The notes beneath the pieces were generated by a model, which saw only the letters and a program-made list of their open reading frames with translations, made no database searches and was not told the DNA's origin. From NCBI RefSeq assembly GCF_006912135.1, contig NZ_VIRS01000020.1, positions 62,001-126,000 on the forward strand: a stretch of 64,000 nt of DNA, given 5' to 3'. Every line of letters starts with the position of its first letter. Position 1 is the first letter of the stretch. The position numbers were made by a program, and so were the translations under genes. Positions 1 to 64,000 of the stretch are shown here, piece after piece. The DNA is from Cryptosporangium phraense. Its GTDB lineage: Bacteria; Actinomycetota; Actinomycetes; Mycobacteriales; Cryptosporangiaceae.

Positions 1-116
1 TCCTGCGTCCCGTCACCTGGCAGAACGCCCCCGAACGGGTCCTCCCGGACGAGCTGCGCGACGACTACACCGGCATTCCCCGCCGCATCGACGGAGTACT
101 GCTCCCGACCGGATAG
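1..116 (+). CDS. 3' end of an unidentified gene (partial)
   Basis: The window opens inside what looks like the last 37 codons of a rightward gene, read in the frame starting at base 3 and ending with TAG at 114-116. Third positions are strongly G/C and the peptide (ending IDGVLLPTG) has ordinary composition, so it reads like coding sequence. It overlaps the 3' end of the leftward membrane gene by about 50 bp, which is unusual but possible for convergent genes. Too little is visible to assign a family. Confidence 0.45.
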   Translation, partial: LRPVTWQNAPERVLPDELRDDYTGIPRRIDGVLLPTG

Positions 117-1126
117 GGCCCGGCCAGGCCGGCCAGGCCGGTGACGACCAGCCCGATCCCGGCCGCGAACCCGAGCGCGAGAGCGTTGGCCAGCGCGGCC
201 GTCGCGGTCGGCGACAGGGCCGCGACGGGGTCCGGTTCGGCGACGGCGCCGAGCATCAGCGTCCCCCACGCGGTGATCGGGAGGACGAGAAGGAGGGCCG
301 CACCGGCCACCCGGGCGGTCACCGCGCCGCGGCGCCGACCGGCCCCGGCCCCGGCTCCGACGGCTCCGACGGCGGCCACGGTGAGCAGTACGCCGTGGAC
401 GGACAGCAGGACGGTGAGAGCGCCGGCAGACCAGTCCCAGTCGACCTCGCCGACCGTGAACGTGCTCAGCGGCCAGACGACGACCAGCGCGACGTCGGCC
501 ACGGCCACCAGGACCAGCGCGGTCCAGAACCGCCCCGGAGCCGCCCCCCGGCCCGCGAGCGCCCCGGAGCCGCCCCGCGCCACGAGAGCCCCCGGGCCAC
601 CCCGCGCCACGAGCGCCTCGGGGCCGCGCCCCACCGCAACACCTCCGGCCGACAGGCGTCGCGATGGTCGCGGCCCCAGCCGGAGCACGGCGAGCGGAAG
701 CGCGAGCGTCGCCACCCCGGCCGCAGCCGCACCGAGCAACGCCGGCCCGCGGATCGCCCAGCCGAAGAAGTCACCGAACCCGAAGATGCCGGAGAAGACG
801 GTCGTCAGCAGCGCCCACGGCACCGCAGCACCGGCCAGCCACCGGGTCGCCGTGCGGCCGGCGTCGTGGCCGCGGCCGAGCAGCGTCAGGCCCACGATCA
901 AGCCGCCGCCGGCCAGCGCGTCCATCTCGGCGGTACCGACCGTGGCCGGAGCATTCACCCAGAAGCGGGGTTCGCCGAGGTAGAGGACCGCGGTGATGAC
1001 CGCGCCCGTCGCCGCGCCGAGCAGCAGCCCGAGCACCCCGACCGCCGCCGCGGCCCCGCCGGACCGCCTCACACGATCCGCACGAGCCGGAGAGGGCCAC
1101 GCGGGAGGATGCGGGAGGGGCTGCAC
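65..1126 (-). CDS. Hypothetical polytopic membrane protein
   Basis: A 353-residue leftward protein. About eight hydrophobic stretches rich in Ala, Val, Leu and Gly are visible, for example near residues 26-48, 72-84, 100-120, 126-150, 200-222, 235-260, 268-292 and 305-335, so it is probably an integral membrane protein. I do not recognise the family. Between the middle membrane segments (about residues 165-200) is a short repetitive loop with three imperfect copies of an ALVARGG-like unit, encoded by a tandem repeat near 540-640. No signal peptide cleavage site is obvious. The start is uncertain because the first 20 residues are Pro/Arg-rich. Its 3' end overlaps the partial rightward gene at the window edge. 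Confidence 0.6.
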   Translation of the reverse strand: MQPLPHPPAWPSPARADRVRRSGGAAAAVGVLGLLLGAATGAVITAVLYLGEPRFWVNAPATVGTAEMDALAGGGLIVGLTLLGRGHDAGRTATRWLAGAAVPWALLTTVFSGIFGFGDFFGWAIRGPALLGAAAAGVATLALPLAVLRLGPRPSRRLSAGGVAVGRGPEALVARGGPGALVARGGSGALAGRGAAPGRFWTALVLVAVADVALVVVWPLSTFTVGEVDWDWSAGALTVLLSVHGVLLTVAAVGAVGAGAGAGRRRGAVTARVAGAALLLVLPITAWGTLMLGAVAEPDPVAALSPTATAALANALALGFAAGIGLVVTGLAGLAGPYPVGSSTPSMRRGMPV

Positions 1127-1168
1127 GCGGCCACCGTAGCGGCGCCCGAGTGCACTGTGGATCGCCCG

Positions 1169-2266
1169 TCAGGGCAGGTCGAGGTCGGCCCAGACGGCGG
1201 CGTGATCGGAACCCGCGTGCACCGGGCCGGTCATCGTGGGATAGATCGGCCAGAGCGTCCCGCGCTTGCCGCCCCACACGCCCCGCCGGTGGATCCCGCC
1301 TCCGGTCGCGCGGGCGAACAGCGCCGGCGACAACAGCACGTAGTCGAGCTTGTTCCGGGCCGTGCAGTAGCCGTAGGTCCCCGGGCGGCCACCGTCGTCG
1401 AAGTCCCGGTGGGCCGAGATGTCGCGCAGGTCGGTCTCCCGCAGCAGCGGCGCCAGTGGCTCGCTGTCCGGGGTGTCGTTGAGGTCGCCGAGCACGACCA
1501 CGTACTCGGTCTCCAGCGACCGGTAGATCTCGGCCACCCGCACCGCCTGCCTGCGTCGGGTCGCGTCGGAGGCGACCTTCCCGCCGTACCCCTTGCTCTT
1601 GAAGTGATTGACGAGGACGACGACCAACGCGCCTTCCGGGGTGCGGACGTGGTACTCCGCGCAATCCCGGCTGAAGATCCGGCCGCCGGAATCCACGTCG
1701 TCCACATGGCTGCGCTGCGCCACCAGCGGGAACTTCGACAGCACCCCGACGTCGATACCGCGCTCGTCGTTGCCGTCGACGACCATGACGTGCGGGTACC
1801 GCGGACGGCCGCCCTCGACCAGGCCGGCGTCGGCGAAGCGCTTGAGCGCGAAGCGGTTCTCGGTCTCGATCACCCCGACGACGTCGGCGCCGACGTCCTC
1901 GAGGACCATCGCGGTGTGGGTGAGCGCGAGCTCGTCGACGCGGTCGGTGGTCAGCTCGACCCAGCCGATCCAGTCCGCGCGCCCGTTCGCGACGACGGTC
2001 ACCGTGCCGTCGCGGGAGCGGCGCAGCAGGCGCCCGCGGTTCTGACGCAGTCGCGCGAGGCGGGCCGAGTCGCCGTTGCGCAGGCCCAGCCGGCTCAGCT
2101 CGCGCAGGATCTCCCGCTTGACCTCGTCGGTGTACGACGGCTCCTCGAACAGCGTGTTCACCCGCTGGTGGGCCTCCAGCGCCGGCCGCCCGGCGGCCCA
2201 GTTGCGGGAGTCGAGCGCCCGGGCCCGGTTGAACAGATTTTCGACGTTGAAGGTCGCGATCCGCAC
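1169..2266 (-). CDS. Endonuclease/exonuclease/phosphatase family protein
   Basis: 365 residues with the hallmarks of the EEP (DNase I-like) fold. It starts RIATFNVENLF, giving the metal-site Asn; a central VVGVIETENR supplies the catalytic Glu; VLGDLNDTPDSE is the Asp/Asn motif; GSDHAAVWADL at the C-terminus is the SDH motif. Members hydrolyse phosphodiesters of nucleic acids, inositol phosphates or lipids using divalent metal; the substrate cannot be read here. No secretion signal is visible. It starts 3 bp after the FAD oxidoreductase stop on the same strand, so the two are probably co-transcribed, which could link it to organophosphorus use. That link is inference. Confidence 0.85.
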   Translation of the reverse strand: MRIATFNVENLFNRARALDSRNWAAGRPALEAHQRVNTLFEEPSYTDEVKREILRELSRLGLRNGDSARLARLRQNRGRLLRRSRDGTVTVVANGRADWIGWVELTTDRVDELALTHTAMVLEDVGADVVGVIETENRFALKRFADAGLVEGGRPRYPHVMVVDGNDERGIDVGVLSKFPLVAQRSHVDDVDSGGRIFSRDCAEYHVRTPEGALVVVLVNHFKSKGYGGKVASDATRRRQAVRVAEIYRSLETEYVVVLGDLNDTPDSEPLAPLLRETDLRDISAHRDFDDGGRPGTYGYCTARNKLDYVLLSPALFARATGGGIHRRGVWGGKRGTLWPIYPTMTGPVHAGSDHAAVWADLDLP

Positions 2267-2269
2267 GAG

Positions 2270-3373
2270 TCAGTACAGCCCGGCCAGGACGCTCGGCGCC
2301 AGGCCGAGCGCGGTGGTCATCCCGATCCCGGTCGTCACCGCGACCACCCGGACGCCCGGGGCCGGCGCCTCGATCAGGAAGTTCTGCATCGGGGAGCTCG
2401 CGTACACCCCGGCCCAGCGCTCGCGCACCCGCAGCGACGGCACCCCGAGCAGCGCGGCCGTCTCGTGCAGCAGCAACTCGTCGTACTCCTCGGGGCGGAA
2501 GGGCTCCGGCGTCCGCCCGTAGGAATGCGTGTCGCCGATCGTCAGCTCGCCGGTGGGTCGCTGGGTGAACATCAGGTTCACCTGGGCGTCCAACAGATCG
2601 GGACGCTCGGCCGCGAAGCGGGCGCGGATCGACGCGGCCGACGGGCAGGCGGCGAAGCCGTCGTAACGCAGCAGCGACAGGCCGGTGAGCACGGCCGGAT
2701 CGAACCGGACGCCGCCCGGCGCCTCGACCCGGAGCATGTGCAGGACGCAGCGGCGCAGCGCGATCGGCTCGGTGAGCCCGGGGAACAGCCGATCGGTGTC
2801 GTGGCCGGTGGCGACCACCACCGCGCTCCCGTCGACCCGGCCTCGGCTGGTGTGGACGGTGCCGGTCTCGACGCCGAGCACGTTCGTCGCCCACCGGAAG
2901 TCGACGCCCTGCTCGGCCAGCCAGGAGGCGATGGCCGGGATCGCGGTGCGGGGGTCGACGCGCACGTCGAGCGGTAACCAGGCCCCGCCGAGCACCGTGC
3001 GCGGGTTCAGCGGGACCCGCTCGAGCACGGTCTGGCGGTCGAGCAGCTCGACCGGTTGCGCGCTGCGCTCCTGGAACTCGGCCAGCACGGCCAGCTCGTC
3101 GTCGGCTCGGGCGGCGACCACGGTGCCCGCGGTCGAGACGTCGAACCCGGCTTTGGCACCGAGGTCGAGCCAGCGCTCGCGGGCGATCAGCCCGTACTCC
3201 AGGGCCGGCCCGGCCTGCCCGGTGACGCAGCCGTGCCCGAAGTTGCGCACGGATGCGCCGGACGCGAAGTCGTCCCGGTCGACGACCACGGTGGACAGGC
3301 CGCGGCGGACCGCCTCCACGGCATGGGCGAGGCCCACGATCCCGGCTCCGACGATGACGACATCCGCAGTCAT
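2270..3373 (-). CDS. FAD-dependent oxidoreductase, TIGR03364 type (aminophosphonate-associated)
   Basis: 367 residues. The N-terminal Rossmann motif VGAGIVGLAHA (residues 7-17) and a DRDDFASGASVRNFGHG stretch place it in the DAO family, and the overall pattern recalls TIGR03364, whose members sit beside phosphonatase-like hydrolases. The proposed role of that family is oxidative deamination of an aminophosphonate (2-aminoethylphosphonate or a hydroxylated or N-methyl relative) to a phosphono-aldehyde. Here the PhnX-like hydrolase lies 0.9 kb away across a divergent GntR gene, which fits that pairing well. The gene reads away from the GntR gene with a 119-bp shared promoter region. The exact substrate is inferred, not seen. 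Confidence 0.83.
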   Translation of the reverse strand: MTADVVIVGAGIVGLAHAVEAVRRGLSTVVVDRDDFASGASVRNFGHGCVTGQAGPALEYGLIARERWLDLGAKAGFDVSTAGTVVAARADDELAVLAEFQERSAQPVELLDRQTVLERVPLNPRTVLGGAWLPLDVRVDPRTAIPAIASWLAEQGVDFRWATNVLGVETGTVHTSRGRVDGSAVVVATGHDTDRLFPGLTEPIALRRCVLHMLRVEAPGGVRFDPAVLTGLSLLRYDGFAACPSAASIRARFAAERPDLLDAQVNLMFTQRPTGELTIGDTHSYGRTPEPFRPEEYDELLLHETAALLGVPSLRVRERWAGVYASSPMQNFLIEAPAPGVRVVAVTTGIGMTTALGLAPSVLAGLY

Positions 3374-3474
3374 GGCGCTCAGCGTGCCATGGCTCCCGGG
3401 GATGTCCAGACAGGTTGTCGCGAAGTTCGCCCTTTCAGAGCGGGCAATTCATCTTCTCGGTCGTTATTAGCACG

Positions 3475-3490
3475 AGTTGTATAGTCAACT
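3475..3490. promoter_or_regulatory. Probable GntR operator (AGTTG-N6-CAACT)
   Basis: AGTTGTATAGTCAACT is an inverted repeat with 5-bp arms ending 2 bp before the GntR start codon at 3493. It contains GTATAGTCAA, which matches the HutC-subfamily GntR consensus GTNTANACNA at all but one fixed position. It sits in the intergenic region shared with the divergent FAD oxidoreductase, so the regulator could control itself and that gene. Its core resembles the larger palindrome before phnG. Confidence 0.55.
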
Positions 3491-3492
3491 GC

Positions 3493-4242
3493 ATGGCCCT
3501 GCACCAGACGATCGCCGACGACCTGCGCCGCCGGATCTCCACCGGCGAACTGGGCGTCGGCGACCCCCTGCCGTCGGAGGCGCAGCTCGGCGTCGAGTGG
3601 AGCGCGTCCCGGGGGACGGTCCGGCAGGCGCTCGGCGCGCTGCGGGCCGAGGGTCTGATCGGCGGCGGCCGGGGCCGGCCGCCGGTCGTGCGCGCGACCC
3701 AGGTCGCGCAGCCGTTCGAGGACTTCCTCTCGTTCTCCCGCTGGGCCCGGCAGATCGGCCGGGAGCCCGGCCAGCACACGCTCGAGGTCGCCCGGCGGCC
3801 GGTCGGCCGCGACGCGGCCGACGCGCTCGGCCTCGACGAGGGCGAGCCGGTCGTGCAGGTCCTGCGCCAGCGTCTGCTCGACGGGCGTCCGGTCCTGGTC
3901 GAGCGGACGACGTTCGTCCTGCCGGTCGGCCGTCTGCTGTTCGACTTCGACCCCGACTCCGGCTCGATCTACGACCACCTGACCCGCTGCGGAGTCGACC
4001 TCACGGTCGCCCGCCACGTGTTCGACGCGGTCGCCGCCGACGAGACCGACGTCTCCCTTCTGGACGTCGCCCCGGGCGCGCCGCTGCTCCGGGAACGCCG
4101 GCGGGCCTGCGGGCCCGACGGCGAGCCGCTCGAGTACTCCGACGACCGCTACCGGCCCGACCTCGTCACGTTCACCATCGAGAACGCCCAGCAGTCCGCT
4201 CCGGCGCTGAGCCGGACGCCACTTCCCGCGGGAGCGCAGTGA
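3493..4242 (+). CDS. GntR/UTRA family transcriptional regulator
   Basis: 249 residues. The N-terminal winged helix (about residues 1-65) has the GntR pattern: IADDLRRRISTGELGVGDPLPSE, then SRGTVRQALGALRAEGLI. Residues about 85-235 form the UTRA ligand domain of the HutC subfamily (EPVVQVLRQRLLDGRPVLVE, then SIYDHL, then PLLRERRRACGPDGEPLEYSDDRYRPD). The ATG at 3493 is preferred over upstream starts because the GntR fold begins at once and the likely operator ends just before it. Its stop overlaps the next start (TGATG), so it is translationally coupled to the PhnX-like hydrolase. The probable effector is a phosphonate or its metabolite (inference). Confidence 0.88.
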   Translation: MALHQTIADDLRRRISTGELGVGDPLPSEAQLGVEWSASRGTVRQALGALRAEGLIGGGRGRPPVVRATQVAQPFEDFLSFSRWARQIGREPGQHTLEVARRPVGRDAADALGLDEGEPVVQVLRQRLLDGRPVLVERTTFVLPVGRLLFDFDPDSGSIYDHLTRCGVDLTVARHVFDAVAADETDVSLLDVAPGAPLLRERRRACGPDGEPLEYSDDRYRPDLVTFTIENAQQSAPALSRTPLPAGAQ

Positions 4243-4892
4243 TGAAGATCGATCTCGCCGTCTTCGACATGGCCGGCACCACGATCGACGAAGGCCAGCA
4301 CGTCTACCGGATCCTCAGCGAGACCTCGGTCGCGCACGGCGGCCCGGCGGACGTCGACCAGTGGCACGGGGCGGCCAAGCACGAGGCGCTGGGGGCGCTG
4401 CTGAACCTCGCCCCCGGCGACGAGAAGCTGGAGCTCGTCGTGGCCGACTTCCGGGCCCGGCTCGCCGCGGCCTACGCCGAGTTCCCGCCGAAGCCGCTGC
4501 CCGGGGTGCCGGACGCACTGGCCGCGCTCCGGGCCGCCGGGGTCCGGGTCGCGCTGTCGACCGGGTTCGACCGGGAGATCGTCGGCTCGCTGCTGCCCGC
4601 GCTGGGCTGGGACGACTCGGTCGTGGACGTCGTCGTGTGCGGGAGCGACGTGCCGGCCGGGCGGCCGGCGCCGTACATGATCTTCCGGGCCATGGAGACG
4701 CTGGGCGTGACCGACGTGTCCCGGGTTCTCGTCGCCGGTGACACCCCGCGCGACCTGCGGTCGGGGCGGAACGCCGGGGCCGGGTTCGTCGTCGGGGTGC
4801 TGTCGGGGGCCGGGACGGTCGCCGAGCTCGGCGCCGAGCGGCACACCCACCTGCTGCCGTCGGTGGCCGAGGTGCCGGGGCTGGTCGCGTGA
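4242..4892 (+). CDS. Phosphonatase-like HAD hydrolase (PhnX-like, TIGR03351 type)
   Basis: 216 residues of the HAD superfamily. Motif I is FDMAGTTID: nucleophile Asp9 followed at +2 by Ala instead of the usual Asp, the mark of phosphonatases (DxAGT). The cap region has a lysine in HGAAKHEAL (Lys46), where PhnX forms a Schiff base with phosphonoacetaldehyde. The usual lysine before the C-terminal motif appears to be arginine (AGRPAPYM), another family trait, and VAGDTPRDL supplies the acidic motif. The expected reaction is C-P bond cleavage of phosphonoacetaldehyde or a hydroxylated analogue to an aldehyde plus phosphate. It is coupled to the GntR regulator and near the TIGR03364 oxidoreductase that would make the aldehyde. 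Confidence 0.82.
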   Translation: MKIDLAVFDMAGTTIDEGQHVYRILSETSVAHGGPADVDQWHGAAKHEALGALLNLAPGDEKLELVVADFRARLAAAYAEFPPKPLPGVPDALAALRAAGVRVALSTGFDREIVGSLLPALGWDDSVVDVVVCGSDVPAGRPAPYMIFRAMETLGVTDVSRVLVAGDTPRDLRSGRNAGAGFVVGVLSGAGTVAELGAERHTHLLPSVAEVPGLVA

Positions 4893-4897
4893 TCCCG

Positions 4898-5635
4898 TTA
4901 CGCGGTGGGCACGTGCTCGACGTCCAGCTCGACCAGGTGAGCCGGGAAGCGCGTGTAGCCGACCGACAGCGGTTCCCCGCCGGGCAGCGCGTCGAGAGCC
5001 CGGGCCACCAGCACCACCGCGCCGGGTGAGAGCTCGAGATCGCTCAGCTCGTCCGCGGTGGCGTGCCGGGCGCTGATCGTCGTCGAGACCCGGACGTAGT
5101 CGTCGATGCCGCCGGCCTCCAGCGACCGGGTGATCGAGCCGGTGCGCCGGAAGTGCGCGGCCAGGTCGGGCGCCCGGCCGAGGCCGAACCAGTGGGTGCC
5201 CCGCGAGATCGGACGCCCGGACAGCGACCGGACGACCTCCAGCCGCACCACCTGCTCACCCAGCACCGCGGCCACGTCCGGGGGCGGGACCTCGATCGCG
5301 GTCTCCAGCAGCCGGGCCGACGCGTCGCCGGAGCGCGGGCCGAGCGAGTCGGTCATCCGGGTGCGGGTGCCGATCCGGTGCGTGACCAGCGTGTGCGGGG
5401 CCACGAACGTGCCGCTGCCCCGGCGGGCCTCGACCAGCCCCTCGGCCGCCAGCGCGGCCACCGCCCGGCGGACCGTGTGCCGGTTGACCGCGAACCGCTC
5501 GGCCAGCTCGGCCTCGCTCGGGAGCCTCCCGCCGACCGGGATCCGGCCGTCGGTGACGTCGACGCGCAGCTCCTCGGCGATGAGCCGCCAGGCGGCATAG
5601 CCGCTGGGCCCCTCGTTCGCTGTCACCGCGTTCAC
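4898..5635 (-). CDS. phnF: PhnF-type GntR/UTRA regulator of the C-P lyase operon
   Basis: About 245 residues. The winged helix occupies roughly residues 15-80 (IAEELRVDVTDG, then LPSEAELAERFAVNRHTVRRAVAALAAEGLVEARRGSGTFV), followed by a UTRA domain ending YTRFPAHLVELDVEHV. It matches PhnF, the repressor of phn operons, and is divergent from phnG. The GTG at 5635 is chosen because GGAGGG lies just upstream; a GTG at 5650 would overlap that ribosome site. The perfect palindrome at 5697-5722 is its likely operator. In mycobacteria PhnF represses until phosphate is scarce; the same logic probably applies here. Confidence 0.85.
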   Translation of the reverse strand: MNAVTANEGPSGYAAWRLIAEELRVDVTDGRIPVGGRLPSEAELAERFAVNRHTVRRAVAALAAEGLVEARRGSGTFVAPHTLVTHRIGTRTRMTDSLGPRSGDASARLLETAIEVPPPDVAAVLGEQVVRLEVVRSLSGRPISRGTHWFGLGRAPDLAAHFRRTGSITRSLEAGGIDDYVRVSTTISARHATADELSDLELSPGAVVLVARALDALPGGEPLSVGYTRFPAHLVELDVEHVPTA

Positions 5636-5643
5636 CGACCCTC

Positions 5644-5665
5644 CCCTCACCGGATGTTCACCTTA
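5644..5665 (+). promoter_or_regulatory. Possible PHO box (PhoP-binding direct repeat)
   Basis: Two contiguous 11-bp units, CCTCACCGGAT and GTTCACCTTAA, resemble the actinobacterial PHO-box unit, whose core is GTTCACC. A third GTTCACC lies at 5630-5636 but slightly out of phase. The site is 67-88 bp upstream of phnG, in the phnF leader, a sensible place for PhoR-PhoP activation under phosphate starvation. The match is imperfect. Confidence 0.4.
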
Positions 5666-5696
5666 AAGGGCTCGCCGCGCTCCGGGTCGCCCGGCT

Positions 5697-5722
5697 AAGT
5701 TGTCTAACGTACTAGACAACTT
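5697..5722. promoter_or_regulatory. Operator palindrome in front of phnG
   Basis: AAGTTGTCTA and TAGACAACTT are perfect 10-bp inverted arms separated by ACGTAC. The right arm abuts the ribosome binding site GGAGG (5723-5727) of phnG. The symmetry, position and divergent GntR gene make it the best candidate PhnF operator; binding here would also block translation initiation. Confidence 0.7.
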
Positions 5723-5731
5723 GGAGGCGCG

Positions 5732-6169
5732 ATGGAGACCGACAGGCGCCGATGGATGCGGGCGCTGGCCGGGGCGGCCACGACCGAGCTGGCCGAGGCC
5801 TGGGAGCGCTGCGGCCCGGCCCCGGACGCCGAGTGGATCCGCGGCCCGGAGGCCGGGCTGGTCATGGTGCGCGGGCGGATCGGCGGCGGCGGCGACCGCT
5901 TCAACCTCGGCGAGGCGACCGTGACCAGGGCGACCGTCCGGGTGGCCGGCTTCACCGGCTCGTCCTACGTGCTCGGCAGCGACCTCGACCACGCCCGCTA
6001 CGGGGCGCTGTTCGACGCGGTCCTGCAGGACCCGGCTCAGCACCATCAGATCCTGACCGGGGTCATCGAACCGCTCGAAGCCGCCCAGAAAGCCCGCGAC
6101 CTCGACGTCCGGGAACGATCACGGGCTACCGTCGTCGACTTCTTCACGGTCGCCCGGGAGCACGAATGA
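5732..6169 (+). CDS. phnG: C-P lyase core subunit PhnG
   Basis: 145 residues. Recognised by the RWMRALAGA start, LVMVRGRIGGGGDRFNLGEATVTRATV and the GSDLDHARYGALFDAVLQDP segment typical of PhnG. PhnG joins PhnH, PhnI and PhnJ in the core complex and, with PhnI and PhnL, forms the triphosphate of ribose-1-methylphosphonate from ATP plus phosphonate. It is the first gene of the operon, with a GGAGG ribosome site 5 bp before ATG, under the palindromic operator. Its stop overlaps the phnH start (ATGA). Confidence 0.92.
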   Translation: METDRRRWMRALAGAATTELAEAWERCGPAPDAEWIRGPEAGLVMVRGRIGGGGDRFNLGEATVTRATVRVAGFTGSSYVLGSDLDHARYGALFDAVLQDPAQHHQILTGVIEPLEAAQKARDLDVRERSRATVVDFFTVAREHE

Positions 6170-6735
6170 GCTTCACCGATCCGACCCGCGACGCCCAGCG
6201 CGCGTTCCGGGCCGTCCTCGACGCGCTGGCCCATCCGACCCGTCCGTTCCCGATCACCGGCCCGGACCGGCCTCCGGCCCCGCTGGGCCGGGCCGCCGCC
6301 GCGGTCGGCCTGACCCTCTGCGACGACGACACCCCGGTCTGGATCGACCCGGTCCTGGCCGCCGACGGCGCGGTCGCGGCCTGGTTCGCGTTCCACACCG
6401 GAGCGCCGGTGCTGTCCGGCCCGGCCGAGGCCGCGTTCGTGTTCGCGACCGGCTTCGACGCGCTGCCCCCGCTGACCGCCCTGGCCGCCGGGACGCCCGA
6501 GCAGCCGCACACGTCGGCCACGATCGTTCTGGAAACGACCGGCCGGAACGGCCGGGAGTACCGCGCCACCGGGCCCGGCATCGACGGCGAGGCCGGCCTC
6601 GTCGCCCCGGCCGCGTTCGGCGAGTTCTGGCGGCAGAACACCGAACGGTTCCCGCTCGGCGTCGACCTGTTGCTGGTCGAGGGCGACCGCGTCCGCGGGC
6701 TGCCGCGCACCACCACGCTCGAAGGAGTCTCCTGA
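6166..6735 (+). CDS. phnH: C-P lyase core subunit PhnH
   Basis: 189 residues, starting at the ATG that overlaps the phnG stop by 4 bp. The RDAQRAFRAVLDALAHPTRP opening, the central WIDPVLAADGAVAAWFAFHTGAP and the late FPLGVDLLLVEGDRVRGLPRTT fit PhnH, a pyridoxal-transferase-like fold without cofactor that holds the core complex together. The stop overlaps the phnI ATG by 1 bp. An acidic stretch (LCDDDTPVW) sits mid-protein. Confidence 0.92.
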   Translation: MSFTDPTRDAQRAFRAVLDALAHPTRPFPITGPDRPPAPLGRAAAAVGLTLCDDDTPVWIDPVLAADGAVAAWFAFHTGAPVLSGPAEAAFVFATGFDALPPLTALAAGTPEQPHTSATIVLETTGRNGREYRATGPGIDGEAGLVAPAAFGEFWRQNTERFPLGVDLLLVEGDRVRGLPRTTTLEGVS

Positions 6736-7793
6736 TGTACGTCGCGGTGAAAGGCGGCGAGGAGGCGATCGCCAACGCGCACGCGTTGCTCGCCCAGCGC
6801 GGCCGGGGCGACACGACGCTGCCCGAGATCGACGCCCGGCAGGTCGCCGGCCAGCTCGGCGTGCTCGTGTCGCGGGTGATGGCCGAGGGGTCGCTGTACG
6901 ACCCGGAGCTCGCCGCCCGGGCCGTCGTCCAGGCCCAGGGTGACGTGCTCGAGGCCGTCACGCTGGTGCGCTCGTACCGCACGACGCTGCCGCGTTTCGG
7001 CGCGACCGAGCCGGTCGACACGGCCGGGCTCCCGCCCGAGCGGCGGATCTCGGCCACGTTCAAGGACCTGCCCGGCGGCCAGCAGCTCGGGGCGACGTTC
7101 GACTACACCCACCGCCTGTTCACCGAGGCGCCGCCGGCCGAGCCCAGACGGAAGCCCGACGACGACACCACGATGCCCCGGATCACCGAGCTGCTCGGCG
7201 CCCAGTCCCTGCTGGAATCCGACGGCGGCCACCCGGACGACCCCGAACCCGGCGACCTCACCCGCGACCCCACCGTGTTCCCGCTGAGCCGCCCCGAGCG
7301 CCTGCAGGCGCTGGCCCGCGGCGACGAGGGTTTCCTGCTCGGCCTGGCCTACTCCACCCAGCGCGGCTTCGGCACCACCCACCCGTTCGCCGGGGAGATC
7401 CGGGCCGGCGAGGTCGAGGTCGAGTTCGAGGCCCCGGAGCTCGGGTTCCCGGTCCCGCTGGGCCGGATCGAGCTGACCGAGTGCCAGATGGTCAACCAGT
7501 TCGTCGGCAGCGCCGAGGCGCCGGCCCAGTTCACCCGCGGCTACGGCCTGGTCTTCGGACGGGCCGAGCGCAAGGCGATGTCGATGTCGATCGTCGACCG
7601 GGCGCTGCGCGCGGAGGAGCTCGGCGAACGCACGGGCAGCCCGGCCCAGGACGAGGAGTTCGTCGTCAGCCACGCCGACAACGTCCAGGCGGCCGGGTTC
7701 GTCGAGCACCTCAAGCTGCCCCACTACGTCGACTTCCAGGCCGAGCTCGGCCTGGTCCGTCGCCTCCGCAAGGAAGCCGAAGCCGATGTATAA
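6735..7793 (+). CDS. phnI: C-P lyase nucleosidase-type subunit PhnI
   Basis: 352 residues. It starts MYVAVKGGEEAIANAHALL, the conserved PhnI opening. The middle contains ERLQALARGDEGFLLGLAYSTQRGFG and the later part NQFVGSAEAPAQFTRGYGLVFGRAERKAMSM, both PhnI landmarks. In the characterised system PhnI displaces adenine from ATP to attach the phosphonate to ribose 5-triphosphate, in complex with PhnG, PhnH and PhnL. It overlaps phnH by 1 bp and phnJ by 8 bp, consistent with tight coupling and stoichiometric assembly. Confidence 0.93.
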   Translation: MYVAVKGGEEAIANAHALLAQRGRGDTTLPEIDARQVAGQLGVLVSRVMAEGSLYDPELAARAVVQAQGDVLEAVTLVRSYRTTLPRFGATEPVDTAGLPPERRISATFKDLPGGQQLGATFDYTHRLFTEAPPAEPRRKPDDDTTMPRITELLGAQSLLESDGGHPDDPEPGDLTRDPTVFPLSRPERLQALARGDEGFLLGLAYSTQRGFGTTHPFAGEIRAGEVEVEFEAPELGFPVPLGRIELTECQMVNQFVGSAEAPAQFTRGYGLVFGRAERKAMSMSIVDRALRAEELGERTGSPAQDEEFVVSHADNVQAAGFVEHLKLPHYVDFQAELGLVRRLRKEAEADV

Positions 7794-8604
7794 CCACGGC
7801 TACCTCGACGAACAGACCAAACGCAGCATCCGCCGGGGCCTGCTCAAGGCCGTCGCGATCCCCGGGTTCCAGGTGCCGTTCGCGTCCCGCGAGGTGCCGA
7901 TGCCCCGCGGCTGGGGCACCGGGGGCGTCCAGGTGACCGCGAGCGTCCTCGGCGACGACGACACGCTCAAGGTCATCGACCAGGGCGCCGACGACACGAC
8001 GAACGCGGTCTCGATCCGGGCCTTCTTCGCCCGGATGACCGGCGCGTCGACGACCACCCGCACCGAGGACGCGACCGTCATCCAGACCCGGCACCGCATC
8101 CCGGAGACGCCGCTGGCCGAGGGTCAGATCCTCGTCTACCAGGTGCCGCTGCCGGAGCCGCTGCGCTTCCTCGAACCCCGGGAGACCGAGACCCGGCGGC
8201 TGCACGCGCTGGAGGAGTACGGCTCGATGTACGTCAAGCTCTACGAGGACATCGCCCGGTTCGGGCACATCGCGACGACCTACGACTACCCGGTGCTGGT
8301 CAACGACCGGTACCTGATGGCGCCGTCGCCGATCCCGAGCTTCGACAACCCGAAGATGCACCTCAACCCGGCCCTGCAGCTGTTCGGCGCCGGACGGGAG
8401 AAGCGCCTCTACGCGGTGCCGCCGTACACGAAGGTCGAGAGCCTCGGCTTCACCGACCACCCGTTCGAGCCGCAGCGCTTCGAGCAGCCGTGCGCGCTCT
8501 GCGGCTCCGAGGGCGTCTACCTCGACGAGGTGATCACCGACGACGACGGGACCGCGATGTACGTCTGCTCGGACACCGACCACTGCGAACGGAGCCGGTC
8601 GTGA
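7786..8604 (+). CDS. phnJ: C-P lyase radical SAM catalytic subunit PhnJ
   Basis: 272 residues. PhnJ cleaves the C-P bond of 5-phosphoribosyl 1-alkylphosphonate with a [4Fe-4S] cluster and S-adenosylmethionine, leaving 5-phosphoribosyl 1,2-cyclic phosphate and an alkane. The key residues are all visible with one constant offset from the E. coli protein: Cys236, Cys239 and Cys261 (CALC and YVC) bind the cluster, Cys267 (TDHC) is the thiyl radical residue, and Gly27 in AIPGFQVPF is the glycyl radical position. The conserved MPRGWGTGG follows. It overlaps phnI by 8 bp and phnK by 4 bp. Nothing suggests loss of function. Confidence 0.95.
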   Translation: MYNHGYLDEQTKRSIRRGLLKAVAIPGFQVPFASREVPMPRGWGTGGVQVTASVLGDDDTLKVIDQGADDTTNAVSIRAFFARMTGASTTTRTEDATVIQTRHRIPETPLAEGQILVYQVPLPEPLRFLEPRETETRRLHALEEYGSMYVKLYEDIARFGHIATTYDYPVLVNDRYLMAPSPIPSFDNPKMHLNPALQLFGAGREKRLYAVPPYTKVESLGFTDHPFEPQRFEQPCALCGSEGVYLDEVITDDDGTAMYVCSDTDHCERSRS

Positions 8605-9353
8605 CCCCGCTGCTCCGCGCCGACGGTGTCGGCCACGCCTACGGGAAGCGGTTCGGCTGCCGGGACGTCAGCTTCGAGCTCTGGCCCGGTGAGGTGCTCG
8701 CCGTCGTCGGCGAGTCCGGTTCCGGCAAGTCGACGCTGCTGTCCGCGCTGGCCGGACGTCTCGACCTGACCGAAGGGTCGGTCCACTACGGCGACCGGTC
8801 GATCGCCGAGTTGCCGGAGAGCCGGCTGCGCAAGCTCTGGCGCAGCGAGTGGGGGTTCGTCCACCAGAACCCGGCCGACGGGCTGCGCATGCACGTCAGC
8901 GCCGGAGGCAACATCGGCGAGCCGCTGATGGCCAACGGCTGGCGCCACTACGGCGAGATCCGGGCGGCCGCGGCCGAGTGGCTGGCCCGGGTCGAGATCC
9001 CGGTCGACCGCATCGACGACCCGCCGACGACGTTCTCCGGCGGGATGCGTCAGCGGCTGCAGATCGCCCGCAACCTCGTCGTCTCGCCCCGGCTGGTGTT
9101 CATGGACGAGCCGACCAGCGGGCTCGACGTCTCGGTGCAGGCCCGGCTGCTCGACCTGATCCGCTCGCTGGTGCGCGAGCTGGGGCTGTCCCTGGTGATC
9201 GTGACCCACGATCTGGGGGTGGCCCGGCTCGTCTCCGACCGCACTCTCGTGATGAAGGACGGTGCCGTGATCGAATCCGGCCTCACCGACCGGGTCCTCG
9301 ACGACCCCCAGTCCGGTTACGCCCAGCTGCTCGTCGCGTCGGTGCTGCGATGA
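8601..9353 (+). CDS. phnK: C-P lyase ABC-type ATPase PhnK
   Basis: 250 residues from a GTG that overlaps the phnJ stop (GTGA). ABC ATPase motifs: Walker A GESGSGKST (about residues 38-46), signature FSGGMRQRLQIARN, Walker B LVFMDEPTSGLD, switch His in VIVTHDLGVA. The HQNPADGLRMHVSAGGNIGEP segment is characteristic of PhnK. Unlike transport ATPases, PhnK docks on the PhnGHIJ core and assists turnover; it has no partner permease here. The end of the protein overlaps phnL by 4 bp. Confidence 0.92.
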   Translation: MTPLLRADGVGHAYGKRFGCRDVSFELWPGEVLAVVGESGSGKSTLLSALAGRLDLTEGSVHYGDRSIAELPESRLRKLWRSEWGFVHQNPADGLRMHVSAGGNIGEPLMANGWRHYGEIRAAAAEWLARVEIPVDRIDDPPTTFSGGMRQRLQIARNLVVSPRLVFMDEPTSGLDVSVQARLLDLIRSLVRELGLSLVIVTHDLGVARLVSDRTLVMKDGAVIESGLTDRVLDDPQSGYAQLLVASVLR

Positions 9354-10027
9354 CGCTCCTCACCGTCGAGGACGTCTCGAAGACGTTCACCATGCACCTG
9401 CACGGAGGCTCCCGGCTGCCGGTCCTGCGCGGGCTGTCGCTGTCGGTCGCGCCGGGGGAGTGCGTCGTGCTCGGCGGCCCGTCGGGCGTCGGCAAGAGCT
9501 CGATCCTGAAGATGATCTACGGCAACTATCTGACCGACGCCGGGCGGATCTCGGTCGGCGGCCTCGACATCGCCACCGCGTCGCCGCGGGAGGTGCTGGC
9601 CGCCCGCCGGGGGACCGTCGGGTACGTGAGCCAGTTCCTGCGCTGCGTGCCGCGCGTCGGCGCGCTGCCGGTGGTGGCCGAGCCGCTGATCGAGCGGGGC
9701 ACCGACCGCGGCGACGCCGAGGAGCGGGCGGCCGCGCTGCTTCGTCGCCTCGACATCCCCGAGCGGCTCTGGGCGCTGCCCCCGGCGACGTTCTCCGGCG
9801 GCGAGCAGCAGCGCGTCAACATCGCCCGCGGCCTGATCGCCGGCCTGCCCCTGCTGCTGCTCGACGAGCCGACCGCGTCGCTGGACGTCGCCAACCGCGC
9901 GATCGTCGTCGGGCTGCTGCGCGAGCAGCTCGCGGCCGGGGTCGGGATGCTGGCCATCTTCCACGACCCCGAGGTCCGCGAGGCGCTGGCCGACCGGGTC
10001 GTCGACGTGAGCGGCTTCGCGCCGTGA
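9350..10027 (+). CDS. phnL: C-P lyase ABC-type ATPase PhnL
   Basis: 225 residues. Walker A GGPSGVGKSS, signature FSGGEQQRVNIARG, Walker B LLLLDEPTASLD and the VGYVSQFLRCVPRV segment identify PhnL. The opening MTLLTVEDVSKTFTMHLHGGS is typical; PhnL works with PhnG, PhnH and PhnI in the first step. ATG overlaps the phnK stop by 4 bp, and its own stop overlaps the next GTG by 4 bp. In many organisms phnM or phnN follows; here a DUF1045 gene is inserted. Confidence 0.92.
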   Translation: MTLLTVEDVSKTFTMHLHGGSRLPVLRGLSLSVAPGECVVLGGPSGVGKSSILKMIYGNYLTDAGRISVGGLDIATASPREVLAARRGTVGYVSQFLRCVPRVGALPVVAEPLIERGTDRGDAEERAAALLRRLDIPERLWALPPATFSGGEQQRVNIARGLIAGLPLLLLDEPTASLDVANRAIVVGLLREQLAAGVGMLAIFHDPEVREALADRVVDVSGFAP

Positions 10028-10650
10028 CCCGCTACGCGATCTACGTCGTCCCCGACCGGCCCGAGGCGGCCACCTGGTTCGGACGTCCGGAGGTGCGGCC
10101 GATCTCCGTCGACGCCCGCCGGTACGGGTTCCACGCCACGGTGAAGGCCCCGTTCCGGTTGGCCTCCGGTCGAACGGCCACCGATCTGGACGCCCGGCTG
10201 GCGGCGTTCGCGGCCCAGCAGGAGCCGGTCACCGTGCCGGCCCTGAGGCTGGCGTGCCTCGACGGCTTCTTCGCGCTGATCCCGAGCCACCCGCAACCGG
10301 CCCTTCAGACGCTCGCCGCCGACGTCGTCGTGGAGTTCGACGACCTGCGGGCGCCCCTCACCGAAGCCGAGATCGCCCGGCGCCGGCCCGAGCGGCTGGA
10401 CGACCGCGAGCGGCATCTCTTGCACACCTACGGCTATCCGTACGTCCTCGACCGCTTCCTGTTCCACCTCACGCTGACCGACCGCCTGCCCGTCGACCGC
10501 TGGGCACCGGTCGAGCAGGACCTGCGCTCTCACTTCGACGCGATGATCGGCCACGACCTCGTCATCGGGTCGTTGGCGCTGTGCATCGAGCCCGCTCCCG
10601 GGCAACCCTTCGAGATCTCCTCCACGCACGCCTTCAAGGGGACCCTGTGA
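10024..10650 (+). CDS. DUF1045 family 2H-phosphoesterase-like protein of the phn operon
   Basis: 208 residues from a GTG overlapping the phnL stop. It opens TRYAIYVVPD and resembles the phosphonate-operon family TIGR03223 (DUF1045). Two HxT motifs, His37-Ala-Thr39 in YGFHATVKAPF and His148-Leu-Thr150 in FLFHLTL, are the catalytic pair of 2H phosphoesterases, which open cyclic phosphates or cleave 2',5' links. No phnP lies in the operon, and its substrate, a ribosyl 1,2-cyclic phosphate, is chemically the kind of bond 2H enzymes act on. That this protein replaces PhnP is inference. It overlaps phnM by 4 bp. Confidence 0.85.
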   Translation: MTRYAIYVVPDRPEAATWFGRPEVRPISVDARRYGFHATVKAPFRLASGRTATDLDARLAAFAAQQEPVTVPALRLACLDGFFALIPSHPQPALQTLAADVVVEFDDLRAPLTEAEIARRRPERLDDRERHLLHTYGYPYVLDRFLFHLTLTDRLPVDRWAPVEQDLRSHFDAMIGHDLVIGSLALCIEPAPGQPFEISSTHAFKGTL

Positions 10651-11837
10651 CCGAGACCGTCCTCCGTAACGCGACCCTCGTCCTTCCCGACTCCGTCCTC
10701 ACCGGCAGCGTCGTCGTTCGCGACGGCGTCATCGTCGACCTCGACACCGGCGGGACCACCGGCTCGGCCGGCTCGGCCGGCGAGGACCTGGACGGCGACT
10801 ACCTGTTGCCGGGCCTGGTCGAGGTGCACACCGACCACCTCGAGTACCACGTCAAGCCCCGCCCCGGCACCGAGTGGGACGCGGTGCCCGCGGTGCTGGC
10901 CCACGACGCCCAGCTGACCTCGTCCGGCGTCACGACCGTGCTGGACGCGCTGCGGGTCGGCTCCGACCCCCGCCACTACGACACCGCGGCCCTGCAGGAC
11001 GCGGCCCCGGCGCTGGCCCCGCGGATGGCCGCGGCCATCGCGCACAGCGCGGACGCCGGGATCCTGCGCGCCGACCACTACCTGCACCTGCGCTGCGAGG
11101 TGCCGGCCCCGGACTGCGTCGACGTGTTCGACACGTTCGCCGGCGACCCCCGGGTACTGCTGGTGTCGCTGATGGACCACACCCCGGGCGCCCGCCAGTT
11201 CGCCAGCCTCGACGCGTTCCGCCGCTACACGGTCGGCAAGGGCCGGGTGTCGGACGCCGAGTTCGACGAGTACGTCCGGTTCCTGCAGAGCGTCGGGGCC
11301 GAGTACGCCGACAAGCACCGGGCGGCGATCGCCGAGCGGGTCCGCGAGCGCGGGCTGCGGCTGGCGACGCACGACGACGCGACCGTCGAGCACGTGGCCG
11401 AGTCGGTCGCGATCGGCGGCACGATCGCCGAGTTCCCGACCACGGTGGCGGCGGCCCGGGCCGCGGTCGAGAGCGGCCAGCAGACCGTGATGGGCGCCCC
11501 GAACCTGGTGCTCGGCGGGTCCCAGTCGGGCAACGTGTCGGCGGCCGAGATCCTGGCCGAGGGCCTGCTCGACATCCTGTCGTCGGACTACGTGCCGTCC
11601 AGCCCGCTGCAGGCGGTGTTCCACCTGCACTCCGCGGGGACGTTGCCGATCGAGGCCGGCGCCCGGCTGGTCAGCACGAACCCGGCCCGGGCGGTCGGGC
11701 TCGACGACCGGGGCGAGATCGCGATCGGACAGCGCGCCGACCTGGTGCGGGTGCACGCCCACGACAGCGCGAACGGCCCGCGCTCCTCGTTCCCCGTGGT
11801 GCGGGGGGTGTGGAGGGCGGGCCGCCGGGTGTGCTGA
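10647..11837 (+). CDS. phnM: Alpha-D-ribose 1-methylphosphonate 5-triphosphate diphosphatase PhnM
   Basis: 396 residues from a GTG overlapping the preceding stop. This is an amidohydrolase-superfamily protein: after an N-terminal beta domain the metal motif appears as LPGLVEVHTDHLEYH, with further metal-site segments DGILRADHYLHLRCE, THDDATVEH and DILSSDYVP. PhnM removes pyrophosphate from the ribose triphosphate intermediate before PhnJ acts. It is the last gene of the operon; its stop lies 3 bp before the convergent phnE end, and no strong hairpin separates them. Confidence 0.93.
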   Translation: MTETVLRNATLVLPDSVLTGSVVVRDGVIVDLDTGGTTGSAGSAGEDLDGDYLLPGLVEVHTDHLEYHVKPRPGTEWDAVPAVLAHDAQLTSSGVTTVLDALRVGSDPRHYDTAALQDAAPALAPRMAAAIAHSADAGILRADHYLHLRCEVPAPDCVDVFDTFAGDPRVLLVSLMDHTPGARQFASLDAFRRYTVGKGRVSDAEFDEYVRFLQSVGAEYADKHRAAIAERVRERGLRLATHDDATVEHVAESVAIGGTIAEFPTTVAAARAAVESGQQTVMGAPNLVLGGSQSGNVSAAEILAEGLLDILSSDYVPSSPLQAVFHLHSAGTLPIEAGARLVSTNPARAVGLDDRGEIAIGQRADLVRVHAHDSANGPRSSFPVVRGVWRAGRRVC

Positions 11838-11840
11838 GTA

Positions 11841-13568
11841 CTACCGGAAGACCCGCCGCAGCCAGGTCGAGATGCCCTCGAGGGCGAGCACGCTGACCAG
11901 CACCATCAGCACGAGCGTCGTCACCTGGCCGTGCAGGTCCTGCACGGTCGACGCGTTCGTCAGGTAGAAGCCGATGCCGCTCCCGCCGACGATGCCGAGG
12001 ATCGTCGCCGCCCGGATGTTCGTATCGACCAGGTAGAGCGAGTTGCTGATCAGCGCGGGCAGCCCCTGCGTCCAGGTGGCGGACGCGTACCGCTGGGCCC
12101 GGGTGGCGCCCGCGGCGGTCAGCGCTCGCTCCGGGCCGGCCGGGACCTCCTCGAACGAGTCGGCGATGAGCTTGCCGAGCAGGCCGATGCCACCGAACGC
12201 CAGCGCGATCGCCCCGGCCTGGTTACCGAGGCCGGTGACCATGATCAGGAAGATCGCCAGCACCAGTTCCGGGACGCCCCGGAAGATCACCAGCACCACC
12301 CGGAACGCATTCCGGGTCGGGCCGTTGGGGGCCACGTTCCGGGCCGCCAGCGACCCGAAGATCAGCGAGAACACCAGCGAGAGCAGCGCGGCCGCGAACG
12401 CGACCTCGACGGTCACGAGCAGGGCCTGCCCGAACTCGCCGAAGCTGTGGCTGCCGAGGTCGGGCGGCCAGAAGCTCTGCAACGTCGGGACGACCTGGTT
12501 CCAGGCGATGTCGTCGAACTTGACGTCCGACCAGAACCAGCTGCCGACGATCACGGCGAGCGCGGCCAGCACCCAGGCCAGGTTGCTCACGCGCTCGCGC
12601 GTCCACGGGCGTCGCATCATCTCGTCGACCGTCGATTTCCCCGGACCGGGGGCGGTCTTCTCGCGCGCCGGACGTCCCTTCGTGGCCCGGCGCACGATCC
12701 GATCGCCGAGGCTCAGCCCGGTCGGCTGGACGCCGAGCAGCGTGCGCCGGATCGTCGACGAGACGACCTCGAGCACGACGCAGAGGACGAAGATGACGAT
12801 CGCGATGCCCAGGCCGCGGCCGTAGCCGGTCGGGAAGTCCTGGAAGGCCAGCCGCATCGCGTAGCCGAGGCCGCCGACGCCGGCGTAGCCGAGGATGGCC
12901 GAGCCGCGCAGGTTGATGTCGAAGCGGTGCAGCACGGTCGCGATCCACGAGGGCAGGACCTGCGGGAAGACCCCGGACCAGAACTCCTGGGCGCGCGAGC
13001 CGCCGGCCGCCCGGATCGCCAGCCGCGGCCCGTTGTCGGACTGCTCGATCGCGTCCGCGAACAGCTTCGAGATCATGCCGATCGAGTGGATCCCGATCGC
13101 GAACACGCCGGGGAGCGGACTGCCCAGCGCGAACGTGAGCGAGAAGGCCAGCGCGAGCACGACGTCCGGCAGCGCCCGGGTCAGGACGCTGATCGTGCGG
13201 CCGACCCAGCGCAGCCACCCGGCCGGCGTCGTGTTGTCGGCCGAGATCCAGGCGACCGGCACCGAGATGATCGCCGCGACCAGCGTGCCGAGCACCACGA
13301 TGCCGACCGTGAGCCCGATCAGGTACATCAGGTCCCCGAACGCGGGGAGGCTGATCGGGTCCATCTTCTCGAAGACCGTGGCCGCGTTGTCGAGGCTCGA
13401 GAGGATGTTGTCCCAGGTGAAGTCCAGCCGGGTCAGCGAGTGGACCGCGAAGACCAGCAGCGCCAGGACGACGACCAGCCCGGAGATCTTCTCGATCTGC
13501 ACCGGCCGCCGCGGGGCCCGCGCGGCGACGTCGTCGTTCTCCGGCGGGGCCGCCAGCGTGGTCGTCAC
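11841..13568 (-). CDS. phnE: Phosphonate ABC transporter permease, two PhnE domains fused
   Basis: 575 residues made of two homologous permease units, about residues 25-290 and 320-575. Each has roughly six membrane segments and an EAA-type loop: AAGGSRAQEFWSGVFPQ in the first, AAGATRAQRYASATWTQ in the second. Most phn systems have one PhnE forming a homodimer, or separate phnE1 and phnE2; here the pair is one chain, so each transporter would carry one fused permease. A charged cytoplasmic linker (about 275-320) joins the halves. It overlaps phnC by 4 bp on the same strand, giving operon order phnD-phnC-phnE. Confidence 0.9.
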   Translation of the reverse strand: MTTTLAAPPENDDVAARAPRRPVQIEKISGLVVVLALLVFAVHSLTRLDFTWDNILSSLDNAATVFEKMDPISLPAFGDLMYLIGLTVGIVVLGTLVAAIISVPVAWISADNTTPAGWLRWVGRTISVLTRALPDVVLALAFSLTFALGSPLPGVFAIGIHSIGMISKLFADAIEQSDNGPRLAIRAAGGSRAQEFWSGVFPQVLPSWIATVLHRFDINLRGSAILGYAGVGGLGYAMRLAFQDFPTGYGRGLGIAIVIFVLCVVLEVVSSTIRRTLLGVQPTGLSLGDRIVRRATKGRPAREKTAPGPGKSTVDEMMRRPWTRERVSNLAWVLAALAVIVGSWFWSDVKFDDIAWNQVVPTLQSFWPPDLGSHSFGEFGQALLVTVEVAFAAALLSLVFSLIFGSLAARNVAPNGPTRNAFRVVLVIFRGVPELVLAIFLIMVTGLGNQAGAIALAFGGIGLLGKLIADSFEEVPAGPERALTAAGATRAQRYASATWTQGLPALISNSLYLVDTNIRAATILGIVGGSGIGFYLTNASTVQDLHGQVTTLVLMVLVSVLALEGISTWLRRVFR

Positions 13569-14425
13569 CGTGCGTCGTCCAGATCGGACGGCTGCTCGGC
13601 GTCGGCGGTCGTGACCCGGACCGCGGCCAGCTCGGCCTCGATCGCCGCGAACTCCGCGGTCGACGTCGTGACCCGGCCGTAGATCTCCATGACCTCGGCC
13701 TTCGACAGCCCGGTGGCCGGCGTGTCGAGCACGACCTCGCCGTGGCGCAGGCCGACGATCCGGTCGCCCCAGTCCAGCGCGATGTCGACCTGGTGCAGGC
13801 TGCAGACGACGGTGAGGCCGTCGTCGGCGGCGATCTCGCGGATCAGCGCCATCACCTGGTTGCTCGACTCAGGGTCGAGCGAGGCGACCGGCTCGTCGGC
13901 GAGCAGGATCTCCGGGCTCTGCATCAGCGCCCGGGCGATCGCGACCCGCTGCTGCTGACCGCCGGAGAGCTGGTCGGCGCGGTGGTACGCCCGGTCCAGC
14001 AGCCCGACCCGGTCCAGGTGGGTCAGCGCGGTCACCTTCATGGCCCTGGGGTAGGCCCACAGCCCGAGCCGCGGGCCGGACAGCGCGCCCAGCCCGCCGG
14101 TGAGCACGTTCTCCAGCGCGGTCAGCGAGGGAACGAGCTCGAACTGCTGGAAGATCATGCCGACCCGGCCCCGCAGGGCCCGCAGGCCCTTCGGGCCGAG
14201 CGCCGGGACGTTCTCGCCGAGCACCTCGACGGTGCCCGACGTGGGGAACTCGAGGCCGTTCAGGTGACGCAGCAGCGTGGACTTCCCGGACCCGGAGAGC
14301 CCGAGCAGCACGACGACCTCCCCCCGGTCCACCCGGACGTTCACGTCGTTGAGCGCCTGCGTGGCGCCGAATTTCTTCGTGACTCCGGAGACGGAGATGA
14401 TGCCGGAGGTCGTCGTGTCGCTCAT
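13565..14425 (-). CDS. phnC: Phosphonate ABC transporter ATP-binding protein PhnC
   Basis: 286 residues. Walker A GLSGSGKSTLLRHLNGLE, Q-loop GMIFQQFELVPSLTALENVL, signature LSGGQQQRVAIARALMQ, Walker B ILLADEPVASLDP and VVCSLHQVDIAL carry the PhnC pattern; VPSLTALENVLTGGLG is typical of this subfamily. It energises uptake through the fused PhnE. A C-terminal tail of about 30 residues extends past the ABC domain. ATG at 14425 lies 14 bp beyond the phnD stop. Confidence 0.92.
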   Translation of the reverse strand: MSDTTTSGIISVSGVTKKFGATQALNDVNVRVDRGEVVVLLGLSGSGKSTLLRHLNGLEFPTSGTVEVLGENVPALGPKGLRALRGRVGMIFQQFELVPSLTALENVLTGGLGALSGPRLGLWAYPRAMKVTALTHLDRVGLLDRAYHRADQLSGGQQQRVAIARALMQSPEILLADEPVASLDPESSNQVMALIREIAADDGLTVVCSLHQVDIALDWGDRIVGLRHGEVVLDTPATGLSKAEVMEIYGRVTTSTAEFAAIEAELAAVRVTTADAEQPSDLDDAR

Positions 14426-14439
14426 GGCCTATGTCCCGA

Positions 14440-15408
14440 TCAGCTGGTGGGCGCGCACTTCGCGGCCGGGATCTGCTCGCAGATGTCCCGGATCGACTTG
14501 TAGTAGTCGTCGGTCTCCGGCTTGGCCGCCTGGAAGCCCTCCTGGAACGCCTCGGTGGCGTCGACGCCGGCCGCGGTGATCTGGTCGAGCGTGATGCTGC
14601 TCAGGACCGGCTTGATCTTGTCCTGGGCGTCCTGCGGCAGGTTCTTCGAGTACACCAGCGGACCGCCGGGCACGTACTCCTTGCCGATGACCTTGAGCGT
14701 GCCCTTCTTGGCGGCCGGCTCGGCCTCGGAGTCCTCGGCGAAGCCGACGTCGCACTGCTTGGCCCCGACGGCCTGGACCGACTTGTCGTGCGAGCCCGCG
14801 AACGTCGCGGTGAAGTCGTCGAACTTGGGGGCGCCGCTGGCGTCCTGGCCGCTCGACTTCACGTTCAGGCCGGCCTTCTGCAGGGCCAGCAGGCCGAACA
14901 GGAAACCCGAGGTCGAGTTCGGGTCGACGAAGCAGACCTTCTTGCCCTTGGCGCCGGCCAGCGTCGTGATCGACGAGCCGGCCGGGACGATCGCCTCGGA
15001 GTAGTAGCCCGGGTCGGTCAGGCCCTTCGACGCGATGACCGACGAGGCGACGTTCAGCTCGGCGCCCTTGTTGGTGGCCTGCACGTAGGTGAGGCCGGAG
15101 AACGCGGCCACGTCGACCTTGCCCGCGACCGCGGCGGCGATCAGCGCGGTGTAGTCGGCGGTCGGGTAGAACTCGACCTTGTAGCCGGTCTTCTTGGCGA
15201 TGTAGTCCTCGAGCGGCTTCCAGTTCGAGTCCGAGCCGGCCTTGTCGGGCACGGTGCCGAAGACGAGCGTGCCGGACGACTTGGCCCACTTGCCGCCGCC
15301 GCCCGAACCGCTGTCGTCGGAGTCGGAGGAGCAGCCGGCTAAGGCGGTGACGACGAGCAGGGCCGCGGCGGCTGCGCCGGCGACTGCCTTGATGCGATTG
15401 AGGCGCAT
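14440..15408 (-). CDS. phnD: Phosphonate ABC transporter substrate-binding lipoprotein PhnD
   Basis: 322 residues from the ATG at 15408, which has GGAAGG just upstream; an upstream start at 15474 would add an implausible leader before the signal peptide. The signal ends in a lipobox LAGC (Cys26), then a Ser/Asp/Gly linker. The mature protein has the PhnD-like LVFGTVPDKAGSDSNWKPLEDYIAKK opening, FYPTADYTALIAAAVAGKVDVAAFSGLTYV, and PNSTSGFLFGLLALQKAGL. It captures phosphonates outside the membrane for PhnCE. It is the first gene of the transporter operon, with a 319-bp upstream region. Confidence 0.92.
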   Translation of the reverse strand: MRLNRIKAVAGAAAAALLVVTALAGCSSDSDDSGSGGGGKWAKSSGTLVFGTVPDKAGSDSNWKPLEDYIAKKTGYKVEFYPTADYTALIAAAVAGKVDVAAFSGLTYVQATNKGAELNVASSVIASKGLTDPGYYSEAIVPAGSSITTLAGAKGKKVCFVDPNSTSGFLFGLLALQKAGLNVKSSGQDASGAPKFDDFTATFAGSHDKSVQAVGAKQCDVGFAEDSEAEPAAKKGTLKVIGKEYVPGGPLVYSKNLPQDAQDKIKPVLSSITLDQITAAGVDATEAFQEGFQAAKPETDDYYKSIRDICEQIPAAKCAPTS

Positions 15409-15727
15409 GGGGACCTTCCGGGTTCGTGATCGGAAGCACACCGATTCGGGACGGTTTTCCTGGTGAGCCCGCACGGGTGTGCCTCTATATCGATCGCCAA
15501 GCTAGGGAAGCCGGGTGAACACCCGACCTACAGTTGCGCGGCGCACTGACAAACCCAAGTTGACCTAGAGCGACGGACTCGACAAACCGCGGATTCCGCC
15601 TTATGGCGAGGTCACGGGAGGGTCACGCGCAACCGGGCGCGACGGGATGGCGCCGAAACGAGCCCGAAACGCCTCCGTCGATGACACGCTGGGTCGTACC
15701 CAGCTCGACGCGGAGCGAGGAGTGCCC
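15409..15727. promoter_or_regulatory. Divergent promoter region phnD / alcohol dehydrogenase
   Basis: A 319-bp gap with no plausible gene. At 15511-15521, read on the minus strand toward phnD, is GTTCACCCGGC, a very good single PHO-box unit, though the neighbouring 11-mers match poorly. The same bases form the palindrome CGGGTG-AA-CACCCG (15513-15526), so a dimeric repressor is an alternative. TATAGA near 15485-15490 on the minus strand could be part of the phnD promoter. No hairpin terminator stands out. Confidence 0.4.
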
Positions 15728-16840
15728 ATGAAGACGCAGGCCGCAGTCGTCTACGAGACCGGCAAACCGATCGAGATCGAAGAAGTCGAACTGTCCAAGC
15801 CCCAGGACGGCGAAGTCCTGATCCGCTATCTGTACGCGGGGTTGTGCCACTCCGACGTCCACATCGCGCACGGCGACCTCGAGGCGCGCCTGCCGATGGT
15901 CCTCGGCCACGAGGGCGCGGGCGTGATCGAGGAGGTCGGGCCCGGGGTCACCCGGGTGAAGCCGGGCGACCGGGTGGTCTGCTCGTTCATCCCGAACTGC
16001 GGGGTGTGCCGGTACTGCGCCAACGGTCAGCAGTCGATCTGCGACCTCGGGGCGACGCTGCTGGAGGGTTCGCTGCCCGGCGGCCGGTTCCCGATCACCG
16101 GGCGCAGCGGGGAGTACGGCGCGATGTGCCTGCTCGGCACGTTCAGCCAGTACGGCGTCATCCATCAGAGCTCGGTCGTGAAGGTCGACGACTCGCTGCC
16201 GCTGGACAAGGCGGTGCTGGTGGGCTGCGGTGTCCCGACCGGGTTCGGCTCGGTCGTCAATACCGCGGAGACGAAGCCGGGTGACACGGTCGTCGTGGTC
16301 GGCGTCGGCGGGATCGGCATCAACGCCGTGCAGGGTGCGGCGATCGCCGGCGCGAAGCACGTCGTCGCGGTGGACCCGCTGGCGCTGAAGCGGGACAAGG
16401 CGCTGGAACTGGGGGCGACGCACGCGTTCCCGAGCGTGGCCGACGCGATGGAGACGGTCTGGGCGATCACCGGAGGCCAGATGGCCGACGCGGCGATCCT
16501 CACGCCCGGGCTGCTGTCGACCGAGAACGTCACCGATGGGTTCAACATCGTCGGCAAGGCCGGCATCGTCGTACTGACCGCGCTCAACAAGCTGGACGAG
16601 GTCAACGTCCAGCTGCCGGGCACGATCATGACGCTGTTCCGCAAGCAGTTGCGGGGCAGCCTGTTCGGGGACAGCAACCCGACCGTGGACATCCCGCGGC
16701 TGCTGGGGCTGTACCAGGACGGGCGGCTGAAGCTGGACGAGATCATCACCCGGACGTACCGGCTCGAGGAGGTCAACCAGGGGTACGAGGACCTGCTGAA
16801 CGGCGAGAACGTGCGCGGGGTGGTCGTCCACTCGCACTGA
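15728..16840 (+). CDS. Zn-dependent alcohol dehydrogenase, NDMA-dependent (nicotinoprotein) type
   Basis: 370 residues of the zinc MDR family. Catalytic zinc ligands are Cys40 (AGLCHSDVH) and His61-Glu62 (GHEGAG). The structural zinc lobe is Cys91, Cys94, Cys97 and Cys105 (NCGVCRYC, then SIC). The nucleotide fold is GVGGIGINAVQGAAIAGA. The pattern fits the actinobacterial NDMA-dependent subfamily (TIGR03989), in which the nicotinamide stays bound and an external, often mycofactocin-linked, acceptor is needed; that mechanism is family knowledge. ATG at 15728 is preferred over an upstream start because GGAGTG precedes it. PhnX-like families are known to associate with zinc dehydrogenases, so it may process the aldehyde product. 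Confidence 0.85.
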   Translation: MKTQAAVVYETGKPIEIEEVELSKPQDGEVLIRYLYAGLCHSDVHIAHGDLEARLPMVLGHEGAGVIEEVGPGVTRVKPGDRVVCSFIPNCGVCRYCANGQQSICDLGATLLEGSLPGGRFPITGRSGEYGAMCLLGTFSQYGVIHQSSVVKVDDSLPLDKAVLVGCGVPTGFGSVVNTAETKPGDTVVVVGVGGIGINAVQGAAIAGAKHVVAVDPLALKRDKALELGATHAFPSVADAMETVWAITGGQMADAAILTPGLLSTENVTDGFNIVGKAGIVVLTALNKLDEVNVQLPGTIMTLFRKQLRGSLFGDSNPTVDIPRLLGLYQDGRLKLDEIITRTYRLEEVNQGYEDLLNGENVRGVVVHSH

Positions 16841-16917
16841 GCCCGCCCGGCGATCTCCGGTCCGACGCGCCCCGAGGCGGCATAATGCCGGTGGGCCGGA
16901 GATCGCGGGGGGCGAGC

Positions 16918-19900
16918 ATGCGGCAACGATCGCCACGACGAGTGTTCCTGTCGTACACGAGCGAGCTGGCCACATCGGTAGCGGGCGGACGGTCGTTCGT
17001 CCAGGCCGCAACGGACGCCATCAACCGAGCCGGCGACGTACCAGTGGCGATGCAGTTCTTCGCCAGTTCGGCCCGTCCCCCCGCCGAAGAATGCGCGGAG
17101 GCGGTGCGGACGTGCGAGTTGTACGTCGGTCTTCTCGGGCATCGATACGGCTCGCTGGTTCCCGGGACGGCGGATCAGTCGTACGTGAAGCTGGAGTTCA
17201 CGGTCGCGGGGGAATCGCCGGCCCTTCCACGCCTGATGTTCCTGCTCAGTGACGGCCCCGGCATCGAAGCGCCGCAAAGCGACTTCCGCGCGACGGCGCG
17301 CCAAGAACGATTGGTGTCGACGTTCACCACCCCGGATGAGCTCCAGATGCGGGTGTACCAGGCCCTCGTCGAGCTCGACCGGTACACGCCCGCGCCGTAC
17401 CAGGTACCGGCTCCGGCCACCGAGCTCGTCGATCGGCCGGCGCTGGTCGACGACCTCCTCACCGAACTGCTCGGGGGCCGGGCGGGGACCGTAGCCGTTA
17501 CCGCCGTGTACGGCACCGGCGGCTTCGGGAAGACCACGCTGGCCCAGATGGTCTGCTCCCGGCCCGAGGTCACGGAGCGCTTCCCGGGCGGGATCCTGTG
17601 GGTCACGCTCGGCGAGGAAGTCCAGGGCGTCCAACTCGCCGACAAGGTGTCGAACGTGGTCGCCAGGCTCGGCGGCCAGCGCGTCTACACCGACCCGGAG
17701 CAAGCGGGTCTCTCACTCGGAGAGCTGCTCGACGAACGACCGGCCACCTTGCTCGTCGTCGACGACGTCTGGTCAGAGCAGCAGCTGCGGCCTTTCCTCT
17801 CCGGGGGACGCGACTGCACGAGGCTCGTCACTACGCGGCTGCCCGGCGTCCTGCCCCGCGGAGTGCAGCCGATTCGGGTGGACCGGATGGGACGTGCGGA
17901 GGCCGAGAAGCTCCTCACCGCCGGTCTTCCTGCCCTCGACGACGCGACCATCGACCGGTTACTCGACCTGACCGGCGGATGGCCTCTACTCCTCTCGTTG
18001 GTCAGCGGCGCCATAGACCAGGCCACCGAATACGTTTCCGATCCCCAGGAATTCGCGGACGAACTGGCCGGGGAACTGCTCACCGACGGTCCGGCCACCG
18101 CGCTGCTCGACACCGAGGACGGCCGGGGGCGTGCAGTGCGCGCCACGGTCGAGGCGAGCCTGGCCAAGCTCGGCGACGGTGAGCGCGACCGATTCCTCGA
18201 GCTGGCGATATTTCCGGAGGACGTCGACATTCCACTGGACGTCCTCACCCTGCTCTGGGGCCGTACCGGCCGGCTTTCGCCGCGCGAGGTGCAGCATCTG
18301 TGCTGGAGGCTTGCCGGACGTTCGCTGGTGGCCGGGTACCGATCGGACGCCGGGGCCAAAGCCCTGAGACTCCATGACGTGATCCGGGCCTACGTGCGGA
18401 CCGTCGCCGGCGCTGATCGTCTCCGGCGGGTCAATCGGGCGTTCATCGAGTCCGCGGCGGAGTTTGCCGGCAGCGACGACCAGGGCGCGACTCTCTGGTG
18501 GAACCTGCCGATATCGTCCCGCTACCTGTGGGACCACATCGTCGAGCACCTGGCCGACGCCGCGAATGACGACCAGGCCGAGGAACTGGCGTGTGACTGG
18601 CAGTGGATCGCCGCCAAGCTGGTGCTGTACGGTCCAGCGGCCGTCGAATCCGACCTGGCCCGAGTGGATTCGCCGATCTCGGTCGCGCTCGGCCGGGCGG
18701 TCGGTCGGACCGCGTACCTCCTCGCGCCCAGCGATCCACCGGAGGCCGTCGTCGACACGCTTCGGTCACGGCTCGGAAGTGAGGTGCAGCTGTCGGACTA
18801 CGCGGCGGCGCTGTCCTCGGAGCCGAGCCGGTCGCTCCTCGAAGCGCGGTGGCCGGTGCCTGACCTTCCCGACCCCGCACTTCGACGGGTGCTGTCCGGA
18901 CACGCGGGCCGGGTGAACGACTGCACCTTCGCTCCGGACGGCAGTTGGCTGGCCACCGTCGGGGAGGATGCGACCATCCGGGTCTTCGACCTACCGTCCG
19001 GCGCAGAGCGATTCGTACTGAGCGAGCACCGGGCAACGGCCTGCGCAGCCTCGCCGGACGGGACCTGGTTCGTCACCGGTGGCCGGGACCGCACGCTACG
19101 CGTGTGGGATCCCGCAAGCGGGACACGACGTGCGGCGTTCGCGCTGGCCTCACCCGGCACCGTGCTTGCCTGCACGGTAGGGGGACACGGCCGGTGGATC
19201 GCGGCGGCGACCCACCGCGGGACGATCGAGATCGTCTCGGCTTCCGACGGCGCATCGCTTGCCGTGCTGCGCGGTCACAGTGGTCCGGTGACCGGATGTG
19301 CGATCTCGGCGGACAGCAGCGTGCTCGTGTCGGTCGGCAACGACGGAACGATCCGGACGTGGGATCCGATACGCGGTCGCGAGCTGAGCGTCCATCGCGC
19401 GCATACGAGCGGGATCGCAGCGTGCGCTCTTGCGCCCGACGGCAGGGTCGGAGTGTCCGCCAGTTCCGACGGGACCCTGAGCTTGTGGACGGTCGGGGAG
19501 GATCATCGCCACGAGGTGACGCTCACCGGCCACGTGGGTGGAGTGACCGCCTGCGCGATTGGTCCGGCCGGCGACTGGGTGGCCTCCGGAGGTCTCGACA
19601 CCAGGATTCGCGTGTGGGAGGCCGCGTCGGGGGCGGTGCGCTCCGTGTTGGTCGGGCACACCGCTGGCGTGACAGCCTGTGTGGTGTCGGCCGATGGCCG
19701 CCGGTTGGCCTCCTCTTCGGAGGACGGCACGGTCCGGATCTGGGATCCCGCCGCCGGCGTTCCGGACGCCCACGGCGCCGGACGTTCCGTGGGTGTGAGC
19801 GGCTGCGCGGTCTCGCCGGACGGCACGTGGATCGCAAGCGCGGGGCAAGACCACCGGGTCGATGTGTGGGACACCGAACGCGGGGCGGTCCGACTGTCGC

Positions 19901-20637
19901 TGAGCGGGCACGAAGCGCGGTTGACGTCCTGTGCCGTGTCGCCCAGGGGCAGTTGGCTCCTCTCCACCAGCGAGGACGGCACCGCCCGTCTGTGGGATCC
20001 GGAAACTGGCCGCGCCGAGGCCGTAGCGACCGGCCATTCCGGTGCGGTGTCCGACTGCGCGGTGTCACCGGACGGCACGTGGTTCGCGACCGCTGGGGCT
20101 GACGATTGGACGGTTCGGCTCTGGGATGCGTCCGGCGCGAAGCCCAGGGCGACTCTGTCCGGCCACGATGATGCGGTGACCGGCTGCGCGATCAGCGCCG
20201 ACGGTCGCCAAGTGGTCAGTGTGGGTGCCGACCGGACAGTCCGGATCTGGGACGCCTGGGCGCACGAGCTCCTGCGGACCTGGGTCGGCCACGACGACGT
20301 CATCACCGGCTGCGCTGTGGATCCGAAGGGCCGCTGGATCATCACCACCAGCCGCGACGGGACGGTCGTCCGTTGGGACGTTGCGACCGGCAAAGGGTCC
20401 ACCCTGGTTCACCTGGCCGACTGGGCCACCGCATGTGATGCGGATCGGAGCGGCCGGTGGATCGTCGCCGTCGGCCACGACCGCATGGTGCGCGTGTGGG
20501 ACGCCCAGACCGGCTCGTGCCAGGCAGGGATCAGGGTCGAAGGCATCCTGGACGCGGTGACGTGGGATCCGAGCCGGGATCGAGTCTGCGCCGGCGGCGA
20601 TCGCGGGCTGTACCTGCTCGACTTTCAGCGGTCGTGA
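16918..20637 (+). CDS. STAND NTPase: DUF4062-like, NB-ARC, 14 WD40 repeats
   Basis: About 1,239 residues. Residues ~8-130 resemble DUF4062 (RVFLSYTSELA, RTCELYVGLLGHRYGS). An NB-ARC NTPase follows: Walker A GTGGFGKTT at ~199-207, Walker B TLLVVDDVW, a sensor-like TRLVTTRLPG, the GGWPLLLSLVSGAI GxP-type helix and LHDVIRAYV where MHD sits. From ~658 to the end are 14 WD40 repeats of about 42 residues, each with GH and WD dipeptides, enough for two seven-bladed propellers. STAND proteins with this order act as sensors that oligomerise on ligand binding, several in phage defence; the role here is inference. CATAAT (16881-16886) may be the -10; GGGGGG precedes ATG 16918. An ATG at 16885 is an alternative. 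It overlaps the convergent gene by 13 bp. Confidence 0.88.
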   Translation: MRQRSPRRVFLSYTSELATSVAGGRSFVQAATDAINRAGDVPVAMQFFASSARPPAEECAEAVRTCELYVGLLGHRYGSLVPGTADQSYVKLEFTVAGESPALPRLMFLLSDGPGIEAPQSDFRATARQERLVSTFTTPDELQMRVYQALVELDRYTPAPYQVPAPATELVDRPALVDDLLTELLGGRAGTVAVTAVYGTGGFGKTTLAQMVCSRPEVTERFPGGILWVTLGEEVQGVQLADKVSNVVARLGGQRVYTDPEQAGLSLGELLDERPATLLVVDDVWSEQQLRPFLSGGRDCTRLVTTRLPGVLPRGVQPIRVDRMGRAEAEKLLTAGLPALDDATIDRLLDLTGGWPLLLSLVSGAIDQATEYVSDPQEFADELAGELLTDGPATALLDTEDGRGRAVRATVEASLAKLGDGERDRFLELAIFPEDVDIPLDVLTLLWGRTGRLSPREVQHLCWRLAGRSLVAGYRSDAGAKALRLHDVIRAYVRTVAGADRLRRVNRAFIESAAEFAGSDDQGATLWWNLPISSRYLWDHIVEHLADAANDDQAEELACDWQWIAAKLVLYGPAAVESDLARVDSPISVALGRAVGRTAYLLAPSDPPEAVVDTLRSRLGSEVQLSDYAAALSSEPSRSLLEARWPVPDLPDPALRRVLSGHAGRVNDCTFAPDGSWLATVGEDATIRVFDLPSGAERFVLSEHRATACAASPDGTWFVTGGRDRTLRVWDPASGTRRAAFALASPGTVLACTVGGHGRWIAAATHRGTIEIVSASDGASLAVLRGHSGPVTGCAISADSSVLVSVGNDGTIRTWDPIRGRELSVHRAHTSGIAACALAPDGRVGVSASSDGTLSLWTVGEDHRHEVTLTGHVGGVTACAIGPAGDWVASGGLDTRIRVWEAASGAVRSVLVGHTAGVTACVVSADGRRLASSSEDGTVRIWDPAAGVPDAHGAGRSVGVSGCAVSPDGTWIASAGQDHRVDVWDTERGAVRLSLSGHEARLTSCAVSPRGSWLLSTSEDGTARLWDPETGRAEAVATGHSGAVSDCAVSPDGTWFATAGADDWTVRLWDASGAKPRATLSGHDDAVTGCAISADGRQVVSVGADRTVRIWDAWAHELLRTWVGHDDVITGCAVDPKGRWIITTSRDGTVVRWDVATGKGSTLVHLADWATACDADRSGRWIVAVGHDRMVRVWDAQTGSCQAGIRVEGILDAVTWDPSRDRVCAGGDRGLYLLDFQRS

Positions 20638-22417
20638 GCGGCTTTTCCCTCACGACGACTTCGGTACAACGCGCGGATCACGTCCTGAGCCAGGGTCATC
20701 GTCAGCCCTGGCTCACGATCGAGTGCCCGGCCGGCCTCGTCGAGGGTCGTCCGGAGAGCGGTGAAATCGGTTCCTGTCCCGGCCGAGTCGGACTGCGGAT
20801 CGAGCAGCACGCGGTCGAGACCGTGAGTGGCCTCATTCAGCAGATCCCGTGCGATCGACGTCAAGAGGTCACTCACGGGCAGCGGTTCGGCCGCCGCCTC
20901 GGCCATCACGACGAGGCATTCCATGATCTGCTCGGTGAGCGACCAGGACGGTCCGTCATCGGGATCTTTCGACGGGGCGCCCCAAAGCCCGTTCGGGAGC
21001 CGCCGCTGAGTAGCGAGCCGATCCCAGATTGCCTCGGCCAGGGCGAGCAGCGCCTCCCGGTCGGCGCCGGACGTCGTCGTGGACGCGCTCGTCAGCGCGG
21101 CTTTCATGAGACTCGGCGCGAGCTCGATGGGCCAGCGCAGCGCGGGTCCCCGGGTGTCGCTGCCGGCCAGGTCGACGGAGTACTGCGCGTAGGCAGGTGG
21201 GGCGCTTCCGGGCTCGTCGATCCGGTCCCAGACCCGGGTGCGGCTGGCGAAGTCACGCAGCAGCGACGCGAATCGCTGGTCGTCCTTCGGCAGATGCGGG
21301 CGGGCGCTCAGATCGTTCCCGGTCAGCCGAATGACCGACAACGTGATCTGGTCACCGGAGGCTCCGTCGGGCAAGTGCCAGGGCTGATCCTCCACCGGCC
21401 ACCGTGCGTCGCCGAACATCGCCAGCGTGCCCCAGTACCGACGGGCGAGGTCGAGGCGTAACTGGAGTGCGGTGGCTATGCGTTGTTGCTCGTCGTGCAG
21501 CAGCCCCTGCACCCGAGTGGTCTCGGAGGTGGCATCAGCGATGCCCGCGCAGGCCAGGCGCGTGAAGTACGGATGCGGCGACGCGACCGCGATACCGGCC
21601 GGCTGGTGATGGCGATCCCACGGGGGTGCCACCTCCACCTTGGGGGCATCCGCGGTGACCCCCCACGTCCATCCACAGCTGAACAGCAGGTTCGGGTTGG
21701 CCAGGTGGAGGTTGCGCCCGGTCCCGATCGTGAGGTCACGGAGGCCGGCGCGAACATCGGACAGTTCGTGCTGCAGCGCTGCCGCCACGGCCTGAGGTGG
21801 GGCTCCGGTCTGGTTGACCATGGCGCAGAGGTCCCGGGCCTCCGGAGAGTCGAGGTCGAAGACCTCGATGGCGAAGCTCCGGACTAGTCCACCATGGCGG
21901 CGGTCAGCCGGGCGCTCGCCAGGTCCTCCAATTCGTCGACGGCCCCGTTGGCTTCTTTGCGCTGCATCTGGCGGCGGAAACTACGGATGAAGCCCAGCGC
22001 CGACAACGCGACCGAGAGCGACACCGAGTACGACGGAACCACGTCGAGCTCCTCCTGGTCGCGGGTCGGCGCGTCGTCGGCGATCAGCCGGGCCGGAGCC
22101 GAGAACACCGGGGAGCCGTCCTCCGCTCGATAGGCGCGCATGTACTCGAGGAACGCTTGAACGAGCTTCATCGGGATGGTTTGGCTGTTGCCGAACACGT
22201 CCAGGGCTCGAAGCACGTCCGCCGCCGTGTCGGCCGGCCGATCAACACCCAGGCTCGCCAGTTGCTGGGCCGGATAGATCAAGCTCAGCAGTTGCTCGGC
22301 ATCGCCCAGGGAGTCGGCGCCCTCGGCACCTCCCCACTCCCAGTTGTTCTTGGCATAGGTATGGCTCGCCAGCGCGTGCCACAGTCGAACGATTTCGGTA
22401 CGCGGTTGAATGCGCAC
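20625..22417 (-). pseudogene. SCO2524-family gene split by a -1 frameshift
   Basis: Two leftward reading frames together resemble one SCO2524-family protein of about 595 residues. The first (22417-21884, 177 residues) begins MRIQPRTEIVRLWHALASH, with WEWGGAEGADSLGDAEQLLSLIYPAQQLAS, and ends AAMVD then TAG. The second frame is open from before 21870 and reads GLVRSFAIEVFDLDSPEARDL, then MVNQTG at 21821. Adding one G to the GTGGAC run at about 21889-21892 fuses them as AAMVGLVRSF with no break, so a single-base deletion (or a sequence error) is the simplest explanation. Function is unknown; homologues occur in a conserved actinobacterial cluster. Re-initiation at ATG 21821 could still make a 398-residue C-terminal protein. 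Confidence 0.75.
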
Positions 22418-22505
22418 AGCGACCCCTTCCCACCCCGGAATCCATCCTGGCAGAGCGCGATGGCTTCGTTACTCGGGTCCGCGGTTTCGGGGGCGACCCC
22501 TACGG

Positions 22506-22511
22506 CATAGT
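22506..22511 (+). promoter_or_regulatory. Likely -10 element of a leaderless promoter
   Basis: CATAGT lies 6 bp before the GTG start of the universal stress protein and there is no ribosome binding site between, the arrangement of a leaderless actinobacterial mRNA. Confidence 0.4.
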
Positions 22512-22517
22512 GAGCTC

Positions 22518-22970
22518 GTGGCTGAACGTTCCGGGCGCGAACGCCGCGGGGATGGTCCCGGGCTGATTCTGGCCGGTGTGGACGGTAGTCCCACGTCCGT
22601 CCGGGCCGGCGCGTACGCGGCCGGTCTGGCCCGGCGTCAGCATGCCGAGTTCCTCGTCGTGTACGTGGCGTCGCGTCCGGCGCTGGCGGCGATGTCGCCG
22701 GAGGCGGTGCAGGTCGCGGAGGAGGCGGTCGAGGCGTCGATCGCCGAGGTGCGGGCCGAGATCGAGTCGGCGGCGGCGTGGGCGGGGGTTGCGGTGCAGT
22801 TCCGGTCGGTGCGGGGGGATCCGTTCACCGAGCTGTGCCGGATCGCCGGGGAGGAACGGGCCGACGCCGTGGTGGTGGGGGCTTCGGCGCATGCGGGGCA
22901 TCGGTGGGTGGGGTCGCTGGCGGTGCGCCTGGTGAAGGCCGGCAAGTGGCCGGTCACCGTCGTCCCCTGA
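22518..22970 (+). CDS. Universal stress protein family (UspA) domain
   Basis: 150 residues, one Usp domain. It begins LILAGVDGSPTSVRAGAYAAGLARRQHAEFLVVYV, the Usp beta1-alpha1 pattern, and ends DAVVVGASAHAGHRWVGSLAVRLVKAGKWPVTVVP. The ATP-binding GxxGx9GS motif is altered (GASAHAG then VGS), so nucleotide binding is doubtful. The GTG at 22518 fits both the domain start and the -10 spacing. It is divergent from the SCO2524-family gene with a 100-bp shared region. Typical role: persistence under stress. Confidence 0.83.
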   Translation: MAERSGRERRGDGPGLILAGVDGSPTSVRAGAYAAGLARRQHAEFLVVYVASRPALAAMSPEAVQVAEEAVEASIAEVRAEIESAAAWAGVAVQFRSVRGDPFTELCRIAGEERADAVVVGASAHAGHRWVGSLAVRLVKAGKWPVTVVP

Positions 22971-23367
22971 GCCGTTCCGGTGTCTGGCGTCGCTCGGGCG
23001 GGCGCCCGTGCCGGTCCGTCGGCACAGCGGGATCGGGCCGGCGGCCTCGCGCGGTTCGGCCGGGGCGGCTGGCTGGCGCAGTGGGCGGTAGAGGATCCGG
23101 TCGAAGGCCGGGGCCGGTCTCCGGCGGAGCCGTTCGCGGCGCGCCGAGCGATCTGGTCGCAGCGCCGAGCTGATTGGTGGAGCCCTATTTTCGCCACCTG
23201 GCACCGCGGGCCCCGGCGGTGTGTTGATGCGCACGAACGACGCGCGATTCGACGTGAAGGTCCACCTGATTTCCCTGGTCGGGTCGTCGTGAACCTGTAC
23301 GTGTTCCGGGATCCGATCCCGGGTCCCGTCCGTCCAACCTGGGCGGCCGCGGATCGCGGGACGGGAC
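22971..23367. other. 397-bp gap without a convincing gene
   Basis: It holds repeat copy A (23223-23337). Within it CCGGGATC-C-GATCCCGG is a perfect 17-bp palindrome near 23307-23323. Open frames here have repeat-driven composition. No RNA gene is recognised. Confidence 0.5.
23223..23337 (+). repeat. Dispersed repeat, copy A
   Basis: About 115 bp that match 25600-25706 in the same orientation. The first 21 bases (GTTGATGCGCACGAACGACG and the next C) are identical, then similarity continues with small indels to GGTCCCGTCCG and CCCAAC-like ends. It is not explained by the flanking genes. Nature unknown: a dispersed intergenic repeat or the edge of an old insertion. Confidence 0.6.
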
Positions 23368-23901
23368 CTAGGCGAAGGGGAGGTGGTCCTCGTTGGTGGT
23401 GGTTTGGGGGAGGCCGCTGGTGGTGGCGACGAAGCGGACGGTTTCTTCGAACGTCATCGTCGGGGGGATCAGGTGCTCGTCGGGGGTGCCCAGGACGTCG
23501 TGGGGGGTGAACCAGGTGCGTAGGTCGGATTCGGTGAAGTCGGGGGACGGCTTGGTCTCGTGGCGGCGGATCGTTTCTTCGAGGGGAACGTCGAAGTAGT
23601 AGAACGTCGTGCGGCCGTGGGAGGCCAGGGCTAGCAGGGCTTCTCGGTAGCGGTGGGTGTGGAGGATCCCCTCCAGGATCGCCGCGTAGCCGTGGGTCAG
23701 GGCGGTTCGGGCGGTCTCGGCGATCAGGAGGGGTGCCAGGCCGCCGTCGAGGTCGCGTTCGCGGAGCAGGTGGCGGCGGAGATAGTCCTGTTCCAGGAGC
23801 GCGCAGCCCCGGCCGTGCCGCCGGCGGAGCTCGCGGGCCACCGACGTCTTGCCGGAGCCCGAATTGCCGCGGAGGACCACCAGTACGGGCGGTGAGGTCA
23901 C
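23368..23901 (-). CDS. P-loop kinase-like ATPase
   Basis: 177 residues. Walker A GNSGSGKTSVARELRRR at about 12-28, a DYLRRHLLRE motif and an ILEGILHTHRYREALLALA segment resemble small-molecule or toxin-type kinases (zeta-toxin and chloramphenicol phosphotransferase relatives). YYFDVPLEETIRRHETK provides the lid arginines. The substrate is unknown. The gene is divergent from the beta-helix gene, 44 bp apart, and lies inside the pair of direct repeats. No antitoxin-like partner is visible, so a toxin role is not supported. Confidence 0.75.
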   Translation of the reverse strand: MTSPPVLVVLRGNSGSGKTSVARELRRRHGRGCALLEQDYLRRHLLRERDLDGGLAPLLIAETARTALTHGYAAILEGILHTHRYREALLALASHGRTTFYYFDVPLEETIRRHETKPSPDFTESDLRTWFTPHDVLGTPDEHLIPPTMTFEETVRFVATTSGLPQTTTNEDHLPFA

Positions 23902-23945
23902 GCCTCTCTATTATCAGAGGTCACAGGCCCGGGGGAGGGAGCGCG

Positions 23946-25337
23946 GTGAGCCCGCGTCACAGACGGCGATCGACCTGGCAGCAACGGCTCTGGCCGGTCC
24001 TCGTCGTCGCGGTGCTGCTCGGCTTCGGGATCGCCTCGGCGCTGTCGGTGAGCTCGGTCGATTCGCCGGGCGGTCCGGGCACCGACGGCATCCCGCAGAC
24101 GCTGCCCAGCGGGCACGCGTCATCAAAAACACCGGAAGCGATGAGGGTCCCGGCGCCGGGGGCGGGTCGGTCACCGTCTCCGACGCGGTCCGCGGCCCCG
24201 CGGGCCGGGTGCCCGGGCGACTCCGGTCCGGCGACGCTGACGGTCGGGAACGGCGGGAAGTACCCGACGATCGGCGCCGCGGTCGAGGCGGCCGGGGCCG
24301 GAGACGTGATCGAGATCGCCGGCGGGACGTACCACGAGGTCGTGGACATCCGGGTGAATCGGCTGACGCTGCGGGCGAAAGCCGGACAGACCGTGACGAT
24401 CGACGGGTGGAACACGCTGCCGTCGACCGGATCGCAGACGCGCGGGCTGATCACCGCCGACAATCGGACCGGCGTCACGATCTCCGGGCTGACCGTGAAG
24501 AACTCGCTCCGGCACGGCATCTACGCCGGTTTCGCCAGCAACATCACGATCCGGAACAGCGAGATCGCCGACTCGCACGACGGCGGGATTCTGATCGGTG
24601 ACGGGTCGGGCGCTCAGCTCGAGTGCAACCGCATTCACGGCAACAACAGCGCGGCGGGCGGCGGCGACATCGGCGCGGCCGAGAACGAGGGGCTGACGCT
24701 GTTCAATTACTCCGATTTCACGATCACGAACAACGACGTCTACGACAACGACGAAGAGGGCATCGACGTCAAGAACGGCACCCGGAACGGGACGATCACC
24801 GGTAACGACGTGTACCGGAACAACGGTCCGAACATCTATGTCGACGGGGCCAGCGACGTGAAGATCTCGGCGAACCGGATCTACGATGCGCGGGGGTCGT
24901 CGAAGGCGGGGATCGGGCTGGCGGTGGAGTCCGGGGGTTCGGCGAGCAATGTGCAGATCTACAACAATGTGATCTGGGGTAATCCGGGGGGTGGGGTCGA
25001 CTTCTGGATCGGGCGTTATTCGAATGTGCAGGTGTTCTACAACACGATCTATTCGAACGGGCGGGCGGCGATCCGGGCGGCGAGCGGGTCGGTGAGTGAC
25101 TCGGTGGCGCGGGACAATATCGCTTATCAGAATCCGTTGAGTGCGGTGTCGGGGTTCACGTTGCAGCGGAATGTGACGGGTGATCCGAAGTTCGTGGATG
25201 TGGGTGCGGGGGATGTGCGGTTGCGGGCCGGGTCGCCGGCGATCGATGCGGGGTCGAATGGGCCGGCGACTGATTTTGCCGGGGTGGGGCGGCCGGTTGG
25301 GCGGGGGCCGGATATCGGGGCTTACGAGTCGCGCTGA
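23946..25337 (+). CDS. Right-handed parallel beta-helix protein, membrane-anchored or secreted
   Basis: 463 residues from a GTG with GGGAGGGAG just upstream. A basic N-terminus (RHRRRSTWQQR) and one membrane segment (about 14-36) form a signal anchor. A Pro/Ser-rich linker follows to about residue 90. From TLTVGNGGKYPTIGAAVEAAGAGD onward come PbH1-type turns rich in Asn, Gly and Asp (NITIRNSEI, DFTITNNDVYDNDEEGIDV, NVQIYNNVIWGN), typical of polysaccharide lyases and surface-binding helices. It ends AIDAGSNGPATDFAGVGRP, the usual tail of choice-of-anchor beta-helix proteins. The substrate is unknown; catalytic residues cannot be assigned. Confidence 0.85.
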   Translation: MSPRHRRRSTWQQRLWPVLVVAVLLGFGIASALSVSSVDSPGGPGTDGIPQTLPSGHASSKTPEAMRVPAPGAGRSPSPTRSAAPRAGCPGDSGPATLTVGNGGKYPTIGAAVEAAGAGDVIEIAGGTYHEVVDIRVNRLTLRAKAGQTVTIDGWNTLPSTGSQTRGLITADNRTGVTISGLTVKNSLRHGIYAGFASNITIRNSEIADSHDGGILIGDGSGAQLECNRIHGNNSAAGGGDIGAAENEGLTLFNYSDFTITNNDVYDNDEEGIDVKNGTRNGTITGNDVYRNNGPNIYVDGASDVKISANRIYDARGSSKAGIGLAVESGGSASNVQIYNNVIWGNPGGGVDFWIGRYSNVQVFYNTIYSNGRAAIRAASGSVSDSVARDNIAYQNPLSAVSGFTLQRNVTGDPKFVDVGAGDVRLRAGSPAIDAGSNGPATDFAGVGRPVGRGPDIGAYESR

Positions 25338-25599
25338 GCGGGGTGCGGGTGGGTGAGGTCTCGCGGATTGACGAGAAATCGAGGTCAAAAGGCCCCCGGA
25401 AGCACCGATTTACCGTCAATCGGCGTTCGGGATGGGGCTCGAGGCTATCGCGGAACTTTCGGTCGGTTGAGGCAGCGTTCGACGAGATTGCGCTGCCGGT
25501 AGAGGACTGGGCCGAAGCTCCGGGGGCGGCCTGCGGCCGAGCCCCTCGCCGCGCGACCCTCTTCGCAGCCTCTTTCGCCATCTGCGGCCTGCGGGCCGC

Positions 25600-25706
25600 G
25601 TTGATGCGCACGAACGACGCTCGAATCGCCGTGGAAGATCCACTCGTGTCGTCATGGATCTGCACGTGTCAGAGGGATCCGACCCCAGGTCCCGTCCGCA
25701 GCCCAA
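25600..25706 (+). repeat. Dispersed repeat, copy B
   Basis: Direct-orientation partner of 23223-23337: the same 21-base start, then CGAATCG against CGATTCG, GATCCAC against GTCCAC, GGGATCCGACCCCAGGTCCC against GGGATCCGATCCCGGGTCCC. The inner palindrome is degraded here. The two copies bracket the kinase and beta-helix genes. Confidence 0.6.
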
Positions 25707-25731
25707 CGGCGCAGCGGATCATGAGCGGGTT

Positions 25732-25790
25732 CTAAGACCCGTTGCGCTCGGAGATGTCGCGCCACGGCGTGCCCGTGCAGACCTCTACGC
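25732..25790 (-). pseudogene. Possible IS5-type transposase remnant
   Basis: Read leftward, the last residues of an otherwise implausible frame are VCTGTPWRDISERNGS followed by a stop. This resembles the IS5-family signature RTGxPWRDLPERFGPW. Only this short stretch matches, so it could be chance; if real it is an eroded fragment. Confidence 0.3.
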
Positions 25791-26290
25791 AATGGCGTTC
25801 AGGGTCACTCCGGCCTGCGCTGACCGGCATGACGGCACGATCCGATCCCTCGCCGCCTCGGTGGAATGTGCGACACACACGTCGTTGTGCGGGAATGTGA
25901 TGTCGCAGGAGGCCCGACCCGTCGGAGGGGTCAGTGACTCCGCGCGGGAGGACACCGGCTGACCACCGATCTGGCGGCGGGCGCAGGTTCGTCGATCCCT
26001 GCGCAGAATGCGGTCGGGAGGCGTCGACGTCTTCGGTCACACCACTGGAAGGTCCGCTGTGTGCAGCTGGTCTGCGTCGCTGTCGGCCGGAGTGGACGGC
26101 GACCGCCGTCGGACCGACCGACGGAAATGCCGGCGACAGCCCGCACCGGACCGCCCACGGCGCCGAGCGTCCGGCGTGACCATCGCCGAGTGGTCGGGCC
26201 TCCGGCCGCCCACGGGCGGCCGAAAACCAGACCATCGAGTGCGGCGCGAGCTCGATGAACGTGGCCGCCGCCGGCTCGGGCGGGCGCGTG

Positions 26291-30065
<3,775 letters not shown>

Positions 30066-30069
<4 letters not shown>

Positions 30070-30551
30070 GATCTGACTCCCGACAGGATCGCGAGCAGGG
30101 GCACCACCCGGTCGCCGGGCACCGCGTACCGGCCCCGGCCCGACGACTCGAGCCAGCCGGCCGCGGTCAGCTGACGCAGGTGGTGGTAGAGCTGGCCGGT
30201 CGTGCCGAGCTCGTCGTCGGCGGCGAGCTCGGCGGTGCTGCGGGCCCCGTCGAGAACGCGGTGCAGCAACCGCAGACGGACCGGATGGCCGAGCGCGGCC
30301 AGGCGGTCGGCGAGCGCCGACCAGTCGGCGCCGAGCAGGGTCTCGACCGGCGTGCCGTACTGCCAGTCGTAGCGCTCCCCGGTGGGGAGCCCGACCGTGC
30401 CGGTGTAGAGCACGGCGCCGGCTCCGTCGGTGCGTTGCTTGAGCCCGTCCAGGGCCCAGAAAGCGCCTTCGGCCGGCTCGGGCGGCGGCGAGCCCTCCAG
30501 GGCGGCGACGCGCTCTTCGAGCGCGGCCACCCGATCGGCTAGCTTCTCCAT
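30066..30551 (-). CDS. ArsR-like winged-helix regulator
   Basis: 161 residues. An N-terminal coiled-coil-like stretch (EKLADRVAALEERVAALEG) is followed by a short segment and then an ArsR/HTH_20-type winged helix at about 82-150: LADRLAALGHPVRLRLLHRVLDGARSTAELAADDELGTTGQLYHHLRQL, then AGWLESSGRGRYAVP. No metal-binding cysteines are present, so metal sensing is unlikely. It is first in an operon with the serine hydrolase. The palindrome TATTACGTAATA touches its start codon and suggests autoregulation. Confidence 0.83.
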
Positions 30552-30563
30552 TATTACGTAATA
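30552..30563. promoter_or_regulatory. Perfect 12-bp palindrome at the arsR-like start
   Basis: TATTACGTAATA is a perfect palindrome ending one base before the start codon of the leftward regulator and 83 bp before the divergent dienelactone hydrolase. An AT-rich palindrome stands out in this GC-rich DNA and is the natural operator candidate. Confidence 0.55.
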
Positions 30564-30646
30564 CCATCACAACGCCACCTGGGTGCCCTGCCCCCACGAC
30601 CGAGGAGTAAGTAGTTGAGTAGGCAAACAGATCCGAGAGGGGACCC

Positions 30647-31393
30647 ATGATCGGCGACCTGCGAGCCGAGACCGTGCGCATTCCCGGCGCTTCCGGTGAC
30701 GAGATCGAGGCCTACCTGGCCCAACCCCTGGACTCCGACCCGCGCGGCAGCGTCGTCGTGATCCACCACATGCCCGGCTACGACGCCCCGAGCAAGGAGA
30801 TCGTCCGGACGTTCGCGGCCAACGGCTACGCGGCGATCTGCCCGAACCTGTACTCGCGCGAGTCGGCCCCCGGCGCCGACCCGGACGACGCCGCCGCGGC
30901 GGCCCGGGCCAACGGCGGGGTGCCGGACGACCGGCTGGTCGGTGACGTCGCCGGCGCGGCCGCCTACCTGCGCGGGCTCCCGTCCTCGAACGGCAAGGTC
31001 GGGACGATCGGCTACTGCTCCGGTGGCCGTCAGTCCTTCCTCGCCGCGCTCGAGGTCGACATCGACGCCGCCGTCGACTGCTACGGCGCGTTCGTCGTAG
31101 GGACGCCTCCCGACGGCTTCCCGCTGCGGGTCGGGCCGCTCGTCCAGCGGGCGTCCGAGCTGCGCGCCCCGGTGCTCGGGCTGTTCGGCAACGAAGACAA
31201 GTACCCGACCCCGGAGCACGTCGACGAGCTCGAGAAGGCGCTCACCGAGGCCGGCAAGCCGTTCGAGTTCCACCGCTACGACGGCGCCGGGCACGCGTTC
31301 TTCGCGGTCGACCGTCCGTCGTACCGGCCCGAGGCGGCGGTCGACGGCTGGAAGCGGATCTGGACGTTCTTCGGCACGTACCTGGGGGCCTGA
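30647..31393 (+). CDS. Dienelactone hydrolase family protein
   Basis: 248 residues, alpha/beta-hydrolase fold. The catalytic triad is Cys124 in GYCSGGR, Asp184 in FGNEDKYPTP and His216 in GAGHAFF, the Cys-Asp-His set of dienelactone hydrolases, which open lactone rings in catechol degradation. VVVIHHMPGYDAPSKEI and YAAICPNLYSR are typical of the family. GAGAGGGGA lies upstream of the ATG. The DUF6295-like gene follows 2 bp downstream. The exact substrate is unknown, but an FAD aromatic hydroxylase lies nearby. Confidence 0.88.
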   Translation: MIGDLRAETVRIPGASGDEIEAYLAQPLDSDPRGSVVVIHHMPGYDAPSKEIVRTFAANGYAAICPNLYSRESAPGADPDDAAAAARANGGVPDDRLVGDVAGAAAYLRGLPSSNGKVGTIGYCSGGRQSFLAALEVDIDAAVDCYGAFVVGTPPDGFPLRVGPLVQRASELRAPVLGLFGNEDKYPTPEHVDELEKALTEAGKPFEFHRYDGAGHAFFAVDRPSYRPEAAVDGWKRIWTFFGTYLGA

Positions 31394-31395
31394 CC

Positions 31396-31671
31396 ATGTG
31401 TACGTACGAGACCGCGACGCTGCCGATCAGCGGGGCCGGCAAGGGCCGCGACGGCTGGTTCCCGCTCACCGACGCGACCGTGTACTTCGACCACCCGGTG
31501 GCGGCGCCGCAGTCCCACACGCTGAACGTCGACTTCCGCAATCCCGGGCTCGGGGCGGCGGCCCGGGTCGCGGTGGAGCTGGATCCGGCCGCCGCCCGGG
31601 CGCTGGCCGAGAACATCCTGGCCATGCTCGACGCGGCCCCGCCCGCGCTGCTGGAGGAATCCCTCGCCTAG
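31396..31671 (+). CDS. Small conserved protein (DUF6295-like)
   Basis: 91 residues starting MCTYETATLPISGAGKG. The DGWFPLTDATVYFDHPVAAP and HTLNVDFRNP segments resemble an actinobacterial family I recall as DUF6295, often placed next to dienelactone hydrolase genes. It follows that gene by 2 bp, so co-expression is likely. Function unknown. The stop overlaps the convergent monooxygenase gene by 4 bp. Confidence 0.7.
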   Translation: MCTYETATLPISGAGKGRDGWFPLTDATVYFDHPVAAPQSHTLNVDFRNPGLGAAARVAVELDPAAARALAENILAMLDAAPPALLEESLA

Positions 31672-31985
31672 ACGGGGAGGACCTGCATCGGGCCCCAGGC
31701 CTCGCCCGGGATCGTCGCCATCATCATCCGCGGGGTCTCGACCAGCGCCTGCGGCCAGGTGCGGGTGATCACCGGGATCAGCGGGGACGCGAGGTGCGCC
31801 TCCACGGCGTCCTCGCGGTACCCCTCCATCAGGTAGAACACCGTCGGGTCGTGGAGGTCGCGCGACCACCAGAAGTACAGGTTGCCGTCCTCGGCCCGGG
31901 ACGCCCGGGTGAACTCGTCGACCAGTCCGGGCCAGCGGTCGGTCCACTCCGGCCGCACCCGGAAGCGCGCGGTGATCGTCAGCAC
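31668..31985 (-). CDS. Antibiotic biosynthesis monooxygenase-like (ABM) protein
   Basis: 105 residues from a GTG at 31985. The ferredoxin-like pattern LTITARFRVRPEWTDRWPGLVDEFTRASRAEDGNLYFWWSRD, then VFYLMEGYREDAVEAHLAS, is that of ABM/quinol-oxygenase proteins, which oxidise phenolic intermediates without cofactors. It overlaps the upstream FAD monooxygenase by 7 bp, so both are probably translated together and may act in sequence on an aromatic compound. Confidence 0.8.
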   Translation of the reverse strand: MLTITARFRVRPEWTDRWPGLVDEFTRASRAEDGNLYFWWSRDLHDPTVFYLMEGYREDAVEAHLASPLIPVITRTWPQALVETPRMMMATIPGEAWGPMQVLPV

Positions 31986-33424
31986 GGCGCTACCTCCCGG
32001 GCCGCGCCGGTCCACTGCTCGTAGGCGGTGACCCAGCCGGCGTCGTCCAGGGATCCGGCCCAGGCGACGTAGCCATCCGGCCGGACCAGCAGCGCGGGTC
32101 CGTCGTCCGTGCGTTCGGCCTGGGCGACGCCCAAAGCCTCGGCGCACGGGACCGGCCGCCGGCCGGCCTCCCGCATCAGCACGAACCCCGGCCGCCGCTG
32201 CACGACGGTCAGCCGGTCGCCGGCCAGCGGCACCTCGGTCGCCCGGGTGCCGACGAGGGACCCGGCGCCGTAGCGCAGCGAGGTGCCGGCGAAGCTGCCC
32301 GCGATCGCGTCGCGCACCCGGGGACGCCGGAGCACCAGTGGTGCCACCCGGTCGCGGACCGCCCGGGCGGCCCGCGGCCGCAGCGTCACCGCCCGCATCA
32401 TCAGCCCGGACTGCCGCAGCACCCGCTTCCCGATCGGGTGCCGCTCGTCGTGGTACGTGTCGAGCACCGCGTCGGGCGCCCCGCCGAGCACGGCGTCGAG
32501 CTTCCAGGCCAGGTTGGCCGCGTCCTGGATGCCGGTGTTCATGCCCTGGCCGCCCATCGGGGAGTGGACGTGGGCGGCGTCCCCGGCGAAGAACACCCGG
32601 CCGGCCCGGTACCGGCGGACCTGCCGTTCCTCGCAGTGGAACCGCGAGTGCCACCCGACCTCGGCGACGCCCACGTCCCGGCCCATCGCCCGGTCGAGCA
32701 CGGTCACGATCTCGTCCGCGTCGACCGGCGCCGAGTCCGGCACCTGGTGGTGCCGGTCCCAGGTCATCGACCGGAACCACCCGTCGTGCCCGTACGGCGC
32801 GAGGAACCCGAAGCAGTCGGGCGTGCTCCCGAGCGTCAGCCCCGGGTCGGTCGGTCCGTCGGTGAGACGGACGTCGGCCAGGACGACCGACGACAGCACC
32901 GCCCGGCCCGGGAAGTCCTGGCCGAGCAGGCGCCGGACCGTGCTGTGCGCCCCGTCCGCCGCCACCAGGTAGCGCGCGGTGAACTCGCGCTGGTCGAGCG
33001 GGTCGGGGTCGTCCTTGGGCCGGGCGGTGACGCGGACGCCGTCCGCGTCCTGCTCCACCGCGACGACCTCGAGCCCGCGCAGGATCGTCGCCCCCTGCGC
33101 GGCGGCGTACCGGCCGAGCGCGCTGTCGACGTTCGTCTGCGGCGTGACGAACCCGAACGGATAGCGCGAGCGCAGGTGCGACAGGTCGAGCCGGGCCCCG
33201 GCGAACAGGTTCACCGACGGGGTCCGGGTGCCGTTGGCGAGCAGGTCGTCGGCCAGCGCGCGGCTGTCGAGCACCTCCAGCGTCCGGGCCATCGTGGCGA
33301 ACGCCCGGCTGGCCGGGTTGGGGTGCGGCCAGCGCTCCAGCACGGCGACCGAGCGGCCGCTGCGCGCCAGGTCACCGGCGGCGGTCAGTCCCGTCGGGCC
33401 GGCTCCGACCACGATCACGTCCAT
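31979..33424 (-). CDS. FAD-dependent aromatic hydroxylase (PheA/TfdB-like)
   Basis: 481 residues. Rossmann motif VGAGPTGLTAAGDLARSG at 6-23, the DG motif YLVAADGAHSTVRRLLGQ near 155, and GDAAHVHSPMGGQGMNTGIQDAANLAWKL near 283 define a class A flavoprotein hydroxylase. A C-terminal thioredoxin-like portion is short. Substrates are phenols or polyketide quinones. The start MDVIVVGAG lies after GGAGG. It faces a TetR gene across 57 bp containing a palindrome, so it is probably induced by its substrate. Confidence 0.88.
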   Translation of the reverse strand: MDVIVVGAGPTGLTAAGDLARSGRSVAVLERWPHPNPASRAFATMARTLEVLDSRALADDLLANGTRTPSVNLFAGARLDLSHLRSRYPFGFVTPQTNVDSALGRYAAAQGATILRGLEVVAVEQDADGVRVTARPKDDPDPLDQREFTARYLVAADGAHSTVRRLLGQDFPGRAVLSSVVLADVRLTDGPTDPGLTLGSTPDCFGFLAPYGHDGWFRSMTWDRHHQVPDSAPVDADEIVTVLDRAMGRDVGVAEVGWHSRFHCEERQVRRYRAGRVFFAGDAAHVHSPMGGQGMNTGIQDAANLAWKLDAVLGGAPDAVLDTYHDERHPIGKRVLRQSGLMMRAVTLRPRAARAVRDRVAPLVLRRPRVRDAIAGSFAGTSLRYGAGSLVGTRATEVPLAGDRLTVVQRRPGFVLMREAGRRPVPCAEALGVAQAERTDDGPALLVRPDGYVAWAGSLDDAGWVTAYEQWTGAAREVAPC

Positions 33425-33437
33425 GGGGGCCTCCTGT

Positions 33438-33451
33438 TCAACGAGTGTTGA
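33438..33451. promoter_or_regulatory. TetR operator candidate TCAAC-N4-GTTGA
   Basis: TCAACGAGTGTTGA, 5-bp inverted arms, lies between the divergent FAD hydroxylase and TetR genes, 13 bp upstream of the hydroxylase start. A further GTCAAC half site is at 33472-33477. Confidence 0.55.
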
Positions 33452-33481
33452 TCTGGACGCTACTCCGCATGTCAACGCCTG

Positions 33482-34069
33482 ATGAACTACGCTCGCGCGG
33501 TGGCAGCTCGCAGCGCGGACCCCCAGGCCACCCGGGCCGCGATCCTCGGTGCGGCCCGGGTCCAGTTCGGACGGCACGGGTTCGAGCGCACGACGATCCG
33601 GGCCGTCGCGGCCGCTGCCGAGGTCGATCCGGCGCTGGTCATGCACTACTTCCGGAACAAGGACGGGTTGTTCGCGGCCGCGTCCGAGCTCGACGTCGAG
33701 ATCCCCGACCTGACGTCGGTGCCGCCCGAGCGGGTCGCGTCGGTGCTGCTGCCGCTGTTCGCGAAGGCCTGGTCGCCGGAGGGGGCGCTGCTCCCGCTGC
33801 TCCGGGCCGCGGCCACCAACCGGGCCGCCGCGGACGCGCTGGCCGGCATGTTCACCCGGCTCGTCGCGCCCGCGCTCGGCACCGTGGCGGTCGACCGCCC
33901 GGACGAGCGCGCCGCGCTGATCGGGGCCCACCTGGTCGGCGTCGCCGTGGGACGGCACATCATCGGGCTGCCACCGCTGGTGGCGATGGACGACGACACG
34001 CTGGCCGAGTGGCTCGGCCCGGTGTTCGCCCACTACCTCACATCTCGGGCGCCCACCGGCGCGGTATAG
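33482..34069 (+). CDS. TetR family transcriptional regulator
   Basis: 195 residues. HTH at about 18-64: RAAILGAARVQFGRHGFERTTIRAVAAAAEVDPALVMHYFRNKDGLFAAA. The C-terminal domain (PERVASVLLPLFAKAWSPEGALLPLLRAAATN) matches the TetR_C_17-like type. It is divergent from the aromatic hydroxylase, the probable target. Its TAG stop contributes to the -10-like TAGGTT ahead of the MetE-like gene. Confidence 0.87.
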   Translation: MNYARAVAARSADPQATRAAILGAARVQFGRHGFERTTIRAVAAAAEVDPALVMHYFRNKDGLFAAASELDVEIPDLTSVPPERVASVLLPLFAKAWSPEGALLPLLRAAATNRAAADALAGMFTRLVAPALGTVAVDRPDERAALIGAHLVGVAVGRHIIGLPPLVAMDDDTLAEWLGPVFAHYLTSRAPTGAV

Positions 34070-34072
34070 GTT
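34067..34072 (+). promoter_or_regulatory. Likely -10 of a leaderless promoter (MetE-like gene)
   Basis: TAGGTT (TANNNT) lies 6 bp before ATG 34079 with no ribosome site between; it overlaps the stop of the preceding TetR gene. Confidence 0.4.
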
Positions 34073-34078
34073 TGACGA

Positions 34079-35101
34079 ATGCTCCTTGCGACGTCAGTGG
34101 TGGGAAGTCTGCCGCAGCCGGACTGGCTGATCGACCGGTCCAAGCTCGCCGGGCGCATGCCTCCGCGGGTCCGCGCCAAGGAACTCTGGCGCGTCGAGCC
34201 CGACAACCTCACCGAGGCGCAGAACGACGCCACCCGGGTCGCGGTCCGGGCCCAGGAGGAAGCTGGCCTCGACATCGTGACCGACGGCGAGATGCGCCGG
34301 GAGAGCTACTCGAACCACTTCGCGACCGCGCTCGACGGCGTCGACCTCGACAACCCGGGCACCACGATCAACCGGAACGGCGAGCCGTACCCGGTGCCCC
34401 GGATCGCCGGCCCGATCCGCAGGCAGAAGCCGATCCAGGTCGACGACGTCCGGTTCCTGCGCGTGCACACCGATCGGATCGTCAAGATGACGGTGCCCGG
34501 GCCGTTCACGATGTCCCAGCAGGCGCAGAACGACTACTACCCCGACGCCGAGGCCGCCGCGATGGACTACGCGGCCGCGGTGAACGCCGAGATCAAGGAC
34601 CTGCATGCGGCCGGGGCGGACATCGTCCAGATCGACGAGCCGTGGCTCCAGGCCCGTCCGGACGAAGCCCGGTCCTACGGCGTGCAAGCGCTCAACCGGG
34701 CGCTGGAGGGCGTCACCGGCACCACCGCGGTGCACCTGTGCTTCGGGTACGCGGCCCTGGTGCACGAGCGGCCGGCGGGCTACTCGTTCCTGCCCGAGCT
34801 GGCCGCCTGCACGGCCGACCAGATCTCGATCGAGACCGCGCAGTCGAAGCTCGATCTCGGCGTGCTCGCCGACCTGTCCGGGAAGACGATCATCCTGGGC
34901 GTCATCGACTTGTCGACCCCGGAGGTCGAGTCGGCCGACGTCGTGGCCGGTCGGGTGCGGCGGGCGTTCGAATACGTCCCGCCGGAGCGGCTGGTGATCT
35001 CGACCGACTGCGGCATGAAGTACCTGCCCCGCGAGTCGGCCGACGGCAAGATGCGATCGATGGCGGCCGCCGCCGCAACCCTCCGCGCCGAACTCTCCTG
35101 A
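34079..35101 (+). CDS. Cobalamin-independent methionine synthase-like (MetE C-terminal domain) protein
   Basis: 340 residues, only the C-terminal TIM barrel of MetE. TSVVGSLPQPDWL opens the fold, GLDIVTDGEMRRESY and DIVQIDEPWLQ are conserved, a cysteine sits in HLCFGYAAL, and STDCGMKYLPRESADGKM is the terminal motif with the zinc-ligand-like Cys. Stand-alone proteins of this kind are common and may transfer methyl groups between small molecules rather than make methionine. True MetE has two barrels and is about twice as long. A strong hairpin follows at 35113-35144. Confidence 0.83.
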   Translation: MLLATSVVGSLPQPDWLIDRSKLAGRMPPRVRAKELWRVEPDNLTEAQNDATRVAVRAQEEAGLDIVTDGEMRRESYSNHFATALDGVDLDNPGTTINRNGEPYPVPRIAGPIRRQKPIQVDDVRFLRVHTDRIVKMTVPGPFTMSQQAQNDYYPDAEAAAMDYAAAVNAEIKDLHAAGADIVQIDEPWLQARPDEARSYGVQALNRALEGVTGTTAVHLCFGYAALVHERPAGYSFLPELAACTADQISIETAQSKLDLGVLADLSGKTIILGVIDLSTPEVESADVVAGRVRRAFEYVPPERLVISTDCGMKYLPRESADGKMRSMAAAAATLRAELS

Positions 35102-35112
35102 CCTCCGATACC

Positions 35113-35144
35113 GAAGGCCCGGCCGCCGAAGCGGCCGGGCCTTC
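35113..35144 (+). terminator. Strong hairpin terminator after the MetE-like gene
   Basis: A perfect 14-bp stem (GAAGGCCCGGCCGC with its complement) and a CGAA loop start 11 bp after the stop. The U tract is weak (TCGTCGTGCTT), as is common in high-GC actinobacteria. Confidence 0.75.
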
Positions 35145-35185
35145 GTCGTGCTTGTGCGGCGCACCATGGTCGATCGAGCAGAAAA

Positions 35186-35275
35186 CTGTCACACAAAGCC
35201 GCTAACTCTTGACGCGCCCCCCGTATGACGTACGACACTCTGTCGCACAACGCGTGACACTACTCGTTGCGCACG
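35186..35275 (+). promoter_or_regulatory. Promoter/operator region of the amino-acid-type ABC operon
   Basis: TTGACG at 35209-35214 is a good -35, with a weak TACGAC near 35231. The half site TGTCRCAC recurs at 35187 and 35241, and GTGACA at 35254. GCACAACG (35245) and CGTTGCGC (35265) are inverted. Together this looks like a regulated promoter, but no regulator gene is adjacent. Confidence 0.35.
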
Positions 35276-35309
35276 TCATCGAATCGTCTCACTGACGAAG
35301 GGGTCAGAG

Positions 35310-36209
35310 ATGTGGACTCGGAGCGCCCTCGCCGCCCTGTTAGGCGCCGTCGTACTCGCCGTCTCCGCCTGCGGAGGCACCACCTCCTCGTCCGACGAGA
35401 CTCCGGCGAAGAGCGACCTCTTCCGCCAGGACCTGCACGACCGGCTCCCGCCGTCGGTGAAGGACTCCGGCGAGCTCGTCTTCGCCGGCGACCCGCACCC
35501 GCCCTACCGGGTCGTCGCCCAGGGCGGCAAGGTCACCGGCTTCGACCCCGACCTGCAGCAGGCGCTCGGTGACGTCCTCGGCGTCAAGACCCGGATCGAG
35601 GTCATCGCCGGCCTCCCGGCCGCGCTCACCGGCATGAAGGCCAAGCGCTTCGACGCGTTCAACGGCCCGGTCAAGGACACCGCCGAGCGCGAGGCCGACT
35701 TCGACGCGGTCGTCTACATGACCTCGCGCACCGCCTACCTGTTCCCGGCCGAGAAAGGCCTGGCCAAGGCCGCGGACCTCTGCGGCAAGACGGTCTCCTA
35801 CGTCGCCGGCAGCATCGTCGAGGGCCAGCTCAAGGCGCTCTCGACCTGGTGCTCCGAGCAGGGCGCGCCGGCCGTCGAGGCCCAGCCGCTGGCCGACACG
35901 AACGCGACGATCCTGGCCGTCCGCTCCGGCCGGGCCGACGCGCTGGGCGCGACCCAGTCCGGCGTCGTCGACATCGTCAACAAGGCCCCGAAGGGCACGT
36001 ACAAGTACGTGCTGCAGGAGGACGCCCAGGGCGCCGGGGTCGACAACCTCGCGCTGCTGGCCCCGAAGGCGAGCAAGCTCGGCCCGGTGATCCTGGAGGC
36101 GTTCAAGGTCCTGTTCGCGAAGGGTGCCTACCAGACCCTGATGAAGAAGTACGGGCTGACCGACGTCGCGGTCGACGCGCCGGCGATCAACCTCGCGGAG
36201 AAGGCATGA
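35310..36209 (+). CDS. Amino-acid-type ABC transporter substrate-binding lipoprotein
   Basis: 299 residues. A signal peptide with lipobox VSAC (Cys21) is followed by a Ser/Asp linker and an SBP_bac_3 domain: GELVFAGDPHPPYRVVAQGGKVTGFDPDLQQALGDVLG, DAFNGPVKDTAEREADFDAV, KTVSYVAGSIVEGQLKAL and AVRSGRADALGATQSGVVD. Family 3 proteins bind polar amino acids, opines and similar small solutes; the ligand here is unknown. GAAGGGGTCAGAG precedes the ATG. First gene of a four-gene operon (SBP, permease, ATPase, CapA-like). Confidence 0.88.
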   Translation: MWTRSALAALLGAVVLAVSACGGTTSSSDETPAKSDLFRQDLHDRLPPSVKDSGELVFAGDPHPPYRVVAQGGKVTGFDPDLQQALGDVLGVKTRIEVIAGLPAALTGMKAKRFDAFNGPVKDTAEREADFDAVVYMTSRTAYLFPAEKGLAKAADLCGKTVSYVAGSIVEGQLKALSTWCSEQGAPAVEAQPLADTNATILAVRSGRADALGATQSGVVDIVNKAPKGTYKYVLQEDAQGAGVDNLALLAPKASKLGPVILEAFKVLFAKGAYQTLMKKYGLTDVAVDAPAINLAEKA

Positions 36210-37060
36210 CTCTGGCGGCCGACCCGAAGAGCGATTACGCCGCCCACGCCCGGTCCCGCATCCCGTGGGCGCACTGGCTGATCGGCGCGGTCCTGCTCGT
36301 CCTGGCCGCGCAGCTGGTCCACTTCCTGGTGTTCAACCCGGCGTTCGAGTGGGACGTCGTCGGCCGGTACCTGTTCGAGCCCTCGGTGCTGCGCGGGCTC
36401 GGCACGACCGTGCTGCTCGCGGTCGCGGCGATGGTCGTCGGGCTGCTGCTCGGCACGACGATCGCGGCCTGCCGGCTGTCGGCGTTCGCGCCGCTGCGCT
36501 GGGCCGGCACCGCGTACGTGACCGTGTTCCGGTCGATCCCGCCGCTGGTCCAGCTGATCTTCTGGTTCAACCTCGGCTACCTGCTGCCGAAGATCTCGCT
36601 CGGCCTCCCGTTCGGGCCCGAGTTCGTCCGGTGGAGCAGCAACGACCTGATCACGCCGGTCACCGCGGCCGTGCTCGGCCTCGGGCTCAACGAGGCCGCG
36701 TACCTGGCCGAGATCGTCCGGGCCGGGCTGATCGGCGTCGACTCCGGGCAGCGCGACGCGGCCCGGTCGCTCGGCTACACCGGCGGCCAGACGTTCTTCC
36801 GGGTCACGCTGCCGCAGGCCATGCGCGTGATCATCCCGCCCACCGGGAGCCAGTTCATCACCGTGCTGAAGGGAACTTCGCTGGTCAGCGTCATCGCGAT
36901 GGCCGACCTGCTGTACTCGGTGCAGGCGATCTACGGGCAGACCTACCAGGTCGTGCCGCTGCTCGTCGTCGCCTGCGCCTGGTACCTGGTCGTGGTCTCG
37001 CTGTTCAGCCTCGGCCAGCAGCGCCTGGAACGCCACTTCGCCCGAGGGGAGCGCCGATGA
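36206..37060 (+). CDS. Amino-acid-type ABC transporter permease (HisM family)
   Basis: 284 residues, ATG overlapping the previous stop by 4 bp. Membrane helices are visible near 26-46, 66-90, 100-115 and beyond. The FRSIPPLVQLIFWFN segment and the EAA loop (NEAAYLAEIVRAGLIGVDSGQRDAARSLGYTGGQTFFRVTLPQAMR) are classical for polar amino acid permeases. One permease gene only, so a homodimer is likely. A soluble N-terminus of about 25 residues precedes the first helix. Confidence 0.88.
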   Translation: MTLAADPKSDYAAHARSRIPWAHWLIGAVLLVLAAQLVHFLVFNPAFEWDVVGRYLFEPSVLRGLGTTVLLAVAAMVVGLLLGTTIAACRLSAFAPLRWAGTAYVTVFRSIPPLVQLIFWFNLGYLLPKISLGLPFGPEFVRWSSNDLITPVTAAVLGLGLNEAAYLAEIVRAGLIGVDSGQRDAARSLGYTGGQTFFRVTLPQAMRVIIPPTGSQFITVLKGTSLVSVIAMADLLYSVQAIYGQTYQVVPLLVVACAWYLVVVSLFSLGQQRLERHFARGERR

Positions 37061-37836
37061 GCGACCCCGTCCTCTCCGTCCGCGGCCTGAAGAAGGTCTA
37101 CGGCGACCACGTCGCGCTCGACGGCGTCGACCTCGACGTCCACGCCGGGGAGGTCGTCGCGGTCATCGGCCCCTCCGGGTCCGGCAAATCCACGCTCGCG
37201 CGCTGCGTCCACCAGCTGGAGACGATCGACGACGGCGCGATGTACCTCGACGGGGAGCTCCTCGGGCACGTGCGGTCCGGTGACCGTCTGCGGACGCTCC
37301 CGGAGAAGGCGATCGCCGCGCAGCGGCGCCGGATGGGAATGGTCTTCCAGCAGTTCAACCTGTTCCCGCACCGGACGGTCCTGCAGAACGTCACCGACCC
37401 GCCGATGCTGGTGCACCGTACTTCCAAGATCGACGCCGAGCGGCGAGCCACCGAACTCCTGGAGAAGATGGGCCTGGCGGAAAAACTAGCCGCCTTCCCG
37501 CGTCAGCTCTCCGGAGGCCAGCAGCAGCGGGTGGCGATCGCGCGCGCGATGGCGACCCGGCCCCGGATCATGCTGTTCGACGAGCCGACCAGCGCGCTCG
37601 ACCCCGAGCTGGTCGACGAAGTGCTCCGGGTCATCCGCGACCTGGCCACCGCCGGCCTGACGATGTTGCTGGTCACCCACGAGATGGCGTTCGCTCGGGA
37701 CGTCGCCGACCGGGTCGTGTTCATGGCCGCCGGGCGGGTCGTCGAGACCGGCCCGGCCGCCACCTTGTTCGATGCGCCACAGACCCCGCGGCTGCGGGAG
37801 TTCCTGGCGCGCTACACCGCGGGAGCAGCGAAATGA
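37057..37836 (+). CDS. Amino-acid-type ABC transporter ATP-binding protein
   Basis: 259 residues, overlapping the permease gene by 4 bp. Walker A GPSGSGKST, Q-loop MVFQQFNLFPHRTVLQNVT, signature LSGGQQQRVAIARAMATRP, Walker B IMLFDEPTSALDPELVDEVL, His switch LVTHEMAFARDVADRVVFM: a GlnQ/HisP-type ATPase. An insert (LLGHVRSGDRLRTLPEKAIAAQRRR) before the Q-loop fits the subfamily. It overlaps the CapA-like gene by 4 bp. Confidence 0.9.
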   Translation: MSDPVLSVRGLKKVYGDHVALDGVDLDVHAGEVVAVIGPSGSGKSTLARCVHQLETIDDGAMYLDGELLGHVRSGDRLRTLPEKAIAAQRRRMGMVFQQFNLFPHRTVLQNVTDPPMLVHRTSKIDAERRATELLEKMGLAEKLAAFPRQLSGGQQQRVAIARAMATRPRIMLFDEPTSALDPELVDEVLRVIRDLATAGLTMLLVTHEMAFARDVADRVVFMAAGRVVETGPAATLFDAPQTPRLREFLARYTAGAAK

Positions 37837-38942
37837 TCACGGTACTGGCGGTCGGGGACATCATTCTGGACGAGCCGGACCCGTCCCGGTTCTTCGACGG
37901 GACCCGCGACACGCTGGCGACCGGCGACGTCGTGATCGGGCACGTCGAGGTGCCGCACAGCACGTCGACCGTGCAGATCAGCACCGACGTCCCGGCGCCA
38001 CCGGCCGACCCGGCCCACCTGAAGGCGATGGGCGCGGCCGGCTTCGACGTCGCCACGCTGGCCGGCAACCACGTGTTCGACGTCGGCGAGCAGGGCATCT
38101 TCGACACGATCGAGGCCTGCCGGGCGGCCGGCCTGGCCACCACCGGCGCCGGGCCGTCGCTCGACGCGGCCCGCACCCCGGCGCTGGTGACGACGTCCGG
38201 GCCGACGGTCGCGGTGCTCAGCTACAACGCGGTCGGACCGCGGGAGTCGTGGGCGACCAGCCGGAAGGCCGGGTGCGCGTACGTCCGGGTGCTCACCCAC
38301 TACGAGCTCGACCACGCCAGCCCGGGCGGCCCGCCCGAGGTGTTCACGTTCGCCGACCCGGCGTCGCTCGAGCGGATGGCCGCCGACGTGGGCGCGGCCC
38401 GGGAGAGCGCCGACGTCGTCGTGGTCGCGTTCCACAAGGGCGTCGGGCACACGCCGGCGGCGATCGCGATGTACGAGCGGCCGCTCGCCCACGCGGCCGT
38501 GGACGCCGGAGCGTCGATGGTGGTCGCGCACCACGCGCACATCATGCGCGGGGTCGAGATGTACCGCGGGGCGCCGATCTACCACGGGCTGGGCAACTTC
38601 GTGACCGTCACCAGGGCGCTGAACCCGAAGGGCGGCGAGAGCGCCGAACGCACGACCTGGGCCAGGAAGCGGGTCGAGCTCTACGGGTTCGCCCCCGACC
38701 CGGACATGCCCTACTACCCGTTCCACCCGGAGAGTCGCAACACCGCGATCGCCGCCTGCCGGTTCGCCGACGACGGCACGCTGGCCGAGGCCGGCCTGAT
38801 CCCGTGCTGGATCGACGCGACGGGAACACCGCACGTGGGGGAGTACCCCGAGGTCACCGGCTACATCGAGGACATCAGCCGGCGGGCCGGGCTGCCCACG
38901 ACGTTCACCCCGCAGAACGGGCGAGTGGTGCTCAGCGCGTAG
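37833..38942 (+). CDS. CapA family metallophosphoesterase-like protein
   Basis: 369 residues of the PGA_cap (CapA) family: VLAVGDIILDEPDP at the start with the metal Asp, LAGNHVFDVGEQGIFDTIEACRAAGLATTGAG, VVVVAFHKGVGHTP, and MVVAHHAHIMRGVEMYRGAPIYHGLGNFV with the metal-binding His residues. CapA proteins are calcineurin-like phosphoesterases linked to poly-gamma-glutamate handling, but no capB or capC is here and no signal peptide is visible. Its place as the last gene of an amino-acid ABC operon suggests it acts on the imported solute (inference). Converges on the MarR gene with 11 bp overlap. Confidence 0.85.
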   Translation: MITVLAVGDIILDEPDPSRFFDGTRDTLATGDVVIGHVEVPHSTSTVQISTDVPAPPADPAHLKAMGAAGFDVATLAGNHVFDVGEQGIFDTIEACRAAGLATTGAGPSLDAARTPALVTTSGPTVAVLSYNAVGPRESWATSRKAGCAYVRVLTHYELDHASPGGPPEVFTFADPASLERMAADVGAARESADVVVVAFHKGVGHTPAAIAMYERPLAHAAVDAGASMVVAHHAHIMRGVEMYRGAPIYHGLGNFVTVTRALNPKGGESAERTTWARKRVELYGFAPDPDMPYYPFHPESRNTAIAACRFADDGTLAEAGLIPCWIDATGTPHVGEYPEVTGYIEDISRRAGLPTTFTPQNGRVVLSA

Positions 38943-39351
38943 CGAACGTGACCCGGGCGAGGAGCGTGCGCAACGTCGCGCGCTCCTCGTCGGTGAGCGG
39001 TGCCAGCGTCTCCTCCAGTGCCTTCGCCGCGCGCCCGGCTGCCCGCTCGCCCGCGGCGATCCCGGCCTCGGTGGGGACGACGACCTTCGTGCGACGGTCG
39101 GCCGGGGACGGGCGACGCTCGACCAGGCCGGCCGCGTCCAGGTCGTCGACCAGCGCGACGACCTGACTCGGGTCGAGCCCGAGCACCGCGGCCAGCTCGC
39201 GCTGTGACGAGCCGCCCGACTCGCACACCACGCTGAGCACCGAGTACTGGCGCACCCGCAGCCCTTCCGACCCCAGGGCCGCGTTGGTCGCGCGCACCAG
39301 CTGCCCGCTCGCCCGGGACATCAGGAAACCGATGTTGTCGACGAACGGCAT
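38932..39351 (-). CDS. MarR family transcriptional regulator
   Basis: 139 residues from ATG 39351, chosen because GAGGAG lies 7 bp upstream; a TTG at 39366 would overlap that site. The winged helix is visible: GLRVRQYSVLSVVCESGGSSQRELAAVLGLDPSQVVALVDDLDAAGLVERRPSPADRRTKVVVPTEAG. It is divergent from the SDR-amidohydrolase-CoA ligase-MaoC operon and probably represses it until a phenolic or acid ligand binds. Confidence 0.88.
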   Translation of the reverse strand: MPFVDNIGFLMSRASGQLVRATNAALGSEGLRVRQYSVLSVVCESGGSSQRELAAVLGLDPSQVVALVDDLDAAGLVERRPSPADRRTKVVVPTEAGIAAGERAAGRAAKALEETLAPLTDEERATLRTLLARVTFATR

Positions 39352-39362
39352 TGGTGAGCTCC

Positions 39363-39390
39363 TCAATTATTGACACCCTCAACGGTTAAC
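39363..39390. promoter_or_regulatory. MarR operator candidates
   Basis: TCAATTATTGA (39363-39373) is a perfect palindrome around a central T, and AACGGTT (39381-39387) is a second shorter one, both between the divergent MarR and SDR genes. AT-rich sites stand out in this GC-rich DNA. Confidence 0.5.
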
Positions 39391-39419
39391 TCTAGCGTCA
39401 TCAGCCAGGAGGTAACGAC

Positions 39420-40334
39420 ATGGATTTATCCGGCAAGGTCGCCATCGTTACTGGTAGCGGACGTGGTCTGGGTCTCGCCTACGCGCGGATGCTGGCTGCT
39501 CACGGCGCCAGAGTCGTCGTGAACGACGTCGACAGCGATACCGCCGACGCGGCGGTCGGCGCGATCCGGGACGCCGGCGGCACCGCGGTCGCCGAGGTCG
39601 TCCCGGTGGGCACGTCCGAGGCCGCGCAGGCCCTGGTCGACCGGGCCGTGACCGAGTTCGGCGGCCTCGACGTCCTGGTCAACAACGCCGGGATCCTTCG
39701 CGACGCGACGCTGTGGAAGATGACCGACGAACAGTTCGACGCGGTGATCACCACGCACCTGCGGGGCACGTTCACCTGCACCCGCGCCGCCGCGACCTGG
39801 ATGCGGACGAACAAGGTCCCGGGCCGGATCATCTGCGTCGGCTCGCCGACCGGGCAGGTCGGCAACTTCGGCCAGACGAACTACGCCGCGGCCAAGGCGG
39901 GCATCGTCGGGATGGTGCGGACCTGGGCCCTGGAGCTGGCGCGGGCGCAGATCACGGTCAACGCGGTCGTGCCGGTCGCGGCCACCGCGATGACCGAGAC
40001 CATGCCGTTCCTGAAGCCGTACGTCGACGCGCTGGAGAACGGCGACGAGCTGCCCCGGTTCGCGCGTCAGGAGCTCGGGTTCGGCACGGCCCAGGACGCG
40101 GCCGGCCTGGTCGCGTTCCTGGCCTCCGACGCGGCCGCCGACATCACCGGCCAGGCCATCGGCATCGGCGGCGACCGGCTGGCCCTGTGGTCGCACCCGG
40201 CCGAGATCGCGATCGAGTTCGCCGACGGCACCGGCTGGTCGGCCGACGCCATCGCCGACGCCTGGCCGGCCGCGTTCGCCGCCCACCAGCAGACCGTCGG
40301 CCAGCAGCTGCCCTCGCCGGAGAGCGCCCAGTGA
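39420..40334 (+). CDS. Short-chain dehydrogenase/reductase
   Basis: 304 residues. NAD(P)-binding TGSGRGLGLA at 11-20, Asp36 after the second strand (suggesting NAD), NNAG at 88-91, catalytic Ser142, Tyr155 and Lys159 (GSPTGQVGNFGQTNYAAAKAG). It resembles the 3-hydroxyacyl-CoA/multifunctional-enzyme type SDRs, with an extra C-terminal region (~255-304). A strong ribosome site AGGAGG is 9 bp before ATG. First gene of the four-gene operon; stop overlaps the next GTG by 4 bp. Confidence 0.88.
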   Translation: MDLSGKVAIVTGSGRGLGLAYARMLAAHGARVVVNDVDSDTADAAVGAIRDAGGTAVAEVVPVGTSEAAQALVDRAVTEFGGLDVLVNNAGILRDATLWKMTDEQFDAVITTHLRGTFTCTRAAATWMRTNKVPGRIICVGSPTGQVGNFGQTNYAAAKAGIVGMVRTWALELARAQITVNAVVPVAATAMTETMPFLKPYVDALENGDELPRFARQELGFGTAQDAAGLVAFLASDAAADITGQAIGIGGDRLALWSHPAEIAIEFADGTGWSADAIADAWPAAFAAHQQTVGQQLPSPESAQ

Positions 40335-41209
40335 CCGGCGGGCGGCTCGACGTCGCCTCGCTGGCCGCGATCGACGTGCACGTCCACGTGCACGCCGACA
40401 CCCACGGCCACCTCGCGCTCGACGACGAGCTGGGCGCGGCCGCGGCCCGGTACTTCAAGGGCGACCCCTACGACCCGGCCGTCCCCGACATCGCCGAGGA
40501 CTACCGCCGGCTGAACATGGCCGCGGTCATCTTCACGGTCGACGCCGAGGCCGCCACCGGCCAGCCCGCGCTCTCCAACTCCGAGATCGCCGACCTGGCC
40601 GCCCAGCACCCCGACGTGCTGATCCCGTTCGGCTCGATCGACCCGGCCCGGGGCACGGCCGGCCTCAAGCTGGCCCGCCGGCTGGTCGAGGAGCACGGCG
40701 TCCGGGGCTTCAAGTTCCACCCGAGCTTCCAGAACTTCGTGCCGAACGACCCGGCCGTCTACCCTCTCTACGCCGAGATCGAGGCGCTCGGCGTGCCGGC
40801 CCTGTTCCACACCGGCCAGACCGGCATCGGCGCCGGCCTGCCGGGCGGCCGGGGCATCAAGCTGCGCTACTCCGACCCGATGCTGCTCGACGACGTCGCC
40901 GCCGACTTCCCGGGCCTGACGATCATCATGGCCCACCCGTCGGTGCCTTGGCAGGACGCGGCGATTTCGGTCGCCACGCACAAGGCGAACGTCTACATCG
41001 ACCTCTCCGGGTGGTCGCCGAAGTACTTCCCGCCGCAGCTCGTCCACGCGGCGAACCGGCAGCTCAAGCACAAGGTGCTGTTCGGGTCGGACTACCCGCT
41101 GATCCGTCCCGAACGCTGGCTCGCCGACTTCGAGAAGCTCGAGATCAGAGACGAGGTCCGTCCGCTCGTCCTCAAGGACAACGCGATCAAGGCGCTGGGC
41201 CTTGCGTAA
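40331..41209 (+). CDS. Amidohydrolase family 2 (decarboxylase/hydrolase) protein
   Basis: 292 residues from a GTG overlapping the SDR stop. IDVHVHVHAD gives the HxH metal motif, VRGFKFHPSFQNFVPNDPAVYPLYAEIEALGVPALFHTGQTG a conserved middle with metal His, IIMAHPSVPWQ and FGSDYPLIRPERWL the later His and catalytic Asp. The family includes ACMSD-type decarboxylases and lactone hydrolases acting on aromatic breakdown products. The exact reaction is unknown. Confidence 0.85.
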   Translation: MTGGRLDVASLAAIDVHVHVHADTHGHLALDDELGAAAARYFKGDPYDPAVPDIAEDYRRLNMAAVIFTVDAEAATGQPALSNSEIADLAAQHPDVLIPFGSIDPARGTAGLKLARRLVEEHGVRGFKFHPSFQNFVPNDPAVYPLYAEIEALGVPALFHTGQTGIGAGLPGGRGIKLRYSDPMLLDDVAADFPGLTIIMAHPSVPWQDAAISVATHKANVYIDLSGWSPKYFPPQLVHAANRQLKHKVLFGSDYPLIRPERWLADFEKLEIRDEVRPLVLKDNAIKALGLA

Positions 41210-42713
41210 CGCCGGCCTGGGCTCCTGGCCCGAGCGGCGCCGCCGGATGAGCCCGGAGCGGCCCGCTCTCTGGTTCGACGGCGGAACGACCACGCACGAG
41301 CAGTTCGCCGACCGGGTCCGCCGGGTCGCCGGCGGACTGAGCCGGCTCGGGGTCCGGAGGGACGACCGCGTCGCCTGGTTCGGCGCCAACCACCCGGCCG
41401 CGCTCGAGACCCTGTACGCGTGCGGCCAGCTCGGCGCGATCTGGGTCCCGGTCAACGCCCGCTTCACGGCGTCCGAGGCCCGGTACGTCCTCGAGCACAG
41501 CGGCGCGTCGCTCGTCGTCCACGGGAAGGGGCACGGAGCGGTCGCAGCGCAGCTGCGGACGACGACGACGATCCCGACCTGGGTCGCGGCCGAGCCCGAC
41601 GGGACCGACTCGCTGCCCTACGAGGAGATCCTGGCCGACCCCGAGGCCCGCGACGAGCCGGTCACCCTCGACGACCCCTGCCTGATCATGTACACGTCCG
41701 GCACCACCGGACGCCCGAAGGGCGCGGTCCTCACCCACGGCAACATGACCTGGGCCTGCCTCAACCAGATCCTCGGGTTCGACTTCGCCCAGGACGAGCG
41801 GACGCTGGCGCTCGCCCCGCTCTTCCACATCGGCGGCCTCAACGGCACGGTCAACCCGACGCTGCTCCGCGGCGGCAGCGTGGTCATCGTCCGCGCGTTC
41901 GACCCGGCCAGCATCCTGGCCACGATCGAGGAGCAGCGCATCACGAGCTTCTTCGCGGTGCCCACGATGCTCGACGCGATGGCCCGCGACCCCGGTTTCA
42001 CCAGCCGCGACCTGTCGTCGCTGCGCACGGTCGCGGCGGCCGGCGCGCCGCTGCCGATGCACACGCTGCGCACCTGGCTCGACCGCGGCCTCACCGTCCA
42101 GCAGGCCTACGGCATGACCGAGACCGCTCCGGCCGGCACCGTGCTCGACTCCGCCGACGCGATCGCGCACGTCGGTTCGGCCGGGCGTCCGCAGTTCTTC
42201 ACCGACGTCCGCGTGGTCCGCACGGACGGGACCGAGACGGCGCCGGACGAGATCGGCGAGGTGGTCCTGCAGGGACCGAACGTCATGGCCGGCTACTGGC
42301 GGGAGCCCGAGCGCAGCGCCGAGGTGCTGGTCGACGGGTGGTACCACTCCGGCGACGCGGGCAGCGTCGACGCGGACGGGTTCCTCACGATCCGCGACCG
42401 GTACCGGGACATGTACATCTCCGGCGGCGAGAACGTGTACCCGGCCGAGGTCGAGTCCGCGCTCCGCGACCTGCCGTCGGTCGCCGAGGCGGCGGTCGTC
42501 GGCGTCGCCGACGAGACCTGGGGCGAGGTCGGGCGCGCGTTCGTCGTGCTCACCGACGGTGCCGATCCGGACGCTGCGCAGCTGCGCGCCGCCCTGCGGG
42601 AGAGGCTCGCGGGCTTCAAGGTGCCGCGGGACTTCTCGTTCGTTCCCGAGCTTCCCAAGACGGCGACCGGCAAGATCCGTAAGGCGGAACTCCGAGAGGA
42701 CGGGCACCGATGA
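41202..42713 (+). CDS. Acyl-CoA synthetase / AMP-dependent ligase
   Basis: 503 residues. The ATP motif YTSGTTGRPKGAVLTHGN, AYGMTETAP, YHSGDAGSVDADGFLTIRDRYRDMYISGGENVYPAEVE and the C-terminal lysine motif PKTATGKIRK define the ANL family. It activates a carboxylic acid to its CoA thioester. The TTG at 41202 is accepted because the next residues (NAGLGSWPERRRRMSPERPALWF) align with the usual N-terminal helix; ATG 41247 is an alternative. It overlaps its neighbours by 8 and 4 bp. Confidence 0.9.
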   Translation: MRNAGLGSWPERRRRMSPERPALWFDGGTTTHEQFADRVRRVAGGLSRLGVRRDDRVAWFGANHPAALETLYACGQLGAIWVPVNARFTASEARYVLEHSGASLVVHGKGHGAVAAQLRTTTTIPTWVAAEPDGTDSLPYEEILADPEARDEPVTLDDPCLIMYTSGTTGRPKGAVLTHGNMTWACLNQILGFDFAQDERTLALAPLFHIGGLNGTVNPTLLRGGSVVIVRAFDPASILATIEEQRITSFFAVPTMLDAMARDPGFTSRDLSSLRTVAAAGAPLPMHTLRTWLDRGLTVQQAYGMTETAPAGTVLDSADAIAHVGSAGRPQFFTDVRVVRTDGTETAPDEIGEVVLQGPNVMAGYWREPERSAEVLVDGWYHSGDAGSVDADGFLTIRDRYRDMYISGGENVYPAEVESALRDLPSVAEAAVVGVADETWGEVGRAFVVLTDGADPDAAQLRAALRERLAGFKVPRDFSFVPELPKTATGKIRKAELREDGHR

Positions 42714-43171
42714 CCACCACGACGACGATTGCCGAGCTGCCGTCGCTGAAGGGCACCGAACTGGGCTCCAGCGACTGGTTCGAGGTCACCCAGGAGCGGG
42801 TGAACCTGTTCGCCGACGCGACCGACGACCACCAGTGGATCCACGTCGACCCGGAGCGTGCGGCGGCCGAGAGCCCGTTCGGCGGCCCGATCGGCCACGG
42901 CTACCTCACGCTGTCGCTGCTGATCCCGATGTACGCGCAGGTGCTGCGGGTGACCGACGCGACGATGGGCGTGAACTACGGCCTGAACAAGGTCCGGTTC
43001 CCGGCCCCGGTGCCGGTCGGGGCGAAGATCCGGCTGACCGCGACGCTCAAGGATGTCGAGGAGGTCGCGGGCGGTTATCAGCTGACGATCGGGGCGGTGA
43101 TCGAGGCCGAGGGCGCGTCCAAGCCGGTGTGCATCGCCGAGCCGATATTCCGTACCTACGGCCCGAGGTAA
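42710..43171 (+). CDS. MaoC family (hot-dog) enoyl-CoA hydratase/dehydratase
   Basis: 153 residues. FADATDDHQWIHVDPERAAAESPFGGPIGHGYLTLSLL carries the hydratase-2 motif with catalytic Asp and His; GVNYGLNKVRFPAPVPVGAKI is the hot-dog core. It would hydrate the enoyl-CoA formed after CoA activation. Last gene of the MarR-linked operon; overlaps the ligase gene by 4 bp. Confidence 0.9.
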   Translation: MTTTTTIAELPSLKGTELGSSDWFEVTQERVNLFADATDDHQWIHVDPERAAAESPFGGPIGHGYLTLSLLIPMYAQVLRVTDATMGVNYGLNKVRFPAPVPVGAKIRLTATLKDVEEVAGGYQLTIGAVIEAEGASKPVCIAEPIFRTYGPR

Positions 43172-43176
43172 CTGGT

Positions 43177-43182
43177 TACCGT
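43177..43182 (+). promoter_or_regulatory. Likely -10 of a leaderless promoter (AAA+ gene)
   Basis: TACCGT (TANNNT) lies 6 bp before the GTG at 43189 and no ribosome site intervenes. Confidence 0.4.
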
Positions 43183-43188
43183 TCCCCG

Positions 43189-44640
43189 GTGGACCGCAGC
43201 ACCGAGGACTTCATCGACACGTTCCGCACGTTCCTCGAGGAGGTCGTGCACGGTGAGCGGCGGAATCGGCAGTCCGACGCGACCGCGCTGATCCCGCCGC
43301 TCACCGAGCATCTCGGCACCGATCCCCGGCGGCTGCCGGTCGTCACCGAGCCGCACGCCGGGCACCTGCTGGTGAACCTCGACCTGGCCCTCGACGCGGT
43401 CGCCGGCCCGGACGCCCGGCTGCTCGGCATCGGCGGCGGAACCCAGCGGCGGCACAGCTCGCTGAGCGAGATCCTCGAGGCCGCCGACCGGTTCGGGCAG
43501 TTCCCGGTGGGCGCGGTCGACTACGTGAACGTCGCCATCGGCCCGGACGACACGAGGCCGGCGATCTCGTTCGGCCTGCGGCTGTTCTCGGTCGACGGGT
43601 CGCCGGTCGTCGTGCTGCAGCGCGGGCCGGATCCGCAGTACGGACAGCCGACCGCGCAGATGGAGATTCTCGCGGTCGAGGCGGGCGTCGCGCTGCGGCT
43701 GATCGAGAGCGTCCGGGTCGAGATGCTGCGGCTCTCGGTGTTCCGGGGGCAGGTGCTCTCGCTCGGCGGCTCGGACTACGCGGCCGGCGTAGGCGGCATC
43801 ACGTTCCACCGGCGGCCGGCGCTGGCCCCGGACGACATCATCCTGCCCGACGGCGTGCTCGAGCGGGTGCGGCGGCACGTCGCGGGCGTCGCCGAGCACC
43901 GGGATCGGTTGCGGGCCGCAGGGCAGCACCTGAAGCGGGGGTTGCTGCTGCACGGGCCGCCCGGGACCGGTAAGACGCACACGGTCCGGTACCTGCTCGG
44001 GGCCCTGCCGGACCTGACCGTCGTGCTGCTCGCCGGGCCGTCGATCCAGTACGTGTCCGAGGCCGCGCAGATGGCGCGGGCCCTGCAGCCCGCGCTGGTG
44101 GTGCTCGAGGACTGCGACCTGGTCGCCGAGGACCGCGACCACTACCCGGGGTCGCAGCCGCTGCTGTTCGCGGTCCTGGAGGCCCTCGACGGCCTGTCCG
44201 ACGACGCCGACGTCGCGTTCCTGCTGACGACCAACCGGGTGGACGTGCTGGAGCCGGCGCTGGCCCAGCGGCCCGGGCGCGTCGACCTGGCGATCGAGGT
44301 GCCGCTGCCGGATACGTCGTCGCGGCGGCGGTTGATCGCGCTGTACGCGCGCGGCCTGCCGTTCAGCGTCTCGGCGCTGGACGCGGCGGCTCGCCGCTCC
44401 GAGGGGACGACCGCGTCGTTCGCGAAGGAGCTGGTGCGGCGGGCGGTGCTGATCGCGGCCGAGGCCGGCCGGGACGCCGGGGACGCCGACCTGGCCGGGG
44501 CGCTCGACGAGATGCTCTCGGACGCCCAGGCGATCACCCGGTCCCTGCTCGGCTCGGACGGGCTCGTGGATGGGGCTGGCGGTCTGGGCGGGGCTGGCGG
44601 TCTGGATGGGGGCGACCGGTGGGCGGGCGGGCGCGGTTAG
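43189..44640 (+). CDS. AAA+ ATPase with uncharacterised N-terminal domain
   Basis: 483 residues. The C-terminal half is a classical AAA module: LKRGLLLHGPPGTGKTHTVRYLL at about 245-268 (Walker A), ALVVLEDCDLVAEDRD (Walker B), VAFLLTTNRVDVLEPALAQRPGRVDLAIEVPLPD (sensor 1 and arginine finger), then a lid with TTASFAKELVRRAVL. Residues 1-240 are of unknown fold; GGGTQRRHSSLSEILEA and LRLFSVDGSPVVVLQRGPDP do not suggest a protease or helicase. The pattern recalls stand-alone AAA proteins of the SpoVK/CDC48-like clade. The tail (~465-483) is Gly-rich. Partner unknown. Confidence 0.83.
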   Translation: MDRSTEDFIDTFRTFLEEVVHGERRNRQSDATALIPPLTEHLGTDPRRLPVVTEPHAGHLLVNLDLALDAVAGPDARLLGIGGGTQRRHSSLSEILEAADRFGQFPVGAVDYVNVAIGPDDTRPAISFGLRLFSVDGSPVVVLQRGPDPQYGQPTAQMEILAVEAGVALRLIESVRVEMLRLSVFRGQVLSLGGSDYAAGVGGITFHRRPALAPDDIILPDGVLERVRRHVAGVAEHRDRLRAAGQHLKRGLLLHGPPGTGKTHTVRYLLGALPDLTVVLLAGPSIQYVSEAAQMARALQPALVVLEDCDLVAEDRDHYPGSQPLLFAVLEALDGLSDDADVAFLLTTNRVDVLEPALAQRPGRVDLAIEVPLPDTSSRRRLIALYARGLPFSVSALDAAARRSEGTTASFAKELVRRAVLIAAEAGRDAGDADLAGALDEMLSDAQAITRSLLGSDGLVDGAGGLGGAGGLDGGDRWAGGRG

Positions 44641-44643
44641 GCT
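44638..44643 (+). promoter_or_regulatory. Likely -10 of a leaderless promoter (paaX-like)
   Basis: TAGGCT (TANNNT) ends 7 bp before ATG 44651, overlapping the stop of the AAA+ gene; no ribosome binding site lies between. Confidence 0.4.
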
Positions 44644-44650
44644 CGCGGGT

Positions 44651-45592
44651 ATGGCTGCCGAACCGCTGCCCGTCGAGATTCTGGTCCTCCGGCGGGCGCT
44701 CGAGGGATCGGTGCTCCCGCGTCACCAGACCGGTGGCTCGCCCCAGCGACTGCTGACCGGCCTGCTCGGCGAGCACTGGCTCGACGCCGGGGCCGCCCTG
44801 CCGCTCGGCGTCCTCATCGACCTGGTCGCGGAGTTCGGGATCAGCGAGACCAGTGCCCGCGCCACCGCGAACCGGCTGGTCAAACGCGGGGTGCTGGACA
44901 CGACCCGGGTCGGGCGCCACGCGTACTACCGGCTCTCGGAGATCGGGCAGCAGGACATCCGGCACAAGAACGGCACCGTGCTGGAGTTCGGCCCGTCGGC
45001 CCGCGAGTGGGACGGCCGCTGGACGCTGGCCGCGTTCAGCATCCCCGAGGAACAGCGAAGGCTGCGCCACCAGTTGCGCAGCTACCTGCGCTGGCTCGGG
45101 TTCGCGCCGCTCTTCGACGGGCTCTGGATCTCCCCGCACGCCGGCCTGGACGCGCTGCGCGAGGTGTTCCAGGCCGTGGGCGTCGACAATCTCAGCGCGT
45201 TCCGCGTCGTCGAGACCGCGGTCGGGTGCGCGCCGCTGACCGCGTGGGACCTGACCGGGATCCAGTCGGCCTACCAGACGTTCCTGGCCGAGCACCAGGC
45301 GCTGGCCGAGGAGGTCCGGGCCGGGTCGGTGACGCCGGCCGCCGCGCTGACCGCCCGGACCCGTCTGCTCGAGGACTGGCGGGTGTTCCCCGGACTCGAC
45401 CCTGATCTGCCCGCTGAGCTCCTACCGGCCGACTGGCCCCGTCCGGCCGCCCACGCGCTGTTCAGTGAGCTCTACGACGGTCTGGGGGAGCTGGCCGCCC
45501 TGCGCTTCCGGCAGATCGTCGCCCGGCACGACCCCGACCTGGCCGGCCGGACCGCCCACCACAGGACGGCGTCCGCTTCCCGCCAGCAGTAG
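44651..45592 (+). CDS. PaaX family transcriptional regulator
   Basis: 313 residues. The N-terminal winged helix (LPLGVLIDLVAEFGISETSARATANRLVKRGVLDTTRVGRHAYYRLSE) and the central WDGRWTLAAFSIPEEQRRLRHQLRSYLRWLGFAPLFDGLWISPHA are diagnostic of PaaX; the C-terminal domain includes LLEDWRVFPGLDPDLPAELLPADWPRPAAHALF. PaaX proteins usually repress phenylacetyl-CoA catabolism and respond to its CoA ester. No paa genes are adjacent, so the target is unknown, though the CoA-ligase/MaoC operon is 2 kb upstream. ATG 44651 is preferred over a Gly-rich upstream extension. Confidence 0.9.
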   Translation: MAAEPLPVEILVLRRALEGSVLPRHQTGGSPQRLLTGLLGEHWLDAGAALPLGVLIDLVAEFGISETSARATANRLVKRGVLDTTRVGRHAYYRLSEIGQQDIRHKNGTVLEFGPSAREWDGRWTLAAFSIPEEQRRLRHQLRSYLRWLGFAPLFDGLWISPHAGLDALREVFQAVGVDNLSAFRVVETAVGCAPLTAWDLTGIQSAYQTFLAEHQALAEEVRAGSVTPAAALTARTRLLEDWRVFPGLDPDLPAELLPADWPRPAAHALFSELYDGLGELAALRFRQIVARHDPDLAGRTAHHRTASASRQQ

Positions 45593-45619
45593 CCGGCCGA
45601 TTTCGGCACGCTCGAGGCC

Positions 45620-46237
45620 GTGAGCGGATACGTCGAGGGGATCGTCGAGCGGTACGTTCTCGCCGGCGCGGGGTTCGAACGGCGGCTGCGCCGCGTGCGG
45701 CCGGGGCAGTGGGCCGGGCCGACGCCGTGCCGGGAGTGGGACGTCCGGGCGCTGGTGAACCACATGACCCGGGGAAACCTCAACTACGTGGCGCTGCTGC
45801 GCGGTGCGACCGCGGCGGATTTCCTCCGTCTGCGGGACGCCGACGCGCTCGGGGAGGACCCGGTCGAGACGTTCGTCTCGTCGGTCCGGGCCTGCGCGGA
45901 CGCCTTCGCGGAGCCCGGCGCGCTCGACCGGCCCCTGGACTACCCCCTCGGCCCGGCCGACGGCGCCCAGGTCCTGGCCGTGCGCACGACCGACACGCTG
46001 ATCCACACCTGGGACCTGGCCCGGGCGATCGGCGACGACGAGATCCTGGACCCCGGGCTGGTCGAGTGGGCTGTGACGTCGCTCGGCGCGATCTACGAGG
46101 GGCTGGCCGAGACCCCGGCCGACGCGGGCACCACCCACCGCTATTTCGACCCCGCTCCGGAGGTTTCAGAGGGCGCCGAGCGGCAAACGGAGTTGTTGGC
46201 ACAGATGGGACGGAACCCGCGAACAGCCATGCACTAG
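45620..46237 (+). CDS. TIGR03086-type metal-binding (DinB-fold, mycothiol-dependent isomerase-like) protein
   Basis: 205 residues from a GTG. WAGPTPCREWDVRALVNHMTRGN gives the first metal His of the DinB/MDMPI fold, and VLAVRTTDTLIHTWDLARAIG the HxxxD region with the second; the TIGR03086 family is typical of actinobacteria. Relatives use mycothiol for isomerisation or transfer; the substrate here is unknown. It follows paaX by 27 bp and may be co-transcribed. Confidence 0.83.
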   Translation: MSGYVEGIVERYVLAGAGFERRLRRVRPGQWAGPTPCREWDVRALVNHMTRGNLNYVALLRGATAADFLRLRDADALGEDPVETFVSSVRACADAFAEPGALDRPLDYPLGPADGAQVLAVRTTDTLIHTWDLARAIGDDEILDPGLVEWAVTSLGAIYEGLAETPADAGTTHRYFDPAPEVSEGAERQTELLAQMGRNPRTAMH

Positions 46238-46357
46238 GCTGGCGCGACACGCTCATAGACGTTGTTTTGCGCGTGGAGATTTTGCAGTGTGGCTGCGACC
46301 TGGCAGCCTGTCATCCAGTGGTCCGCAATGGGACCGCGCTTTCGAGGGATACACCGT

Positions 46358-46561
46358 ATGGCTACTGGCACCGTGAAGTGGTTCAACGCAGAGAAGGGGT
46401 TCGGGTTCATCGCGCCCGACGGGGGCGGTCCGGATGTCTTCGCCCACTACTCGGCGATCCAGACTCAGGGCTACAAGGAACTGACCGACGGACAGGCGGT
46501 TGAGTTCGACGTCACCCAGGGTCAGAAGGGCCCGCAGGCGGCGAACATCCGACCGCTGTAG
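46358..46561 (+). CDS. Cold-shock protein (CspA family)
   Basis: 67 residues, one cold-shock domain. [31 protein letters not shown] contains RNP1 (KGFGFI) and RNP2 (VFAHY). It binds single-stranded RNA and DNA as an RNA chaperone. GAGGGA precedes the ATG by 8 bp. The ~120-nt leader fits the long 5' UTR typical of csp mRNAs. A terminator hairpin follows at 46581. Confidence 0.95.
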
Positions 46562-46580
46562 GCATCACACCGCACACGAC

Positions 46581-46611
46581 AGGCCCTCGTCCGGTTCCCG
46601 GGCGGGGGCCT
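46581..46611 (+). terminator. Hairpin terminator after the csp gene
   Basis: AGGCCC pairs with GGGCCT across an inner CCGG/CCGG stem and a TTC loop, followed by TTCGCTTG. It starts 20 bp after the stop. Confidence 0.6.
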
Positions 46612-48015
46612 TTCGCTTGCCCGCCTCTCCCTGGACATCGTTCACGGCGGCGGCGAACTCGACTTCAGCGCCTACGCGGACGGGGGACCGCGGGCACTCG
46701 CCGCCTCGAAGGCTGACGTCGGCGGGCAGGTCGCGCCGCGGGCGGTCGCCACGCACCGGGCGTCCGATGGGCCCTCTCTCGCGGAGGCAGCGGGACCGAG
46801 GTGCTGGCGCTGGAGCGGCGGGTCCGGCTGCCCGCCGGGCGGCCGGAGGCTGCCCGCCGGGCGGCCGCTGGCACGTGAGCCGCCGAAGCGCGACGCGCGC
46901 TGTACTGGACCGGCGGAACCAATACTCCGTCCCATCTCGACCGCGTCTCGGCCGCCGACCCGAGCCCGGACCGACGGCCGCACCCGACGGCCCTGGCCGG
47001 CCAGCGCTCGCGCCTGCAGCGGCTGGCCTGTATGCCACGTCCGCGAGGTGCGGTCACGCTACGTCCCGCCAGGTGCGGTCACGCCACGTTGCGCGAGGCG
47101 CATCCGGCCCGGTCGCATTCCGGGCCTTCTCTGGACGCCGCGTGGCCCGGAGCCGACCCGCGCGAGGGGGATGCTGCGGGCGGGCCTGTCTCTAACGATC
47201 GACAGCAGCTGGTCGGCGAGCGCGGCGGGATCGGCGTGTGCCTGTATCCCACCGACCACCCTGGTGTGGCCAACACAGTCGAGGTCACGCTCACGGTCCC
47301 ACCGGCCTGGTCGCGCCGTTCACCGCGCCTCCGCTCGTCGAGGCCTCCGACTGCGTTCCGCGCCCGCTCGGCGCGGTCACCCTGGTCGATCGGTCCAGCC
47401 CCGCCCCGACGAGCGTCGCGCCCACCGCTCCCCGGCGCGCTGCGGTCGGCGGCGCGGGACCTTCCGCACGGGCCGGGCGGGCTGGTGTTCCGGGGTGCTG
47501 CGGTTGGCGGTGGGGCGGCTTCCCGGCGGGCCGGGCGGGCTGCCGTGCCGGGGTGCTGCGGTCGGCGGTGCGGGGGTTTCCGCGCGGACCGGGTGCGCTG
47601 CCGCGCCGGGGCGCTGCGGTTGGCGGCGGGGCGATCTGCGCGAGTTGGGCGGGCTGCCGCGTCGGGGTGCTGCGGTTGGCGATGCGTGGGTTTCCGCGCG
47701 GACCGGGCGGGCTGCCGCGCCGGGGCGCTGCCGCGGGCCGGGCGGGGCGGGCGCGCTGCCGCGCCGACGGGCTGCGGCTACCGGCGGGGCTATATGCGCG
47801 GGCCGGACGGGCTGCCGCGCCGGGGCGCTGCGGTTGGTGGCGGGGGGATCTGCGCGGGTCGGGCGGGCTGCGCGTCGGGGCGCTGGCCGAGGTTAGTCGG
47901 TCGGGCGCGCCCGGGGTGCGGCGCCAGGAGGTCCCGGTGTTCCGCCGCGCGGCGAGCGGCTGCAACGACCGGGACGTCGCGGGGCTGCCCGGCGGCGCGC
48001 GGCGAACGGTGGCGG
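46612..48015. other. 1.4-kb gene-free, repeat-rich stretch
   Basis: Long open frames exist on both strands but are low-complexity Arg/Ala/Gly/Pro and cross repeat units whose length is not a multiple of 3, so none is believable. Content: GCTGCCCGCCGGGCGGCC twice near 46828 and 46850; GAGGTGCGGTCACGC-like pairs at 47044-47093; a possible eroded TetR tail at about 47195-47290 (minus); the minisatellite 47439-47881. Confidence 0.6.
47439..47881 (+). repeat. Minisatellite: eight ~58-bp tandem units
   Basis: Units starting GCTGCGGT(T/C)GGCGG recur at 47439, 47497, 47555, 47613, 47669, 47727, 47771 and 47827. Lengths are 58, 58, 58, 56, 58, 44, 56 and 55 bp; unit 6 is shortened. Each contains a CCGGGCGGGCTGCCGCGCCG-like end. 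The period is not a multiple of 3 and units differ by substitutions, which argues against coding use. Confidence 0.8.
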
Positions 48016-48813
48016 TCAGCGAGTCTTGAGGTACGCCTCGACTCCGTCCAGGATGCGCTCCAGGCCGAACGTCAGTGCGTCATCCCGGCCGCCCCCGGCA
48101 GCCGACGCCCAGGCCGCGGCCACTGCCGGGTACCGGTCGGAGTGACGGGTCAACGCGACCCGGAACCCCGCCTCCACCGCCCCCTCCCCACCGGTCGCGA
48201 TCCCCTGCTGAGCCAGGTTGCGGGCGTGCCCGGCCAGCGTCGCCACCAGGTCGAGCGCCTCGGCGCCGGTCAGCCCCGTCTCGGTCAGCGCGGCCAGCGC
48301 GGACTCGGTCCAGGCCGTCTCGTTCGGCCCGATCACCCGGGGGCCGAGGGTCGCCTCCAGCGCCCACGGGTGGGCCCAGAACCGCGCGAAGATCCCGCGC
48401 GTCCAGGCATCGAGAACAGCCCGCCACCCCGCTTCGCCCGGCCCCCCTGCTTCGCCCGGCCCCCCTGCTTCGGCCGGCTTCCCCGCTTCGCCCGGCCGCC
48501 CTGCTTCGCCCGGCCCTCCTGCTTCGGACGGCCGCCCCGCTTCGGCCCGCGAGCCGGTCCCGAACGGCTCCGGCGGGCCCATTCCGATGTCGACCATCAG
48601 CGCCACCAGCTCGGCCTTCCCCGGCACATACCGGTACAGCGCCATCTTCGTCACCCCCAGCGCCTCGGCGATGCGCTGCATGGTCACCGCGGCCAGCCCC
48701 TCGGCGTCGGCCAGGTCGATGCCCGCCCGGGCGATGTCGGTCCGGGTGAACGCCGGCCGCGGGCCGCGCTTGGGTGTCGGCGGCTCGTCCCACAACACAG
48801 AGATCTGATCCAT
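48016..48813 (-). CDS. TetR family regulator with an EAGxPx repeat insert
   Basis: 265 residues. HTH at about 22-68 (AFTRTDIARAGIDLADAEGLAAVTMQRIAEALGVTKMALYRYVPGKAELVALMV). Between the HTH and the ligand domain, about residues 89-129, lie seven tandem copies of EAGxPx, encoded by an 18-bp repeat at ~48427-48550. The C-terminal domain (WRAVLDAWTRGIFARFWAHPWALEATLGPRVIGPNE) is of the TetR_C_11-like type. It faces an FAD monooxygenase across 44 bp holding a perfect palindrome. The insert keeps the frame and is probably a flexible linker. Confidence 0.87.
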   Translation of the reverse strand: MDQISVLWDEPPTPKRGPRPAFTRTDIARAGIDLADAEGLAAVTMQRIAEALGVTKMALYRYVPGKAELVALMVDIGMGPPEPFGTGSRAEAGRPSEAGGPGEAGRPGEAGKPAEAGGPGEAGGPGEAGWRAVLDAWTRGIFARFWAHPWALEATLGPRVIGPNETAWTESALAALTETGLTGAEALDLVATLAGHARNLAQQGIATGGEGAVEAGFRVALTRHSDRYPAVAAAWASAAGGGRDDALTFGLERILDGVEAYLKTR

Positions 48814-48831
48814 AACAGCGTCTAGCGTAAT

Positions 48832-48850
48832 CTGTATCCAACGGATACAG
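48832..48850. promoter_or_regulatory. TetR operator: CTGTATCC-AAC-GGATACAG
   Basis: Perfect 8-bp inverted arms with a 3-bp spacer, between the divergent TetR (start 48813) and FAD monooxygenase (start 48858) genes, 7 bp before the latter's ATG. A strong candidate operator controlling both. Confidence 0.7.
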
Positions 48851-48857
48851 TTTTGAC

Positions 48858-50054
48858 ATGCCCAAGATCCTGATCTCCGGCGCCGGAATTGCCGGCCCCG
48901 CCCTCGCCTCCGCCCTGTCCCGCCGCGGCCACGGCCCCGGCCCCGGCCACGGCCACGGCCACGGCCACGGCCACGGCCACGACCACGACGTCACGGTCGT
49001 CGAGGTAGCCCCGAACCTGCGCGAGTCCGGCTTCGCCGTGGACTTCCGCGGCCCCACCCACGAACGCGTGCTCGAGCGCCTCGGCGTCCTCGACGAACTG
49101 CGCGCCCTCCAGACCGGCGGGTCGGCGATGATCACCGTCGACGCCCAGGACCGGGAGATCTTCCGGCTCCCGGCCGAGTTCACCGGCGGCGACCTCGAGG
49201 TACTCCGCCGCGACCTCTCGGCGGTGCTGTACCGGCGCAGCGCCCCGCACACCGACTACCGCTTCGGCACGTCGATCACCGCGCTCAGCGAGTCGCCGGA
49301 AGGCGTCCGCGTGGAATTGAGCAGTGGGGAGCGGCTGACCGCGGACCTGGTGGTCGGAGCGGACGGAGTCCGGTCGGCGGTCCGCCGGCTGCGGTTCGGT
49401 CCGCACGAGCGGTTCGTGAAGAACCTCGGCTACTGCATCGCGGGCTGGAGCTTCCCGACCGACCTCGACCTCGGGCCGGACGCGCGCCACTACGGCGTGC
49501 CGGGCCGCACCGCGGCCCTGTCCGGCGGGAACGGCACCGCGACCGCGCTCGCGGTCTTCACCGCGCCCGAGGAGATCCCGTACGACGACCCCCGCGGCCT
49601 GATCCGGCGCACCTACGCCGACCTCGGGTGGCACGTCCCGGAGATGCTGGCTGGCCTCTCCGAGGCCTCCGACATCTACTTCGACGCGATCAGCCGCGTC
49701 TCGGCCCGGTCCTGGACGACCGGCCGCGTCGCGCTACTGGGGGACGCCGCCTGGGGCGTCACGCTGGGCGGAATGGGCGTCGGGACCGGGATCGTCGGGG
49801 CCTACGTGCTGGCCGGGGAGCTGGCGTCGTCCGGCGGTGACGTGGCCACCGCGCTGGCCGCCTACGAGCAGCGGATGCGCCCCTACGCGGGCCGCTGGCA
49901 GCGGGGCGCGCACCCGGGCCGGTTCCTGGCCCCGAAGACCGCCTACGGCCTGTGGGCCCGCAACACGATGCTGAGCAACGCGCTGGTCCGCCGCTCGATG
50001 CTCGGCGGCACCCGCAAGCTCGCCGACGAACCCGCCCTGCCGGCCTACAACTAA
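48858..50054 (+). CDS. FAD-dependent monooxygenase with a His-Gly repeat insert
   Basis: 398 residues. ISGAGIAGPALASALSRRG begins the FAD fold; LTADLVVGADGVRSAVRRLRFG and VALLGDAAWGVTLGGMGVGTGIVGAYVLAGEL are the later FAD motifs, as in TetX/PHBH-like hydroxylases. Residues 24-44 are an insert of GH and GP dipeptides ending HDHD, from a 6-bp repeat GGCCAC at 48927-48986; family members go straight from RRGH to DVTVVE. It lies in the loop between the first helix and second strand, so folding may tolerate it, and the histidines could bind metal. The stop TAA is supplied by the 169-bp element at 50052. Confidence 0.86.
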   Translation: MPKILISGAGIAGPALASALSRRGHGPGPGHGHGHGHGHGHDHDVTVVEVAPNLRESGFAVDFRGPTHERVLERLGVLDELRALQTGGSAMITVDAQDREIFRLPAEFTGGDLEVLRRDLSAVLYRRSAPHTDYRFGTSITALSESPEGVRVELSSGERLTADLVVGADGVRSAVRRLRFGPHERFVKNLGYCIAGWSFPTDLDLGPDARHYGVPGRTAALSGGNGTATALAVFTAPEEIPYDDPRGLIRRTYADLGWHVPEMLAGLSEASDIYFDAISRVSARSWTTGRVALLGDAAWGVTLGGMGVGTGIVGAYVLAGELASSGGDVATALAAYEQRMRPYAGRWQRGAHPGRFLAPKTAYGLWARNTMLSNALVRRSMLGGTRKLADEPALPAYN

Positions 50055-50220
50055 GGCGTGTTTCATGAGCCAGCAGCCCACCGTGGCCGCGACCCAGACG
50101 ACGACCGGAGGCGTTGTCGCCTTGTCCGGATACAACAGCGGTATCCGGACAAGGCTCCGCCTTGCCGGATCGCCGCCTGGGCCACGCCCACGGCGTCCTG
50201 AACTCATGAAACACGCCTTA
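50052..50220. repeat. 169-bp near-palindromic MITE-like element
   Basis: Perfect 18-bp terminal inverted repeats TAAGGCGTGTTTCATGAG at 50052-50069 and 50203-50220. The interior is also self-complementary with a few mismatches, down to a perfect 14-bp central stem (GCCTTGTCCGGATA, from 50120 region, against its complement). The whole unit can fold as one long hairpin. It has no gene. The ends carry TA, as expected if a TA target was duplicated. It lies exactly between two convergent genes and both stops are its terminal TAA. It may be a miniature insertion element, and would act as a two-way terminator. Confidence 0.75.
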
Positions 50221-51102
50221 GACGTCCCGGGGCAACTCGCGGGCCAGGGCGACGAACGCGGTGGCGGCGGGCGAGAGCCCTCCGGTGCGCCAGGTCATGA
50301 CCGCGCCGTGCCGCAGGCGCGGGGTGGTGGACACGACGACGGCGCCGCGGCCGGCCGCGTCCTCGGCCAGGCAGAGCGGGAGCAGCGTCGCGCCCGCCCC
50401 GGCCAGCACGAGCGGCACGATCGCGGCCCGGTGCGTGGTCTCGACCGCGACCCGCGGCGGCGCGCCGCACAGGCTCAGCTCGCGGTCGACCAGCGTCCGC
50501 ATCGCGGTGCCCTCCGGGGTGGACACCAGCGGCCGCCCGGCCAGCTCGTCGACCGGGATCGGACGGCCCGGCTCGGCCCCGTCGCCGGGCGGGAGCACCG
50601 CGTAGAACTCCTGGTCGGGCAGGCGTAAGTGGTCCAGCCCGTCGACCCCGCCGGGCGACTCGGCCAACCCGAGCTCGCACTCCCCGGACAGCACCATCCG
50701 GGTCACCGCGTCGTCGAGCTCCGGGTCGGTGACCCGGACGTCCACCCGCTCGTGGTCGGACCGGAACCGTCCGATCAGGCCGGCCAGCGGGTCGACGGCC
50801 AGCGTGGTGAGCGCGACGATGTCGAGGCGGCCACCGGTCAGCCCGATCACGCTCTCGACCGACGCCCGCGCGGTCGCGAAGTCGCGCAGCACCTGCTTGG
50901 CCGGGCGGACCAGGGCCTCGCCGGCCGCGGTCAGGCCGACCCCGCGGCCCAGCCGGTCGAAGAGCGGGGTGCCGAGATCCCGTTCCAGGGCCCGGATCGC
51001 CTGCGAGAGCGAGGGCTGCGCCACCCGGAGCCGCCGTCCGGCGCTGGTGAAGCTGCCGGTCGCGACGATCGTGAGGAAGTATTCGAGCTGGCGGCGATCC
51101 AT
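50218..51102 (-). CDS. LysR family transcriptional regulator
   Basis: 294 residues. HTH at 1-60: RRQLEYFLTIVATGSFTSAGRRLRVAQPSLSQAIRALERDLGTPLFDRLGRGVGLTAAGEAL. The LysR substrate domain follows (RLDIVALTTLAVDPLAGLIGRF, CELGLAESPGG, GTAMRTLVDREL, AIVPLVLAGAGATLLP). Divergent from the DUF3604 gene over 92 bp, with a LysR-type box between. Its stop TAA lies in the terminal repeat of the hairpin element, so the last codons may have been altered by its arrival. Confidence 0.9.
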   Translation of the reverse strand: MDRRQLEYFLTIVATGSFTSAGRRLRVAQPSLSQAIRALERDLGTPLFDRLGRGVGLTAAGEALVRPAKQVLRDFATARASVESVIGLTGGRLDIVALTTLAVDPLAGLIGRFRSDHERVDVRVTDPELDDAVTRMVLSGECELGLAESPGGVDGLDHLRLPDQEFYAVLPPGDGAEPGRPIPVDELAGRPLVSTPEGTAMRTLVDRELSLCGAPPRVAVETTHRAAIVPLVLAGAGATLLPLCLAEDAAGRGAVVVSTTPRLRHGAVMTWRTGGLSPAATAFVALARELPRDV

Positions 51103-51109
51103 TGAGAAA

Positions 51110-51128
51110 TCCTATGGGCTGAGTAGGA
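51110..51128. promoter_or_regulatory. LysR-type box TCCTA-N9-TAGGA
   Basis: TCCTA and TAGGA are inverted around 9 bp, giving the T-N11-A core typical of LysR sites, 7 bp upstream of the lysR start and 66 bp from the DUF3604 start. Confidence 0.5.
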
Positions 51129-51194
51129 AATCGGTATCGCTCGGGTCCGGCGGGCGCGTTGCTCCGGTCGACGTGGACCGAGAGAGTTCGGGGG

Positions 51195-54179
51195 GTGAAC
51201 TCCTGCTGCGGTTTGGACCATTCTGCTGGCAGCTACACCGATCGGCAGCGGGACGACCTCACGCGGGTGCTCGCGTTCAACCGCCGTCTGGCCGCGGCGA
51301 TCGACGAGGGCCGGGACGTGTCCGCGGTCGTCGCGCTGCTGGACCCGGACCCGCTCCGGTACATGTGGGTCGACGAGGGCGGCGGCCGCCTCACCGACTA
51401 CCTCGCCGCCGCCGGGTCCGCGCTCTCCGCCGCGCCGCCGTTGGCCGGCCACCGCCGGGTGGCCGGCTCGTCCGTCGGTGGGGAGGCGTCGGCCGCGCGG
51501 CCCTCGGTGGCGGTGGCCGAGGACGGGCGGACCCTGCACGCCTGGATCGAGTGGGAGGACGGCGCCGGCGAGCGGGTCGTCGCCCGCCTCGACCGGGACG
51601 CCCCCGTCGTGCTGACCGCGGAGGCCGCGGACTGCTTCCGCCCCACGGCCGCGTTCGACGCCGACGGCCGGCCCTGGGTGTTCTACGGCCAGGCCGACGA
51701 GAAAGGCCAGGTCGACGTCTACGCGCACCGGCTCGGCGGGGCGCCGGAGCGGATCGGCGGCGCCGGGCACCCGAGCTTCAACCAGGAGGTCGCCACCGGC
51801 CCGGGCGGCCTCGAGGTCGTCTGGCAGGGCCCGCACGGCACCGGCTTCGGCGTCTGGTCGCGCCGAAGCACCGGCACCGGCACCGGCTGGACCGACGCCC
51901 GACTCGTCAGCGAGGGCACCGACGGCAACGCCTGGGACCCGTCGGTGGCCCGGCTCCCGGACGGCCGGAGCGTCTACGCCTGGTCGGAGTACGTCGACGG
52001 GTCGTACCGGGTGGTCGTCCGCACCGGCGACGGCCCGATCCGGCCGCTCACCGCGGGCACCGACTACGCGCTGCACCCGAGCCTCGCGGTCACGTCCGAC
52101 GGCGCGATCTGGTGCGCGTTCGACGTGATCGCGGTCCACGGGCACGGCGGGTCGGGGCCCACCCGGCTCCGGCCGCGGTCCGAACTGGACGAGGCTCCGG
52201 CCGTCGTCGGGGCCCGGGCGCCCGGCGACTCGGTACCGCCCGAGCTGCTGCCCGACGTCACGGCCGCGCTCCGGGTGGTCCGGGTGACCGACGAGGGCCT
52301 GTTCGAGGCTGAGGGCGTGCTGGCGCCGGGGCTCGACGTCGTCCCGGGCGGGCTGCCCCGGCTGGCCGCCGACCCGGCCGGCGGGCTCACCGTCGCCTAC
52401 CGGGTGCACCGGCGGCTGCCGCTGATGACGTACTACTGGGAGGTCGCGGCCCAGACGCTCGGGGAGTCGGGCTGGTCGGCGCCGGTGACGTTCGCGGGCA
52501 GCGACGGCACGCTCGAGGAACCGGCCGTCGCCGCCGCGCCGGACGGCGTCCGGATCGCCTGGCAGGCCGACGGCCGCCTCGACCGCAGCCTGACCTGGAC
52601 CGAGGGCTTCGGCGGCCGCGAGTGCCCGGTCCTGCTCGAGCACCTCGGCTCGGTCGTCTGGCACGGCATGCACGGCGTCGGCGAGATCCGCTCCGCGGTG
52701 CTCCCACCGGCGCCGGGACCGGCCGCCGCGACCCGGCCCCTCCCGGTCGTCGAGAGCAACGCCCGGCGCGAGGCCCGAGCCTGGCTCGGCTCCGAGGACC
52801 GCTACGTCACCGAGGTCGACGGGGAGGAGCTCACGCTCTACTGGGGCGACCTGCACCGGCATTCGCTGGTCAGCCGCTGCACCTCGGGCGACGAACCGTC
52901 GCTGGAGGACTTCTACCGCTACGGCTGGGACGTCTGCGACTACGACTTCTGGGCCGTCACCGACCACTCCGAGAACAGCAGCGCCTACCAGTGGTGGTCG
53001 ATCCAGAAGATCGCCGACCTCTTCCGCGTCGACGGCCGCTTCGTCCCGCTCTACGGCTTCGAGTGGACCGGCAACACCGGGCACCAGAACGTCATCTACG
53101 GCGACGTCGGCCGCGGCGCCCCGATCTACTCGAGCTTCGCCGAGGGTTCGCGCACCCCCGACGAGCTCTGGGCCGCGCTGCGGACCCACCCCGACCATCC
53201 GGCCCTGACGATCCCGCATCACCCCGGCTCGGCGATGATCCCGTTCGACTGGGCCTACGCCGACGACGAGTACCTGCGGCTGGTCGAGGTGTTCCAGGCC
53301 TGCCGGGGCAACTACGAGCAGGACGGCGTCTTCCGCCAGTACTCGGACGCGACCCGGCACGGCACGTTCGTCGCCGACGGCCTGCGGCGCGGGCAGCGGT
53401 TCGGCCTGATCGCCAGCTCCGACCACGGCAACGGCGCCAGCTACGTCGGCGTCTACGCCCCGCGCCTCGACCGGGAGCACGTCTTCGGGGCCCTGCACGC
53501 CCGGCGCGCGTTCGGCGCCACCACCCGGGGGCTGATGCTCGACGTCCGGGTCGGCGGCGCGTTCATGGGCCAGGACATCCGGCACCGCGGCCCGGTCGAG
53601 ATCGAGGTCACCGCGCGGGGCTTCCGCGACCTGGCCCGGATCGAACTCGTCCGCGACACCGAGACCGTGCGCGTCCATCAGCCCGAGACCCCGGGCGCGA
53701 CCCCGGTCCGGATCGAGTTCGGCGGCAGCGCGGTCCCCACCGACTGGTCCGGCTCGCTGCGCATCGAGGGCGGCTCGATCCTCCCGACGCCGTACTGGTC
53801 ACCGGAGATCACCGCGGTCACCGCCGACGAGGTCCGCTGGTCGGCGTCCACGTACTCGTTCGGGGAGCCCTACGGCGCGCAGCGGGGTGGCGTCGAACTG
53901 ACGCTGGTGGGCCCGCCCGACGCGAGCGTGCACCTGCGCACGGCGCAGGGCGACGCGGACGCGACGCTGGAGAAGGTGCGCACCCTGCAGTTCCCCGGCG
54001 GCGACGGCGGACGCCTGGCGGTCGTGCCGTCGACCGGCGGGCTGACCTCCCTCGGCACCACGCACACCCAGCTGACCTGGACGGACGACCCGGGCGCCGG
54101 CGCGTACTACTACGTGCGGGTGTATCAGATCGACGGCGAGATGGCCTGGTCGTCGCCCGTCTGGGTGGACGCCGACTAA
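51195..54179 (+). CDS. DUF3604 / PHP-like metallohydrolase with N-terminal beta-propeller
   Basis: About 994 residues from a GTG after a G-rich stretch; the start is uncertain. Residues ~80-480 show repeated blades (SVAVAEDGRTLHAWIEW, TAAFDADGRPWVFYGQ, SVARLPDGRSVYAWSEY, SLAVTSDGAIWCAFD), suggesting a propeller. From ~540: LTLYWGDLHRHSLVS, then DFWAVTDHSENSS, FVPLYGFEWTGN, LTIPHHPGSAM and FGLIASSDHGNGASYVG, the metal motifs of DUF3604, a PHP-fold family (HxH, D-H, H, D-H). No signal peptide is visible, so it is probably cytoplasmic. Seventeen bp separate it from a glycine-betaine-type ABC operon, implying a linked substrate. Enzymatic activity is not known to me. Confidence 0.85.
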   Translation: MNSCCGLDHSAGSYTDRQRDDLTRVLAFNRRLAAAIDEGRDVSAVVALLDPDPLRYMWVDEGGGRLTDYLAAAGSALSAAPPLAGHRRVAGSSVGGEASAARPSVAVAEDGRTLHAWIEWEDGAGERVVARLDRDAPVVLTAEAADCFRPTAAFDADGRPWVFYGQADEKGQVDVYAHRLGGAPERIGGAGHPSFNQEVATGPGGLEVVWQGPHGTGFGVWSRRSTGTGTGWTDARLVSEGTDGNAWDPSVARLPDGRSVYAWSEYVDGSYRVVVRTGDGPIRPLTAGTDYALHPSLAVTSDGAIWCAFDVIAVHGHGGSGPTRLRPRSELDEAPAVVGARAPGDSVPPELLPDVTAALRVVRVTDEGLFEAEGVLAPGLDVVPGGLPRLAADPAGGLTVAYRVHRRLPLMTYYWEVAAQTLGESGWSAPVTFAGSDGTLEEPAVAAAPDGVRIAWQADGRLDRSLTWTEGFGGRECPVLLEHLGSVVWHGMHGVGEIRSAVLPPAPGPAAATRPLPVVESNARREARAWLGSEDRYVTEVDGEELTLYWGDLHRHSLVSRCTSGDEPSLEDFYRYGWDVCDYDFWAVTDHSENSSAYQWWSIQKIADLFRVDGRFVPLYGFEWTGNTGHQNVIYGDVGRGAPIYSSFAEGSRTPDELWAALRTHPDHPALTIPHHPGSAMIPFDWAYADDEYLRLVEVFQACRGNYEQDGVFRQYSDATRHGTFVADGLRRGQRFGLIASSDHGNGASYVGVYAPRLDREHVFGALHARRAFGATTRGLMLDVRVGGAFMGQDIRHRGPVEIEVTARGFRDLARIELVRDTETVRVHQPETPGATPVRIEFGGSAVPTDWSGSLRIEGGSILPTPYWSPEITAVTADEVRWSASTYSFGEPYGAQRGGVELTLVGPPDASVHLRTAQGDADATLEKVRTLQFPGGDGGRLAVVPSTGGLTSLGTTHTQLTWTDDPGAGAYYYVRVYQIDGEMAWSSPVWVDAD

Positions 54180-54195
54180 CCCCACAGGAGATCCC

Positions 54196-55146
54196 ATGAC
54201 CCGAAAGCTCCTCGCCGGCGCCCTGGCGCTCGCGCTGTCGGTGGCGCTCGCCGCCTGCGGCGACTCCGGAGACCAGACCGCGTTCGGCGGGAACACGAGC
54301 GGTGACAAGGCCGTCAAGCTCGTCCAGCAGCCCTGGGAAGACCTCATCGTCGAGAACCAGATCGTCAGCGACATCCTGACGAAGCTGGGCTACTCGCCGT
54401 CGACCCAGGAGGTGGCGGTGCCGCTCGGCGCGCAGGCCCTCTCCACCGGCAAGGCCGACGCCTACCTGGGCAACTGGTGGCCGTCGCAGGAGTCGGTCTA
54501 CGGGAAGCTGATCGACAACGGCTCGGTCGAGGTCACCGGCACGCTGCTGACCGGCACCGAGTACGCGCCGGGCATCCCCGGCGACCAGGCCGCCCGCCTG
54601 AAAGTCACCTCCCTGGCCGACCTCGATAAGCACGGTGACGAGTTCAAGCACGAGATCCTCGGCATCGAACCCGGCACACCCGGCAACCAGGCCATCCTCG
54701 ACGCGATCAAGAAGGACGCCTACGGGTTGGGCGACTGGAAACTCGTGCAGAGCAGCACCGAGGCGATGCTGGCCGAGGTGACCCGCCGGGTCGCGAAGAA
54801 CCAGCCGGTCGTGTTCCTGGCCTGGAAGCCGCACTGGATGGTCGTGAAGTGGAAGGTCACGTTCCTGGCCGACCCGCAGAAGGTGTGGCCGGGCGCCGGG
54901 CAGATCCGGGTGCTCACCCGCAAGGGCCTCAAGAACGACGACCCGAACCTGGCGAAGTTCCTGTCGCAGCTCCAGGTGGACGCCACCACCGCGTCGGAGT
55001 GGATCGACGCCTACGACAACGAGAAGAAGTCCGCGAAGGACATCGCGTCGGCCTGGGTCTCGGCCAACCAGGACACGGTGAAGACCTGGCTGGCCGGCGT
55101 GAAGACCGTCGACGGCAAGGACGGCGTCGCCGCGGTGACCGGCTGA
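54196..55146 (+). CDS. Glycine betaine/quaternary-ammonium ABC substrate-binding lipoprotein (OpuAC)
   Basis: 316 residues. Lipobox LAAC (Cys21). The OpuAC fold shows VKLVQQPWEDLIVENQIVSDILTKLGY, DAYLGNWWPSQESVY, GIEPGTPGNQAILDAIKK, VVFLAWKPHWMVVKWKVTFLADP: the Trp residues expected for a cation box are present. Binds betaine, choline, carnitine or similar outside the membrane. ATG after AGGAGA. Stop overlaps the ATPase ATG by 1 bp. Confidence 0.88.
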   Translation: MTRKLLAGALALALSVALAACGDSGDQTAFGGNTSGDKAVKLVQQPWEDLIVENQIVSDILTKLGYSPSTQEVAVPLGAQALSTGKADAYLGNWWPSQESVYGKLIDNGSVEVTGTLLTGTEYAPGIPGDQAARLKVTSLADLDKHGDEFKHEILGIEPGTPGNQAILDAIKKDAYGLGDWKLVQSSTEAMLAEVTRRVAKNQPVVFLAWKPHWMVVKWKVTFLADPQKVWPGAGQIRVLTRKGLKNDDPNLAKFLSQLQVDATTASEWIDAYDNEKKSAKDIASAWVSANQDTVKTWLAGVKTVDGKDGVAAVTG

Positions 55147-56150
55147 TGGCGCTCATCGAGGGGTCCGGCCTGACAAAGGTCTACGGTCTCCCGGACCGGC
55201 GCGCGACCGCGCTTGCCGCCGACCCGTCCGCGGTCGCCGCGGCCGGCGGCACGCTTGCCGCCGATCACGTCGATCTGGACGTCGACGAGGGCGAGCTGTT
55301 CGTGCTGATGGGGCTGTCCGGGTCGGGGAAGTCGACGCTGCTGCGGATGATCAACCGGCTGGTGGAGCCGACCGCCGGAACGCTGCGTATCGACGGCGCC
55401 GACGTCACCGCGATGAGCGAGCCCGACCTGCGGACGCTGCGCAACCAGCGGGTGAGCATGGTGTTCCAGCACTTCGCGCTGTTCCCGCACCGGACCGTGC
55501 GCCAGAACGCGGCCTACGGGCTGGAGGTCCGCGGGGAGCCGGCCCGCGAACGGCTCGCCCGGGCCGACGAGGCGCTGGAGCGGGTCGGGCTCGGCGACCG
55601 CGGCGACGCGTCGCCGGGCGCGCTGTCGGGCGGGCAGCGGCAGCGCGTCGGGCTGGCCCGGGCGCTGGCCACCGACGCCGACATCCTGCTGATGGACGAG
55701 CCGTTCAGCGCGCTCGACCCGCTGATCCGCCGGGACATGCAGGACCTGCTGCTCGACCTGCAGTCGGAGCGGCCGCGGACGATCGTCTTCGTCACCCACG
55801 ACCTGAACGAGGCGATGCGGATCGGCCGCCGGATCATGGTGCTGCGCGACGGGCGGGTGCAGCAGTGCGGCACCGGTCCGCAGATCCTGGCCGCCCCGGC
55901 CAACCCCTACGTCGAGGAGTTCGTCGCCGACGTCGACCGGTCGCGGGTGCTCACCGCGTCGGCGGTGATGCGCCCGGCGCCGGACGACCTGGGGGAGTAC
56001 CACGCGGTGCCGCCGGAGGCGCCGGTGCTGGAGTTCCTGCACCTGGCCGGGCACCCGACGGTGCCGGTCGCCGTCGTGGCCGACGGGGAGCTGCTGGGCG
56101 TCGTGCCGCCGGACTCGCTGTTGACCGCGTTGGGGGGTAATCGTGCCTAG
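55146..56150 (+). CDS. Glycine betaine/proline-type ABC transporter ATP-binding protein
   Basis: 334 residues. Walker A GLSGSGKSTLLRMINRL, Q-loop MVFQHFALFPHRTVRQNAAYGLEVRG, signature LSGGQRQRVGLARALATDAD, Walker B ILLMDEPFSALDPLIRRDMQ, and a short C-terminal regulatory region (~285-334) that is only part of the usual tandem CBS pair. ProV/OpuAA type. An Ala-rich insert (ALAADPSAVAAAGGTLAAD) precedes the Walker A. Stop overlaps the permease GTG by 8 bp. Confidence 0.88.
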   Translation: MALIEGSGLTKVYGLPDRRATALAADPSAVAAAGGTLAADHVDLDVDEGELFVLMGLSGSGKSTLLRMINRLVEPTAGTLRIDGADVTAMSEPDLRTLRNQRVSMVFQHFALFPHRTVRQNAAYGLEVRGEPARERLARADEALERVGLGDRGDASPGALSGGQRQRVGLARALATDADILLMDEPFSALDPLIRRDMQDLLLDLQSERPRTIVFVTHDLNEAMRIGRRIMVLRDGRVQQCGTGPQILAAPANPYVEEFVADVDRSRVLTASAVMRPAPDDLGEYHAVPPEAPVLEFLHLAGHPTVPVAVVADGELLGVVPPDSLLTALGGNRA

Positions 56151-57039
56151 GATCCCGGTCGGTTCGTGGGTCGACTCGTTGATCTCCTTTCTGCTCGATC
56201 ACCTCGGCGGGGTGTTCGACGGGGTCTCCTCGCTGGTGACGTCGCTGATCAACGGCGTCTACTGGGTGTTGCACACGCCCCCGTACGGGGTGGTGATCGC
56301 GGTGTTCGCGGTGCTGGCCTGGGTGGCGACCCGGCGCTGGCAGCTCGTCGTGTTCACGGTCCCGGCGTTCCTGCTGATCGTCTCGATGGAGCTGTGGACC
56401 GCAGCGATGCAGACGCTGACCGTCGTCGTGCTGGCGGCCGGGGCGGCCGTGCTGATCGGGGTGCCGGTCGGGGTGGCGGCGGCGCGGAGCCCACGGTTGT
56501 CCGGTGTGGTCCGGCCGGTCCTCGACTTCATGCAGACGCTGCCGGTGTTCGTGTATCTGATCCCGTCGGTGTTCTTCTTCGGGATCGGGGTCGTGCCCGG
56601 CACCGTGTCGACGACCGTGTTCGCGATCCCGCCCGCGGTGCGGCTGACCGAGCTGGGGATCCGTCAGGTGGATCCGGAGATCGTCGAGGCCGCGCAGGCG
56701 TTCGGGTCGCGTCCGGCGCAGGTGCTGCGCCAGGTGCAGTTGCCGCTGGCGTTGCCGTCGATCATGGCCGGGGTCAACCAGGTGATCATGCTGGCGCTGT
56801 CGATGGTGGTGATCGCGGGCATGGTCGGGGCCGGGGGGTTGGGGGAGGTCGTGGTGCGGGGGGTGACCCAGCTGGACATCGGGGCCGGGTTCGAGGGCGG
56901 GCTGTCGGTCGTGATCCTGGCGATCTTCCTGGACCGGGTGACGGGCGGGTTCGGGTCGGGCTCGTTCCGGCGGTTGCGCTTCCGCCGCCGGGCGCCCGAC
57001 GCGGTCGCCGCGCCGGTGCCGGCGCTCGCTCAGCGGTAG
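56143..57039 (+). CDS. Glycine betaine/proline-type ABC transporter permease (OpuAB/ProW-like)
   Basis: 298 residues from a GTG overlapping the ATPase gene. About seven membrane helices. DFMQTLPVFVYLIPSVFFFGIGVVPGTVSTTVFAIPPAVRLTELGIRQVDPEIVEAAQAFGS is the conserved core with the EAA loop after it. Completes the ABC operon started at 54196. Converges on the TetR gene with 10 bp overlap. The tail is Arg-rich (FRRLRFRRRAP). Confidence 0.88.
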   Translation: MPRIPVGSWVDSLISFLLDHLGGVFDGVSSLVTSLINGVYWVLHTPPYGVVIAVFAVLAWVATRRWQLVVFTVPAFLLIVSMELWTAAMQTLTVVVLAAGAAVLIGVPVGVAAARSPRLSGVVRPVLDFMQTLPVFVYLIPSVFFFGIGVVPGTVSTTVFAIPPAVRLTELGIRQVDPEIVEAAQAFGSRPAQVLRQVQLPLALPSIMAGVNQVIMLALSMVVIAGMVGAGGLGEVVVRGVTQLDIGAGFEGGLSVVILAIFLDRVTGGFGSGSFRRLRFRRRAPDAVAAPVPALAQR

Positions 57040-57641
57040 AGGCTCAGGAGGGCTCGGGAGGCGGCGTCGGTGATCTCGGCGGGGGTCGCCTCGACGGCGC
57101 CGTCGAGCCAGGCGGTCACCAGTTCCGCCATCCCGCCGATGAACAGCAGGCCGCCGATCTCGTCGTGGTTCCGGGTCTGCTCGGCTCCGCCGAGCAGGGC
57201 CCGGGACTCGACCGCCGACTGGTGGGCCAGGTAGCGCAGCAGCTCGGTGCGCCGCCGGCGCAGCTTCGGCACCGCGACCGACTCGACGATCGCGACACGC
57301 CCCTTGCGCGGATCCTCGAGCAGCAAATCGACGAACGCCCGCACGCCGGCCCGGACCCGCGCGACCGGGTCGTCGCCCGCGGCCTCGGCGGCGGCCCGGC
57401 TGGTCTCCTCGATCTCGGCCGCGACCCCGTCCATCACGGCCTCGAGCAGTGCGTCCAGGCCGGCGAAGCTCTCGTAGAAGTACCGCTCGGAGAGGCCGGC
57501 CGCGGCGCAGACCGCGGTCATCGTCGTGCGGGTGCCCGGGTCGGCCCAGACCGACAGGCCGGCGGTCAGGAGGCGAGCCCGGCGGTCGGCCACCCGGTCG
57601 GCGGCGCTGACGCCCCGGTAGACCCCCTGCTGCACCGCCAT
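57030..57641 (-). CDS. TetR family transcriptional regulator
   Basis: 203 residues from ATG 57641 (MAVQQGVYRGV). HTH at about 17-62: ADRRARLLTAGLSVWADPGTRTTMTAVCAAAGLSERYFYESFAGLDALLEAV. C-terminal ligand domain ends EATPAEITDAASRALLSLYR. Divergent from a P450 gene across 87 bp that contains a promoter with an embedded palindrome, so the P450 is the likely target. Ligand unknown. Confidence 0.87.
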   Translation of the reverse strand: MAVQQGVYRGVSAADRVADRRARLLTAGLSVWADPGTRTTMTAVCAAAGLSERYFYESFAGLDALLEAVMDGVAAEIEETSRAAAEAAGDDPVARVRAGVRAFVDLLLEDPRKGRVAIVESVAVPKLRRRRTELLRYLAHQSAVESRALLGGAEQTRNHDEIGGLLFIGGMAELVTAWLDGAVEATPAEITDAASRALLSLYR

Positions 57642-57669
57642 GCGCCCGATCCTGCCACAGCCGCGAACA

Positions 57670-57698
57670 TTGACAGGATGCCCTTCCTGAATCAGGAT
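57670..57698 (+). promoter_or_regulatory. P450 promoter with overlapping TetR operator
   Basis: TTGACA (57670-57675) and CAGGAT (57693-57698) form a -35/-10 pair with 17-bp spacing. TCCTGA-A-TCAGGA (57685-57697) is a perfect 6-bp-arm palindrome over the spacer and -10, flanked by near-inverted GGATGCCC and GGGCACCC. Repressor binding would occlude RNA polymerase. Confidence 0.6.
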
Positions 57699-57728
57699 GA
57701 CGGGCACCCTGCCGCGCGAGGTGAGCCA

Positions 57729-59072
57729 ATGACGGCCGTACCGCGTCCCCTTCCCGACCTGCGTAGAGACGACCGGGGCCTGCCCTGGGTCGGGCGCCTC
57801 TTCGACTACGCCCGAGACCCGGTCGGGCTGTTCCGCCACCATTGGGAGCACTACGGCCCGGTCGCCCCCTGGTACACGCTCGGCACGACCTCGGTGATGC
57901 TCCTCGGTCCGGACGCCTGCGGCGAGGCCCTGCAGAACCGCGACAAGGCGTTTGCCAACGGGCCGGCCTGGTCCCAGCTGGTCGGCCCGTTCTTCCACCG
58001 TGGACTGATGCTGCTCGATTTCGACGAGCACCACGGCCACCGCCGGATCATGCAGGAGGCGTTCACCCGTCCCCGGCTGGAGAGCTACACCCGGCGCCTG
58101 CACCCGGCGATCGAGGAGGGCATGGCCGGCTGGGCGACCGACGGGGCGTTCCCGTCGTACTGGCGCCTCAAGCAGCTGACGCTCGACATCGCCGCGGACC
58201 TGTTCATGGGCGGCGCCCAGGACACCAGCGTCGAGGAGATGGACCGGGTCAACCGTGCGTTCATCGCCTGCGTCCAGGCCGCCGGGGGAGTGGTCCGGGC
58301 CGACGTGCCGTTCACCCGCTGGGGCCGGGCCTACCGCGGCCGCAAGGTGCTCGAGGCGTTCCTCCGCCACTACCTGCCGGCCAAGCGCTCCCGGCCCTCG
58401 GACGACATCTTCTCGGTGCTCTGCCACATCGAGACCGACGAGGGCGATCGCTTCACCGACGACGACGTCGTCAACCACATGATCTTCCTGATGATGGCCG
58501 CGCACGACACGTCGACGATCACGACGTCGACGATCCTGCAGTACCTCGGGCAGTACCCGCAGTGGCAGGAGCGCTGCCGGGCGGAGGCCCTCGCGCTCGG
58601 CCCCGAGCCGTCGACCGCGGAGCTCGAGGGCCTGACCAGCCTCGACCTGGTGATGCGGGAGGCGTTGCGGCTGCGCGCGCCGGTGCCGGTGCTGGTCCGG
58701 CACACGGTCAAGGAGACGGTCGTGCAGGGCGTGCGGATCCCGGCCGGGACCAACGCCGCTCTCGGGCTGCAGTTCACCCACCTGATGGACGAGTACTGGA
58801 CCGCCCCGGAGACGTTCGACCCGGAGCGTTTCTCGCCCGAGCGCCGGGAGGACCGCTCGCACCGGTTCGCCTGGGAGCCGTTCGGTGGTGGGGTGCACAA
58901 GTGCATCGGGCTGTACTTCGCCGGCCTCGAGGTGAAGGCGATCATGCACCGGCTGCTGCGCGGGTACCGGTGGACGGTGGATCCGGCCTACGTCCCGCCG
59001 CTCGACAACCACTCGCTCCCGTTCCCGAAGGACGGTCTGCCGATCTCGCTGGTGGCTAGCGCAGGCCGGTGA
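57729..59072 (+). CDS. Cytochrome P450
   Basis: 447 residues. I-helix AHDTSTITTSTI with the oxygen-activating Thr, ExxR in MREALRL, and the heme loop FGGGVHKCIGLYFAG with Cys392 as thiolate. HLMDEYWTAPETFDPERFSPERR precedes it. No N-terminal membrane anchor, as usual for soluble bacterial P450s. ATG 57729 has GAGGTGAG upstream; ATG 57678 lies before the predicted transcription start. No ferredoxin is adjacent. Substrate unknown; LPPLDN-like and HSLPFPKDGLPI segments recall CYP families acting on sterol or lipid substrates, which is only an impression. Confidence 0.9.
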   Translation: MTAVPRPLPDLRRDDRGLPWVGRLFDYARDPVGLFRHHWEHYGPVAPWYTLGTTSVMLLGPDACGEALQNRDKAFANGPAWSQLVGPFFHRGLMLLDFDEHHGHRRIMQEAFTRPRLESYTRRLHPAIEEGMAGWATDGAFPSYWRLKQLTLDIAADLFMGGAQDTSVEEMDRVNRAFIACVQAAGGVVRADVPFTRWGRAYRGRKVLEAFLRHYLPAKRSRPSDDIFSVLCHIETDEGDRFTDDDVVNHMIFLMMAAHDTSTITTSTILQYLGQYPQWQERCRAEALALGPEPSTAELEGLTSLDLVMREALRLRAPVPVLVRHTVKETVVQGVRIPAGTNAALGLQFTHLMDEYWTAPETFDPERFSPERREDRSHRFAWEPFGGGVHKCIGLYFAGLEVKAIMHRLLRGYRWTVDPAYVPPLDNHSLPFPKDGLPISLVASAGR

Positions 59073-60243
59073 CGACGTGCTCGGCGATCGCCAGGGACGA
59101 CGTGGCGGCCGGGGACGGCGCGTTGCGGACCGCGGTCACCGGCCCGAGCGTGCTGATCCGGAAGTCGTCGACGAGCGACCCGTCCGCGTCGACGGCCTGG
59201 GCGCGGACCCCGGCCGGGGCCGCGACCAGGTCGGACGGCCGGAGCGACGGCACGTAGTCCTGCGCCGCGGCGGTGAACGCCCTCTTCGAGAGCGAGCCGC
59301 GCAGCTCGTGCACCCCGGCGCGCCAGTGCTGCGCGGCCAGCTTCCGGAAGCCGGGCCAGGCGAGGGTGCGGGCCAGGTCGGCGGGGTTCAGGTCGCGGCG
59401 ACGGTAGCCCTCGCGGGCCGTGGCCAGCACCGCGTTCGGGCCGACGTCGACCGAGCCGTCGATCCGCGGGGTGATGTGGACGCCGAGGAACGGGTAGGCC
59501 GGGTCGGGCACGGGGTAGACGAGCCCGTTGACGATGCCGGCCTTCTCGGATTTGAGGCGGAAGTACTCGCCGCGGAACGGCACGATCGCCGGGCCCGGTT
59601 CGTCGCCGGCCAGCGCGGCGACCACGTCGGACTGGAGGCCGGCGCAGATCACCAGCCGGTCGAGCGTCACCTCGACGCCCCCGGCGCGCACCCGCAGACG
59701 GTCGCCGACCGGGTCGATGTGCGTCACCGGCGCCGCGAAGCGCAGCTCCCCACCAGCGCGGCTCATGTCGGACGCCATCGCGAGGGAGACCGCGACGAAG
59801 TCGACGATCGCCGTCGTCGGCGAATGCAGCGCGGCCGCCCCGACGACGTGGGGCTCGATCTCCCGGAGCGCTCCGGGGTCGAGCCGGCGGACGTCCGGCA
59901 CGCCGTTCGCGTGCGCCCTCGTCTCGATGTCGTGCAGCCGGACGACCTCGGCCTCGTTCCGGGCGACGACGACCTTGCCGATCTCGCGGTAGGCCAGGTC
60001 GTGGGTCTCGCAGAACTCGCGGAGGAGCCCGACCCCGCGCCGGCAGAGGGTGGCCTTGAGGGAGCCGGGTGGGTAGTAGATGCCGGAGTGCACGACGCCG
60101 GAGTTGTGGCCGGTCTGGTGCTGGGCGGCGTTGTTCTCTTTTTCGAAGACGATGACGTCGGCGCCTTGCTGGGCGAGTTGGCGGGCGATGGCCAGCCCGA
60201 CGATCCCGGCGCCGACGACCCCGACCCGGGTCACGCGCGCCAC
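59056..60243 (-). CDS. lhgO: L-2-hydroxyglutarate oxidase-like FAD oxidoreductase
   Basis: 395 residues. Rossmann VGAGIVGLAIARQLAQQG at about 9-26, then QTGHNSGVVHSGIYYPPGSLKATLCRRG, the hallmark of LhgO/YgaF, which oxidises L-2-hydroxyglutarate to 2-oxoglutarate and feeds electrons to quinone. YPVPDPAYPFLGVHITPRIDGSVDVGPNAVLA and VRNAPSPAATSSLAIAEHVV agree. ATG 60243. Converges on the P450 with 17 bp overlap. It stands alone with no lac/glutarate genes nearby. Confidence 0.9.
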   Translation of the reverse strand: MARVTRVGVVGAGIVGLAIARQLAQQGADVIVFEKENNAAQHQTGHNSGVVHSGIYYPPGSLKATLCRRGVGLLREFCETHDLAYREIGKVVVARNEAEVVRLHDIETRAHANGVPDVRRLDPGALREIEPHVVGAAALHSPTTAIVDFVAVSLAMASDMSRAGGELRFAAPVTHIDPVGDRLRVRAGGVEVTLDRLVICAGLQSDVVAALAGDEPGPAIVPFRGEYFRLKSEKAGIVNGLVYPVPDPAYPFLGVHITPRIDGSVDVGPNAVLATAREGYRRRDLNPADLARTLAWPGFRKLAAQHWRAGVHELRGSLSKRAFTAAAQDYVPSLRPSDLVAAPAGVRAQAVDADGSLVDDFRISTLGPVTAVRNAPSPAATSSLAIAEHVVTGLR

Positions 60244-60947
60244 CCGCTGCCGAGCGCCTCGATGACGGGTAGCGGCCCGTCCGACCGGATGGTTTCGCCC
60301 CGCCTCGAGACGCGCGCCGTCCGCACGCGGGTCATGACGGCTGGCCTGGTGCCGGTCACGGGCGCCGCCCGTATGCCGGCCGTGGCCGGCGGCCGTCCGA
60401 ACCGACCACGCGCGAGTTCCGGGCCCGCGCCTCGTGCGCGAACCGAACCCTCTCAGCGCGGGCCCTCCCGCCGTACCTCAGCACCTCTCCATGATGCCGG
60501 GCGCTCACGACGAACGGCCCGCGACCCGTTCTTCGGCGGGGTGGAGCGATTGAGATCGGCGACGAGGGGCTCCGCCAACGATCGCTCCACGCGGCGCGCC
60601 GGGCGACCCCGACCGCGCGGCCGGGGCCGGCCCGCCCGCTGGGTAGGCCCGAACCGCCCCCGCCGCGGTACGGGCCTGGCGCGGCCGTGCGGAGCGCTGC
60701 GGCCCTGGTGTGGTGCGATCTGGGGTGGCGTGGGCCCGCAGCTCGGTGCAGGTTTCGGTCGGCGAAGTGTCGGTGGCGGTCGTCAGGCATCACCTCGCCC
60801 CGCCGGAGTACTTCGCGGCCCGCGGCCGTCGAGGCCCGTCCCGTCGTCGGGGCGCCGCCCCTCCGGCCCGGCGCGTGTACGGCACAGGTTCCCGGGTAGG
60901 CGGCCGGTAAGTTGGCCACGCCGGCGTGCCTGTCCGAAGGGAACACG
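60244..60947. other. 704-bp gap before cydA
   Basis: No credible gene on either strand; apparent frames are Arg/Ala/Pro-rich noise. Near cydA, GAAGGGA is the ribosome site. I see no Rex-type operator or clear -10. CCGCGGCC-type runs are composition rather than structured repeats. Confidence 0.5.
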
Positions 60948-62315
60948 ATGGTCGAACTGCTCGCAGCCGACCCTGAGCAACTGCTCCCCGCCCGGGAGCA
61001 GATGGCGTTCACGCTGGGATTCCACATCATCCTGGTCCCGTTCGGAGTCGCGTTCACGTTCCTCATGCTCATCGCGAACTACCGGGCCCTCCGCCACGGC
61101 GACGAAACCGCGCTCCTGCTCGCCCGCCGCTGGTCCCAGGTCGCCGCGGTCCTGTTCGCGGTCGGCGCCGTCTCCGGCACCGTCCTGAGCTTCGAACTCG
61201 GCCTGCTCTGGCCCGGCCTGATGGGCAAGTACGGAGCCGCGTTCGGGATCCCGTTCGCGATCGAGGGCCTCTTCTTCTTCCTCGAGGCCATCTTCGTCGC
61301 GATCTACATCTACGGCTGGGACCGCATGAAGCCCTGGCCGCACTTCTGGTCCGGCGTCCCCGTCGTCCTGTCCGGCGTCGGCGGGACGTCGTCGGTGGTG
61401 GCCGCGAACGCCTGGATGAACCAGCCCGGCGGCTTCACGCTGCGCGACGGGAAGATCGTCGACGTCCAGCCGCTGCAGGTGATCTTCAACGACGCGTTCT
61501 GGTACGAGGCGCTGCACATGCTGCTGGCCGCGTACATGGTCGCCGGGTTCACGGTGGCCGGCGTCTACGCGGTCGGGATGCTGCGCGGCCGCCGCGACCG
61601 CTACCACCGGCTCGGCCTGCTGATCCCGCTCACCGTGGCCGCGCTCGTCACGCCCGTACAGATCTTCGTCGGCGACGTCGCCGCCCGCGAGGTGTTCCAC
61701 AACGAACCGGCCAAGTTCGCCGCGATCGAAGCGCTGTACGAGACCGGCACGCACGTCCCCGAGGAGCTCGGCGGCTACTACGACGGCAACGCGCTGCACT
61801 ACGGCATCAGCATCCCGTCCGGCGCGTCGATCCTGTCCGGCTACAAGCCGTCGACCGAGATCAAGGGCCTGGAGGAGGTCCCGGCCGACGTCCGGCCGAC
61901 CGACCGGGCGGTGACGATCGTCCACCTGAGCTTCGACGTGATGGTCGGGATCGGGTTCGCGCTGCTGGCGCTGTCGGCCTGGTTCGGCTGGGTGTACTGG
62001 CGGAAACGCGCGCTCCCCGGGTCGAACTGGTTCTACCGGGCGGTCGCGGTCAGCGGGGTGGCCGCGGTGGTCGCGCTGGAGGCCGGCTGGGTGACCACCG
62101 AGGTGGGGCGCCAACCCTGGACCGTCGTGGGAGAGCTGCTCACCCGGGACGCGGTGACTACCGAGGGCAACATCTGGCTGCTCTACGTGGCCACGCTGGT
62201 GCTGTACGCGGTGGTCGGCGCGGCCACGTTCTACGTCCTGCGTCTCCTGCGGAGACGGTGGCGGGAGTCGGACGCGGAGACCGACGTGCCCTACGGACCC
62301 GAGGCGTCGGCATGA
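60948..62315 (+). CDS. cydA: Cytochrome bd ubiquinol oxidase subunit I
   Basis: 455 residues, about nine membrane helices. A heme-ligand His lies in FTLGFHIILVPFGV near residue 26, another in WYEALHMLLAAYMV; the GRQPW motif (TTEVGRQPWTVVGELL) is present. The quinone loop is short, as in the CIO/short-Q-loop class of actinobacteria. The enzyme reduces O2 with quinol at high affinity. ATG 60948 follows GAAGGGA. Stop overlaps cydB by 4 bp. cydCD are not in the window. Confidence 0.93.
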   Translation: MVELLAADPEQLLPAREQMAFTLGFHIILVPFGVAFTFLMLIANYRALRHGDETALLLARRWSQVAAVLFAVGAVSGTVLSFELGLLWPGLMGKYGAAFGIPFAIEGLFFFLEAIFVAIYIYGWDRMKPWPHFWSGVPVVLSGVGGTSSVVAANAWMNQPGGFTLRDGKIVDVQPLQVIFNDAFWYEALHMLLAAYMVAGFTVAGVYAVGMLRGRRDRYHRLGLLIPLTVAALVTPVQIFVGDVAAREVFHNEPAKFAAIEALYETGTHVPEELGGYYDGNALHYGISIPSGASILSGYKPSTEIKGLEEVPADVRPTDRAVTIVHLSFDVMVGIGFALLALSAWFGWVYWRKRALPGSNWFYRAVAVSGVAAVVALEAGWVTTEVGRQPWTVVGELLTRDAVTTEGNIWLLYVATLVLYAVVGAATFYVLRLLRRRWRESDAETDVPYGPEASA

Positions 62316-63334
62316 GCACGTTCGCCGCCGTCGTGCTGTTCGTCGGCGTCGTCGCCTACGCGGTGTTCGGCGGCGCCGACTACGGCGCCGGGTTCTGGGA
62401 CCTCACGGCCGGCGGTGCCGTCCGCGGCCGCGAGCCGCGGCACCTCGTCGACACGACCCTGGCCCCCGTGTGGGAGGCCAACCACGTCTGGCTGATCTTC
62501 TGTCTGGTCATGCTCTGGACGGGTTTCCCGGCGACGTTCGCGGCCATCACGACGACGCTCTACGTGCCGCTCGGGCTGGCCGCGCTCGGCATCGTCGTCC
62601 GCGGCTCGGGGTTCGCGTTCCGCAAAGTCGTGGTGCACACCGAGCAGCAGCGGGTCACCGGAGCCGCGTTCGCCACGTCGTCGGTGATCACCCCGTTCTT
62701 TCTCGGCACGGTGGCCGGGGGCGTCGCGTCCGGACGGGTGCCGGCCGACGGGCACGGGGACGCGATCACCAGCTGGCTCAACCCGACGTCGCTGCTCGGC
62801 GGCGTGCTGGCCGTGCTCGTGTGCGCGTTCGTCGCCGCGGTGTTCCTGACCGCCGAGGCGCGCAGGCGTCCGGTGCCCGCGGCCGAGCTGGAGCGCCGGA
62901 AGATCGCCGACCTGGGGACCTGGTTCCGGCGCCGGGCCCAGGTGTCGGCGGTGGCCACCGGCGTCGTCGCGCTGGCCGGCATCGCGATCCTGCGCGCCGA
63001 CTCGCCCCGGCTGTTCGACGGGCTGCTCTCCCGCGGCCTCCCGTTCGTGGTGGTCTCCGGGCTCTGCGGGGTCGGCGCGCTGGTGCTGCTGGGCCGGGCC
63101 GCGCCCCGGGTGCTGCAGGGGCTGGCGGTGACCGCGGCCGGGACGATCGTCGCCGGCTGGGGCGTCGCCCAGTATCCGTACCTGCTCGGCACCCACGTGA
63201 CGATCGCCGAGGGCGCGGCCCCGTCATCGACTCTCTGGGCTCTGACGATCATCGCCACGATCGCGCTGCTGATCGTCGTCCCCTCGCTGTCGTTGCTGTT
63301 CGTGCTGCAGCAACGCGGCCGCCTGCAGCACTAG
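62312..63334 (+). CDS. cydB: Cytochrome bd ubiquinol oxidase subunit II
   Basis: 340 residues, about eight to nine helices. FGGADYGAGFWDLTAGG and PVWEANHVWLIFCLVMLWTGFP are conserved CydB segments. It pairs with CydA as a structural and quinol-oxidising partner. ATG overlaps the cydA stop (ATGA). A hairpin follows 6 bp after the stop. Confidence 0.93.
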   Translation: MSTFAAVVLFVGVVAYAVFGGADYGAGFWDLTAGGAVRGREPRHLVDTTLAPVWEANHVWLIFCLVMLWTGFPATFAAITTTLYVPLGLAALGIVVRGSGFAFRKVVVHTEQQRVTGAAFATSSVITPFFLGTVAGGVASGRVPADGHGDAITSWLNPTSLLGGVLAVLVCAFVAAVFLTAEARRRPVPAAELERRKIADLGTWFRRRAQVSAVATGVVALAGIAILRADSPRLFDGLLSRGLPFVVVSGLCGVGALVLLGRAAPRVLQGLAVTAAGTIVAGWGVAQYPYLLGTHVTIAEGAAPSSTLWALTIIATIALLIVVPSLSLLFVLQQRGRLQH

Positions 63335-63340
63335 GCCCAA

Positions 63341-63364
63341 GGCCGCCCGCAAGGGCGGGCGGCC
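63341..63364 (+). terminator. Hairpin between cydB and the convergent dehydrogenase
   Basis: GGCCGCCCGC and GCGGGCGGCC form a perfect 10-bp stem with an AAGG loop. Being symmetrical, it can end both transcripts. Confidence 0.7.
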
Positions 63365-63376
63365 GGTCCGGCCGGG

Positions 63377-64000
63377 TCAGGGCTCGAAGACCGCGCGGAC
63401 GCAGTCGTCCTTCTTGTCCTTGAACAGCGCATATCCCCGAGGCCCGTCCGCGAGCGGCAGCACGTGGGTGGCCAGGTGCTCGGTGCGCAGCTCGCCGCGC
63501 TGCATCCGCTCGAGCAGCATCGGGATGTACCGCTGGCCGTGCATCTGGGCCCCGCGCAGCGTCAGGCCCTTGTTCATCACCGCGCCGAGGGGGAACTTGT
63601 CGACGACCCCGGCGAACACGCCGAGCACGAACACCGAACCGCCCTTGCGGCAGTGGTAGATCGCCTCGCGGACCGCGGTCGGCCGGTCGGTCTGCAGCCG
63701 CAACTGCTGCTTGACCTGGTCGTACGCGAAGTCCGGACCGGGTGAGTGGGCCTCCATTCCGACCGCCTCGATGCACACGTCCGGGCCGCGTCCGCCGGTC
63801 CGCTCGCGCAGCTCGCCCCCGACGTCGGTGTGCTCGTAGTTGAGCGTCTCCGCACCGACGTGCTGTCGCACCTGCTCGAGGCGGTACTCGTACCGGTCGA
63901 TGACGACGACCCGCTCGGCCCCGAGCAGGATCGCGGCCCGGGCGGCCATCTGCCCGACGGCTCCCGCGCCCCAGACCGCGACGACGTCCCCGGGCCCGAC
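63377..64000 (-). CDS. Zinc-dependent alcohol dehydrogenase (partial, N-terminus off window)
   Basis: The C-terminal part of an MDR dehydrogenase; coding continues past base 64000. PGDVVAVWGAGAVGQMAARAAILLGAERVVVIDRYEYRLEQVRQHVGAETLNYE is the NAD-binding half (GAGAVG). FKDKKDDCVRAVFEP ends the protein. The RGPDVCIEAVGMEAHS insert and long GGRGPD region resemble glutathione-independent formaldehyde dehydrogenase-type enzymes. Zinc ligands lie in the missing N-terminal part. An ATG at 63949 is internal, not the start. Confidence 0.85.
   Translation of the reverse strand, partial: VGPGDVVAVWGAGAVGQMAARAAILLGAERVVVIDRYEYRLEQVRQHVGAETLNYEHTDVGGELRERTGGRGPDVCIEAVGMEAHSPGPDFAYDQVKQQLRLQTDRPTAVREAIYHCRKGGSVFVLGVFAGVVDKFPLGAVMNKGLTLRGAQMHGQRYIPMLLERMQRGELRTEHLATHVLPLADGPRGYALFKDKKDDCVRAVFEP

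Follow-up and report, generated by a model that had tools for sequence, protein, structure and literature searches.

The stretch of DNA that we analysed (the window; 64,000 nucleotides of the Cryptosporangium phraense assembly GCF_006912135.1) contains two convergent genes that meet at a 169-bp near-complete palindrome, which runs from TA to TA at positions 50052–50220. The plus-strand gene (48858–50054) encodes an FAD-binding monooxygenase-type protein (Pfam FAD_binding_3), and its stop codon, the TAA at 50052–50054, is the left end of the palindrome; the minus-strand gene (50218–51102) encodes a LysR-type regulator (HTH_1 and LysR_substrate), and its TAA stop at 50218–50220 is the right end. 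The open reading frames thus confirm the earlier claim, made in a first-pass annotation of this DNA, that both genes stop on the terminal TAA of the hairpin element. The left TA (50052–50053) forms positions 1 and 2 of the monooxygenase stop codon and the right TA (50219–50220) is part of the LysR stop; we read the two as the target repeat, on the basis of this sequence and of the non-CTAG sites of other copies described below. The monooxygenase also carries a His-Gly repeat, GHGPGPGHGHGHGHGHGHDHD, within its N-terminal FAD-binding region.

The ends of the element are 18-base perfect inverted repeats, TAAGGCGTGTTTCATGAG, located at 50052–50069 on the plus strand and at 50203–50220 on the minus strand, exactly as originally annotated. 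With 12 flanking bases on each side, the element folds as single-stranded DNA at −64 kcal/mol, as compared to −35.0 ± 3.3 for shuffled sequences (z = −8.84; 0 of 200 shuffles were equally good), which agrees with the full-length hairpin proposed at first pass. The perfect inner stem is also present, but its length is 15 bp and not 14 bp: positions 50119–50133 pair with 50141–50155 around a 7-base loop, and the stem is supported by covariation (helix 6, 9/10 pairs changed on both sides). Reading the strand that we refer to as R, which is the minus strand at this locus, conserved GGCAAGGCGGAG (50155–50166) forms the 5′ side of an internal loop and conserved CGACAACGC (50111–50119) its 3′ side, both as defined in alignment A1 (see below). 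The outer core arm CCCAGGCGGCGATCCGG (50165–50181, R strand) is assigned by alignment and covariation to its partner CCGGTCGTCGTCTGGG (50093–50108, R strand), the source of the conserved G-U pairs in columns 49–128 and 52–125. As RNA, the R strand of the window copy folds at −134.6 kcal/mol and the other strand at −105.9 kcal/mol. No T-tract or T-run could be read at either end of the hairpin, which sets it apart from Rho-independent terminators. An Rfam scan of positions 49800–50500 yielded only matches below the gathering threshold (the best, MIR5534, scoring 27.5 bits versus 79), and the window copy had zero matches in phage and plasmid collections at E 1e-3.

Copies in the C. phraense genome

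Searches of the 8.46-Mb C. phraense assembly (G000) with the element and with its ends yielded 17 copies in total, 16 of them in addition to the window copy; further copies had been predicted from the window sequence, and the refuting case, a sole copy conserved as a plain terminator, does not apply. The copies range from 41 to 183 bp, and five full or near-full-length matches besides the window copy show 97, 95, 86, 85 and 78% identity. One core is common to two types of copy that differ in their ends. In the seven A-type copies, one of which is an inner-deletion form of 109 bp, the TA is followed by AGGCGTGTTTCAT or GGYCGTRYTTCA; the ten B-type copies, with ends GGCCCTGTCCTGCGAATC or near it, comprise seven long forms (168–182 bp) and three deletion derivatives (70, 53 and 41 bp). 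All of the deletion derivatives, the 109-bp form included, retain the ends. Few base differences separate the seven long B-type copies, and their movement therefore looks recent. The first 17 bases of the window copy’s left end, with up to two mismatches allowed, match only six ends of three copies genome-wide.

All 17 copies are located at YTAR (CTAG in 13 cases, TTAG in two, TTAA and CTAA in one each), and 16 have TA at both ends, in keeping with the role assigned to the terminal TA at first pass; the remaining copy, A_C4, has CA at one end. The non-CTAG sites agree with a repeated TA, not with a 4-bp repeat. The 169-bp palindrome is a mobile element, present in multiple copies at TA within YTAR.

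A longer apical loop (approximately 12–15 extra bases, often CAGCTGC...AGCGGCAGC) is found under both end types in three genomes (L098 4810–4992, L101 4947–5128, L115 5053–5233, L121 4924–5104 and L122 4902–5068), a pattern resembling modular exchange of loops and ends. In G002, a genome of the same genus, a degraded copy (L124, near 4970–5180) is followed by repeats of the core arm GGCGGCTGAGCGGAGCCG.

Spread across actinobacteria and the fold of one strand

DNA similarity searches gave matches in 11 of 61 genomes, from the genus up to the order, with strong matches in C. phraense itself and in G002 and G003 of its genus. A core pattern that includes GGCAAGGCGGAG in its F-strand form, and that found the Micromonospora and Sporichthyaceae copies, matched 14 stretches: four in Micromonospora, seven in one Sporichthyaceae MAG, one in a Streptosporangiaceae MAG and two in Microbacteriaceae, the last two reading like coding sequence. 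Core matches L138 and L139, in sequence that looks coding, were set aside by eye. We then used a covariance model built from 31 copies (alignment A1, with L131, L132, L134, L136 and L140 kept out). With the own genome included in both scans, it matched 19 of 81 genomes and 13 of 41 genera in the order (E up to 1e-3), and 13 of 79 genomes and 9 of 54 genera in the class (E up to 1e-5); G000, G002, G003 and G025 match by construction since their copies are in the model, and so does G086, apparently the source of the Sporichthyaceae copies in it. The count per genome reaches 35 (class scan, both strands counted). Among the 94 matches fetched from outside the genus, which were drawn from the better matches, 93 are 160–169 bp long; shorter matches are also present (L197, 145 bp; L199, 63 bp; L200, 116 bp). 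The fetched set covers 10 of at least 11 listed places in G119 and 13 of at least 14 in G073, as well as 10, 12, 8, 4 and 2 places from larger totals in G096, G112, G086, G008 and G014, respectively. Across genera, the core is kept while the ends differ.

In G073 (C1, 3523003–3523329; L240) two elements lie head to tail and, judging by the coordinates, overlap in their terminal bases. The ends of copies L128 (Micromonospora acroterricola) and L141 (Micromonospora sp. MP36) differ, yet the 45 bp that come next are almost identical in the two, so that both copies may lie at a single orthologous site or at the end of genes from a single family.

In alignment A1, from which both structure and covariation derive, 35 of 52 pairs are changed on both sides, and 95.3% of the cells are paired, as compared to 78.6% in shuffles and 33–43% when slid. 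Column pair 52–125 is G-U in 16, U-G in 13 and U-A in 2 of the 31 copies. Over 42 copies, which are related and thus do not represent independent events, the arm mismatches amount to 207.5 G-U versus 30.5 A-C when counted on the R strand, i.e. the one carrying GGCAAGGCGGAG; G-U is in excess in 40 of these copies, and the R strand folds better as RNA in 41. This count omits copies shorter than 120 bp (A_C73, B_C45, B_C55, b_C5 and L131) and includes G3_C56 as oriented by core alignment. For motif-oriented copies from six genomes, the R strand folds better in 31/31 cases, with 126.5 G-U versus 26 A-C (28 of 59 loci were not orientable by motif and are uncounted); one of the 31, L242, has more A-C than G-U. 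Four more genomes, among which G086 overlaps the earlier set, gave 27/27 and 100 G-U versus 31 A-C (13 of 40 loci uncounted for the same reason). The G-U excess is small in G096 (30.5 versus 19).

In duplex form the two strands of a palindrome are equivalent; this asymmetry therefore points to selection acting on one strand as RNA or single-stranded DNA, unless the R strand is subject to biased mutation through its own transcription. Relative to the neighbouring genes, the elements are co-oriented in 15 and anti-oriented in 15 cases at single-stop genes, and in 18 and 29 cases at tandem junctions (91 copies sampled, two of them unplaceable, 28 oriented by the model rather than by the motif). 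We considered transcription of the R strand together with a neighbouring gene and rejected it, as the 15-to-15 split shows no bias. Given this near-random orientation, the favoured strand seems not to function as the 3′ end of the host gene; it more likely serves the element, and one strand seems to be selected for the element itself.

Placement at stop codons

To relate the copies to gene ends, we predicted genes with a caller of our own that is based on codon usage. In C. phraense, 16 of the 17 copies are located at stop codons, seven of them where two convergent genes share the stop and nine at single stops. Across 800 kb of background from the same genome, 70 of 428 non-coding YTAR sites (16%) are at stops, 15 of them shared and 55 single, which corresponds to binomial P values of 4e-12 for any stop and 9e-7 for shared stops. 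In G119, which belongs to another family, all 10 of the 10 copies fetched have identical ends and lie at CTAG stops, three of which are shared (the stop class of two loci differs between two analyses, the totals being unchanged), whereas in 400 kb of background 9 of 66 non-coding CTAG sites (14%) are at stops and none is shared (P 2e-9). Both backgrounds exclude sites in genes and stops inside another gene (10 in C. phraense, 1 in G119); with the 10 excluded sites, the C. phraense background becomes 80 of 438. At convergent junctions of C. phraense, 10/10 copies are at stops, as compared to 35 of the 118 YTAR sites that are either at stops or intergenic.

In other genomes we compared the copies with the non-coding YTAR sites of the same loci. 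The fraction at stops is 9/15 for copies versus 6/22 for sites in G015, 6/14 versus 6/41 in G035, 5/8 versus 4/18 in G086, 3/10 versus 1/20 in G096, 2/13 versus 2/15 in G073, 0/6 versus 1/7 in G080 and 1/4 versus 4/9 in G008; in G112 the relation is reversed, with 3/12 versus 12/18. For G002 and G003 combined, 6 of 19 copies are at stops. The preference for stop codons is strong in two genomes, moderate in some, and absent or reversed in others. Targeting of stops and purging of other insertions both fit these data, which do not separate the two. A motif in the target flank was not decisive as a cause, with G two bases before Y in 59% of C. phraense copies, 32% of intergenic sites and 40% of single stops. 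Nor does age, with only the youngest copies residing at stops, account for the pattern: the ends in G035 are also nearly identical, yet only 6/14 of its copies are at stops.

An insertion, as proposed at first pass, would leave relatives with an empty site and longer proteins. We queried seven shared-stop loci of C. phraense in relatives G001–G004. An empty site was found at the B_C4 locus, which in G001 and G002 runs straight through without the element, its contiguous site reading GTAG in one relative and TTAG in the other, not CTAG. Longer proteins were not: the plus-strand gene there ends at the same codon, and the joined flanks of the window copy form a CTAG that already holds both stop codons. 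At A_C73 (in G001, G002 and G003) and B_C32 (in G001 and G003) both flanks were found with other material in between: approximately 50 bp for A_C73 in G001 and for B_C32 in both relatives, 110 bp for A_C73 in G003, and 926 bp for A_C73 in G002. The relatives hold unrelated spacers between TGA stops at these two loci, with no empty CTAG; four of the spacers fold as RNA at −31.7 to −61.4 kcal/mol, values that come with no shuffle control. At the locus of the window copy two relatives match, on the LysR side alone; A_C6 and A_C27 match on one side only, and A_C72 has no convincing match in G001–G004.

The arrangement at A_C73 and B_C32 (TGA, another sequence, TCA) suggested stop-to-stop replacement of an old terminator by the element. 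This idea was weakened when nine element-free shared-stop junctions of C. phraense were queried: in 6 of the 12 comparisons that were readable from match coordinates alone, the relative has an extra spacer, and junctions thus turn over without the element. Since element-free shared-stop junctions also differ from those of relatives, the CTAG overlap could well have preceded the insertion.

Candidate transposase, rival readings and known systems

An autonomous element with the same ends, another expectation of the first-pass annotation, was not found in C. phraense: three end patterns recovered only the ends of short elements and four isolated two-mismatch matches, and among the PF13340 and PF13359 transposase hits the best six terminal-repeat candidates had no such ends. 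The initial description as a miniature inverted-repeat element therefore holds with respect to copy number and TA ends, but neither a partner in the same genome nor longer proteins were seen. A PF13340 search of four genomes detected a 943-bp element in G073, i.e. in another genus, located at CTAG with ends TAGGGCATGTCTGATAAT and TAGGGCGTGTCTGACAAA; its two reading frames match IS5-family transposase NF033580, PF13340 and PF01609. Its right end, TAGGGCGTGTCTGACAAAT, has 18/19 bases the same as the end of a Sporichthyaceae copy. Against chosen copies from other genomes the agreement is 16/19 (one G096 and one G073 copy) and 15/19 (G119); it is 11–13/19 for the C. phraense types and 12/19 for the window copy. 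Given the CTAG location of this element and its near-identity in ends to one copy group, the sequence comparison suggests that an IS5-type transposase probably moves the element. A different insertion sequence (PF13359 type, ends AGAGGACGTCTCGTAAC) also lies in CTAG in G003 (L227, about 1427–2419; L228, about 1133–2240).

We consider it probable that the palindrome, a non-autonomous transposable element (about 165 bp, to which the TA is added), is moved by an IS5-type transposase into CTAG stops and that one of its strands acts as a hairpin of RNA or single-stranded DNA. The transposase, of the IS5 type (DUF4096/DDE) and encoded outside the element, would recognise the terminal repeats and insert the element at CTAG. 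As a CTAG at a four-base convergent overlap holds both TAG stops and the TA is repeated, both proteins would keep their length; at the window site TAG would have become TAA. The R strand may act as an RNA hairpin, or as single-stranded DNA, in the element’s own life cycle, as suggested by the random orientation to neighbouring genes, and the hairpin would be tolerated at its landing site as a bidirectional 3′ end or putative terminator.

A more far-reaching version, which we regard as possible but rather doubtful, is that of a class-wide mobile structured RNA family: IS5-type copying would place it in CTAG stops, and it would persist through the hairpin of one strand, as RNA or single-stranded DNA, acting in trans for the spread. 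This hairpin, with its conserved GGCAAGGCGGAG/CGACAACGC internal loop, might bind RNase III, the transposase or some factor coupled to termination that directs insertions towards stop codons, and the same core would be re-used under many different terminal repeats.

It is unlikely that the element is an ordinary MITE, that is, an internally deleted IS5 relative that has no function itself, whose fold simply follows from its long inverted repeats, and which is seen at stops since genes rarely contain CTAG and insertions in other places do not persist. The IS5-like ends, the CTAG target, the retention of ends by the 109-, 70-, 53- and 41-bp derivatives, and the situation in G112, where copies are at stops less often than background sites, would all be expected of such an element. 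A strand-symmetric palindrome alone, however, cannot give 207.5 G-U versus 30.5 A-C; furthermore, the core is conserved across genera under differing ends, and the 10/10 copies at stops (versus 35/118) come from convergent junctions of C. phraense, where no promoter should need protecting.

Still less likely is a bidirectional terminator used by the host, spread by an insertion sequence and selected for separating overlapping convergent genes. The lack of a T-tract and the many copies away from gene ends speak against it, and host-level termination does not predict a one-strand fold in random orientation, even though the elements are enriched at shared stops and relatives at A_C73 and B_C32 hold unrelated sequences between the same genes, the four spacers folding at −31.7 to −61.4 kcal/mol (no shuffle control). 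Least likely of all is a REP/REPIN-like element that a Y1 (RAYT/IS200-type) transposase would move in single-stranded form: this would explain the one-strand fold and the TAG ends (as described in the part of the source available, GTAG REPs often give flanking ORFs TAG stops; PMC3733652), and a TA repeat looks no different from TA as the element's own termini, but it fits poorly with full-length terminal inverted repeats, with an IS5 DDE element whose ends almost match those of one copy group, and with one hairpin of ~165 bases instead of two short REPs.

We compared the element of the preferred reading, non-autonomous, probably IS5-moved and with a one-strand hairpin, with known systems. As a rule, bacterial MITEs are regarded as IS remnants confined to a single genus or a few genera. 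IS5-family insertion sequences (DUF4096 + DDE_Tnp_1 type) and their MITEs resemble the element in the end TAGGGCRTGTCTGAYAA, the CTAG site and the TA at both ends; unlike these insertion sequences, it contains no coding sequence, and its core was not seen by eye in that of G073. YPAL/RU-2 of Yersinia (about 168 bp), which inserts just past stop codons, is similar in size and in its stable RNA hairpin. The account of YPAL, as far as available, gives it no TA ends and target repeats of 3–26 bp (PMC2229807), whereas the present element ends in TA and has a target repeat of 2 bp. Correia/NEMIS, RUP and ERIC elements, from other bacteria, are similar by description: ~100–200 bp, with terminal inverted repeats, TA ends and long RNA stem-loops, NEMIS RNA being proposed as an RNase III substrate; strand-biased G-U conservation is absent from the available part of this account (PMC2229807). 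GTAG REPs are described, in the excerpt used, as palindromic repeats with 20–40 bp units tagged GTAG, the end often supplying TAG stops (PMC3733652); the element is instead one ~165-bp palindrome between TAs at CTAG. MITEs of Coxiella, likened here by description, are bacterial MITEs discussed together with small RNAs, to whose evolution the available text links them (PMC5896051). Frankia CTAG repeats (PMC6735867) were judged, from the text available, to be unrelated simple repeats. Among the titles and abstract openings listed from an open-access literature collection, none describes such an element family, which is weak evidence of absence.

The accounts of the compared elements, in the parts available, do not combine CTAG insertion, a class-wide core under changing ends and a one-strand fold. 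Compared with what was read from the window at first pass, the two kinds of ends, the class-wide spread, the strand bias and the stop-codon preference are new. The RNA-type fold, the length of ~165 bp and the internal-loop motif are kept across many actinobacterial families while the ends change, and the element exceeds an ordinary MITE in two ways: its placement at stop codons, strong in two genomes of different families, and its one-strand G-U bias. This makes testable whether a small transposon can carry a working RNA and whether insertion is steered to gene ends, where it would do little harm.
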